DNA of 30,865 bases from a virus. The stretch spans positions 1 through 30,865 of IMG/VR virus record IMGVR_UViG_3300042523_000251; one strand, 5' to 3'. How positions within the stretch are numbered: the first letter of the stretch is position 1; every line of letters starts with the position of its first letter. Of the stretch, positions 1-30,865 are shown one piece after another. The position numbers and the translations under genes are program-made. The notes under the pieces were generated by a model. The model was not told the origin of the DNA. It saw only the letters and a program-made list of their open reading frames with translations, and ran no database searches.

Positions 1-441
1 ACTAACTTTGTAATGGTAACAACATCGATTACTGACGCTTCCTGCGTCCACATTGCATACGATCCGACAAGCGCGGTAGGTAGGCTTTACATCGTGGTTG
101 ATGCATCAGGTAATGATGTCAAGTCGTACTACACAGATGATGAGGGGGTGACAGTAAGCGTGGCAGTAACAGTAACCGGTAATGGGGATGATGCCAGCGT
201 GGCAATCAATCCCATGGGTAAGCGCATAGTGCTTTATCATCACTCTAACGACCTCTACAGGGTCATCTACGACCCGCAGGGGAACGTTATAACGGCGGCC
301 AGCATCATAGTCAGCGGCGGGGTGCATAACGGTAAGACGGCGATTGCTTGGAGGCTTGGCACTTGGTACGCCTATTACAGAGACGGTGGGAGTTCACTTA
401 TCCAAATCAGCAGCATCAATGATGGGGAATCTTGGACTTAG
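1..441 (+). CDS. Tail fibre/receptor-binding protein, BNR (Asp-box) type, 3' end only
   Basis: The frame is already open at base 1, so the N-terminus lies outside the window; the internal ATG at 13 is not a convincing start. About 146 residues remain. They read as short beta-strand repeats and end in an Asp-box-like motif (SSINDGESWT), as in BNR/sialidase-fold propellers that phages place in tail fibres and receptor-binding proteins. The position just upstream of an endolysin fits the end of a tail module. No catalytic residues can be assigned from this fragment, so an enzymatic role is not supported. It could also be any beta-rich tail-tip protein. Confidence 0.6.
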   Translation, partial: TNFVMVTTSITDASCVHIAYDPTSAVGRLYIVVDASGNDVKSYYTDDEGVTVSVAVTVTGNGDDASVAINPMGKRIVLYHHSNDLYRVIYDPQGNVITAASIIVSGGVHNGKTAIAWRLGTWYAYYRDGGSSLIQISSINDGESWT

Positions 442-452
442 AAAAAAGGGGT

Positions 453-493
453 GCTGGGCAGATGAGGAAACAGCAACCGGGAGACTGCCCAGC
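453..493 (+). promoter_or_regulatory. Stem-loop in the leader of the endolysin gene
   Basis: GCTGGGCAG at 453-461 is perfectly repeated in inverted orientation as CTGCCCAGC at 485-493, giving a 9-bp stem with a 23-base loop. It lies between the tail gene stop and the endolysin start. No T-run follows, so it is not a normal intrinsic terminator. Downstream are two Shine-Dalgarno-like stretches (GGGAGATAAGG near 501 and AAGGAG at 517-522). A role in mRNA stability or processing is inferred. Confidence 0.4.
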
Positions 494-533
494 GGGTGTC
501 GGGAGATAAGGTCGACAAGGAGAATATACCACC

Positions 534-1070
534 ATGAGTAGACCGATTGCATTACGCGCAGCTAAAGAAGCCCTAGACAATGTCGGTGTGCAGGAGACCG
601 GGGACAACAGAGGCAAGGCGGTTGAAATCTATCAAGCCTCTACCATCCCACCCGTACCACCCGGTAGCCCTTGGTGTGCCGCCTTTGTGGTGTACAGGCT
701 ACGGAATGCCGCTCATGACCTAGCGCTGACAATCCCGCTAGACTGGCCACGCTCGGCTTACTGCCCCGATCATGGCAACTGGGCAAGGCGTACCAAGAAC
801 TGGCTATCGGTAAAGGATGCGGAAGCAGACCCTACCAAGGTGCGTATCGGTGACCTTGCTTGCTTCTGGTTTGCACCTTTGAACAGGCTTGCCCATATTG
901 GGATTGTAATAGGTGTATTCCCTTGGGGTGTCAAGACCGTAGAGGGCAACACGAGTCCAGAGATGGAAGACGAAGACAAGGTAGAGCGCGAGGGTGACGG
1001 GGTCTACCGTAAGGCTAGAGCATGGCGAGAGCTTGGAAGCAACGGCGGCTTTGTAAGCATCGACTGGTAA
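534..1070 (+). CDS. Endolysin, CHAP/NlpC-P60-like cysteine peptidoglycan hydrolase
   Basis: A 178-residue protein likely to cut peptidoglycan at the end of infection. The papain-like catalytic pattern is visible: Cys48 in PWCAAF, His121 in AHIGIVIG, and a polar third residue in VEGNT (Glu137 or Asn139). It starts with a short helical segment like many CHAP amidases/endopeptidases and has no signal peptide, so release through a holin is expected. No separate cell-wall-binding domain is visible. The ATG has AAGGAG 11 bases upstream. The gene follows the tail module and ends at a bidirectional terminator. A tail-associated hydrolase is the main alternative; the small size favours a free endolysin. 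Confidence 0.8.
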   Translation: MSRPIALRAAKEALDNVGVQETGDNRGKAVEIYQASTIPPVPPGSPWCAAFVVYRLRNAAHDLALTIPLDWPRSAYCPDHGNWARRTKNWLSVKDAEADPTKVRIGDLACFWFAPLNRLAHIGIVIGVFPWGVKTVEGNTSPEMEDEDKVEREGDGVYRKARAWRELGSNGGFVSIDW

Positions 1071-1072
1071 CG

Positions 1073-1107
1073 AAAAAAGACCCGATTGTTTAGATCGGGT
1101 CTTTCCT
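1073..1107. terminator. Bidirectional rho-independent terminator
   Basis: AAAGACCCGAT (1076-1086) pairs perfectly with ATCGGGTCTTT (1094-1104) around a 7-base loop. A six-base A run on the left becomes a T run for minus-strand transcripts, and a short T run follows on the plus strand. It sits between the convergent endolysin gene and the leftward operon and would stop transcription from both sides, better for the leftward one. Confidence 0.85.
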
Positions 1108-1168
1108 CATCAGTTCCGGCATCAGTTGTTGTTTTTTTGGTTTCCCTTGCGGGTGCCTACAGTTTACC

Positions 1169-1501
1169 CTACGGCATCAACTCTTTTGCCATCTGTGCAA
1201 TCCAAGCGCGTACACCCCAATCATCAGGAGCGCCTTGAGTAAACTGGTCAATGCTGATGTTGATGTCTACTCCGCCCGAACTGTAGACCACGCTAAGGAG
1301 TTGCCCCTTGCAAGTCGTGAACCAAAGCATACGGGCGAGGTTGTGTGTGCTAACACGGATAGAGCGTTGATACTGGTAGGCTCCCCGCGCTTCATTCCAC
1401 ATTGCGCTAAAGTCAAGCTCGATTGTTTCAAAGGTTGTCTGGTCGCGCTTAAGCACTTCCTCCAACCGTTCCATCGTGTAAACCTCATCTACTACTGTCA
1501 T
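1169..1501 (-). CDS. Hypothetical protein (early leftward operon, last gene)
   Basis: 110 residues, mildly acidic, with no motif I recognise. The N-terminal third is probably helical (VDEVYTMERLEEVLKRDQ) and the rest is mixed, with several aromatic residues. No signal peptide or membrane segment is seen. The start is well supported by GGGAGAT about 8 bases upstream. A dedicated promoter with a large dyad precedes it (1518-1565), so it can be expressed apart from the recombination genes upstream. The terminator at 1073-1107 follows. Function unknown. Confidence 0.65.
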   Translation of the reverse strand: MTVVDEVYTMERLEEVLKRDQTTFETIELDFSAMWNEARGAYQYQRSIRVSTHNLARMLWFTTCKGQLLSVVYSSGGVDINISIDQFTQGAPDDWGVRAWIAQMAKELMP

Positions 1502-1517
1502 TCTTTATCTCCCTGCG

Positions 1518-1565
1518 GTGTATATCCGCATACAGAATATACACTGAATGCGGATATCTTGTCAA
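1518..1565 (-). promoter_or_regulatory. Leftward promoter with operator-like dyads
   Basis: On the minus strand, TTGACA (plus coordinates 1560-1565) is 18 bases from TATATT (1536-1541). The -35 box overlaps the stop codon of the Gam-like gene. A perfect 10-bp inverted repeat, ATATCCGCAT at 1522-1531 and ATGCGGATAT at 1548-1557, flanks the -10 box. A second inverted repeat, GTGTATA (1518-1524) and TATACAC (1538-1544), lies within it. The placement fits a repressed promoter. Confidence 0.6.
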
Positions 1566-2101
1566 ACTGTTTTTATTGTTACCGATTCTGAAGCCGGTAT
1601 TAGATCAAGCCCTGGCGCTTGGTCAAGTGCAAAGTCGCTAAGCTTGCTAACCAAGACGGTGTGCTTTGTCTTGATGGCTTCCGGGTTGTGATGCATCAGC
1701 CATGCCACGGCTTCCTCTTCTTCAACCACTTTGACCCGCTCGGCTACAGTGCGGAAAGAAACCGTACCGAATGGGCAAGTCCAAGTCTTAACCTTGAGTG
1801 TGCCGTCAGCCTTGCGCGGCAACTGCGACATTGCAAAGTCTTGCAGCTGGGCGTTGTACTGACGCTCCAACCATGCAAGCCGTGCCGCGTGCTTATTGAT
1901 CATGGCTGTACAGTTTGCCAAGATGGTATGCATCTTTGCTGTCTCGGCATCAATGGCTGCCTCGATGTCCATGCGCTTACGCATCACCAGGAGCGCCAAG
2001 TCTTCAGGTGATTCGTTGCCTTTTATCCAGCCGGACGCAGGCCCGGCATACTCGCCGGTTTCCTCGTCGTACAGCTCGCCATCTATGATGTCGAATCCCA
2101 T
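1562..2101 (-). CDS. Gam-like / siphovirus Gp157-like protein
   Basis: 179 residues. The middle (about residues 30-100) is a helical, charged coiled-coil-like region. It is followed by a short beta segment, KVKTWTCPFGTVSFRTVAERV, then EEAVAWLMHH. This layout (coiled coil, then a K-x-P-x-G-T-x-x-x-R strand) is shared by Mu Gam-like host-nuclease inhibitors and the Gp157 family. Both families sit beside phage recombinases, as here: its ATG shares one base with the stop of the ERF gene, so the two are probably translationally coupled. The likely role is protecting DNA ends or aiding recombination. I cannot separate the two families by eye. Confidence 0.6.
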   Translation of the reverse strand: MGFDIIDGELYDEETGEYAGPASGWIKGNESPEDLALLVMRKRMDIEAAIDAETAKMHTILANCTAMINKHAARLAWLERQYNAQLQDFAMSQLPRKADGTLKVKTWTCPFGTVSFRTVAERVKVVEEEEAVAWLMHHNPEAIKTKHTVLVSKLSDFALDQAPGLDLIPASESVTIKTV

Positions 2102-2592
2102 TATCTTCCTCCCAGTGGTCTAGCCTTCAGCGGCGCATCAATCACAATGTTGCCCTGTGGACCTCTACGGTAGTCCTCACGGGGAGCGATTGCGCCGTTG
2201 GCATCATCGTCCTCATCGGCACTTATTGCCAGCAGAGCGGACACCGAGTAACGGCGGCCATAAGTAAGCGCAGAGCCTAGCCCGTGAGCGTCTGGCTTGG
2301 TTACTGGGATTGTTGCCGTGGTGCTGATCCACTCGCCGGATGCATGAATGATGCGGCTCTCTACTGTAATCGCTGTGACCTTGCCATCCGTGACATGAGT
2401 TTCGGTAGTGCCTTGGGTTAGCATCAAGTCGCTGGCTGTAAGGATAGGGCGCAGAGCGTCCAGGATGGAATCCAAGGTGACGTACTTGGACTTGAAGGCA
2501 AGGTTGTTGCCCTCTTTGCTGATGCCCTGCATCCGGCTTTGAGCCTTGATGAGTGAAGGGGCAATAGCCCCTATGTTTTCGCTACTAGTCAA
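2101..2592 (-). CDS. erf: ERF-family single-strand annealing recombinase
   Basis: 163 residues. Family hallmarks are KYVTLDSILDALRPIL near residue 37, a central beta region, and GSALTYGRRYSVSALLAISADEDDDAN near residue 105-130 as family-type signature. ERF proteins anneal complementary single strands in phage recombination and genome circularisation. The C-terminal tail after the acidic stretch is short and unstructured-looking. The start is TTG, overlapping the TGA of the upstream gene by four bases (TTGA), with GGGAG about 8 bases before it. It is cotranscribed with the Gam-like gene, forming a compact recombination unit. Confidence 0.85.
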   Translation of the reverse strand: MTSSENIGAIAPSLIKAQSRMQGISKEGNNLAFKSKYVTLDSILDALRPILTASDLMLTQGTTETHVTDGKVTAITVESRIIHASGEWISTTATIPVTKPDAHGLGSALTYGRRYSVSALLAISADEDDDANGAIAPREDYRRGPQGNIVIDAPLKARPLGGR

Positions 2593-2852
2593 ATGTCTTC
2601 TCCCATCCAGTTGTTGATACTGTTGATGTGCTTGATTACTTCAGTCCGGTTGTCTAAGTCAACCGCGCCATCTTCCACAAAGTGCTTTGCAAGCTCGCTG
2701 TCGCGGTTGCTCATGATGTAGTCTGCGGTCTCTTCATGCCTCATCGCAAAGATAGAACCGCAGATGTAGCCATGTCCTCCGTCAGAATAATAGTCAACCT
2801 TATCAAGTAGGTTGCTTGGTATATAAACACCAAGATAGTCATCTGCTCCCAT
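2589..2852 (-). CDS. Hypothetical protein upstream of erf
   Basis: 87 residues, strongly acidic (many Asp/Glu, no long hydrophobic run), rich in Tyr and His in the middle (YYSDGGHGYICGS). No recognised domain. The start is well supported: GGGAGGTGA lies directly upstream of the ATG. The first base of the ATG codon is at 2852 on the minus strand and is shared with the stop of the preceding gene, and its own stop overlaps the TTG of erf. It is therefore an integral part of the coupled early operon. An acidic small early protein could bind a host or phage DNA-processing factor, but that is a guess. Confidence 0.6.
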   Translation of the reverse strand: MGADDYLGVYIPSNLLDKVDYYSDGGHGYICGSIFAMRHEETADYIMSNRDSELAKHFVEDGAVDLDNRTEVIKHINSINNWMGEDI

Positions 2853-3112
2853 TATTCACCTCCCTCAATAACTATATGAAGCGATGGGTTCCTACCTTGC
2901 CGTTGCAGGTAGTTTGCAATACACAGATGCAGGGAAAGGCTTACACCATTCCGCGCAAACTGTTGTTGCAGGTTTTCGCCATCAATGAATGGAACCCATT
3001 GATCGTCAATGAATAATGCCGTAGTAAACGGAACGCTTACATCAGCAACCTTGAACGATGGAATCCTGAACACGCCAGCCCCTGCTGGCAATGCGGTTAG
3101 TGTTGTCTTCAT
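2852..3112 (-). CDS. Hypothetical protein, first gene of leftward operon
   Basis: 86 residues with no recognised domain. The N-terminal half is strand-rich with alternating hydrophobics. The C-terminal half has a helical stretch (ENLQQQFARNG) and a Leu/His-rich segment. The start has the operon-type site GGGAGATAAGTA directly before the ATG. It is the promoter-proximal gene of the leftward operon, a position phages often use for small host-takeover or regulatory proteins. No function can be assigned from sequence. Confidence 0.55.
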   Translation of the reverse strand: MKTTLTALPAGAGVFRIPSFKVADVSVPFTTALFIDDQWVPFIDGENLQQQFARNGVSLSLHLCIANYLQRQGRNPSLHIVIEGGE

Positions 3113-3124
3113 TACTTATCTCCC

Positions 3125-3174
3125 GTACCGCTTTGGTACATCAACAATATACATTGTAGATATATATAACGCAA
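3125..3174 (-). promoter_or_regulatory. Leftward early promoter (PL-like)
   Basis: On the minus strand, TTGCGT (plus 3169-3174) is 17 bases from TATATT (3146-3151). The predicted start is near 3139. The leader then holds a GTACC/GGTAC dyad (3125-3129 and 3135-3139). The stretch 3141-3159 is 18 of 19 bases identical, in inverse orientation, to 13925-13943 at the moron promoter, so a shared operator or activator site is likely. Confidence 0.55.
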
Positions 3175-3178
3175 GGGG

Positions 3179-3215
3179 TTGACAGCATATTATATTCCTG
3201 TGGTATATATGTAGC
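3179..3215 (+). promoter_or_regulatory. Rightward promoter (PR-like), probably giving a leaderless transcript
   Basis: TTGACA at 3179-3184 is followed by an extended -10 (TGGTATATA, 3201-3209) with a 19-base spacer. The expected start point, about 7 bases beyond the -10, falls on the A of the regulator's ATG at 3216. No Shine-Dalgarno sequence is present between the -10 and the ATG. Confidence 0.55.
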
Positions 3216-3440
3216 ATGATTAGAGGATTGACACAAAACGAGTTATCTCGGCGCACTGGTTTCAAGCAGCCACGCATCAGTGACTATATGACCGGTAAGA
3301 AAGCGCCTAGCGATACATCTTTGATTGCTCTCGCTGAAGCGATGGACATGGATCCTGCGGAACTGTCAAAGCAGTTGTTGATGCGTAGAACACTACGCAA
3401 GGGCAAGGCACCGGAAGCACCAGAGCAACCGGGCGAATAA
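3216..3440 (+). CDS. XRE/Cro-CI-like helix-turn-helix regulator
   Basis: 74 residues. A clear HTH_3 core runs from about residue 5 to 55: LTQNELSRRTGFKQPRISDYMTG is the HTH, followed by LIALAEAMDMDPAEL, the usual fourth and fifth helices. The C-terminal tail is basic, then proline-rich. The first helix is shorter than usual because a stop codon at 3180 closes the frame upstream and ATG 3216 is the only good start. The gene is divergent from the recombination operon, as for Cro or CI. It has no separate cleavage or dimerisation domain, so it is more Cro-like or Arc-like in size than CI. It probably binds the AT-rich operators in 3140-3215. Confidence 0.75.
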   Translation: MIRGLTQNELSRRTGFKQPRISDYMTGKKAPSDTSLIALAEAMDMDPAELSKQLLMRRTLRKGKAPEAPEQPGE

Positions 3441-3461
3441 GGTAGTTAGGGAGATAAGAAA

Positions 3462-3770
3462 ATGCGACGATGCATAGAGTGTGGTTCGGAAGTAATCGAT
3501 TTTGATAAGACCTGTACGGCTTGCCGTGTATCCGAGTGGCAAGACCAGCAGGAACAAGCTCAGAAGCTCAGGGAGCGGCACTATGCGCTGGAGGCTAACC
3601 GCGATGCATACCTTGGGCGTAAGCGGGCGGTTCGTGATTCCATCCGTGCAGGTGTGATTACTGCGGTAGCCGTTATGCTGTTCCTCGCTCTGGTATCTGC
3701 TACCCGCGATGCCATGCGGTACGAGTATCAGACAAAGCCAGCGGCACTTAAGGCGCAGGGTGTCAAGTGA
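3462..3770 (+). CDS. Zinc-ribbon, single-pass membrane protein of unknown function
   Basis: 102 residues. The N-terminus has a four-cysteine zinc-ribbon pattern (C4-x2-C7 and C18-x2-C21). A basic, helical linker (residues 28-64) follows. A single membrane segment, VITAVAVMLFLALVSAT, lies near residues 66-82, with a short polar tail. The basic linker before the segment suggests the zinc ribbon faces the cytoplasm. The start is supported by AGGGAGATAAGAAA before the ATG. The stop overlaps the GTG of the cytosine methyltransferase gene. Function unknown; a membrane-tethered adaptor is one possibility. Confidence 0.6.
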   Translation: MRRCIECGSEVIDFDKTCTACRVSEWQDQQEQAQKLRERHYALEANRDAYLGRKRAVRDSIRAGVITAVAVMLFLALVSATRDAMRYEYQTKPAALKAQGVK

Positions 3771-5086
3771 GATACCTGAGCGTGTGTAGCGGCATTGAAG
3801 CCGCATCCGTTGCATGGGAGTCCCTCGGTTGGACTCCCGTTGCCTTTGCAGAGATTGAAAAGTTTCCGTCCAAGGTGTTAGCCCATCACTATCCTGGAGT
3901 GGCTAACCTTGGTGATATGACCAGATTTAGGGAGTGGGATATTGAAAGAGATGCAGTTGACGTTCTTGTCGGAGGGACTCCCTGCCAGAGTTTCTCAGTT
4001 GCCGGACTCCGCAAAGGGCTTGACGATCCAAGAGGAAACCTTGCACTCACCTTCATTGCAATGGTTGACCACTACCGCCCAGAGTGGGTTATCTGGGAGA
4101 ACGTCCCCGGTGTTTTGTCATCCAGCGGAGGACGGGACTTTGGTTCCTTCCTTGGGGCGTTGGGGCAACTCGGGTATGGGTTCGCATACCGAGTGCTTGA
4201 CGCTCAGTACTTTGGAGTCCCCCAGCGAAGGCGTAGAGTCTTTGTTGTCGCACATTCTTCAGGGGACAGCAGACGTGCAGCCGAAGTATTATTTGAGCCA
4301 GAAAGCCTGCGAGGGGATACTCCGAAGAGCAACCGCACGGGGAAAGAAACTTCCTACTCTTTTACAGCAAGCCTTGGAATCGGTAGCGCAAAAGTAAGCG
4401 GTACGCTTTGTGCGCTTGATGGCCCAAATGGTGTAAGCGATCAATATGCTAATGAAGCAAAGCTGATTGTAATGGCAGATGGTCAAACCAATGCGGCTAT
4501 ATCAACCAACGAGATAGCGCCTACGCTAAACAGTAGCCAAGAAAATCCAATCGTTGCATATAACACACTAGTATCAGAAACGAGCCACTGTGTACTTGCT
4601 AGTGGTGGTCAGCGCAATGATCCGCATACTGAAACAATGGTGCCTGTAACCTACCGTAAGTCACGCAGAGCGCAGAGCGCTGAGGACTTTGAGACATGGG
4701 TTCCTGATGGCGTAACCAACACGCTTAACTGTTTTGATCTAGGTGATATCAGGTCGGTTGATATCGTTGTTGAACCGATAGCCCTTGCAGAGAACACCAT
4801 CGGACGGCAACCACTGAACGGCGGTAATGGTGATGGATACACGGTAGGCGGTCCAATGTATACGCTCAACGCAACCGGTGTTCACGGTGTAGCGCATCCA
4901 GATCACAGTATGGCAGTACGGCGGCTAACACCGACCGAGTGTGAACGGCTCCAGGGATTCCCGGATGGATACACTGACATCATGCCTAACACTCCAGACG
5001 GGCCAAGGTACAAGGCGCTTGGTAACTCAATGGCTGTACCTGTCATGCGCTGGATAGGCTCTAGGATTGCCCTTGCCACCAAGTAG
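3767..5086 (+). CDS. dcm: DNA C5-cytosine methyltransferase
   Basis: 439 residues. Motifs in order: SVCSGIEAA (motif I, residues 5-13), TPCQSFSVAG with catalytic Cys73 (IV), WENVPGV (VI, about 110), FGVPQRRRRVF (VIII, about 149-159), then a long variable target-recognition region (about 185-395), then LTPTECERLQGFP (IX) and ALGNSMAVPV (X). It transfers a methyl group from SAM to cytosine, most likely to hide phage DNA from host restriction. The recognition region has three loose TLN-containing repeats, and part of it is more A+T-rich than its surroundings, as expected for a swapped specificity region. It starts at GTG overlapping the upstream TGA. An overlapping second-frame gene is possible (3942-4397). 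Confidence 0.9.
   Translation: MRYLSVCSGIEAASVAWESLGWTPVAFAEIEKFPSKVLAHHYPGVANLGDMTRFREWDIERDAVDVLVGGTPCQSFSVAGLRKGLDDPRGNLALTFIAMVDHYRPEWVIWENVPGVLSSSGGRDFGSFLGALGQLGYGFAYRVLDAQYFGVPQRRRRVFVVAHSSGDSRRAAEVLFEPESLRGDTPKSNRTGKETSYSFTASLGIGSAKVSGTLCALDGPNGVSDQYANEAKLIVMADGQTNAAISTNEIAPTLNSSQENPIVAYNTLVSETSHCVLASGGQRNDPHTETMVPVTYRKSRRAQSAEDFETWVPDGVTNTLNCFDLGDIRSVDIVVEPIALAENTIGRQPLNGGNGDGYTVGGPMYTLNATGVHGVAHPDHSMAVRRLTPTECERLQGFPDGYTDIMPNTPDGPRYKALGNSMAVPVMRWIGSRIALATK
3942..4397 (+). CDS. Possible overlapping gene inside the cytosine methyltransferase gene
   Basis: 151 residues, read in a different frame from the methyltransferase. TTG at 3942 has AGGGAG ending 7 bases upstream; an in-frame ATG lies at 3951. 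The C-terminal part reads as a compact basic helical module (PKYYLSQKACEGILRRATAR, then GKKLPTLLQQALESVA). I recall similar KYxLSxKACxGILRRA segments in proteins annotated near phage cytosine methyltransferases, but this is memory and unchecked. The same DNA encodes the methyltransferase stretch around FEPESLRGD. It may be a true dual-coding gene or only a by-product of conserved codons. Confidence 0.35.
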   Translation: MKEMQLTFLSEGLPARVSQLPDSAKGLTIQEETLHSPSLQWLTTTAQSGLSGRTSPVFCHPAEDGTLVPSLGRWGNSGMGSHTECLTLSTLESPSEGVESLLSHILQGTADVQPKYYLSQKACEGILRRATARGKKLPTLLQQALESVAQK

Positions 5087-5906
5087 ATCAATCGTTCGTC
5101 AGACGCTCCGGGCTTTATCCAAGGCACCGGAGCGTTTACTGTCTCACGAGGAGATGGTTTTACTACATCAAGCCTGGGCAGCGGGCATCATGCCTAAAGA
5201 GTGCATGGCGGAAATGGTTCACCGGAATACGGGTCTCTGCAAAGAGATGGCCAAGCAGATACACAAGCAGGATGACTTTGAAGATGCTGTAGCGTTTTGC
5301 CTTCAAGGCTTGATTATCGCCATCCAACGATGGGATTCCAGCCGGGGGTTGAGGTTTAGCACCTTTGCCATGAAGTGGATAATTCAGAAGTACAGGCGTT
5401 ACCAGTCAACCCAAAGCAAGACTATACGGGTATCCGAACACACTATCTACAAATGGCTACGCATCCGCAAGGCACACGATCAACACCTCCACCAGCACGG
5501 CATACCTCCAACCGATGAGCAGCTTTCCGGGTACACCGGGCTATCGGTTACGATGATCGGCATAGCCAGAGACTCACAGCAAGTGCAGCCGGTTAGTATC
5601 AATGTCCCGGTGTCTGGTACGGATGGTCTAGTCTATGAAGATTGCAGGGTGCTAGGAGCCTCCACAAGCCCCGAGGAGGCGTTTATCGCTGATTCATGGG
5701 CAGATAGACTTGGTGATGCTTTGCTAAGCCTAGATGACGATAGCCGCTATTTGCTTGTTAGGCGCTTTGGTTTGGATGGTAGTAAGCCTGAGACCCTGCG
5801 GACGATAGCCAGCCGGTACAAGACACCCGTAAGCGTCATCGAGGCGCAGATAGAATCAGCCTTGGCAACCATACGGGGGCGCTACGAAGTTGAGGATTTG
5901 ACTTGA
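5067..5906 (+). CDS. Phage-encoded RNA polymerase sigma-70 family factor
   Basis: 279 residues. Region 1.2-like LLSHEEMVLLHQAWAAG (about 24-40); region 2 from DFEDAVAFCLQGLIIAIQRW through FSTFAMKWIIQKYRR to SKTIRVSEH (70-125); region 3-like PTDEQLSGYTGLS (about 148-160); region 4 from ALLSLDDDSRYLLVRRFGL through TLRTIASRYKTPVSVIEAQI (219-262). This is the organisation of primary-type sigma factors. It should direct host core RNA polymerase to phage promoters. The start is TTG at 5067 or 5073 (AGGA at 5063-5066); the first ATG (5154) would cut region 1.2. The 5' end overlaps dcm and the stop overlaps the nuclease start. Confidence 0.82.
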   Translation: MPLPPSRSIVRQTLRALSKAPERLLSHEEMVLLHQAWAAGIMPKECMAEMVHRNTGLCKEMAKQIHKQDDFEDAVAFCLQGLIIAIQRWDSSRGLRFSTFAMKWIIQKYRRYQSTQSKTIRVSEHTIYKWLRIRKAHDQHLHQHGIPPTDEQLSGYTGLSVTMIGIARDSQQVQPVSINVPVSGTDGLVYEDCRVLGASTSPEEAFIADSWADRLGDALLSLDDDSRYLLVRRFGLDGSKPETLRTIASRYKTPVSVIEAQIESALATIRGRYEVEDLT

Positions 5907-6262
5907 AGCATCTTGAAGACCGGGAGCAGATAGCCCTTATTACTTGGGTACGCTTGATGGCGACTAAACATCCCGAACTATCAACCATCTACCATTGCCC
6001 TAACGGTGGGCATCGAGACATCAGGACAGCTGCAAAGTTCAAGGCCATGGGAGTCAAACCGGGTGTGTGGGATATCTTTCTCCCTTGCCCAGCGCCGGGG
6101 CTGTACGTTGAGATGAAGGCAGGCAAGGGCAGGCTTACACCCGGGCAGGTTTCCTTTAGGGATGCGCTCCAGCCGCACGGCTACACTTTTGTGGTTGCCT
6201 ACTCTTGGCACGATGCCGCCAAGGCGATAGCCGATCATGTTGGTTTTCCTTTTGATGTATAA
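5903..6262 (+). CDS. VRR-NUC domain nuclease
   Basis: 119 residues, matching a stand-alone phage VRR-NUC of the PD-(D/E)xK superfamily. An N-terminal Glu in DREQIAL, then HCPNGGHRD, the metal-site Asp in GVKPGVWDIFLP, the ExK pair in LYVEMKAGKGRLTPGQ, and a C-terminal segment like FVVAYSWHDA. Such proteins cut branched or structured DNA and usually sit in phage replication or recombination clusters. Start is TTG, overlapping the sigma factor stop (TTGA), with GAGG about 7 bases upstream. The final codons contain a perfect TATAAT, so the promoter of the next gene overlaps its stop. Confidence 0.85.
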   Translation: MKHLEDREQIALITWVRLMATKHPELSTIYHCPNGGHRDIRTAAKFKAMGVKPGVWDIFLPCPAPGLYVEMKAGKGRLTPGQVSFRDALQPHGYTFVVAYSWHDAAKAIADHVGFPFDV

Positions 6263-6358
6263 TGTGGGTAACCTTTCCTGTGGTTATGGACTTTGTCCAC
6301 CCTCGGAGTAGCTACCGAGGGTTCCACGGAAGGTAATACACAGGAAATTAGGTAACCC
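6258..6358 (+). promoter_or_regulatory. Candidate promoter -10 plus structured 5' leader of the primase gene
   Basis: TATAAT at 6258-6263 is a perfect -10, though the -35 is poor. The expected RNA start is near 6270. From there to the ATG at 6360 almost everything can pair: TTTCCTGTG (6274-6282) with CACAGGAAA (6339-6347), flanked by GGTAACC copies at 6267-6273 and 6351-6357. Inside are TGGAC/GTCCA (6287-6299) and CCCTCGG/CCGAGGG (6300-6321). The 5' strand CCTTTCCTGTGG (6272-6283) can pair instead with CCACGGAAGG (6324-6333). The only SD-like AGGA (6342-6345) is in the outer stem, so the leader could switch translation on and off. No known riboswitch class was recognised. Confidence 0.5.
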
Positions 6359-6359
6359 C

Positions 6360-7226
6360 ATGGCACTCCCTGCCACGGATGCGGGTCAGGCTATCGCCTT
6401 TCTCCGGCATCTATTCAAGCCGTACTCTGACGGCTTCATTGAGATCAGACCTTTATCTAAGGTCAAGCCCCACGCTAACAGAACCACCTACAGGCTGCCA
6501 CATTGCCTAAAGGGTGAAGAAGGGCAAGCCCTAACCCAGCACATCATGAGCCTTGCAATGCGTGGTTACGATGTGTACGTTGGAGTGTGTCCCCGTGCCG
6601 CGCCTGAAGGGCCAGGGCGTAAGCTCGGTAAGGAATCAATCGAGTATGTCGGGGCGCTTTGGTTGGATCTAGATTCCAAGGTGCCGGGGAGTAGTCAAGC
6701 ATTACTTGACACCTGCGACATCGTGGTATCTACCGGCAACGGGTGGCACGGCTACAAAGTAGCGCCGCAACCCATGCGGGTGACCTCAACCAAAGAACGC
6801 ACAGCGGTAGAAGCCAAGGTGCGCAGCTTTGCGAATGCAGTACTACCCGGAACCGATAACGTGTCCAACGTGGACAGAATCTTGCGCGTACCGGGAACGA
6901 TCAACTGGAAGGATGTTGATAACCCCAAGGCGGTAACGTTGCTCAAGGGCGGCGGCATGAAGCCAACCTACAAGGAATCCTTAGTGGTTGCGGAGTTCGG
7001 CGATGCACGGCTTGATGCCCTGCTGGCATCCGCCAAGGCGGGCGAACTTGGACACGCAAGCCCGATGATACGCCACGCTTCCGGGCGCTACACCGGATGC
7101 CTTGATACCTTTTTCCTAGAGCTCGAACAGGCTTGCGTAAAAAGCAAACTTGACGCACGATGGACATTCCTGCTGGCTATTGTCAGAGCCGACCTGCCGG
7201 AGATTATGGAGCATTACTTTGGATAA
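6360..7226 (+). CDS. AEP-superfamily DNA primase (prim-pol catalytic domain)
   Basis: 288 residues. Archaeo-eukaryotic primase features: a DxD metal motif in ALWLDLDSK (Asp103, Asp105), an SxH-type motif STGNGWHGY (124-132, His130), and VDRILRVPGTINWKD (171-185), typical of phage and plasmid primases of this group. It would make primers on single-stranded template for phage replication. The usual C-terminal PriCT domain is missing here and appears at the start of the next gene in another frame, so the pair looks like a split primase-helicase. Start ATG 6360 directly follows the structured leader and lacks a strong free SD. Confidence 0.8.
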   Translation: MALPATDAGQAIAFLRHLFKPYSDGFIEIRPLSKVKPHANRTTYRLPHCLKGEEGQALTQHIMSLAMRGYDVYVGVCPRAAPEGPGRKLGKESIEYVGALWLDLDSKVPGSSQALLDTCDIVVSTGNGWHGYKVAPQPMRVTSTKERTAVEAKVRSFANAVLPGTDNVSNVDRILRVPGTINWKDVDNPKAVTLLKGGGMKPTYKESLVVAEFGDARLDALLASAKAGELGHASPMIRHASGRYTGCLDTFFLELEQACVKSKLDARWTFLLAIVRADLPEIMEHYFG

Positions 7227-8547
7227 AGACTTTTGGGATATCCCCCTTGTACCGGACATCAAGCCGGAGCGCAAAGAGCGTCAACCGGGGGAGCCGTCAG
7301 GCGATGGCACGATGGCAAAACTCTACACGCGGCATCCTGAAGGGGGCGGCCCTTATGGTGGGCGGGATAACGCTTTGACGGCTTACATCGGATACCTCCG
7401 CTCTACCGGCATCGATTACGATTCAGCGTACCCAGCGGCGGTTGCTTGGAATTTGCAGTGGTGTGATCCGCCGATGGAAGAGGCAGACGTAGCCTTCAAA
7501 GCCGGTCGGGCTTGGTCTGACTGGCCAGAGTCAGACCGGGAACCGCTTACCCCGGCAATGCTCCGGGAGCAGCTGGCGGTAAAGGTACAGCCTAAGCGCA
7601 AACTAGAATTTCTAAACTGGCAAGCATTCTGCGAGTTAGCTGCACAAGCCGATGATGCTCAGTGGTTGGTTGAGAATCTTATAACCCGTGGTGGTATGCA
7701 TTTTATAACGGCACCACCCGGTGGCGGTAAGTCTTGGATTGCTGTTGACCTTGTGAGGGCTTGTAACGAAGGCTCGATGTGGATGGGTTGCCTACCGGTT
7801 ACAAAGTGCAACATTCTCTACATCAATGAAGAAATGGGCGTTGGTAGATTCTTTCAGCGATTCTTCAAACTATCACCAGGGGCTTGTGAGAACGTCCATA
7901 TTATGCAAAAGCAAATGGTGAAGCTTGACAACGCAGAACACATGGCAGACATCGTGCAGTACGTCAAAGACCACGACATCTCGATTGTTATCCTTGATAC
8001 TTTTGTGCGCGTTCACGGCTACGACGAGAACAGCAACACCGACATGGCTAAACTCTATGATCGGATGAAAGGCATCAATGAAAGCGGCGCTGCCATCATT
8101 GCCCTACACCATCACAAGAAGGGCATACACGCCGGGCCTGTGGCTCATGAGGCTATGCGTGGAGCAGGTGAGATTGCGGCACAGGCTGACCTTGTGGCAA
8201 CCGTTGAAAACAAAGACGGCATCTACACCATGAAGACAACCAAGCAGCGCCACATCGGCGAGGAAGACTTTGTGGAAGTGTCGTACACAATCGTAACCGA
8301 CGAAGACGGCGGGATGCGCTTACAGCACTGCGTAGGCGGGGCTGAAGCAACGAAGGAGCAGATGCTAACCGACCGGGTGCTAACGGCTTTAGATCAGAAT
8401 GAGAAGATGTCTGGAAATGCTCTAGCTGCCGTCATTGGTAACAATAAACAGGTGGCGCTTGCGTTCCTGGAATCGATGAAAAATGCCGGTTTGATACGAA
8501 AGATTGACCCGGATTATGCTCGTAGTCCTTGGGTAAAAGTGGGCTAA
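7219..8547 (+). CDS. PriCT-like domain plus RecA-like replicative helicase
   Basis: 442 residues from TTG 7219, which has GGAG 7 bases upstream and overlaps the primase stop; the longer ATG at 7150 adds 23 residues that look non-coding. Residues about 48-100 (GRDNALTAYIGYLRSTG to EADVAFKAGRAW) resemble the PriCT primase C-terminal domain. The RecA/AAA_25-like ATPase follows: Walker A APPGGGKS (165-172), INEE (202-205), Walker B IVILD (256-260) and LHHHKKG (296-302). The C-terminus has a winged-helix-like stretch (GNALAAVIGNNKQVALAFL). It should unwind DNA and act with the primase encoded just upstream. Start choice is fairly secure; a +1 frameshift fusion with the primase cannot be excluded. 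Confidence 0.82.
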   Translation: MDKDFWDIPLVPDIKPERKERQPGEPSGDGTMAKLYTRHPEGGGPYGGRDNALTAYIGYLRSTGIDYDSAYPAAVAWNLQWCDPPMEEADVAFKAGRAWSDWPESDREPLTPAMLREQLAVKVQPKRKLEFLNWQAFCELAAQADDAQWLVENLITRGGMHFITAPPGGGKSWIAVDLVRACNEGSMWMGCLPVTKCNILYINEEMGVGRFFQRFFKLSPGACENVHIMQKQMVKLDNAEHMADIVQYVKDHDISIVILDTFVRVHGYDENSNTDMAKLYDRMKGINESGAAIIALHHHKKGIHAGPVAHEAMRGAGEIAAQADLVATVENKDGIYTMKTTKQRHIGEEDFVEVSYTIVTDEDGGMRLQHCVGGAEATKEQMLTDRVLTALDQNEKMSGNALAAVIGNNKQVALAFLESMKNAGLIRKIDPDYARSPWVKVG

Positions 8548-8553
8548 ATCTAT

Positions 8554-8701
8554 CGGTACAAAAAACGGTACGCTTAAGAGTTGTACTCTTGTACCGTTAG
8601 GATAAATCCCCCTTTGAAAACCCCCTATGGGCAATCAGTACCGCCCGCTTAGGCGGGCATACTGATGCCCATTATAGGGAGTGGGTCGGAACTTTGTACC
8701 G
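8554..8701. other. Repeat and hairpin cluster in the gap after the helicase gene; possible replication origin
   Basis: The octamer CGGTACAA occurs at 8554-8561 and, inverted, at 8589-8596 and 8694-8701; CGGTAC occurs again at 8566-8571 and inverted at 8638-8643. Between them, 8623-8679 is a near-palindrome: CCCTA, GGGCA, TCAGTA and GCCCGC pair in order with GCGGGC, TACTGA, TGCCC and TAGGG around the loop TTAG. No T-run follows the hairpin, arguing against a simple terminator. Repeats plus a large hairpin next to replication genes suggest an origin, but GGTAC also occurs elsewhere in this genome. Confidence 0.35.
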
Positions 8702-8715
8702 CCATAAATAAGTGT

Positions 8716-8745
8716 TTGACAATATCCACCGAGTGGGTATATAAC
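8716..8745 (+). promoter_or_regulatory. Sigma-70-like promoter for the 8797-12379 gene block
   Basis: TTGACA at 8716-8721 and TATAAC at 8740-8745 are separated by 18 bases. It is the best consensus promoter in the gap 8548-8796. A leader of about 45 bases follows, with a GGGC/GCCC hairpin (8770-8781) and AAGGAG (8782-8787) before the ATG at 8797. ATGTGGCAATAGTG at 8747-8760 loosely resembles the element found before three structural genes. Confidence 0.6.
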
Positions 8746-8796
8746 TATGTGGCAATAGTGCCAACGACCGGGCAGTAGCCCAAGGAGTTTGACGAT

Positions 8797-9285
8797 ATGG
8801 GATTCTTTGCACAGCATGGGAAGTACAGTGAAGGCAGCGGGAAAAAGTTCTCCGTTGCCGAGCAGGGCATTTACATTTGCGCCCTCATTGATTGCGAAGC
8901 CGTACAGGGTAAGAGCTTTGACGATCCAAACGTTCTCGAACCTAATTTCAAATGGGTATTTGAAACCACGGAAGTCGGTGACGATGACGGCCAGCCTTTC
9001 CGCTTCATTCAGTACACCAAGACCTACTACGGAAACGAGAAAGCCAAACTTACAATCCTGCTTGATGGCATGGTTGGACGCATGACTAACGCGCAGTTTG
9101 CCGCACTTGACATCGAAGCGCTCAAGGGCAAGTCATGGCAAGTGGTCGTAGGCACCCGCCAAAAGATGAACGGTGAACTTACCAATGTCATCGAGACAGT
9201 CAAGCCTGTAAAGGTTGCAGCTACAAAGCCCCTCAAAAAGGCTGTGCCGGTAACGGATGACATCGCAGATCCGTTTGACGAATAG
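8797..9285 (+). CDS. Putative phage single-stranded DNA-binding protein
   Basis: 162 residues. The body is strand-rich with aromatic residues (about 25-125), and the last residues are acidic and end DDIADPFDE, like the C-terminal tails of SSB proteins that recruit replication partners. A Lys-rich linker (about 132-150) separates body and tail. The pattern GIYICALIDCE near residue 27 to a Gly-Lys-Ser-Trp segment near residue 110 resembles phage single-strand-binding/DUF669-type proteins found in replication modules; I cannot decide which family. Strong SD (AAGGAG, 9 bases) and a good promoter suggest high expression, which suits this role. Confidence 0.5.
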   Translation: MGFFAQHGKYSEGSGKKFSVAEQGIYICALIDCEAVQGKSFDDPNVLEPNFKWVFETTEVGDDDGQPFRFIQYTKTYYGNEKAKLTILLDGMVGRMTNAQFAALDIEALKGKSWQVVVGTRQKMNGELTNVIETVKPVKVAATKPLKKAVPVTDDIADPFDE

Positions 9286-9519
9286 GTGAGAAACCACTAC
9301 ACGGTCGGCAAGCTTGACGCGCTGGCGGTAATCGAAGACTGGGGGCTGGACTTTGTGTCCGGCTCCATTCTCAAATACCTACAGCGGCAGGAGCATAAAG
9401 GGCAGGCGGAAGAAGACCGGCTAAAGGTTCTCTGGTACGCCGCTTACCTTGTGACACACTCCAGGGAGTATGCCGACCGGGTAGTAACTGATGCCAAGGA
9501 GATAAGTAATGGCAGGTAG
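9286..9519 (+). CDS. DUF3310 protein
   Basis: 77 residues. It matches the small phage DUF3310 pattern: HYTVGKLDALAVIEDWGL at the start, GSILKYLQRQEHKG in the middle and EDRLKVLWYAAYL at the end. The family is common in phage nucleotide-metabolism neighbourhoods, but its biochemical role is not settled. Start is GTG immediately after the preceding TAG, so expression probably depends on coupling. The 3' end overlaps the next gene by 11 bases. ThyX lies one gene away, consistent with a nucleotide-pool role. Confidence 0.7.
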   Translation: MRNHYTVGKLDALAVIEDWGLDFVSGSILKYLQRQEHKGQAEEDRLKVLWYAAYLVTHSREYADRVVTDAKEISNGR

Positions 9520-9922
9520 ACCAAACGAATCGGTGATTGCTAACCGCGCAAAGCGGCAGCATCTTTTAGATCGGTATGAGACCTTGGTCGCTGAAGGCAT
9601 GAAATGCCATGAAGCGGCAAGGGCTGTAGGATTCCAGCACACCACCGTCAACCGCTGGCTGAAAGAGCGGACTGAAGAACAACTGAAGAGCATTGAAGCC
9701 CATCGGATGAACCTTTCCGGCGGTGGCTTTCCTTCCGCCCTTGAACGCTTGCGGGCTGGCATGACGGTACGCCGACACGCTGCCGCTTGGTTCCTCCAGT
9801 TGGTTGATGGCAAGATATGCCTTTACCTCATTGATGGCGCTGGTAACCGGCACTACAGCCGGGTAGCGTCTTTCGGTTCTGCTGATGTCTTAGCTTTCGA
9901 CTGGGAGATATACAACGGATGA
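9509..9922 (+). CDS. HTH domain fused to a Tad2/DUF2829-like domain
   Basis: 137 residues. Residues about 15-52 form a helix-turn-helix (HEAARAVGFQHTTVNRWLKE). Residues about 70-137 show the DUF2829 pattern: GFPSALERLRAGMTVRRH, a strand-rich middle, and SADVLAFDWEIY at the end. DUF2829 proteins include Tad2, which binds cyclic ADP-ribose-type signals and blocks Thoeris. An HTH in front of such a domain is unusual and suggests a ligand-responsive regulator, or simply a small HTH adaptor. The start is supported by AAGGAGATAAGTA. The stop overlaps thyX. The Trp usually seen after the Arg is displaced here (RRHAAAW), so ligand binding is uncertain. Confidence 0.6.
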   Translation: MAGRPNESVIANRAKRQHLLDRYETLVAEGMKCHEAARAVGFQHTTVNRWLKERTEEQLKSIEAHRMNLSGGGFPSALERLRAGMTVRRHAAAWFLQLVDGKICLYLIDGAGNRHYSRVASFGSADVLAFDWEIYNG

Positions 9923-10548
9923 CAAAACTAATCTGGATCACACCGGAAGCGGAGCAGGTCATCGGATACTGCGCAAGGGTCAGCAACCCCGCAAACCAAG
10001 ACAACCCAGACGTAGCCCGGTTGCTCTCTTACTGCATCAAACATGGTCACTGGTCAATCTTTGAGATGGCATCGATGTGCGTAGAAATCAAAACCACCCG
10101 TGCTATCGCACCGCAGATTCTGCGGCATCGTTCTTTTTCTTTCCAAGAGTTCAGCCAACGGTACGCAGAGGTTCACGACTTCCCTATTCTGGGCGAGATG
10201 CGGCTTGCTGGTACAACTAATCGGCAAAGCTCACAACCGATGCCAGAGCGGGCAGAGTTGGATGCCGAGATGCAGGGAGTCATCTTAGACGCTGAGCTAT
10301 CCGTATCTCGTGGCTACTGGACATATAACAAACTTATCAAAGCCGGTATCGCTGCGGAAACGGCAAGAATGGTACTACCGCTTTGCTGTCCGACCACCTT
10401 GTACATGAGCGGCACGATACGGTCTTGGATTCACTACGTGCAGCTAAGGACGCAGGACGATACGCAACTAGAGCATAGGGAGATAGCAGACAGCATCAAG
10501 GCTTTGATGGCTGAACACCTGCCAATCACAATGGGAGTAATCAAATGA
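9919..10548 (+). CDS. thyX: Flavin-dependent thymidylate synthase ThyX
   Basis: 209 residues. The ThyX signature RHRSFSFQEFSQRY is at residues 69-82, preceded by HWSIFEM (44-50), and followed by ETARMVLP and IRSWIHYVQLR with a C-terminal TQLEHREIA. The enzyme makes dTMP from dUMP using FAD, NADPH and methylene-tetrahydrofolate, boosting thymidine supply for phage DNA synthesis. The length is usual for the family. The gene is coupled to its neighbours: the ATG overlaps the upstream stop (ATGA) and its stop overlaps the next ATG. GGGAGATATACAACGG precedes the start. It lies among three Tad2-like genes, which is notable. Confidence 0.93.
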   Translation: MTKLIWITPEAEQVIGYCARVSNPANQDNPDVARLLSYCIKHGHWSIFEMASMCVEIKTTRAIAPQILRHRSFSFQEFSQRYAEVHDFPILGEMRLAGTTNRQSSQPMPERAELDAEMQGVILDAELSVSRGYWTYNKLIKAGIAAETARMVLPLCCPTTLYMSGTIRSWIHYVQLRTQDDTQLEHREIADSIKALMAEHLPITMGVIK

Positions 10549-10784
10549 GATTTGGAGAAGTGATACAAGCCTTGATGGCTGGTGGCGGTAACGCCGTATG
10601 GCGCGGTGAGTGGGGAGGAGCCGTATTCCTGCGGTACTCCGAAGTGTGGAATATCTTTGAACTGCATGGCCCAAAGGGACGGGTAACGCAACTTGAAGAG
10701 TTGAGCCTGTCCCCTGGTGATTTGTTTGCTACCGATTGGGCAGTAGTTGTACTTGATCCGCGAACCGGGGAGGTTGCAAGATGA
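10545..10784 (+). CDS. Tad2/DUF2829-like protein (second copy)
   Basis: 79 residues. It fits the DUF2829 frame: MRFGEVIQALMAGGGNAVWR, then EW, a strand-rich centre (GAVFLRYSEVW), and SLSPGDLFATDWAVV near the end. Tad2 proteins form small oligomers that hold gcADPR-type messengers and so silence Thoeris-type immunity; that role is known for the family and only inferred here. A two-residue insertion (GGGN) before the conserved Arg differs from the usual spacing. It is coupled by 4-base overlaps to thyX upstream and the third copy downstream. Confidence 0.6.
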   Translation: MRFGEVIQALMAGGGNAVWRGEWGGAVFLRYSEVWNIFELHGPKGRVTQLEELSLSPGDLFATDWAVVVLDPRTGEVAR

Positions 10785-11053
10785 CATGGACACAAGCCGT
10801 AAGGGCAATGCGTAAAGGTCAGAAAGTTAGACGGCAAACATGGGATGCCCATGCTGGAGACCTTTGGATTTCTTTATCAAAAGTAGATGCACGAGAAGAT
10901 GGATTTGGAATATGCGAGTTTATAAACTCTAGCGACGATCTAAAAGGACTAGCAAAAGCATATGAGCGAATCGGGGTAAATGTTACGCCGTCATTCCATA
11001 TAAATCGTGCTATGGCAGAAACACTGGCAACCGATTGGGAGATAACCAAATGA
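10781..11053 (+). CDS. Tad2/DUF2829-like protein (third copy)
   Basis: 90 residues, the closest of the three to the family pattern: MTWTQAVRAMRKGQKVRRQTW at the start, LWISLSK in the middle, and ETLATDWEITK at the C-terminus. The inferred role is sequestration of a cyclic nucleotide immune signal (Tad2 function). Base use differs from the neighbours: I counted 46 G+C in 120 bases at 10861-10980, lower than the surrounding genes, which suggests separate acquisition. It starts at an ATG overlapping the previous TGA and ends overlapping the next ATG. Confidence 0.65.
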   Translation: MTWTQAVRAMRKGQKVRRQTWDAHAGDLWISLSKVDAREDGFGICEFINSSDDLKGLAKAYERIGVNVTPSFHINRAMAETLATDWEITK

Positions 11054-11238
11054 TACCTTTTGCTATTGGTGCTTTGGTCGGGGCTGGATGCGTGGCGATA
11101 GGGTCAGAACTCTATACACGCTGGTTGTATGCTGATGTCAAGAAACGGGCTAAAGCCCAAGGCATCAGTAAGGATAAACTGCGCGCTGCTATGCTCTGGG
11201 CTACCAGCGCGGAGATACGAAAGAATCTTGATGAGTAG
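11050..11238 (+). CDS. Small membrane protein of unknown function
   Basis: 62 residues from ATG 11050, with GGGAGATAACCAA directly upstream; the ATG overlaps the stop of the third Tad2-like gene. The N-terminal 20 residues form one membrane segment (PFAIGALVGAGCVAIGSEL). The rest is a basic, helical cytoplasmic-type tail (WLYADVKKRAKAQG, then DKLRAAMLW). An upstream ATG at 11035 lacks its own site and would overlap more. Membrane anchoring next to candidate anti-defence genes is notable, but no function can be assigned. The stop overlaps the methyltransferase start. Confidence 0.55.
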   Translation: MIPFAIGALVGAGCVAIGSELYTRWLYADVKKRAKAQGISKDKLRAAMLWATSAEIRKNLDE

Positions 11239-12379
11239 AGTAATCAATAAGGAGATTGAGCAGGTCGCTATTGACCTGCTCAAGCATCATCCACGCAACG
11301 CTAACAACGGTGATGTGGAAGCCATCAAGAAGAGCCTAGCAGTTAATGGCTGGTACGGCTCTGTGGTGGCTAACCTGACCACAAAGCACATCCTAGCGGG
11401 AAATCATCGGGTCATGGCTGCCAAGGCTCTAGGCTGGGAAACCGTACCTGTTCAATGGGTTGACGTTACTCCCGAAGAAGAGCTGCGGATTCTTGTAGTA
11501 GACAACCGCACTACCCGTATTGGGCAAGATGACACTACCAAGATTACCGACATCCTCGCTGAGCTTGCGAATACGCCTATCGGCTTAGATGGTACCGGGT
11601 ACGGCGCAGCTGACCTTGATGCTTTGATTGATGAACTCGCTGGTACTGCTGACTCTGCCGAGTTGCTAACCGATCCAGACGAAGTACCGGAGGAAGTCGA
11701 GACACGATGCAAGCCTGGAGACCTATGGATTCTGGGTAGACATCGATTGCTTTGTGGTGACAGTACAAAGGCTGATGATGTGGCACGGCTGATGGATGGT
11801 GCTGTGGTAAACGGCATTGTTACTGACCCGCCATACGGCATAGGTATTGATGGTCAAAAAGAAAGCATAAGCGCAAACCCAAAACATAACCGCAAGGCGC
11901 ATGAGTTTATGGGATGGGATAAAGAAAGACCGTCAAAAGAGTTGTTTGATTTATTGCTATCGTTTGATTGCCCTACAGCAATCTGGGGTGGCAATTACTT
12001 TGCTGATTTCCTTCCTGCATCTAGGGGATGGATTTACTGGAACAAAGGTCAAGATGGTTTGACTATGTCCGATGGCGAACTTGCATGGACAAACTGCGTT
12101 AAACCTTTACGGGCAATCGTTGTGAATAGAGCGGCTTTACAAGGTTCAGTACATCCAACACAAAAACCGATGCAGGTTATTGAATATGCTCTTGAATACA
12201 TCAATGTTGAAACCGGCAATATATACGATCCGTTCTTAGGCTCTGGTACTACATTGATTGCAGCCGAGAAAACTAATCGCAAATGTTACGGGATGGAAAT
12301 CAGCCCTAAGTATTGCGATGTCATTATTCAGCGATGGGAAAACGCCACAGGGCAGAAGGCGGTGCTAGATGAAGGGTAA
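11231..12379 (+). CDS. ParB-like nuclease domain fused to N6-adenine DNA methyltransferase
   Basis: 382 residues. The N-terminal ParB/Srx-type domain (about 1-100) contains HPRNANNGDVEAIKKSLAVNG and the box AGNHRVMAAKALG (56-68). The methyltransferase domain has catalytic DPPYG at 199-203 followed by the SAM-binding DPFLGSGTT at 333-341, the order seen in beta-class enzymes. It should methylate adenine (or N4 of cytosine) in DNA and, with Dcm, protect phage DNA from restriction. A+T content rises in the methyltransferase half, suggesting domain exchange. ATG 11231 was chosen over 11129 because the longer version runs through the previous gene. Confidence 0.85.
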   Translation: MSRVINKEIEQVAIDLLKHHPRNANNGDVEAIKKSLAVNGWYGSVVANLTTKHILAGNHRVMAAKALGWETVPVQWVDVTPEEELRILVVDNRTTRIGQDDTTKITDILAELANTPIGLDGTGYGAADLDALIDELAGTADSAELLTDPDEVPEEVETRCKPGDLWILGRHRLLCGDSTKADDVARLMDGAVVNGIVTDPPYGIGIDGQKESISANPKHNRKAHEFMGWDKERPSKELFDLLLSFDCPTAIWGGNYFADFLPASRGWIYWNKGQDGLTMSDGELAWTNCVKPLRAIVVNRAALQGSVHPTQKPMQVIEYALEYINVETGNIYDPFLGSGTTLIAAEKTNRKCYGMEISPKYCDVIIQRWENATGQKAVLDEG

Positions 12380-12725
12380 GCCATACAAGTACAACGAGGA
12401 CGTAGTACAGCGCATCACACAGGCACTGAGGGCAGGGAATACACGCCGGGCATCTTGCGCCTATGCCGGTATTTCTGAAGATACATTTGCAATCTGGCTC
12501 AAGGACATTTCGGAGTTCTCGGATTCTATTAAAAAGGCAGAGGGTGATGCTGAAGTTCGGAACGTTGCTATCATTCAAAAAGCAGCTGACACGACTTGGC
12601 AAGCAGCCGCGTGGTGGCTTGAACGTAAGCACAAGGCCGACTGGTCATCAAGGGTAGAGCAGACCGGCGCAGATGGTAGCCCAGTCAAGGTCATCGTGGA
12701 GTATGCGGACAAACCGATTGCCTGA
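12369..12725 (+). CDS. terS: Terminase small subunit
   Basis: 118 residues. The N-terminal HTH-type DNA-binding part (RRASCAYAGISEDTFAIWLK, about 25-45) is followed by the helical oligomerisation region (FSDSIKKAEGDAEVRNVAII) and a tryptophan-rich segment TWQAAAWWLERK typical of this small-terminase group. It recognises the packaging site and recruits the large subunit. The ATG overlaps the methyltransferase 3' end by 11 bases, and its own end overlaps the large subunit gene by about 23 bases, the classic terS-terL arrangement. No cos or pac site was recognised nearby. Confidence 0.85.
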   Translation: MKGKPYKYNEDVVQRITQALRAGNTRRASCAYAGISEDTFAIWLKDISEFSDSIKKAEGDAEVRNVAIIQKAADTTWQAAAWWLERKHKADWSSRVEQTGADGSPVKVIVEYADKPIA

Positions 12726-13890
12726 TATCCGGCTGGTCTTACCAAGACCGCATGAAGCTCAGCAGGTTATCCTGCGGGAAGCCAAGCGGTACAACGTGCT
12801 TGCTTGCGGGAGACGCTTTGGTAAGACCACTCTGGGCGGTAACTTGCTCAGTGACCCGGTGCTGATTGACGGTCTACCCTGTGCTTGGTTTGCCCCTACC
12901 TACAGGCTCCTAGAAGAGGCATACGCCGATCATAAGCGCATCTATGCTCCCGTTATCCGGCGAGCTGTACAAAGCCCAGCCCCGCGCATCGAGCTTATAA
13001 CCGGGGCGGCTATTGATTACTGGACTTTAGATGACCCTTCAACCGTAGCCCGTGGTCGTAAGTACAAGCGGGTCATCATCGATGAGGCGGCAATGGCACG
13101 GCACCTAGAGCAAGCCTGGACTGAAGCCATCCGCCCAACGCTAACAGACTTCAAGGGGGACGCTTTCTTTCTCAGCACTCCTAAAGGCTCTAACTACTTC
13201 CGCACCCTCTACAACCAAGCCGCTACGGATGCCGACTGGATGTCGTGGCAAATGCCAACCACGGCTAACCCGTGGATAGATCCGGAGGAGGTAGGCAAGG
13301 CTGGTAAGTCCTTGCCGAGCATCGCGTTTCAACAGGAGTATTTGGCTCAGTTCGTAGATGCGGCGGGAGCGCGTATCAAGCGGGAGTGGCTACGGTACGG
13401 TGATTGCCCTGAAGGCTTACCCACCTACATCGGGGTTGACTTGGCTATATCAACCAAGAGTGAAGCAGACTATACCGGCGTGGCTGTTGTCTCCCGTGGT
13501 GACGATGGGACAATCTACGTTAGAGACATCAACCGTACCCGCGCGGACTTTGCTTCCGTGCTACGGTTCATCGAGATGATGGCGGCTAAGTGGAATCCTA
13601 GCATGATCGGCATCGAGCAGGTGCAATATCAAGCCGCTGTTGTGCAGGAGCTCCTTAGACGCACGAAACTTCCTATCCGGGGGATACGCCCAGACCGTGA
13701 CAAAGTGACCCGCTTTGCCCCTCTGGAGGCACGGTACGAGCAATCACAGGTTATGCACTGCCAAGGGCTCCCGGCTTACTTTGAGGATGAGCTGCTATCC
13801 TTCCCGGTTGGTCGGCATGATGACGTGGTAGATGCCCTGGCGTATGCTTGGCAGGTGTGCGGATCAAAGCGAAGTTGGGGTGCCGTCTAA
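12703..13890 (+). CDS. terL: Terminase large subunit
   Basis: 395 residues. ATPase: Walker A CGRRFGKTT (35-43), Walker B RVIIDEAAM, and coupling motif LSTPKGS. Nuclease: acidic motifs GVDLAIS, IGIEQVQYQ and GRHDDVVDALAYAW. It translocates DNA into the prohead and cuts the concatemer. The start is uncertain: ATG 12703 (GGAG very close upstream) and ATG 12673 are both possible; the shorter one gives the usual short N-terminus before the motor. It overlaps terS. It is followed by a moron-like unit rather than directly by the portal gene. Confidence 0.93.
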   Translation: MRTNRLPDIRLVLPRPHEAQQVILREAKRYNVLACGRRFGKTTLGGNLLSDPVLIDGLPCAWFAPTYRLLEEAYADHKRIYAPVIRRAVQSPAPRIELITGAAIDYWTLDDPSTVARGRKYKRVIIDEAAMARHLEQAWTEAIRPTLTDFKGDAFFLSTPKGSNYFRTLYNQAATDADWMSWQMPTTANPWIDPEEVGKAGKSLPSIAFQQEYLAQFVDAAGARIKREWLRYGDCPEGLPTYIGVDLAISTKSEADYTGVAVVSRGDDGTIYVRDINRTRADFASVLRFIEMMAAKWNPSMIGIEQVQYQAAVVQELLRRTKLPIRGIRPDRDKVTRFAPLEARYEQSQVMHCQGLPAYFEDELLSFPVGRHDDVVDALAYAWQVCGSKRSWGAV

Positions 13891-13909
13891 AATATATACC
13901 TCTATACCC

Positions 13910-13938
13910 TTGACGTGTATATACCTACAGTGTATATT
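13910..13938 (+). promoter_or_regulatory. Promoter of the moron-like gene
   Basis: TTGACG (13910-13915), a 17-base spacer, then TATATT (13933-13938). The stretch 13925-13943 matches the leftward early promoter region (3141-3159, minus strand) at 18 of 19 positions. TATATACC is repeated at 13893-13900 and 13918-13925. The predicted start is near 13945, about 20 bases before the ATG. Confidence 0.65.
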
Positions 13939-13965
13939 GTTGACATCAAGCAGGGAGATAGAGAT

Positions 13966-14202
13966 ATGAAACTGAAGACCGCAAACAAAGAGATTCGCCA
14001 AGTGTTGACTGAGGATGGCGTGGTTGTTGATGTAGCACCGGTTGGTACTTGGCAGTGTGCCGGTGAATGGGCAGAGTCGCTTATCAAGATGAACGCAGAC
14101 ACTGAGACATCTTGGTATTACGAAGGCTCAAGCGAAGACGGCAACGTCAAGACCTACATCGTAAGCGGAGACGCATACCGCTACGAGATGAAAACAATCT
14201 AA
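13966..14202 (+). CDS. Moron-like hypothetical protein between terminase and portal
   Basis: 78 residues, acidic, no recognised domain; a basic N-terminus (MKLKTANKEIRQV) followed by mixed strands and many aromatic residues near the end (SWYYEG, YRYEM). No membrane segment. The start is supported by GGGAGATA about 5 bases upstream. A longer frame from 13915 exists but runs through the promoter. The gene has its own promoter and a strong terminator, the hallmark of a moron: a gene added between late genes and expressed independently, often in a lysogen. Function unknown; superinfection exclusion or host-defence roles are common for morons, but nothing here proves one. Confidence 0.65.
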   Translation: MKLKTANKEIRQVLTEDGVVVDVAPVGTWQCAGEWAESLIKMNADTETSWYYEGSSEDGNVKTYIVSGDAYRYEMKTI

Positions 14203-14217
14203 ACCACTCAAGCCTAC

Positions 14218-14246
14218 AGGCCCCCGCAAGGGGGCTTTTTCTTTTT
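14218..14246 (+). terminator. Rho-independent terminator after the moron-like gene
   Basis: GCCCCC (14220-14225) pairs with GGGGGC (14230-14235) around a GCAA tetraloop, followed by TTTTT-C-TTTTT. It is a strong intrinsic terminator. It lies only 27 bases before the portal ATG, so portal transcription must read through or restart downstream. Confidence 0.9.
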
Positions 14247-14262
14247 GTGGGATACTGAAGCC
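14246..14262 (+). promoter_or_regulatory. Late-gene start element, copy 1
   Basis: TGTGGGATACTGAAGCC lies directly before the portal ATG. Near-identical copies precede the prohead protease (17107-17123) and the first connector gene (19413-19428). It follows a terminator within a few bases. It may be a phage-specific promoter core or a translation-initiation element; an in-frame TTG at 14245 could also extend the portal by six residues. Confidence 0.5.
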
Positions 14263-15993
14263 ATGGGTATCTTTGACCGCTTCCTTGGGCGTAAAGCCGC
14301 AGCCAACCCGACACAGGCATTGCCATTGCCGCTTAGCCAGTCTAGGGACATCTACCTCACTGGGTACGGCTCTGGTCAGCTGCAGACATTGCTACGCCGG
14401 GCGCTCCCTGGAAGTACCAAGGACTGGGCTAGGGTAGCCGGTGACCTTGGGCTAAACGGCGTTGTTGCTAGTGCCATTGACTGGTACGTCAGGAACTACC
14501 CACAGGCCACGCCAAGGTACTACCGACCGGTAGATAGCCAGCAAGCCGAGCCGGTAGAAGACCACCCGGTATTGCAGCTCATGGCGCAACCTGATCCGAT
14601 GATAATGGGGTCTTTATTCTGGGGCTGGTGCATCCAAGACTACAAGTTGTTTGGCAACACCTACCTGAGAAAGATTCGCTCTTCCACCCGTGGCACGGTG
14701 ACCGCTTTGCAGTTTCTACCGCAGGACATGGTTAGACCGGTAGGCAACGGCGTAAACCCTTTGACGCACTACATCTACACCACGGACGGCCGCTCCTTTG
14801 ACATCCCGGTATCCGACATCATCCACATCCGGTACGGCAGAGACCCTAGCGACATCCGCATAGGCCGTGCGCCGCTTACCGCCGTACTGCGGGAGATTGC
14901 AACCGACAACACCGCATCCACTACCGCATACGGACTCTTGGCTAACGGTGCTATGCCTAGCCTCATTGTCGGCCCTGATGCCAAAGAGACATCGGTAGAC
15001 ATGTCTATGGATGATGCTCGGCAGGTCAAGCGGCAACTGCATGAAGACCTTACCGGAGACGGTAGCGGCGGTATCGTGGTTATGACCGGTGCGTACAAGA
15101 TGGATAGGGTTAGCCTTACGCCTTCCGAGCTTGCTCTGGATTCTGTGAGACGCGTACCGGAGGAGCGTATCTGTTCAGCCCTTGGTATCAACCCGATGGT
15201 ATTGGGCCTTGGTTCAGGCTTAGAGCGGTCTACCTACAGTAATTATGAGAGGGCGCAACAGGCCGCATGGGAGGATGGCATGGTGCCTCTCCTGCGTACC
15301 TTGGCGGATGCTATCACCGCTGACTTGCTGCCGGAATACCCTGAGACACAGCAGGGTGATTACGTAATGTACGACCTTGAAACCGTCAGGGCGCTTGCCG
15401 ACGATATGCAAGCGGAAGCGGTAAGAGCAGAGAAACTTTACAAGGCTGGCATCATTGATCGTGCTGAAGCCAAGCGCATAGCCGGGCTGGAAGCCGTGCC
15501 TGAAGATGAAGGGCAGCTACACCCAACGGCAATACCCGTACAAAGCGGCGGCGGCTTTGAAGGTGCCGCAGTGCGATCGTACGATGTGAAGTTTAGACCA
15601 ACCGAAGCAATGCGGACAGCGGCACAACGGGCGCTTGATTGGAAAGCCGAAGGGTTTGATGGAGGCACGCGTATAGGGCTTGCGCGGGCTAACCAAATCG
15701 TGAACGGGGAGAAACTTTCCGAAGACACGATACTAAGAATGTATTCTTTCTTTTCACGGCATGAAGTGGACAAGAAGGCCGAAGGGTTCAACGCTGGTGA
15801 AGAAGGTTTCCCCTCACCGGGGCGTGTAGCCTGGGACTTATGGGGCGGCGATGCCGGATTCCGGTGGGCTACATCCAAGCGGGACCAGATGCAGGGTGAA
15901 GAGTCGAAGTCTACCGATTGTTGCACTCCGGGGGTAGTGTATAAGAGCCACCCTTTTTACGGGTACGAGCTGGAGACCAGCTCAAGCGAGTAG
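14263..15993 (+). CDS. HK97-type portal protein with an extra C-terminal domain
   Basis: 576 residues from ATG 14263. Residues about 30-400 are a classic HK97/SPP1-type portal: LFGNTYLRKIRS, DIIHIRYGRDPSDIRIGRAPL, and the late helix region ALGINPMVLGLGSGLERSTYSN. Residues about 442-543 form a different domain with GGTRIGLARANQI, MYSFFSRHEVDKK and GRVAWDLWGGDAGFRWA, which I recall as a separate domain in phage head and protease proteins. The portal forms the dodecameric DNA entry ring. A -1 frameshift signal sits 11 codons before the stop and would extend part of the product into the MuF protein. Confidence 0.88.
   Translation: MGIFDRFLGRKAAANPTQALPLPLSQSRDIYLTGYGSGQLQTLLRRALPGSTKDWARVAGDLGLNGVVASAIDWYVRNYPQATPRYYRPVDSQQAEPVEDHPVLQLMAQPDPMIMGSLFWGWCIQDYKLFGNTYLRKIRSSTRGTVTALQFLPQDMVRPVGNGVNPLTHYIYTTDGRSFDIPVSDIIHIRYGRDPSDIRIGRAPLTAVLREIATDNTASTTAYGLLANGAMPSLIVGPDAKETSVDMSMDDARQVKRQLHEDLTGDGSGGIVVMTGAYKMDRVSLTPSELALDSVRRVPEERICSALGINPMVLGLGSGLERSTYSNYERAQQAAWEDGMVPLLRTLADAITADLLPEYPETQQGDYVMYDLETVRALADDMQAEAVRAEKLYKAGIIDRAEAKRIAGLEAVPEDEGQLHPTAIPVQSGGGFEGAAVRSYDVKFRPTEAMRTAAQRALDWKAEGFDGGTRIGLARANQIVNGEKLSEDTILRMYSFFSRHEVDKKAEGFNAGEEGFPSPGRVAWDLWGGDAGFRWATSKRDQMQGEESKSTDCCTPGVVYKSHPFYGYELETSSSE
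15951..15983 (+). other. Programmed -1 ribosomal frameshift signal, portal to MuF
   Basis: The heptamer C-CCT-TTT (15951-15957) is in the portal frame and fits X-XXY-YYZ. After a 9-base spacer comes a perfect 7-bp hairpin GAGCTGG/CCAGCTC (15967-15973 and 15977-15983, loop AGA). Slippage continues into the MuF frame, which has no good start codon of its own, giving a product of about 946 residues. Confidence 0.6.
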
Positions 15994-17102
15994 ACAGCGG
16001 CACGGGCAGAATTTATGCCGCATCCCAGAAGTACCGGAATGACCTGCTAGAGCGTGAAGGCGTAGCCATCAGCCGTATGCAACGTGCTTACAAGGCCGCA
16101 ACCAAGGCCAGTATCGATGAGCTTGAAGCGCTGGAGGGTAGGATTGCCGAGCGTGAAGCAAACGGCGAACCGCCATCCGAAACAATCCTTTTCATGCGTC
16201 AGCGGATCATAGACAACATCGAGCAGCTCGGAAAGAACCTCAAAAAGTTCAGCGTTGAAGGAACACAAATAACAATCGATGGCCAGACTGAAGCCGCTAC
16301 GCTTGCTAATGATGCAACGCAAAGCCTTGTGGAAGCGGCAGCGGGTAAAAAGCCCGCCAACGTTTCCATTGGTTCTTCATGGACAAACTTACCAGACGAG
16401 CAACTCCAAGCCTTTGTCGGGTTCGCTGGCGATGGTTCACCTCTGGCTGAGTTATTCAATAAGATTCCACAGGTAACTACCGATGCCATGCAGATGGCTT
16501 TGGTACAAGGTATTAGCCTTGGTGAAGGCCCGCGCACGGTAGCGCGGCGGGTACGCAAGGCGGCAGACATCGGTAGGCAACGAGCAGAGACTATTGCCCG
16601 TACCGAGATGATACGCGCAAGTCGGGAAGCCCAGCGGCAATTGTATACGGAGAATCCTTCCGTGACCGGATACCGCCGACAGGCTACGCAAGACGCGCGG
16701 GTGTGCCTTGCTTGCTTGGCTCTCTCTGGCACCTTGCAAGCCACCGATACCATCATGCCAAGCCACCCGAACTGCCGGTGCGTGATGATACCGGAAACAC
16801 TTTCATGGGCAGAGATAACCGGTGATTCTTCCATACCGGATACACGCCCAGAGGTAGCCACGCCTGATCGGATTCTTGCTGGTCTCAACGATAGCGAGAT
16901 AGAAGAAATCATGGGTGAAGGCCGCTACCGGTTATGGAAGGAAGGCAAGCCGCTTTCTGACTTTGTACGGGTCAAGGAAAACAGCGACTGGGGGCCGACT
17001 ACCAGCATCATCCCGCTGAAGGAGTTCGGTATCACGGTACGGCGGCCACGCACTCCAATGGAGTGGGAGCGTGAGATTGCTAACCGACAGATGGATCAAT
17101 AG
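15957..17102 (+). CDS. MuF-like minor head protein, probably made as a -1 frameshift extension of the portal
   Basis: Open in this frame from 15945; 381 residues after the predicted slip. Coding character is clear upstream of the first ATG (16077): IYAASQKYRNDLLEREGVAI is a typical MuF N-terminus. No SD or usual start lies there; ATG 16077 would lose it. The MuF core is PRTVARRVRKAADIGRQRAE, TIARTEMIRASREAQ, then a Cys pair CLACLALSG and PSHPNCRCV. The protein joins head assembly, near the portal, and may be ejected or structural. Separate synthesis from 16077 or a rare start (ATT 16011) remain alternatives to frameshifting. Confidence 0.75.
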   Translation, partial: LRVRAGDQLKRVDSGTGRIYAASQKYRNDLLEREGVAISRMQRAYKAATKASIDELEALEGRIAEREANGEPPSETILFMRQRIIDNIEQLGKNLKKFSVEGTQITIDGQTEAATLANDATQSLVEAAAGKKPANVSIGSSWTNLPDEQLQAFVGFAGDGSPLAELFNKIPQVTTDAMQMALVQGISLGEGPRTVARRVRKAADIGRQRAETIARTEMIRASREAQRQLYTENPSVTGYRRQATQDARVCLACLALSGTLQATDTIMPSHPNCRCVMIPETLSWAEITGDSSIPDTRPEVATPDRILAGLNDSEIEEIMGEGRYRLWKEGKPLSDFVRVKENSDWGPTTSIIPLKEFGITVRRPRTPMEWEREIANRQMDQ

Positions 17103-17106
17103 GGTA

Positions 17107-17123
17107 TGTGGGATAGTGAAGCC
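17107..17123 (+). promoter_or_regulatory. Late-gene start element, copy 2
   Basis: TGTGGGATAGTGAAGCC ends directly before ATG 17124. It differs by one base from the copy before the portal gene. It starts five bases after the MuF stop, with no terminator upstream here. Confidence 0.5.
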
Positions 17124-18080
17124 ATGGACTTGCTGACATCTACCGTAGACGGTATCAAGAGCGACCGGTTAGGCTACGTCAAGGGCTACCTGGTTCGCTT
17201 TGGCGATACCAAGACCGCCGACCTTGAAGGTGACTTTTTCACCGCATCAACCGACTACGGCTTTCCGGTTTCCAAGGGTCAGCGCGTACCGCTCAACGTC
17301 TACTACCACCACGGCATGGATGCCGCTGTCGGTAAGAAGTCTATCGGTACAGGGTACATCAAGATGGACGATACCGGGCTTTGGTATGAGGCACAGTTAG
17401 ATCTAGCCGACGAATACGGCAGCATGATCGCGAAGCTCTGCAAGCAAGGCAAGATGGGCTTTTCCTCTGGTGCTGCTGGTCATCTGGTAGAGCGCAAGAG
17501 CATGGGCGGTGCAGCTGAGATAACCCGCTGGCCTATCGCCGAAGCATCGATTACCCCGACACCAGCCGAGTATCGTAACAGCGTGAAGACCCTCAAGGAG
17601 TACTACGGCATGGAGCCTATGATGGATATGGAAGAAGAGATGGTCATGGCTCCAATGCCTGAGCAGTCCCCGGAAGAATACGCCGTATCGGTCTTTGATG
17701 AGTCTGAAGGTGACCTGATACACGAAGGATTGGAAGCCTACTACGATGCGCTCTGCGGGGCTATCGAGATGGTTTCCGATCAAGCCATGGCTGATGCCAT
17801 CATTGACGAGTTTGCTCGACGTGCCAAAGGGCTATATGCCATGCACGGCATGAAGAGCGTACAACCCGCATCCCTGCGGGGTGTAGAACGTCGACTGCGG
17901 GATGCAGTCGGTTTGTCACGGTCAAGTGCTAAGCGCTTGGCTCCCGTAGTCTGGGATTCTCTGCGGGATGCAGACCAGCCGGAAGAGCAACCGTCCATCG
18001 TAGTCCAGGAAGCGAAAGCCTCCACCGATCATGAGCGAGCCGACATACTGGCCCGCTTGGAGTTGCTAACACAACTATGA
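17124..18080 (+). CDS. HK97-family prohead protease (possibly with scaffold function)
   Basis: 318 residues from ATG 17124; ATG 17106 would add MWDSEA but has AGGG too close. Protease features: LGYVKGYLVRFGDTKTADLEGD at the start, catalytic His in VYYHHGMD (about 62), and Ser in MGFSSGAAGH (about 114), as in U35/S78 enzymes. After about residue 160 an acidic, Met-rich linker leads to a helical C-terminal region that could act as scaffold. It cleaves the capsid delta domain and other head proteins. It precedes the major capsid gene with a 4-base overlap, the usual order. Confidence 0.88.
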   Translation: MDLLTSTVDGIKSDRLGYVKGYLVRFGDTKTADLEGDFFTASTDYGFPVSKGQRVPLNVYYHHGMDAAVGKKSIGTGYIKMDDTGLWYEAQLDLADEYGSMIAKLCKQGKMGFSSGAAGHLVERKSMGGAAEITRWPIAEASITPTPAEYRNSVKTLKEYYGMEPMMDMEEEMVMAPMPEQSPEEYAVSVFDESEGDLIHEGLEAYYDALCGAIEMVSDQAMADAIIDEFARRAKGLYAMHGMKSVQPASLRGVERRLRDAVGLSRSSAKRLAPVVWDSLRDADQPEEQPSIVVQEAKASTDHERADILARLELLTQL

Positions 18081-19357
18081 ATCTAACACAATTGCAGAAT
18101 CAGAAAGATTCTGTGCTTGCTACCGCGCGGGAGCTTGCTTCCGGTAACGGTGACCTCGCACAGGTCAAGTCCCTGATGGCTGAAGCCAAGGGCATCGAAG
18201 AGCGTATTGAGACCATCAAGGCACTCGGACAAGGTCACCCTGTTGCTACAGAAGCACCAGCAGAACAGCCTTGGAAGTCCGGCGGTATTGGACGTAATCC
18301 ATTCGTCGGTACCCGTGACGAAGCGAACTATAAAGCATACGCATGGGGTCAATGGGGACGCTCTATCATGGGCAACCGCAAAGCATCCGACTGGGTCAAA
18401 GCCAACCTGAAGGCACAGTCTGAAGGCACAACAACCGCTGGTGGCTATGTTGTTCCAGATCCACTGTCTTCCGACCTTATCTATCTGCGTGAGCAGTTCG
18501 GTGTTGCTCGCCAGAACTGCCGCATCTACCCGATGTCCAGCGATGTCTTGAACGTCCCTAACGCCACGGCATCCACCACGGTCTACTACCCTGGAGAGAA
18601 TACGGCTATCACGGCATCCGACCTGACATTTGCACAGGTCAACTTGGTTGCCAAGAAACCATCTGTCCTTACTCAGGTATCCAAGGAACTGGCTGAAGAC
18701 TCGATCATTGACTTTGGCGCAACACTTGCCCGTGACATGGCATACGTCCTTGCTAAGGAAGAAGACCGCGTTGTTTTCAACAATGCAGTGGACTCCACGT
18801 CTGGTCTTGATGGCATCCTTTATGCTGTCTACAACCTGAACGCAACCAAGGCTAACATCGCATCGCTTCAGGTCTTTACAACCGGTCAGACCATCACCTA
18901 CAGCCCGACACTTGCTAACCTTAAGGGCATGGTCGCAAAGCTCCCAACATATGCCGCTAACGCAAAGTGGTTCATGCATCGTGAGATTTGGTACAACGCG
19001 ATTGCACCACTCCTTGATGCTTTGGGCGGGAACTCCATCATGGACATCCAGAATGCCTATGGTCCTACGCCTATGCTCTATGGCTATCCAGTCGTTTTCG
19101 TGCAGAACATGGCTAAAACCTTGGCAGCCACCACGCCTTACATCCTGCTTGGTGACCTGAGCATGGGTACAGCGTTTGGTGATCGTCGTACGGTTACAAT
19201 TGAGGTAAGCGACCAGTATTACTTCAATCAAGACGCGTTGGCATTCAAAGCCACAGAGCGGTTCGCATTCTCGGCTTTCGACATTGGCAACGTCAACGCC
19301 ACGGCATCCAGCCGTGTACCGGGAAGCCTTATCGTCGGAGCATCCGCAGCTACATAA
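18077..19357 (+). CDS. HK97-fold major capsid protein
   Basis: 426 residues. The first roughly 70 residues are a helical delta/scaffold domain (NLTQLQNQKDSVLATAREL, EERIETIKALG) expected to be removed by the protease. The mature part begins around the EGTTTAGGYVVPDPL motif and contains the P-domain and A-domain patterns VSKELAEDSIIDFGATLARD and GDRRTVTIEVSDQYYFNQD, typical of this fold. It builds the icosahedral shell. Start ATG overlaps the protease TGA. Codons such as GAC, ATC and GGT dominate, as in a highly expressed gene, and a strong terminator follows directly. Confidence 0.92.
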   Translation: MNLTQLQNQKDSVLATARELASGNGDLAQVKSLMAEAKGIEERIETIKALGQGHPVATEAPAEQPWKSGGIGRNPFVGTRDEANYKAYAWGQWGRSIMGNRKASDWVKANLKAQSEGTTTAGGYVVPDPLSSDLIYLREQFGVARQNCRIYPMSSDVLNVPNATASTTVYYPGENTAITASDLTFAQVNLVAKKPSVLTQVSKELAEDSIIDFGATLARDMAYVLAKEEDRVVFNNAVDSTSGLDGILYAVYNLNATKANIASLQVFTTGQTITYSPTLANLKGMVAKLPTYAANAKWFMHREIWYNAIAPLLDALGGNSIMDIQNAYGPTPMLYGYPVVFVQNMAKTLAATTPYILLGDLSMGTAFGDRRTVTIEVSDQYYFNQDALAFKATERFAFSAFDIGNVNATASSRVPGSLIVGASAAT

Positions 19358-19377
19358 GCCTAGCGGTTCTTATCTCA

Positions 19378-19410
19378 AGCCCTCGGCAGACGTGCCGGGG
19401 GCTTTCTTTA
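19378..19410 (+). terminator. Rho-independent terminator after the major capsid gene
   Basis: AGCCCTCGGCA (19378-19388) pairs with TGCCGGGGGCT (19393-19403) with one G-U pair and loop GACG, followed by TTCTTTATA. It probably lowers transcription of tail genes relative to capsid. Confidence 0.88.
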
Positions 19411-19411
19411 T

Positions 19412-19428
19412 ATGTGGGATAGTGGAGC
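19412..19428 (+). promoter_or_regulatory. Late-gene start element, copy 3
   Basis: ATGTGGGATAGTGGAGC lies directly between the capsid terminator and ATG 19429. It matches the copies before the portal and protease genes except for one base and a shortened end. It also spells a six-codon frame (MWDSGA) whose TGA overlaps the connector ATG. Confidence 0.45.
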
Positions 19429-19926
19429 ATGATGACACGAGCCGAAGCGATAGCGCAGGTATCACTTTTTGTTGATGCACAAAGTTATCCGCAGATGTCC
19501 ACCACCGACATAGGGAGCATCTTGGATTCCTACTCCCGGTTCAGCACTTGGACGGCATCTACCACTTATGCTGTCGGTGACCGTGTAGTGCCTACAACGC
19601 CCAACGGCAGGGTCTACGAGTGCCGAGTTGCTGGAACATCAGGCACGACACAACCTGATTATCCGGTTTATGCTCCTTACCAAGTCAAGGGCTATACGCT
19701 TGAGGATGGCACGGGTGACCCAACCTTGATGTGGGTAGACCAAGGCCCGATCAATGTGGAAAGATACGATGTAAGGACAGCAACCCGCCAAGCATGGATG
19801 ATAAAGGCTAGCCGCTGTGCAAGCGACATTGATGCCAAGGAAGGCACAAGCGATGTGAAGCTTAGCCAACTGAAAGCACACTGCCTTTCGATGGCTGAAC
19901 GATATCGCCCCTTGGTGTTCGCATGA
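19429..19926 (+). CDS. Head-tail connector protein with an inserted carbohydrate-binding-like module
   Basis: 165 residues. The N-terminal helices (TRAEAIAQVSLFVDA, STTDIGSILDSYSRF) and the C-terminal helices (ATRQAWMIKASRCASDID) look like a gp6-type adaptor that sits under the portal. Between them, about residues 45-110, is a beta-rich module with TTYAVGDRVVPTTPNGRVYE, SGTTQPDYP and LMWVDQG, similar to small carbohydrate-binding modules that phages insert into structural proteins. It directly follows the capsid terminator. Two ATGs (19429, 19432) are in frame. The adaptor role is supported by position; the module call is by pattern. Confidence 0.7.
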   Translation: MMTRAEAIAQVSLFVDAQSYPQMSTTDIGSILDSYSRFSTWTASTTYAVGDRVVPTTPNGRVYECRVAGTSGTTQPDYPVYAPYQVKGYTLEDGTGDPTLMWVDQGPINVERYDVRTATRQAWMIKASRCASDIDAKEGTSDVKLSQLKAHCLSMAERYRPLVFA

Positions 19927-20288
19927 GCCCTATCCTACGCGCAACCATCAGCGCTGGCATGGTACGCAACCTGTGCCAAGACCGAGTAGAAATACACCGC
20001 TTCACACTTACAGAAGATGGCCGTGGCGGCGCTACTGAGACATGGCGCAAGGTTGCCGAGTACAACGCTAGGCTAACCAACCAAAGCGACACAGAGAGCA
20101 TCGTAGGCGGTGGCATCCAGTCATCTGCGCAGTGGACTCTGATAGTTGCTGTTGGTGCTGATGTCATGCCGCAGGATAGGGTTTACCGGGTAGGCGATGA
20201 TGCCAAGTATTACGATGTGATCGGGTCAGACTTTGGACAGACAGAATTACTTGTACAGCACGTAGGGCTGGTGGAGCGTACATCATGA
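19923..20288 (+). CDS. Head closure/head-tail adaptor protein
   Basis: 121 residues. The pattern DRVEIHRFTLTEDGRGGATETWRKVAEYNARL, then a variable loop, and MPQDRVYRVGDDAKYYDVIG is that of SPP1 gp16-like head closure proteins, which seal the portal channel and provide the docking surface for the tail. The size is usual for the family. The ATG overlaps the connector stop (ATGA) and its stop overlaps the next ATG, so the block is translated as a unit. Confidence 0.7.
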   Translation: MSPILRATISAGMVRNLCQDRVEIHRFTLTEDGRGGATETWRKVAEYNARLTNQSDTESIVGGGIQSSAQWTLIVAVGADVMPQDRVYRVGDDAKYYDVIGSDFGQTELLVQHVGLVERTS

Positions 20289-20497
20289 CAGCATCGGAAT
20301 GGACTACGATAGGCATCAGCGTTTCAGGTGCTGTCATCAGCCTACTGGTCTACATCATCCAGTTCCTCCACCGTATGGACAAGCGTGGAGCGGTAGACAC
20401 TGCAACGATCAAAGACCACGGGCATCGTATCGGTAGGCTGGAAACTGCAACCGGTGAACTGAAAACGCAGGTTACAAAGTTGGAGGCGAAGCAATGA
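20285..20497 (+). CDS. Small membrane protein with coiled coil (holin- or spanin-like candidate)
   Basis: 70 residues. One N-terminal membrane segment (IGISVSGAVISLLVYIIQFL, about 8-27) is followed by a basic turn (HRMDKRG) and a heptad-like coiled coil (HRIGRLETATGELKTQVTKL). This layout occurs in phage lysis accessory and membrane-anchoring proteins, but no specific family is recognised. It is coupled on both sides by ATGA overlaps and pairs with another membrane protein gene. If it has a lysis function, it is unusually far from the endolysin gene. Confidence 0.5.
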   Translation: MTASEWTTIGISVSGAVISLLVYIIQFLHRMDKRGAVDTATIKDHGHRIGRLETATGELKTQVTKLEAKQ

Positions 20498-20745
20498 ACA
20501 GCATTTCAATCAAGCGGTTGGTGGTCGTTGTGATCGTGGCTTTCGTAGCTGCCTTCACCTCAGTATTTGGCGATGGCATCCGGACATCCGAAGCGAAGGA
20601 CATTACCGAGCTCGGCGCAGTGCTGGCACTTTACGGGAGCAAGGCGGTAGCGGCGGGTGTCTCCGCTGCGGTTTCTAGTGTGCTGGCGTTCTTGACGATG
20701 CCGTTCAAGGGTACGCAAGCAAATGCGATGAAGGTGGGCAAATGA
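20494..20745 (+). CDS. Putative holin (two membrane segments)
   Basis: 83 residues. Two hydrophobic segments (LVVVVIVAFVAAFTSVF, about 9-25, and VAAGVSAAVSSVLAFLTM, about 52-69) with a polar loop between them and a short basic C-terminus. Size and layout resemble class II holins, which permeabilise the membrane so the endolysin can reach the wall. Weakness: it lies in the head-tail gene block, not beside the endolysin. ATG overlaps the upstream TGA; its own TGA overlaps the next ATG. It could instead be a structural or exclusion membrane protein. Confidence 0.5.
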   Translation: MNSISIKRLVVVVIVAFVAAFTSVFGDGIRTSEAKDITELGAVLALYGSKAVAAGVSAAVSSVLAFLTMPFKGTQANAMKVGK

Positions 20746-20969
20746 ACCTGCAAAACTACAGGCTGGAACCTAATCCCCTCAGCCCCGGTGACTGGATTGT
20801 CTTTGGGGATATCTATGACGACCAAGGCAACCTGCTCGGAACCTATGGGCCGGATGGCACATCTGTCTTTACGTGGTGGGTATTGCAAGATGCAGCATTT
20901 CAGACAAACTTTGCAAATCAGTTTGCCGTTGTAATGGCTCAAGAAATCGTCGCAGGGACGGCTGAATAA
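20742..20969 (+). CDS. Hypothetical protein preceding the beta-helix protein
   Basis: 75 residues, acidic, rich in aromatic residues (GDWIVFGDIYDDQGN, FTWWVLQDAAF), without membrane segments. The sequence looks like a small beta domain followed by a helix. Its stop shares one base with the ATG of the beta-helix gene (TAATG), so the two are likely co-expressed, and it could be a small structural or chaperone partner of that protein. No family recognised. Confidence 0.5.
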   Translation: MNLQNYRLEPNPLSPGDWIVFGDIYDDQGNLLGTYGPDGTSVFTWWVLQDAAFQTNFANQFAVVMAQEIVAGTAE

Positions 20970-22990
20970 TGGCAACCTATTACGTTACTACGGGTGGAAA
21001 CGCTGGTAATACTGGCTTATCACCATCAACGCCTTGGACACTGGCTAAGGCGTTTCTGTCTGCTGTCGCTGGTGATACCGTCTACATTGCACCGGGTGTT
21101 TATCGTGGTGCTTTTACACTGTCAAACAGTGGCACGTCTGGTAGTCCTATTCAGTTTTTCGGAGACCCATTAGCGGCGCAAGGATGGACTGGTATAAATG
21201 CTGGTCAAGTGCGTATTACAAATATTACCGATGACCTTACGGGTACAGCGGCTGGTGCAACAGTAATAAATGGTAGTGGTCGTAGTTGGATATCTTTTTC
21301 TAAAATTGCATTTGAATGTATTCGTACAAACACCATTCAGGCAATACAACTAAGTTTTGGATGGTCTATTACACAATGTCAAATTGTTGCTTTTTCCACA
21401 AATACAGTATGTCAAACTATTGGCGGTACCAATGCAACTGGTGGCACTGACCTTAACCTGACATTTACACGTAACGTTGTAGCAACAAATGGAAGTGCTT
21501 TGTATATCGGTCTCGTACGGCACACATCAGCGTACGGTGTGACTGCAAATATCAAAAACTGTATATTCTTTGGACACAATACAAGCGGAGAATCATACGG
21601 CGTTAGATGTTTTGGGAGTGGTACAGGCAGTGAAGGTTCAGGTTACATAGTACAAAACTGTACTTTCGTAGGTTTTACAAATGCTGTGGGTTACGACGTA
21701 GGGAATACAACATTTCCGCATAGCGTCACAAACTCGTCATTTATAGGTAGTGTTACAGCCCTTACGTCTACGTTGGGTACGACAGTAGTTACCGAGAACT
21801 TTAATCGAATCTTAGCGCAGACTGCACGTAATGGATTCCCAACTGGTGCTAGTACATCTGTAGTTGGTTCAGTTGGTGTCGAATATGGCTACAACGAAAT
21901 CGTAGGGTTGCCACCAACACAAATGATTTCTAGTATATTGGGAAGTCCTAATACTGGATTTGGTACAGCCACAAATGCGCTGGCTACTGACCTATTTAGT
22001 GTTGCATGGACAGGCGCAACACCAGACGCTGGTGCGGCAACATATCGAAATATAGGAGCCGTTGGAGATTACTTCCCAACTGAGCGCAACGCATCTACCA
22101 TCACCATCGCACCAGCCTCAACCTCACAAAGCATCGAACTATACCTCGGTGCTACAGGGCTGGCATTCAACACCTCCGGTCTAGCCGCATACTACGTCCG
22201 CAATCAAGCTGCACCGGTGGCTATTACGCTGGTCACGCAGACAGCAACAGGCGCGTGGACATCTGGTGGCTTTGCAGAGATAAGCTCCTCCCTCGTACCC
22301 GGCATGTATCGTTTGGATGTTCCTAACGCGGCTTTCGCGGCTGGCGCATCTGATGTCACGATCGTGGTGCGTGGTGCATCTGGTACTAACGGCGCGGTGC
22401 TGACGGTCACGCTGAGTAGTGGTGGTTTGACGGCAGCGCAGACAGCCGCAGCTGTCCTTGATGCTGTTGGTTCCTCTTATGTCACTGCTGGCTCGATTGG
22501 ATACTCGATTCAGAACAGCAACGTGGCAAGCATCAGCGGTAGCACGGCGGCAGCCGATGAGCTCGAAGGCGCTCTACTTCACAACGGGACAGACTACATT
22601 TCCGCTGAACTGGTGACCCCGGTAACCTCTGCCGCTCTAGTACGCATGGGGCCGTTTGAGGTTAGGGCTGACGGCCTTGGGGCAAGTGATCCGCTGGACA
22701 TCCAGACCGGCGCACAGCACGGCATCGACATCCAGTGCGTAGACAACAACGGCGCAGGGATAGACATCACGAGCGCCACGGTTACGGCTAAGGTCTATAA
22801 CTCTGGTGCGACCTTGGTTGACACGTACTCTTGTACGGCAACCTATGCAGCTGATGGACGTGCTACATTTACTATTGACACGACGGTAACCAACGTACCG
22901 GGGACTTACACTGCAACGATTACACGAACCACCGGGGCAAGCGATACGCAGATATTCGGTCCACTGCGGATCTATGTGAGGGATATCTAA
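20969..22990 (+). CDS. Right-handed beta-helix surface protein with a C-terminal Ig/BppU-like domain
   Basis: 673 residues. The N-terminus (TTGGNAGNTGLSPSTPW, AGDTVYIAPGVYRG) is the start typical of pectate-lyase-like parallel beta-helix proteins; repeated N/G/T-rich strands follow to about residue 330. The centre is a beta-rich linker. The last about 115 residues resemble the whole next protein and a BppU N-terminal-type beta domain. Such proteins act as tail spikes, decoration fibres or polysaccharide depolymerases. Its place among connector genes suggests it decorates the neck or head. The beta-helix segment is strikingly A+T-rich (37 G+C in 120 bases at 21301-21420; 37 in 60 at 22621-22680). 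No catalytic residues could be assigned. Confidence 0.65.
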   Translation: MATYYVTTGGNAGNTGLSPSTPWTLAKAFLSAVAGDTVYIAPGVYRGAFTLSNSGTSGSPIQFFGDPLAAQGWTGINAGQVRITNITDDLTGTAAGATVINGSGRSWISFSKIAFECIRTNTIQAIQLSFGWSITQCQIVAFSTNTVCQTIGGTNATGGTDLNLTFTRNVVATNGSALYIGLVRHTSAYGVTANIKNCIFFGHNTSGESYGVRCFGSGTGSEGSGYIVQNCTFVGFTNAVGYDVGNTTFPHSVTNSSFIGSVTALTSTLGTTVVTENFNRILAQTARNGFPTGASTSVVGSVGVEYGYNEIVGLPPTQMISSILGSPNTGFGTATNALATDLFSVAWTGATPDAGAATYRNIGAVGDYFPTERNASTITIAPASTSQSIELYLGATGLAFNTSGLAAYYVRNQAAPVAITLVTQTATGAWTSGGFAEISSSLVPGMYRLDVPNAAFAAGASDVTIVVRGASGTNGAVLTVTLSSGGLTAAQTAAAVLDAVGSSYVTAGSIGYSIQNSNVASISGSTAAADELEGALLHNGTDYISAELVTPVTSAALVRMGPFEVRADGLGASDPLDIQTGAQHGIDIQCVDNNGAGIDITSATVTAKVYNSGATLVDTYSCTATYAADGRATFTIDTTVTNVPGTYTATITRTTGASDTQIFGPLRIYVRDI

Positions 22991-23343
22991 TGGCATTGAT
23001 TTATGATTTGACCGAAGACCCTCAGCAGGTCATACAAGCCAGTGCGTGGGTAGGTGATTGGCACAGTTACGTGGTTCGCTTGGTTGATGAACTTGGCAGC
23101 CCGGTCGACATCACTACCGGTACGCTTGGTGCAACCTTCACCAACATCGCTACCGGGGCATCGTACTCTTTTGGCAGTGGTTCGGTGACCCTCACAAAGC
23201 AGTACAGCGCACAAGGCATCTTGTCGGTCTTGAACCCGGCGGCTTACCCGACAGCGGCAGACATCCGGCTAACGGTTTCCTTCACGGTATCAACCACGGT
23301 GCGCCGCTTTGGGCCTTTACAAATACAGGTATTGGCTCCGTGA
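22990..23343 (+). CDS. Small Ig/BppU-like structural protein
   Basis: 117 residues, nearly all beta. Key stretches are VVRLVDELGSPVDITTGTLG and the end RRFGPLQIQVLAP. It parallels the last about 100 residues of the preceding protein, where DIQCVDNNGAGIDITSATV and QIFGPLRIYVRDI occur in matching order. This suggests duplication of a beta-sandwich module used to attach fibres to the particle (BppU N-terminal-like). Start ATG shares a base with the upstream TAA; the stop overlaps a GTG of the next gene. Confidence 0.55.
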   Translation: MALIYDLTEDPQQVIQASAWVGDWHSYVVRLVDELGSPVDITTGTLGATFTNIATGASYSFGSGSVTLTKQYSAQGILSVLNPAAYPTAADIRLTVSFTVSTTVRRFGPLQIQVLAP

Positions 23344-23756
23344 TAAAGATGAGCTTCAGCCTAAAGAAAGTACGGCTTGATTCTTACCAGAAGAATCTAC
23401 GCCAACTTTCACAGGTTGTCGGCAAGGCGGCGGCTGGTATTGAAGGTGAAGCCAAGTCTAGTATTTTGAAAAGCTCCGGCAAGTACAAGCAATACGGCGA
23501 TCACTGGTCAAGCCCTCCAGGCTCACCGCCTAACAACGACACCGGTAATCTTGCTAACAGCATCGGGCATCGAATGACAGGCGCAACATCTGCCGAAGTA
23601 TTCGTAAGCGCAAAGTATGGAGTACCGCTGGAACTTGGTTGGATAGCAAAGTCTGGCAACCACGTACCGGCTCGCCCGTTTCTGCGTCCTGCGGTTGAGT
23701 ATGTAGCCCCGTCTTTCCAAGCGGCGTGTAAGAGCATCCTGAAGGGTGGCAAGTAA
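23340..23756 (+). CDS. HK97 gp10-like neck/tail-completion protein
   Basis: 138 residues from GTG 23340 (overlapping TGA); ATG 23349 is an alternative. Family pattern: an N-terminal helix (NLRQLSQVVGKAAAGIEGEA), the conserved SPPGSPPNNDTGNLANSI region, VSAKYGVPLELGW, and ARPFLRPAVE. Members of this family (HK97 gp10-like) complete the neck or tail end before joining to the head. The length is usual. Position between connectors and tail terminator supports the assignment. Confidence 0.8.
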   Translation: MIKMSFSLKKVRLDSYQKNLRQLSQVVGKAAAGIEGEAKSSILKSSGKYKQYGDHWSSPPGSPPNNDTGNLANSIGHRMTGATSAEVFVSAKYGVPLELGWIAKSGNHVPARPFLRPAVEYVAPSFQAACKSILKGGK

Positions 23757-24235
23757 TGGCATTTGAACCAGCCGTGATTGAGCAGTGGATCTACGAAACT
23801 CTAACAGGCGATACTACGCTTATGGGTTTACTTGCCCCTGACAATAAACCGAACGGGTTCCAGATGGGCGTGTATAACACCATAGCCCCGCAGGTAGACC
23901 CGGTGAGCCGCAAGCAACCGATTACCCCATACATTGTCTTTGATCGTGCAGGTAACGCAGGGCAAGACCAAGACGTGCTGTGCGGTAGCCGGGTGTTCAC
24001 TTATCCGACCTACAGAATCACCGTGTGGGATACTGCAAGTGGTGCGGTAAGCATGAATCAGTCCGCTGCTATCATGTCCCGCGTAGACACATTGCTTGAC
24101 AATATCCACGTTTCGAGTACCACTCCACGGTTCTACAGCCGGAGGGAATCAACAGCTCAGACGTTCGGTTTGGAGAGTGGTGGTCGGACTGATTTTGGAG
24201 TGACGGCGGTGTACCGTATGGTCACACAACAATAG
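23756..24235 (+). CDS. Tail terminator protein
   Basis: 159 residues. An N-terminal helix (VIEQWIYETLTGDTTLMGLL), then ITPYIVFDRAG, YPTYRITVWDT, a helix MNQSAAIMSRVDTLLD and a C-terminal strand GVTAVYRMV, as in DUF3168/gpU-like tail terminators that cap the tail tube. The gene lies between the gp10-like gene and the tail tube gene, the standard place. ATG shares a base with the upstream TAA. Confidence 0.7.
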   Translation: MAFEPAVIEQWIYETLTGDTTLMGLLAPDNKPNGFQMGVYNTIAPQVDPVSRKQPITPYIVFDRAGNAGQDQDVLCGSRVFTYPTYRITVWDTASGAVSMNQSAAIMSRVDTLLDNIHVSSTTPRFYSRRESTAQTFGLESGGRTDFGVTAVYRMVTQQ

Positions 24236-24245
24236 GAGAATCTAT

Positions 24246-24680
24246 ATGCCATTTACACGTACATCTGCTTTGATCGGTGAAAACTGCGTGGTTACCGTTG
24301 CCTTTGGTGGCTATCAAGACGGTACGCCTTCAACCTTTACGGCTGACACCTACACCTGTATTGCTCGCTCGGTGCGGTTCAGTACCTCGGCAAATACCGT
24401 CGATGTTTCCGCGCTCTGCGACACACAGAACAAAGCTCAGGTTACCAAAGCTAACGGCAGCGTTGAGGTTGAGTTCCTGGTTGATTCGGTGGTCGGGCCT
24501 ATCTTCTTTGGTAAAGATGGTTACTACTGCCAGATCGTTCTTACGCCTGGAAGCCTTACCGCTAAGACTTTTGTCGGTGTTGTTACCTCTACAGGTATCA
24601 GCGTTGCAAATGAGGAAGCCGTCACTGAGTCCGCAACTATCACGCTCGGTGCTAACGGAGTGACAACCGCTTGGGCGTAG
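24246..24680 (+). CDS. Major tail tube protein
   Basis: 144 residues, beta-rich throughout, with a pattern expected of a gpV/Hcp-like tube protein: GENCVVTVAFGGYQ, SVRFSTSANTVDVSALCD, GSVEVEFLVDSV and SATITLGANGVT. It forms stacked rings that carry DNA. A good AGGAGA site precedes the ATG, suiting high expression. It lies between the terminator protein and the tail assembly chaperones, as in most siphoviruses. Confidence 0.75.
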   Translation: MPFTRTSALIGENCVVTVAFGGYQDGTPSTFTADTYTCIARSVRFSTSANTVDVSALCDTQNKAQVTKANGSVEVEFLVDSVVGPIFFGKDGYYCQIVLTPGSLTAKTFVGVVTSTGISVANEEAVTESATITLGANGVTTAWA

Positions 24681-24691
24681 TACACTAAGCT

Positions 24692-25084
24692 ATGTCACTA
24701 AGTAACCTTAAACAAATTCCTAAAGATGCCGACAGGGGAATCCTTGTGGTCGACCTGTCGAGCATCGCTGGAGATGGCGCAGAACTCCGCTTTCGTGAAC
24801 CGAAGGCGGCAGACCTCTTCCCAGATTCCAAAGAGCTGCAAACCCTGCGAGTTGCATTTGCTGAGTTTCCTGAAGCGATGCTATACCAGATCTATCTGCT
24901 TGGTCGGTGCTATGTACCAGACCCTACAGATGGCGCTGAGGAATCACCGCTACGGGCTTTCGGCAACTTGGCACGTACTAGCAAACAAACGTTCTTTAGA
25001 ATCCTTGGTGAGTTTATTAGTTGGTATCCAACAGATGACTTACAGGGTAGGGTCAAAGACGCAAAAAACGCCTTAGAGGTGTAG
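24692..25084 (+). CDS. Tail assembly chaperone, short form (gpG-like)
   Basis: 130 residues. It begins with a beta part (RGILVVDLSSIAGDGAELRF) and then helices (PEAMLYQIYLLGRCYVP, KQTFFRILGEFISWY). By position between tail tube and tape measure it is the gpG equivalent that coats the tape measure protein during tail assembly. The A-AAA-AAC heptamer at codons 124-126 allows a -1 frameshift into the second frame. No strong SD is visible before ATG 24692. Confidence 0.8.
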   Translation: MSLSNLKQIPKDADRGILVVDLSSIAGDGAELRFREPKAADLFPDSKELQTLRVAFAEFPEAMLYQIYLLGRCYVPDPTDGAEESPLRAFGNLARTSKQTFFRILGEFISWYPTDDLQGRVKDAKNALEV

Positions 25085-25107
25085 CAAGTCAGGTTGCTTA
25101 CTACACC
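25063..25107 (+). other. Programmed -1 ribosomal frameshift signal, tail assembly chaperones
   Basis: A-AAA-AAC (25063-25069) is in the gpG-like frame. Eight bases later a stem forms between GGTGTAG (25078-25084, containing the gpG-like stop) and CTACACC (25101-25107). The -1 frame is open to 25239. Equivalent to the lambda G/T frameshift. Confidence 0.88.
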
Positions 25108-25239
25108 GTGAAGTATCTCAACCGGCACCCTTCAGAGACCGACTTGACCCTTGACCAGATAGCCGAGGTGGCTATGATCGGACAAGAGATTGAAAAGCAA
25201 CAGGTCGAAATGCTGGGTGCATTGTTTGGAGGCAGGTAA
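25069..25239 (+). CDS. Tail assembly chaperone, frameshift extension (gpT-like part)
   Basis: 56 residues after the predicted slip, giving a fusion of about 182 residues with the gpG-like part. The segment is helical (VASQVAYYTVKYLNRHP, LDQIAEVAMIGQEIEKQQ) and ends in LFGGR. It has no start codon with a ribosome site of its own, fitting expression only by frameshift. In lambda the equivalent gpGT recruits tail tube protein to the tape measure. Its TAA shares a base with the tape measure ATG. Confidence 0.82.
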   Translation, partial: RLRGVASQVAYYTVKYLNRHPSETDLTLDQIAEVAMIGQEIEKQQVEMLGALFGGR

Positions 25240-26870
25240 TGACAGTCGCGGAACTTACAGCCAAGATATCGGTAGTTGGTGAAGCCGCTGCTGTTCGTGC
25301 CTTAAGCCGGGTAGGGCAGTCGGCTAAAAGTGTAGGTGAAGCAATCCGCACTGCGGCAGATGCCACCCGGTTGTTAGAGTTAGCACAAGGCAGTTTTGCA
25401 GCCGTAACCGGTGTGCAAGCTGCAATGGCTTATGACTCGCAGGTTCGTGGCTTGGCTGCATATGCCAAGAATGCACAGGAACTACAAGCCCAACTGGGAA
25501 GGCTACAGGAGATAGCCAAACTCCCCGGGTTGGGCCTCCCAGAGGTTCGTGCGGGTGTTCTACAACTTGAAGCCGCAGGGCTGAACGCCCAGACTGCCGA
25601 ACGTGCATTGATGGCTTTTGGTAATGCTCTCGCTCTCGTTGGCAAAGGCAAATCAGAGCTGGACGGTGTCATCCTGGCGCTTGGTCAGATAGCCAGCAAG
25701 GGCGCAATATCAGCTGAGGAAATCAATCAGATAGCCGAGCGTGTCCCGCAGATCCGGCAGGTATTGGTTTCCGCCTTTGGTACGGCATCCACTGAAGCCA
25801 TACAGAAGATGGGCATTACAGCAGACGAAGCCATCAAGCGTATTATCTCCGGTCTTGAACAACTACCAAAGGCCACGCAATCCGCATTGACTACGTTTGA
25901 GAATCTACAGGATGCGCTTACCGCTGCCTTCCTACCGATTGGCCGTGGCATCCTTGATATCTTCAGCAGTGCCGAAGGTGGCACGATGCGTTTGATTGAG
26001 CGTGTCGCAGAGATGGGTAGACAGATCGGCGAAGTGTTTAGCGCCATCGGCAAGAGCGGTGTAATACAAGACTTTCTAAACCGTGTCATTGGTGCATTCG
26101 GCCCCGGTGGTAACTTCCAGCAAGCGATGATAAATGTAGCCGCTAACCTGCTGGCGTTCTTTGCTCAACTGCCAAGGATACTGCAAGAGTTAGGCCCGGC
26201 CTTTATGACGTTCTTTAGTGACATCGGTTACAACATCAAGGCATTCTTTAAGAATACGTTTGGTGACTTGCAAGATGAAATCCAAAGCCTTGTCAAGTTT
26301 TTAGATTCTCAGTTTTCATCGTTCCTTTTCAAGTTTGAGCCAATCCTTCCTGACAATGTAAAGTCAATCTTACAAACAAGTCAGGGGCAACTACAACCAC
26401 CGGAGACAAAGCGTCCGGTTTGGAACTACAAGACTCCCCAGTTTCCAATGCCTGCCCTTGGTGCTGTTCCTGACTTGGCTGGTGAATACGGCAGGGCCAT
26501 TAGGGATATGTTAGGCCCTCAAGGATTACCGCCAGGGATGATATTCGGCGGCGCTCAAGGCACGGCTGGCGGCATGGGCGGAGACTCCATCGGCGGCATA
26601 CTTGGCAAGATTGCAGACAACACCAAGACAACCGCTGACGCTCTTACATTGCGCCGTGAGACGCTTGGTGGTGGGCAACTTGGCCAGATGGGCGTTACAG
26701 CTGCAGAGATGGCTGTAGGTGGTGGTGGTGGTATCCGGATGGGTGATTTCATGGGCGGTGGTAACCGTGGCTTGATACCTGCCGGTACTGAGTTGGAACG
26801 AGCAGTTCGATCTGTCATCCGTGATGAAGCAAGGCGCAACGGTACGCCCGGAATAATGAAGAGGTTCTGA
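25239..26870 (+). CDS. Tape measure protein
   Basis: 543 residues. The N-terminal TMP domain is recognisable (LAQGSFAAVTGVQAAMAYDS, GQIASKGAISAEEINQIAER, VPQIRQVL, MGITADEAIKRIISGL). A hydrophobic helix region about 305-325 follows (VAANLLAFFAQLPRIL), and the C-terminus is Gly- and Met-rich. It fixes tail length and helps DNA delivery. It is short for a siphovirus; at the usual roughly 0.15 nm per residue the tail would be about 80 nm (inference). Start ATG overlaps the gpT-like stop. Confidence 0.88.
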   Translation: MTVAELTAKISVVGEAAAVRALSRVGQSAKSVGEAIRTAADATRLLELAQGSFAAVTGVQAAMAYDSQVRGLAAYAKNAQELQAQLGRLQEIAKLPGLGLPEVRAGVLQLEAAGLNAQTAERALMAFGNALALVGKGKSELDGVILALGQIASKGAISAEEINQIAERVPQIRQVLVSAFGTASTEAIQKMGITADEAIKRIISGLEQLPKATQSALTTFENLQDALTAAFLPIGRGILDIFSSAEGGTMRLIERVAEMGRQIGEVFSAIGKSGVIQDFLNRVIGAFGPGGNFQQAMINVAANLLAFFAQLPRILQELGPAFMTFFSDIGYNIKAFFKNTFGDLQDEIQSLVKFLDSQFSSFLFKFEPILPDNVKSILQTSQGQLQPPETKRPVWNYKTPQFPMPALGAVPDLAGEYGRAIRDMLGPQGLPPGMIFGGAQGTAGGMGGDSIGGILGKIADNTKTTADALTLRRETLGGGQLGQMGVTAAEMAVGGGGGIRMGDFMGGGNRGLIPAGTELERAVRSVIRDEARRNGTPGIMKRF

Positions 26871-29080
26871 TGGCGAACGCTTGGCCTTTATTGATCGAAG
26901 TAGACTGCCCAGAACCACGCCCACAGAAAGGGCGGTTGGTTGTTGCAGCTGACGGTACTACATGGGACTTAGCCAAAAGTAGCGGTGTATGGCTTGACCC
27001 TACTACCCTAACCTTGATGCTTGCTCCACTACCGACTACAGCGGCATGGCGTACAACCTATGCTGGTAACTACGCACGGTTTCAAAAGACCGACTACACG
27101 CTAACCACGGCGGCATCGTGGAAGCAGATGCAGATCAAAGCATCCGGTGATTACTACCTGCAAAGTCTGAACGTTACCGAGCGGGCTACGCTAACAACAG
27201 CCTGGAGTGCTAACCAAGCCGCCTATCTATCGCTCTATGTACCGGGGCTAAAAGATTCGGACGATAGCACGATTCTTAAGGCTGGATGGGGTGTCGGGTC
27301 GGCTGGCTCTGTAGAGGTCTGGTTTGGGGCTAACGGCAGCGCACAGGTGTACAAGTCTGGAGTGTTGGTTGGTAGTTATCAGAAGAATGATTCCAACATA
27401 GCACCAACTGCTAACGTTGCTTTCTTGTCTTCAGTCAATAGTGAATTTATTACCATCATGATGATTCCCTGCCGAAGGCGGGAGCTCATAGTGGTTGCAT
27501 CTAACGGCTTGGCTTTTAGTCATGTCTTTGGAGACTTGTCGGCATTGGTCAGTAATACCATTACACCTGCCGCCGCGTTCTCTTGGTTGGTACCTGCTGG
27601 GCAAGCATCCGTTCAGTTGGCAAAGTTGCAATTTACTACTTCAGGCTACGGTGTTTCACCAGTCAAAAAGTTACGTTATGCACCTCCAACGGGTGCTACA
27701 TTTGCATCTACTTTTGCATACGACCAGATAGGCACTGGCACTGCATCCGCGTCATACAGCGTTGTGAAGGATGATCTAACGGCATACACGCCTAACGGGA
27801 CAATCAAGGATGTACGGGCAAAGGTAAGCCTTACAAGCGCAACCGGCGCAGCAACGTATGGATTCTATGAAGTAGACATGGTTTATCAACCTGCTGCTGG
27901 TTCAACCGCTGATGATCCGGTAGACATCACCTGTGATGTTGAGCGGGTGAGTATCAGCGTAGACGATGACGGCAGGGCTACTTGCTCACTTACTACCCGC
28001 AGGAAGCCCATCACGGATGCCGGAGTAGACCAACCGCAGATTACTTCAGACCGACCCATCCGGATTGCCCTAAGCGATGGAGCAGTCTCACCAACATACA
28101 TCGACGTATTCCGTGGCACCCTCACACCACCAGAGATTACATACGAGCAAGGCGATACAACAAGGGACTGGTCGGTCTTTGTCTATGCCGGGCAAGACCG
28201 TAGCCGTGACTTTGACCTTGCTTACATCGTGGAGTCTTACCCTTACGATGGTTTGCTTTTCAGTAGTGCGTTATTGGACTTACTAGAAATTGCAGGTTAT
28301 CCGGATGGCTCAGGACCTTACCTTGGCGGTGACTTCCCAAACCTTGACCTGCCTTACAGCCCTAATATATCAAAGGGTCAGTATGCTTTGGCTCCTGACT
28401 ATTTCGACACGGTTGGCGGTTACATTGACAAACTCAAGAATGACTATGCCGCTAACTACATCACCGGATGGATGCCGAGCCTAAGCGGTTATCTTTATTA
28501 CTGGATTGACCCGGCACTGGCTACAACCACTCCAGCCGTCACGCTATACCAAAGCATCGCAGCTGCAACAACGGCAGGTGTTACTGAAGTATTACGCCCT
28601 AAGCGGGTTGTACGGGCTATGTCAAGCCACTACGAGACCCCGGAAGCAACACAGGTACAGGTTGTCGGTCAAGACCCATCAACCGGGCTGTTCATTACAA
28701 AGAGTCGGGTAGACGGTGCGGCAGAGACTGCAAGCACGGCACCTGCCAGTAGACCCTACAACTGGAGGGGTAGACCTGTTCCGTATCAGCTAAGAGACCC
28801 AACCCTAACGACACAGGATGCGGTTGATGCTGCTTGCGACATCCTCTACGACCGCTTGACTACGGGAAGAATCTTGATCGAGTGGGAATCGGATCTACTG
28901 GTTTTGTCATCCAACAACCGTCCTTTATGGCTTGGTGATGTGGTGCGTATCATGGAGCCGGACGGTACAACCACCAAGGGTGATTACCGCATTATCGGTA
29001 TCCCATCGATTGACTTTGTAACTGAGCAGACATCCGGGTTTAGCGTACGCAAAGCCGTTTACCGTGGACAGAAAATCTAA
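26870..29080 (+). CDS. Tail-tip/baseplate hub protein (Dit/Tal-like)
   Basis: 736 residues, beta-rich, no signal peptide. The middle (DVERVSISVDDDGRATCSL, PIRIALSDG, DVFRGTLTPP, DWSVFVYAGQDRSRDFD) resembles the gp27/Tal-type hub region, and the C-terminal part (DAVDAACDILYDRLTTGR, RPLWLGDVVRIMEPDG) fits the same kind of baseplate hub. It directly follows the tape measure, where distal tail and tail-associated proteins lie. No peptidase or lysozyme motif was seen. Its ATG overlaps the tape measure TGA. It may combine Dit-like and Tal-like parts in one chain. Confidence 0.65.
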   Translation: MANAWPLLIEVDCPEPRPQKGRLVVAADGTTWDLAKSSGVWLDPTTLTLMLAPLPTTAAWRTTYAGNYARFQKTDYTLTTAASWKQMQIKASGDYYLQSLNVTERATLTTAWSANQAAYLSLYVPGLKDSDDSTILKAGWGVGSAGSVEVWFGANGSAQVYKSGVLVGSYQKNDSNIAPTANVAFLSSVNSEFITIMMIPCRRRELIVVASNGLAFSHVFGDLSALVSNTITPAAAFSWLVPAGQASVQLAKLQFTTSGYGVSPVKKLRYAPPTGATFASTFAYDQIGTGTASASYSVVKDDLTAYTPNGTIKDVRAKVSLTSATGAATYGFYEVDMVYQPAAGSTADDPVDITCDVERVSISVDDDGRATCSLTTRRKPITDAGVDQPQITSDRPIRIALSDGAVSPTYIDVFRGTLTPPEITYEQGDTTRDWSVFVYAGQDRSRDFDLAYIVESYPYDGLLFSSALLDLLEIAGYPDGSGPYLGGDFPNLDLPYSPNISKGQYALAPDYFDTVGGYIDKLKNDYAANYITGWMPSLSGYLYYWIDPALATTTPAVTLYQSIAAATTAGVTEVLRPKRVVRAMSSHYETPEATQVQVVGQDPSTGLFITKSRVDGAAETASTAPASRPYNWRGRPVPYQLRDPTLTTQDAVDAACDILYDRLTTGRILIEWESDLLVLSSNNRPLWLGDVVRIMEPDGTTTKGDYRIIGIPSIDFVTEQTSGFSVRKAVYRGQKI

Positions 29081-30865
29081 TGCCATACCTTGACGGCACC
29101 CGTACATCCACGCTTGCAATGGATCACACGCAAGATGTGACCATTACTTTTATCAACCCTATCGGTATCGCGATTCCGCCAACCTGGGAAGACCAGTATC
29201 TAGATAAGTACACCGACTTTACATTCAGTAATCACTTAGGCTTTTCTGGTTCAATAGCTGTTGATGGTGTTAGTTATGGCATCAACTCGACAACTTGGGG
29301 ATGGGATATACAGGCGGTTGTTACAGTAAACAACGGCCACGGTGCCACACAAGTAACAACGGTAACGATTGCATCAGGAACATCTACCGCTTACTTTGCT
29401 TATGGATCGGCAACGTATGCTGGCTCATTTAGCGCAAGCGTAGGAACCGATAAACTTTGGGACGTTGCCGAAGCATCGTTTTCATCATCTGTCGCACCAA
29501 CTAGATTCCCAAGCCTTACGTCTTACACTTGGTATGAACGCAGCACGGTTGGAAGTACCGCCACCTGTAGTCTGTCTGTCGGTGGGACAACAGTCACGGC
29601 TACAAATACCGTGAGCGCAACAAGACAAACAGCAAACTACAAAGCATCACTAAGTGCTTCCGGATTCTGCACCGGTCCACAAACACACAACTTTGGTGTC
29701 ACTAACATCAAGGTAAACGGAACCACCGTACCGGATATCACACACGCACAAACCAAGGGGATGCAGTCGGCTACTGAGTGGTCATTATCGTTAGAGGGTG
29801 AGGTTGATGCGTTTGGAATCTATCAATCTGGTTCTGGAACCATAAGCACCACGGTATGCCTTGCTCGTGCTGTCTCGATTGTTGGAAGGATACGGGCTTG
29901 GGAGGGTGCGTACCCCGACAACCTAAATGTATTTGTAACCGGTTATGACGGCGGCACCCGTACGATTCTAAGCTCTGGTGGCTCATACGGTGGTCAGGAT
30001 ACCTTCAACGACTACAGCGTAAGCACTAGCCTTACGGATCCAGTAGTTGGCACTGCAAGCCTATCAACATCACTGAATGATGTACCAGAGTGGATATCAG
30101 CTGCATTGTCTACCACTGGGCTAACAACCAACGGTGATTCAGATAACGACAACCGGGTGTTGTTCCGTGGCTTTAGGTACAACGGTTGGTCGATTGCTGA
30201 GACAAACAACCGTTCTGTAGGCCTTACAGGTAATGATCGGCTTTACGCACCATACGAAGGTATGAGCGGATACCGGTATCTTGCCATCCAAATCAAAGCG
30301 CAAAGCGGCACCAACCAAGCCGGATACATCGAACTGACTGATTACCACGGCAACACGAAAAAGTGGCAGGTTGTGGCTCCTACGACCTCCTACAGCACCG
30401 TTACCCTTGACCTTTGCAGCCCTGACATCTGGAGCCTTGGAGCCTTACCGGCAACCGAAGACAAGGACAACCCGTACCCTCGGAAGAACACGACATCGAG
30501 CAGCTACGCCGGTAGTGAGTCTGTCGACACGGCTTACTGGGGCATCACTTCATGCCAGCGGCTAAGGGTATCAAGTGGATCTATTGACATTGGTACAACA
30601 ACCCTAACCTACATCAATACAGACAGCACTTATGTACCGGATACCTTCACCGCGCAATTTGAACGCATCACACCGGCTATTGTTGCAGAGGTAGATACCA
30701 CCACCTACTACTACGGGCGTAGATTCTGGCAACAGGACAGAGACGGGCGCACCGAGGAAGAGTCTGATGTCTGGTGGCAGATGACGGTCGGCGGTGCTAC
30801 CGGGGTTACATCGTACAGCGTTGACCCGGTAACGATCAGTGAGCTATGCGACCAGATCAACGCAT
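29080..30865 (+). CDS. Large tail protein, 5' part (cut by window end)
   Basis: Open from ATG 29080 (sharing a base with the upstream TAA) to the window end: 595 residues without a stop. It starts MPYLDGTRTSTLAMDHTQDV and is strongly beta-rich with Thr, Ser and Gly, as in tail-tip or fibre proteins. Near the cut end there are aromatic-rich segments (TTYYYGRRFWQQDRDGR, SDVWWQM). It has no recognised catalytic motif. It follows the hub gene, so a baseplate or receptor-binding role is likely. Direct joining to base 1 of the window would stop at once, so the missing part is outside. Confidence 0.7.
   Translation, partial: MPYLDGTRTSTLAMDHTQDVTITFINPIGIAIPPTWEDQYLDKYTDFTFSNHLGFSGSIAVDGVSYGINSTTWGWDIQAVVTVNNGHGATQVTTVTIASGTSTAYFAYGSATYAGSFSASVGTDKLWDVAEASFSSSVAPTRFPSLTSYTWYERSTVGSTATCSLSVGGTTVTATNTVSATRQTANYKASLSASGFCTGPQTHNFGVTNIKVNGTTVPDITHAQTKGMQSATEWSLSLEGEVDAFGIYQSGSGTISTTVCLARAVSIVGRIRAWEGAYPDNLNVFVTGYDGGTRTILSSGGSYGGQDTFNDYSVSTSLTDPVVGTASLSTSLNDVPEWISAALSTTGLTTNGDSDNDNRVLFRGFRYNGWSIAETNNRSVGLTGNDRLYAPYEGMSGYRYLAIQIKAQSGTNQAGYIELTDYHGNTKKWQVVAPTTSYSTVTLDLCSPDIWSLGALPATEDKDNPYPRKNTTSSSYAGSESVDTAYWGITSCQRLRVSSGSIDIGTTTLTYINTDSTYVPDTFTAQFERITPAIVAEVDTTTYYYGRRFWQQDRDGRTEEESDVWWQMTVGGATGVTSYSVDPVTISELCDQINA

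Follow-up and report, generated by a model that had tools for sequence, protein, structure and literature searches.

The window analysed here is the whole of the viral record IMGVR_UViG_3300042523_000251 (30,865 bases). It carries an early-type operon in which most genes overlap by 4 bases and which encodes, together with a flavin-dependent thymidylate synthase (thyX), three small proteins that a first-pass annotation had described as a Tad2/DUF2829-like candidate anti-defence cluster. The three open reading frames lie where that annotation placed them (9509–9922, 10545–10784 and 10781–11053), and thyX (9919–10548) sits between the first and the second. The features of the operon are the following.

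8716–8744, + strand: promoter-like site TTGACA-N18-TATAA, just 5′ of the operon; the sole such site in the window (1 found vs. 0.05 expected)
8797–9285, + strand: operon gene 1, weakly similar to phage replication initiation protein NGO0469 (NCBIfam NF046043, E 3.2e-6, under the cut-off)
9286–9519, + strand: DUF3310 protein, phage nucleotide-kinase-like family (PF11753, 38.2 bits); overlaps the HTH-Tad2 gene
9509–9922, + strand: HTH-Tad2-like fusion (the first protein), 137 aa (PF13384 HTH_23, 30.1 bits; PF11195, 14.2 bits; model pLDDT 81; in 73/73 spanning contigs)
9551–9667, + strand: helix-turn-helix (HTH) domain of the fusion, residues 15–53 (HTH_23 match; structural matches)
9713–9919, + strand: predicted Tad2-fold domain of the fusion, residues 69–137; a minimal form without the long β2–β5 insertion, with a conserved DGAGNR loop
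9919–10548, + strand: ThyX, flavin-dependent thymidylate synthase (TIGR02170, 154 bits); presence varies among relatives
10545–10784, + strand: second Tad2-like protein, 79 aa (PF11195, 24.4 bits; pLDDT 88); ATGA overlap with thyX
10781–11053, + strand: third Tad2-like protein, 90 aa, an A+T-rich cassette (PF11195, 26.8 bits; GC3 0.31); ATGA overlap with the second
11050–11238, + strand: small ORF of 62 residues with a hydrophobic N-terminus; ATGA overlap with the third Tad2-like gene; last of the overlapping gene run
11231–12379, + strand: DNA methyltransferase (N6_N4_Mtase plus a weak ParB_N region; PF01555, 73.6 bits); a swapped gene in the same variable zone

A TTGAC..TA[AT]A site precedes the same first operon gene in 34 of 41 relatives. 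The hexamer CGGTAC is over-represented in the window (44 copies vs. 13 expected), with five copies in 249 bases at 8548–8796. A Pfam search with the ORF at 11050–11238 returned no family match, and a similar ORF recurs in one relative (L189:2036–2257). Elsewhere in the window, the stretches 534–1070 (+) and 1562–2592 (−) hold ordinary phage genes, namely a CHAP-domain-like ORF (just below cut-off) and Mu Gam-like and ERF recombination genes.

Family relationship to Tad2 and predicted fold of two of the proteins

Viruses are known to use Tad2 as a sponge for alarm signals of bacteria; the SPO1-type sponge is a homotetramer that binds two gcADPR molecules and protects the phage from Thoeris (or CBASS). 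When the whole record was scanned with the Tad2 family model PF11195 (formerly DUF2829), only three places responded, all of them at the three ORFs, with E values of 6.1e-6 (10781–10894), 1.3e-5 (10545–10748) and 0.0086 (9728–9910). Relative to the curated gathering score of 25 bits, the third protein lies above the threshold (26.8 bits), the second falls 0.6 bit short of it (24.4 bits, E 4.2e-5) and the C-terminus of the first does not reach it (14.2 bits, E 0.066). Close relatives of the second protein in contigs G005 and G014 score 26.3 and 25.6 bits, neighbours included in the frame. SPO1 Tad2 and six phage relatives obtain 71–93 bits with the same model, which makes the three window proteins remote members of the family.

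Direct comparison by phmmer linked the third protein to SPO1 Tad2 at E 0.012, and family profiles of each window protein were aligned by hhalign to a profile of SPO1 Tad2 and its six relatives with E values, each from a single comparison, of 1.7e-7 (third), 1.7e-9 (second) and 1.6e-7 (first), compared with 0.23 and 0.11 for unrelated-terminase controls. Profile searches of the PDB returned Tad2/AcrIIA7 chains as the best matches of the second family (E 3e-6 to 8e-5) and the same chains at the top for the third (E 0.002 to 0.17); for the fusion, Tad2 chains (E 0.005 to 0.12) ranked second after one match to the HTH region. A tblastn search for direct homologues in isolated phages found none at E 0.01. 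Chance or low-complexity similarity to Tad2 was considered and ruled out by the terminase controls together with a panel of divergent representatives of the small genes, 23 of 24 of which match PF11195 and no other Pfam family.

All three products thus carry a Tad2-like (PF11195) domain, and in this respect the sequence pattern that the first-pass annotation saw in all of them is borne out. Its details fit less well: the R..W spacing is absent from the first protein, which reads R88-R89-H-A-A-A-W94, and the closing DLxAxDW motif takes the form DVLAFDW in the first and ETLATDW in the third.

AlphaFold models were built for the second protein (29 sequences; pLDDT 88) and for the fusion (14 sequences; pLDDT 81 overall and 82–91 in its C-terminal domain). 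Structural comparison by VIA-align, which realigns only chains proposed by Foldseek, placed every one of the ten Tad2/AcrIIA7 entries at the top of the PDB ranking for both. For the second protein these reached Z 8.7–9.9 with an rmsd of 1.8–2.1 Å over 64–66 residues, and the next unrelated fold followed at Z 3.8; for residues 69–137 of the fusion they reached Z 9.2–10.3 with an rmsd of 1.7–1.9 Å over 60–65 residues, and the next unrelated row, at Z 5.7, was an HTH protein aligned on the N-terminal part. HTH proteins are likewise the best structural matches of fusion residues 3–66 (TnpE, Z 5.7). With Foldseek alone, neither model had a PDB match at E <0.001, and against viral models there were only six matches below 0.001, five of them named Tad2-like; the structural family match is drawn from the gap that follows the Tad2 rows in VIA-align and from these Foldseek matches among viral models. 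Among the viral models none stood out as an HTH-Tad2 fusion, an absence that proves nothing. The second protein and the C-terminus of the fusion are predicted to have the Tad2 fold. Placed purely by profile matches and modelled fold, the fusion C-terminus is a remote Tad2-like relative. The likeness to Tad2/DUF2829 claimed in the first pass is therefore upheld by PF11195 and hhalign profiles for all three proteins and by AlphaFold and VIA-align for two, an outcome opposite to the one named there as telling against it (no DUF2829 match, or no Tad2 fold).

Clade-wide exchange of never-duplicated cassettes under purifying selection

Scans of viral contigs yielded 181 loci, 106 of them non-redundant, in which the gene order is kept: first gene, DUF3310, HTH-Tad2, (thyX), small Tad2-like copies, (methyltransferase), terminase. 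Across the 73 contigs that span DUF3310 to terminase, the terminase is 84–99% identical and the HTH-Tad2 gene is present in every one, including all contigs that were located via the small copies instead of the fusion. Presence or absence of thyX, the methyltransferase and the small Tad2-like genes differs between relatives within this one operon slot, and thyX itself is swapped as a cassette. At the site of the methyltransferase (11231–12379), between the Tad2-like genes and the small terminase, near-identical phages share 60–98% identity or lack the gene altogether, so that further genes with a possible anti-restriction role are present in the variable zone. When bacterial genomes were scanned with the fusion family and the terminase, no relative turned up from which a host or its defences could have been identified.

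A PF11195 search of 29 contigs gave 2–6 matches per record, compared with one full match apiece in seven named phages with Tad2. One 62-kb record among the contigs looks chimeric: L099 (IMGVR_UViG_3300042429_000522, 62,434 bases) contains two cluster versions at twice the usual length and could represent two related phages joined during assembly. Several relatives also have a further, solitary Tad2-like gene on the opposite strand about 8–24 kb off the cluster (e.g., G005:24952-25128, G007:17514-17723, G004:2523-2693 and G009:17816-17986); the window has none.

The small Tad2-like copies (n = 177) fall into 23 clusters at 40% identity, and a pooled profile of their representatives, compared with the whole PDB, retrieved Tad2-type chains only (E 6e-8 to 2e-5). 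Their ends are constant (M..EA..AL..G..VRR..W and D....DWEI, with conserved positions G15, R20, W23, D59, D64 and W65), and the middle is hypervariable, low in information and of varying length. What is new here is that 23 divergent Tad2-like clusters shuffle in one slot of a clade whose terminase is 84–99% identical. Turnover is general among the small proteins of early phage operons, and the copies might be no more than fast-evolving accessory proteins without a defence role, for example in early host take-over, that share an ancient fold. We consider this highly improbable, since 23 of the 24 divergent representatives find the Tad2 family alone and known members of that family act in counter-defence (PMC12043709).

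Copies within one contig are strongly diverged: their closest pair is 24% identical in the median and never more than 36%. Recent tandem duplication, which would raise copy number for dose, was examined as an origin of the copies and is ruled out by these values. Among the 22 contigs with at least two extra copies, a like pair occurs in 0 vs. 2.8 expected (P 0.035), which speaks for a non-redundant set and not for dose. The proposal of the first-pass annotation that the diverged proteins could have different specificities agrees with the 23 clusters, the low identity within contigs and the lack of like pairs. Median dN/dS values of 0.11 and 0.14 for the two classes of fusion described below, 0.16 for the second gene, 0.25 for the third and 0.155 for ThyX demonstrate purifying selection.

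The third gene has a GC3 of 0.31, compared with 0.48–0.68 in the upstream operon genes and 0.45–0.49 in the two downstream. Its relative A+T richness had been noted before, and the count given then is exact: 46 G+C in 120 bases at 10861–10980, a value as low as which is reached by 1% of the 120-base stretches of the window. The separate acquisition suggested on these grounds stands in part. GC3 is low in every contig that has this cassette (0.327 ± 0.022 in 10 distinct copies), so a foreign-origin or mobile cassette is indicated and not a recent gain by one phage. Acquisition by this phage alone in recent time was ruled out, as the low GC3 is common to its relatives.

Pocket residues and candidate ligands

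In Tad2, gcADPR is held by the loops β1–β2, β3–β4 and β4–α3, and dinucleotides bind at an insertion between β2 and β5 (review PMC12043709). We inferred pocket positions from conservation and the loops named in that review. SPO1 Tad2 and its six relatives have invariant G24, W25, N26 and G27, and W73, S76 and D79, in the pocket loops; the resulting signature, GWNG and WxxSxxD, is also visible in the aligned solved Tad2 structures. Natural Tad2s outside the reference set, which was gathered by similarity to SPO1 Tad2, may depart from this signature. It is absent from all three window proteins, and neither WNG nor W..S..D....DW occurs in any of the 271 Tad2-like ORFs of the clade. Binding of cyclic-ADP-ribose-type messengers, which the first-pass annotation named as the ligands of Tad2, is not supported for this set: with the SPO1-type signature missing, the ligand cannot be called cADPR-type.

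Individual residues differ in how far they are kept. The second protein retains R20, W23 and D59 and has Gly in place of N26 and Leu in place of W73; the third retains R18 and W21, has Glu in place of D79 and has lost W73. The β1–β2 loop of the fusion is three residues shorter, W73 is absent and the β2–β5 stretch is missing. In the 14-member alignment of the fusion, R89, A92, D109, G110, G112, R114, A120, F122 and D126 are invariant, and these residues map to the same three pocket loops in the model. Judged from sequence, the place of the pocket appears conserved and its chemistry different.

Pocket residues could simply have drifted, in which case the three proteins would be Tad2 sponges of the usual kind, for gcADPR, His-ADPR or cyclic dinucleotides. 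In favour, both modelled proteins have the same fold at rmsd 1.7–2.1 Å, and R22/W25 of SPO1 Tad2 has a counterpart in R20/W23 of the second protein and in R18/W21 of the third. However, none of the three has W73 or N26 of SPO1 Tad2, retention of S76 is doubtful, and the fusion domain is without the stretch where cyclic dinucleotides bind, so that we regard drift as quite unlikely.

With neither GWNG nor WxxSxxD in any member, the fold may serve another purpose. It could be a protein-binding or scaffold module that directly inhibits host defence proteins or other host enzymes, the variable middle tracking protein surfaces. AcrIIA7, whose structure entries are Tad2 (also titled HgmTad2), has been described as an anti-Cas9 gene (Uribe et al., cited in PMC6739867), and the missing ligand-pocket signature would fit such a role. 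By their entry titles, however, AcrIIA7/HgmTad2 structures were solved with 1′,2′-cADPR and cGG bound, and the remaining characterised members identified here bind nucleotides too, which leaves direct protein inhibition an unlikely explanation.

The best explanation, to which we assign a probability of about one half, is a set of divergent Tad2-family anti-defence cassettes, that is, Tad2-fold sponges with a specificity other than cADPR-type. A tailed phage would encode three divergent Tad2-fold members in one early-type operon, the two small proteins presumably acting as sponge-type anti-defence, with small alarm molecules of the host bound in an inter-subunit pocket of the Tad2 type. Because the pocket residues are unlike those of characterised Tad2s, the ligands are probably nucleotide-derived signals other than the gcADPR, His-ADPR and cyclic dinucleotides of known Tad2s, and because the set of each phage is non-redundant, several signals would be covered. 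A kept fold, dropped known pocket residues and more than 20 exchanged versions, never two alike per contig, are the look expected of a sponge library. With pockets that differ from all studied ones, the proteins may disarm alarm signals nobody has identified; at 70–140 residues they are easily expressed and could serve as probes for bacterial immune messengers not yet known.

The HTH-Tad2 fusion and comparison with known systems

Residues 15–53 of the fusion match HTH_23 above its cut-off of 24.6 bits, making the first protein a two-domain one. The first-pass annotation had overlooked this fusion, as it had the turnover of cassettes across the clade and the swapping of thyX itself. The fusion exists across the clade in two classes, whose N-termini are unrelated (11% identity) and whose Tad2-like domains are related (39%); the class 2 N-terminus differs from that of class 1 and has no Pfam match. 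Class 1 is tied to thyX, which is present in 49 of 61 class 1 vs. 2 of 25 class 2 contigs (Fisher 3.5e-10), an association that may come from joint exchange of neighbours.

This association bears on a reading in which the fusion regulates nucleotide metabolism, its domain sensing a nucleotide and controlling the thyX operon, with the small copies as partners and no anti-defence role. In most class 1 contigs the fusion and thyX share 4 bases; the fusion is a core gene, and DUF3310 and ThyX are nucleotide-metabolism-type genes. All of this would suit a metabolic regulator. Many contigs, however, have the fusion without thyX, the linkage is explicable by joint exchange, and the small copies turn over faster than a metabolic module would need, as does the methyltransferase; we hold this reading to be unlikely.

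An HTH fused to an anti-defence domain that represses its own operon has been worked out for AcrIIA15, and AcrIIA1, AcrIIA6, AcrIIA13–15 and AcrIF24 are listed as such HTH fusions (PMC10901769). On this anti-CRISPR precedent, self-regulation combined with anti-defence is the likeliest interpretation of the fusion, which by analogy with AcrIIA15 is probably the self-regulating member of the set. A candidate inverted pair (AACGGTAC/GTACCGTT) lies at 8564/8591 with three more CGGTAC 5′ of the operon; CGGTAC clusters of this kind occur in about 8 of 41 relatives, a minority, and a search for a conserved operator 5′ of the operon in the window and its relatives found none.

A ligand-driven switch is a bolder reading of the fusion than self-regulation. 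The core HTH-Tad2 protein would then be an alarm-signal sensor: by binding a host immune messenger in its altered pocket (DGAGNR loop), it would switch an operon whose exchangeable sponges are each specific for a different, as yet unknown signal. We consider this an improbable scenario; if true, it would amount to a phage-side receptor with a modular library of sponges. The fusion would also offer a test of whether phages sense immune signals besides absorbing them. That the fusion is a core gene without the Tad2 pocket tryptophans is atypical for an anti-defence protein and counts against the sponge-set explanation preferred above.

Among characterised proteins, one Tad2 fold binds several ligands (PMC12043709, PMC13299392). 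The window proteins resemble Bacillus phage SPO1 Tad2 (gp34.65; 8SME, 8SMF, 8SMG, 8WJE) in domain family, predicted fold (Z 8.7–10.3), start motif, D....DW ending and occurrence as small phage proteins. They are unlike it in scoring 14–27 bits as against 86, in having neither GWNG nor WxxSxxD, in the several divergent copies per genome and in the HTH fusion. HgmTad2 = AcrIIA7 (8KBI, 8KBJ, 8KBK), SptTad2 (8WJD) and Myroides Tad2 (8V3E, 9EIB) share the fold, which in them serves cADPR-type, His-ADPR and cyclic dinucleotide ligands; unlike the window proteins they are near SPO1 Tad2 in sequence (83–102 bits, A3 profile), and the β2–β5 part of HgmTad2 and SptTad2 is longer than here. With AcrIIA15, AcrIIA13/14, AcrIIA1 and AcrIF24 the fusion has in common an HTH (N-terminal in AcrIIA13–15) joined to an anti-defence-family domain in an anti-defence-like operon, whereas its C-terminal domain is Tad2-like instead of anti-CRISPR and its DNA binding is a prediction. 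A C-terminal Tad2-like domain is also found in the multi-domain proteins SKUL_8 of phage Skulduggery and crAss001_48-Tad2 of Bacteroides phage BS162P1; unlike in the fusion, a search of their N-terminal parts found no HTH, and the pocket signature is retained in their Tad2 domain.
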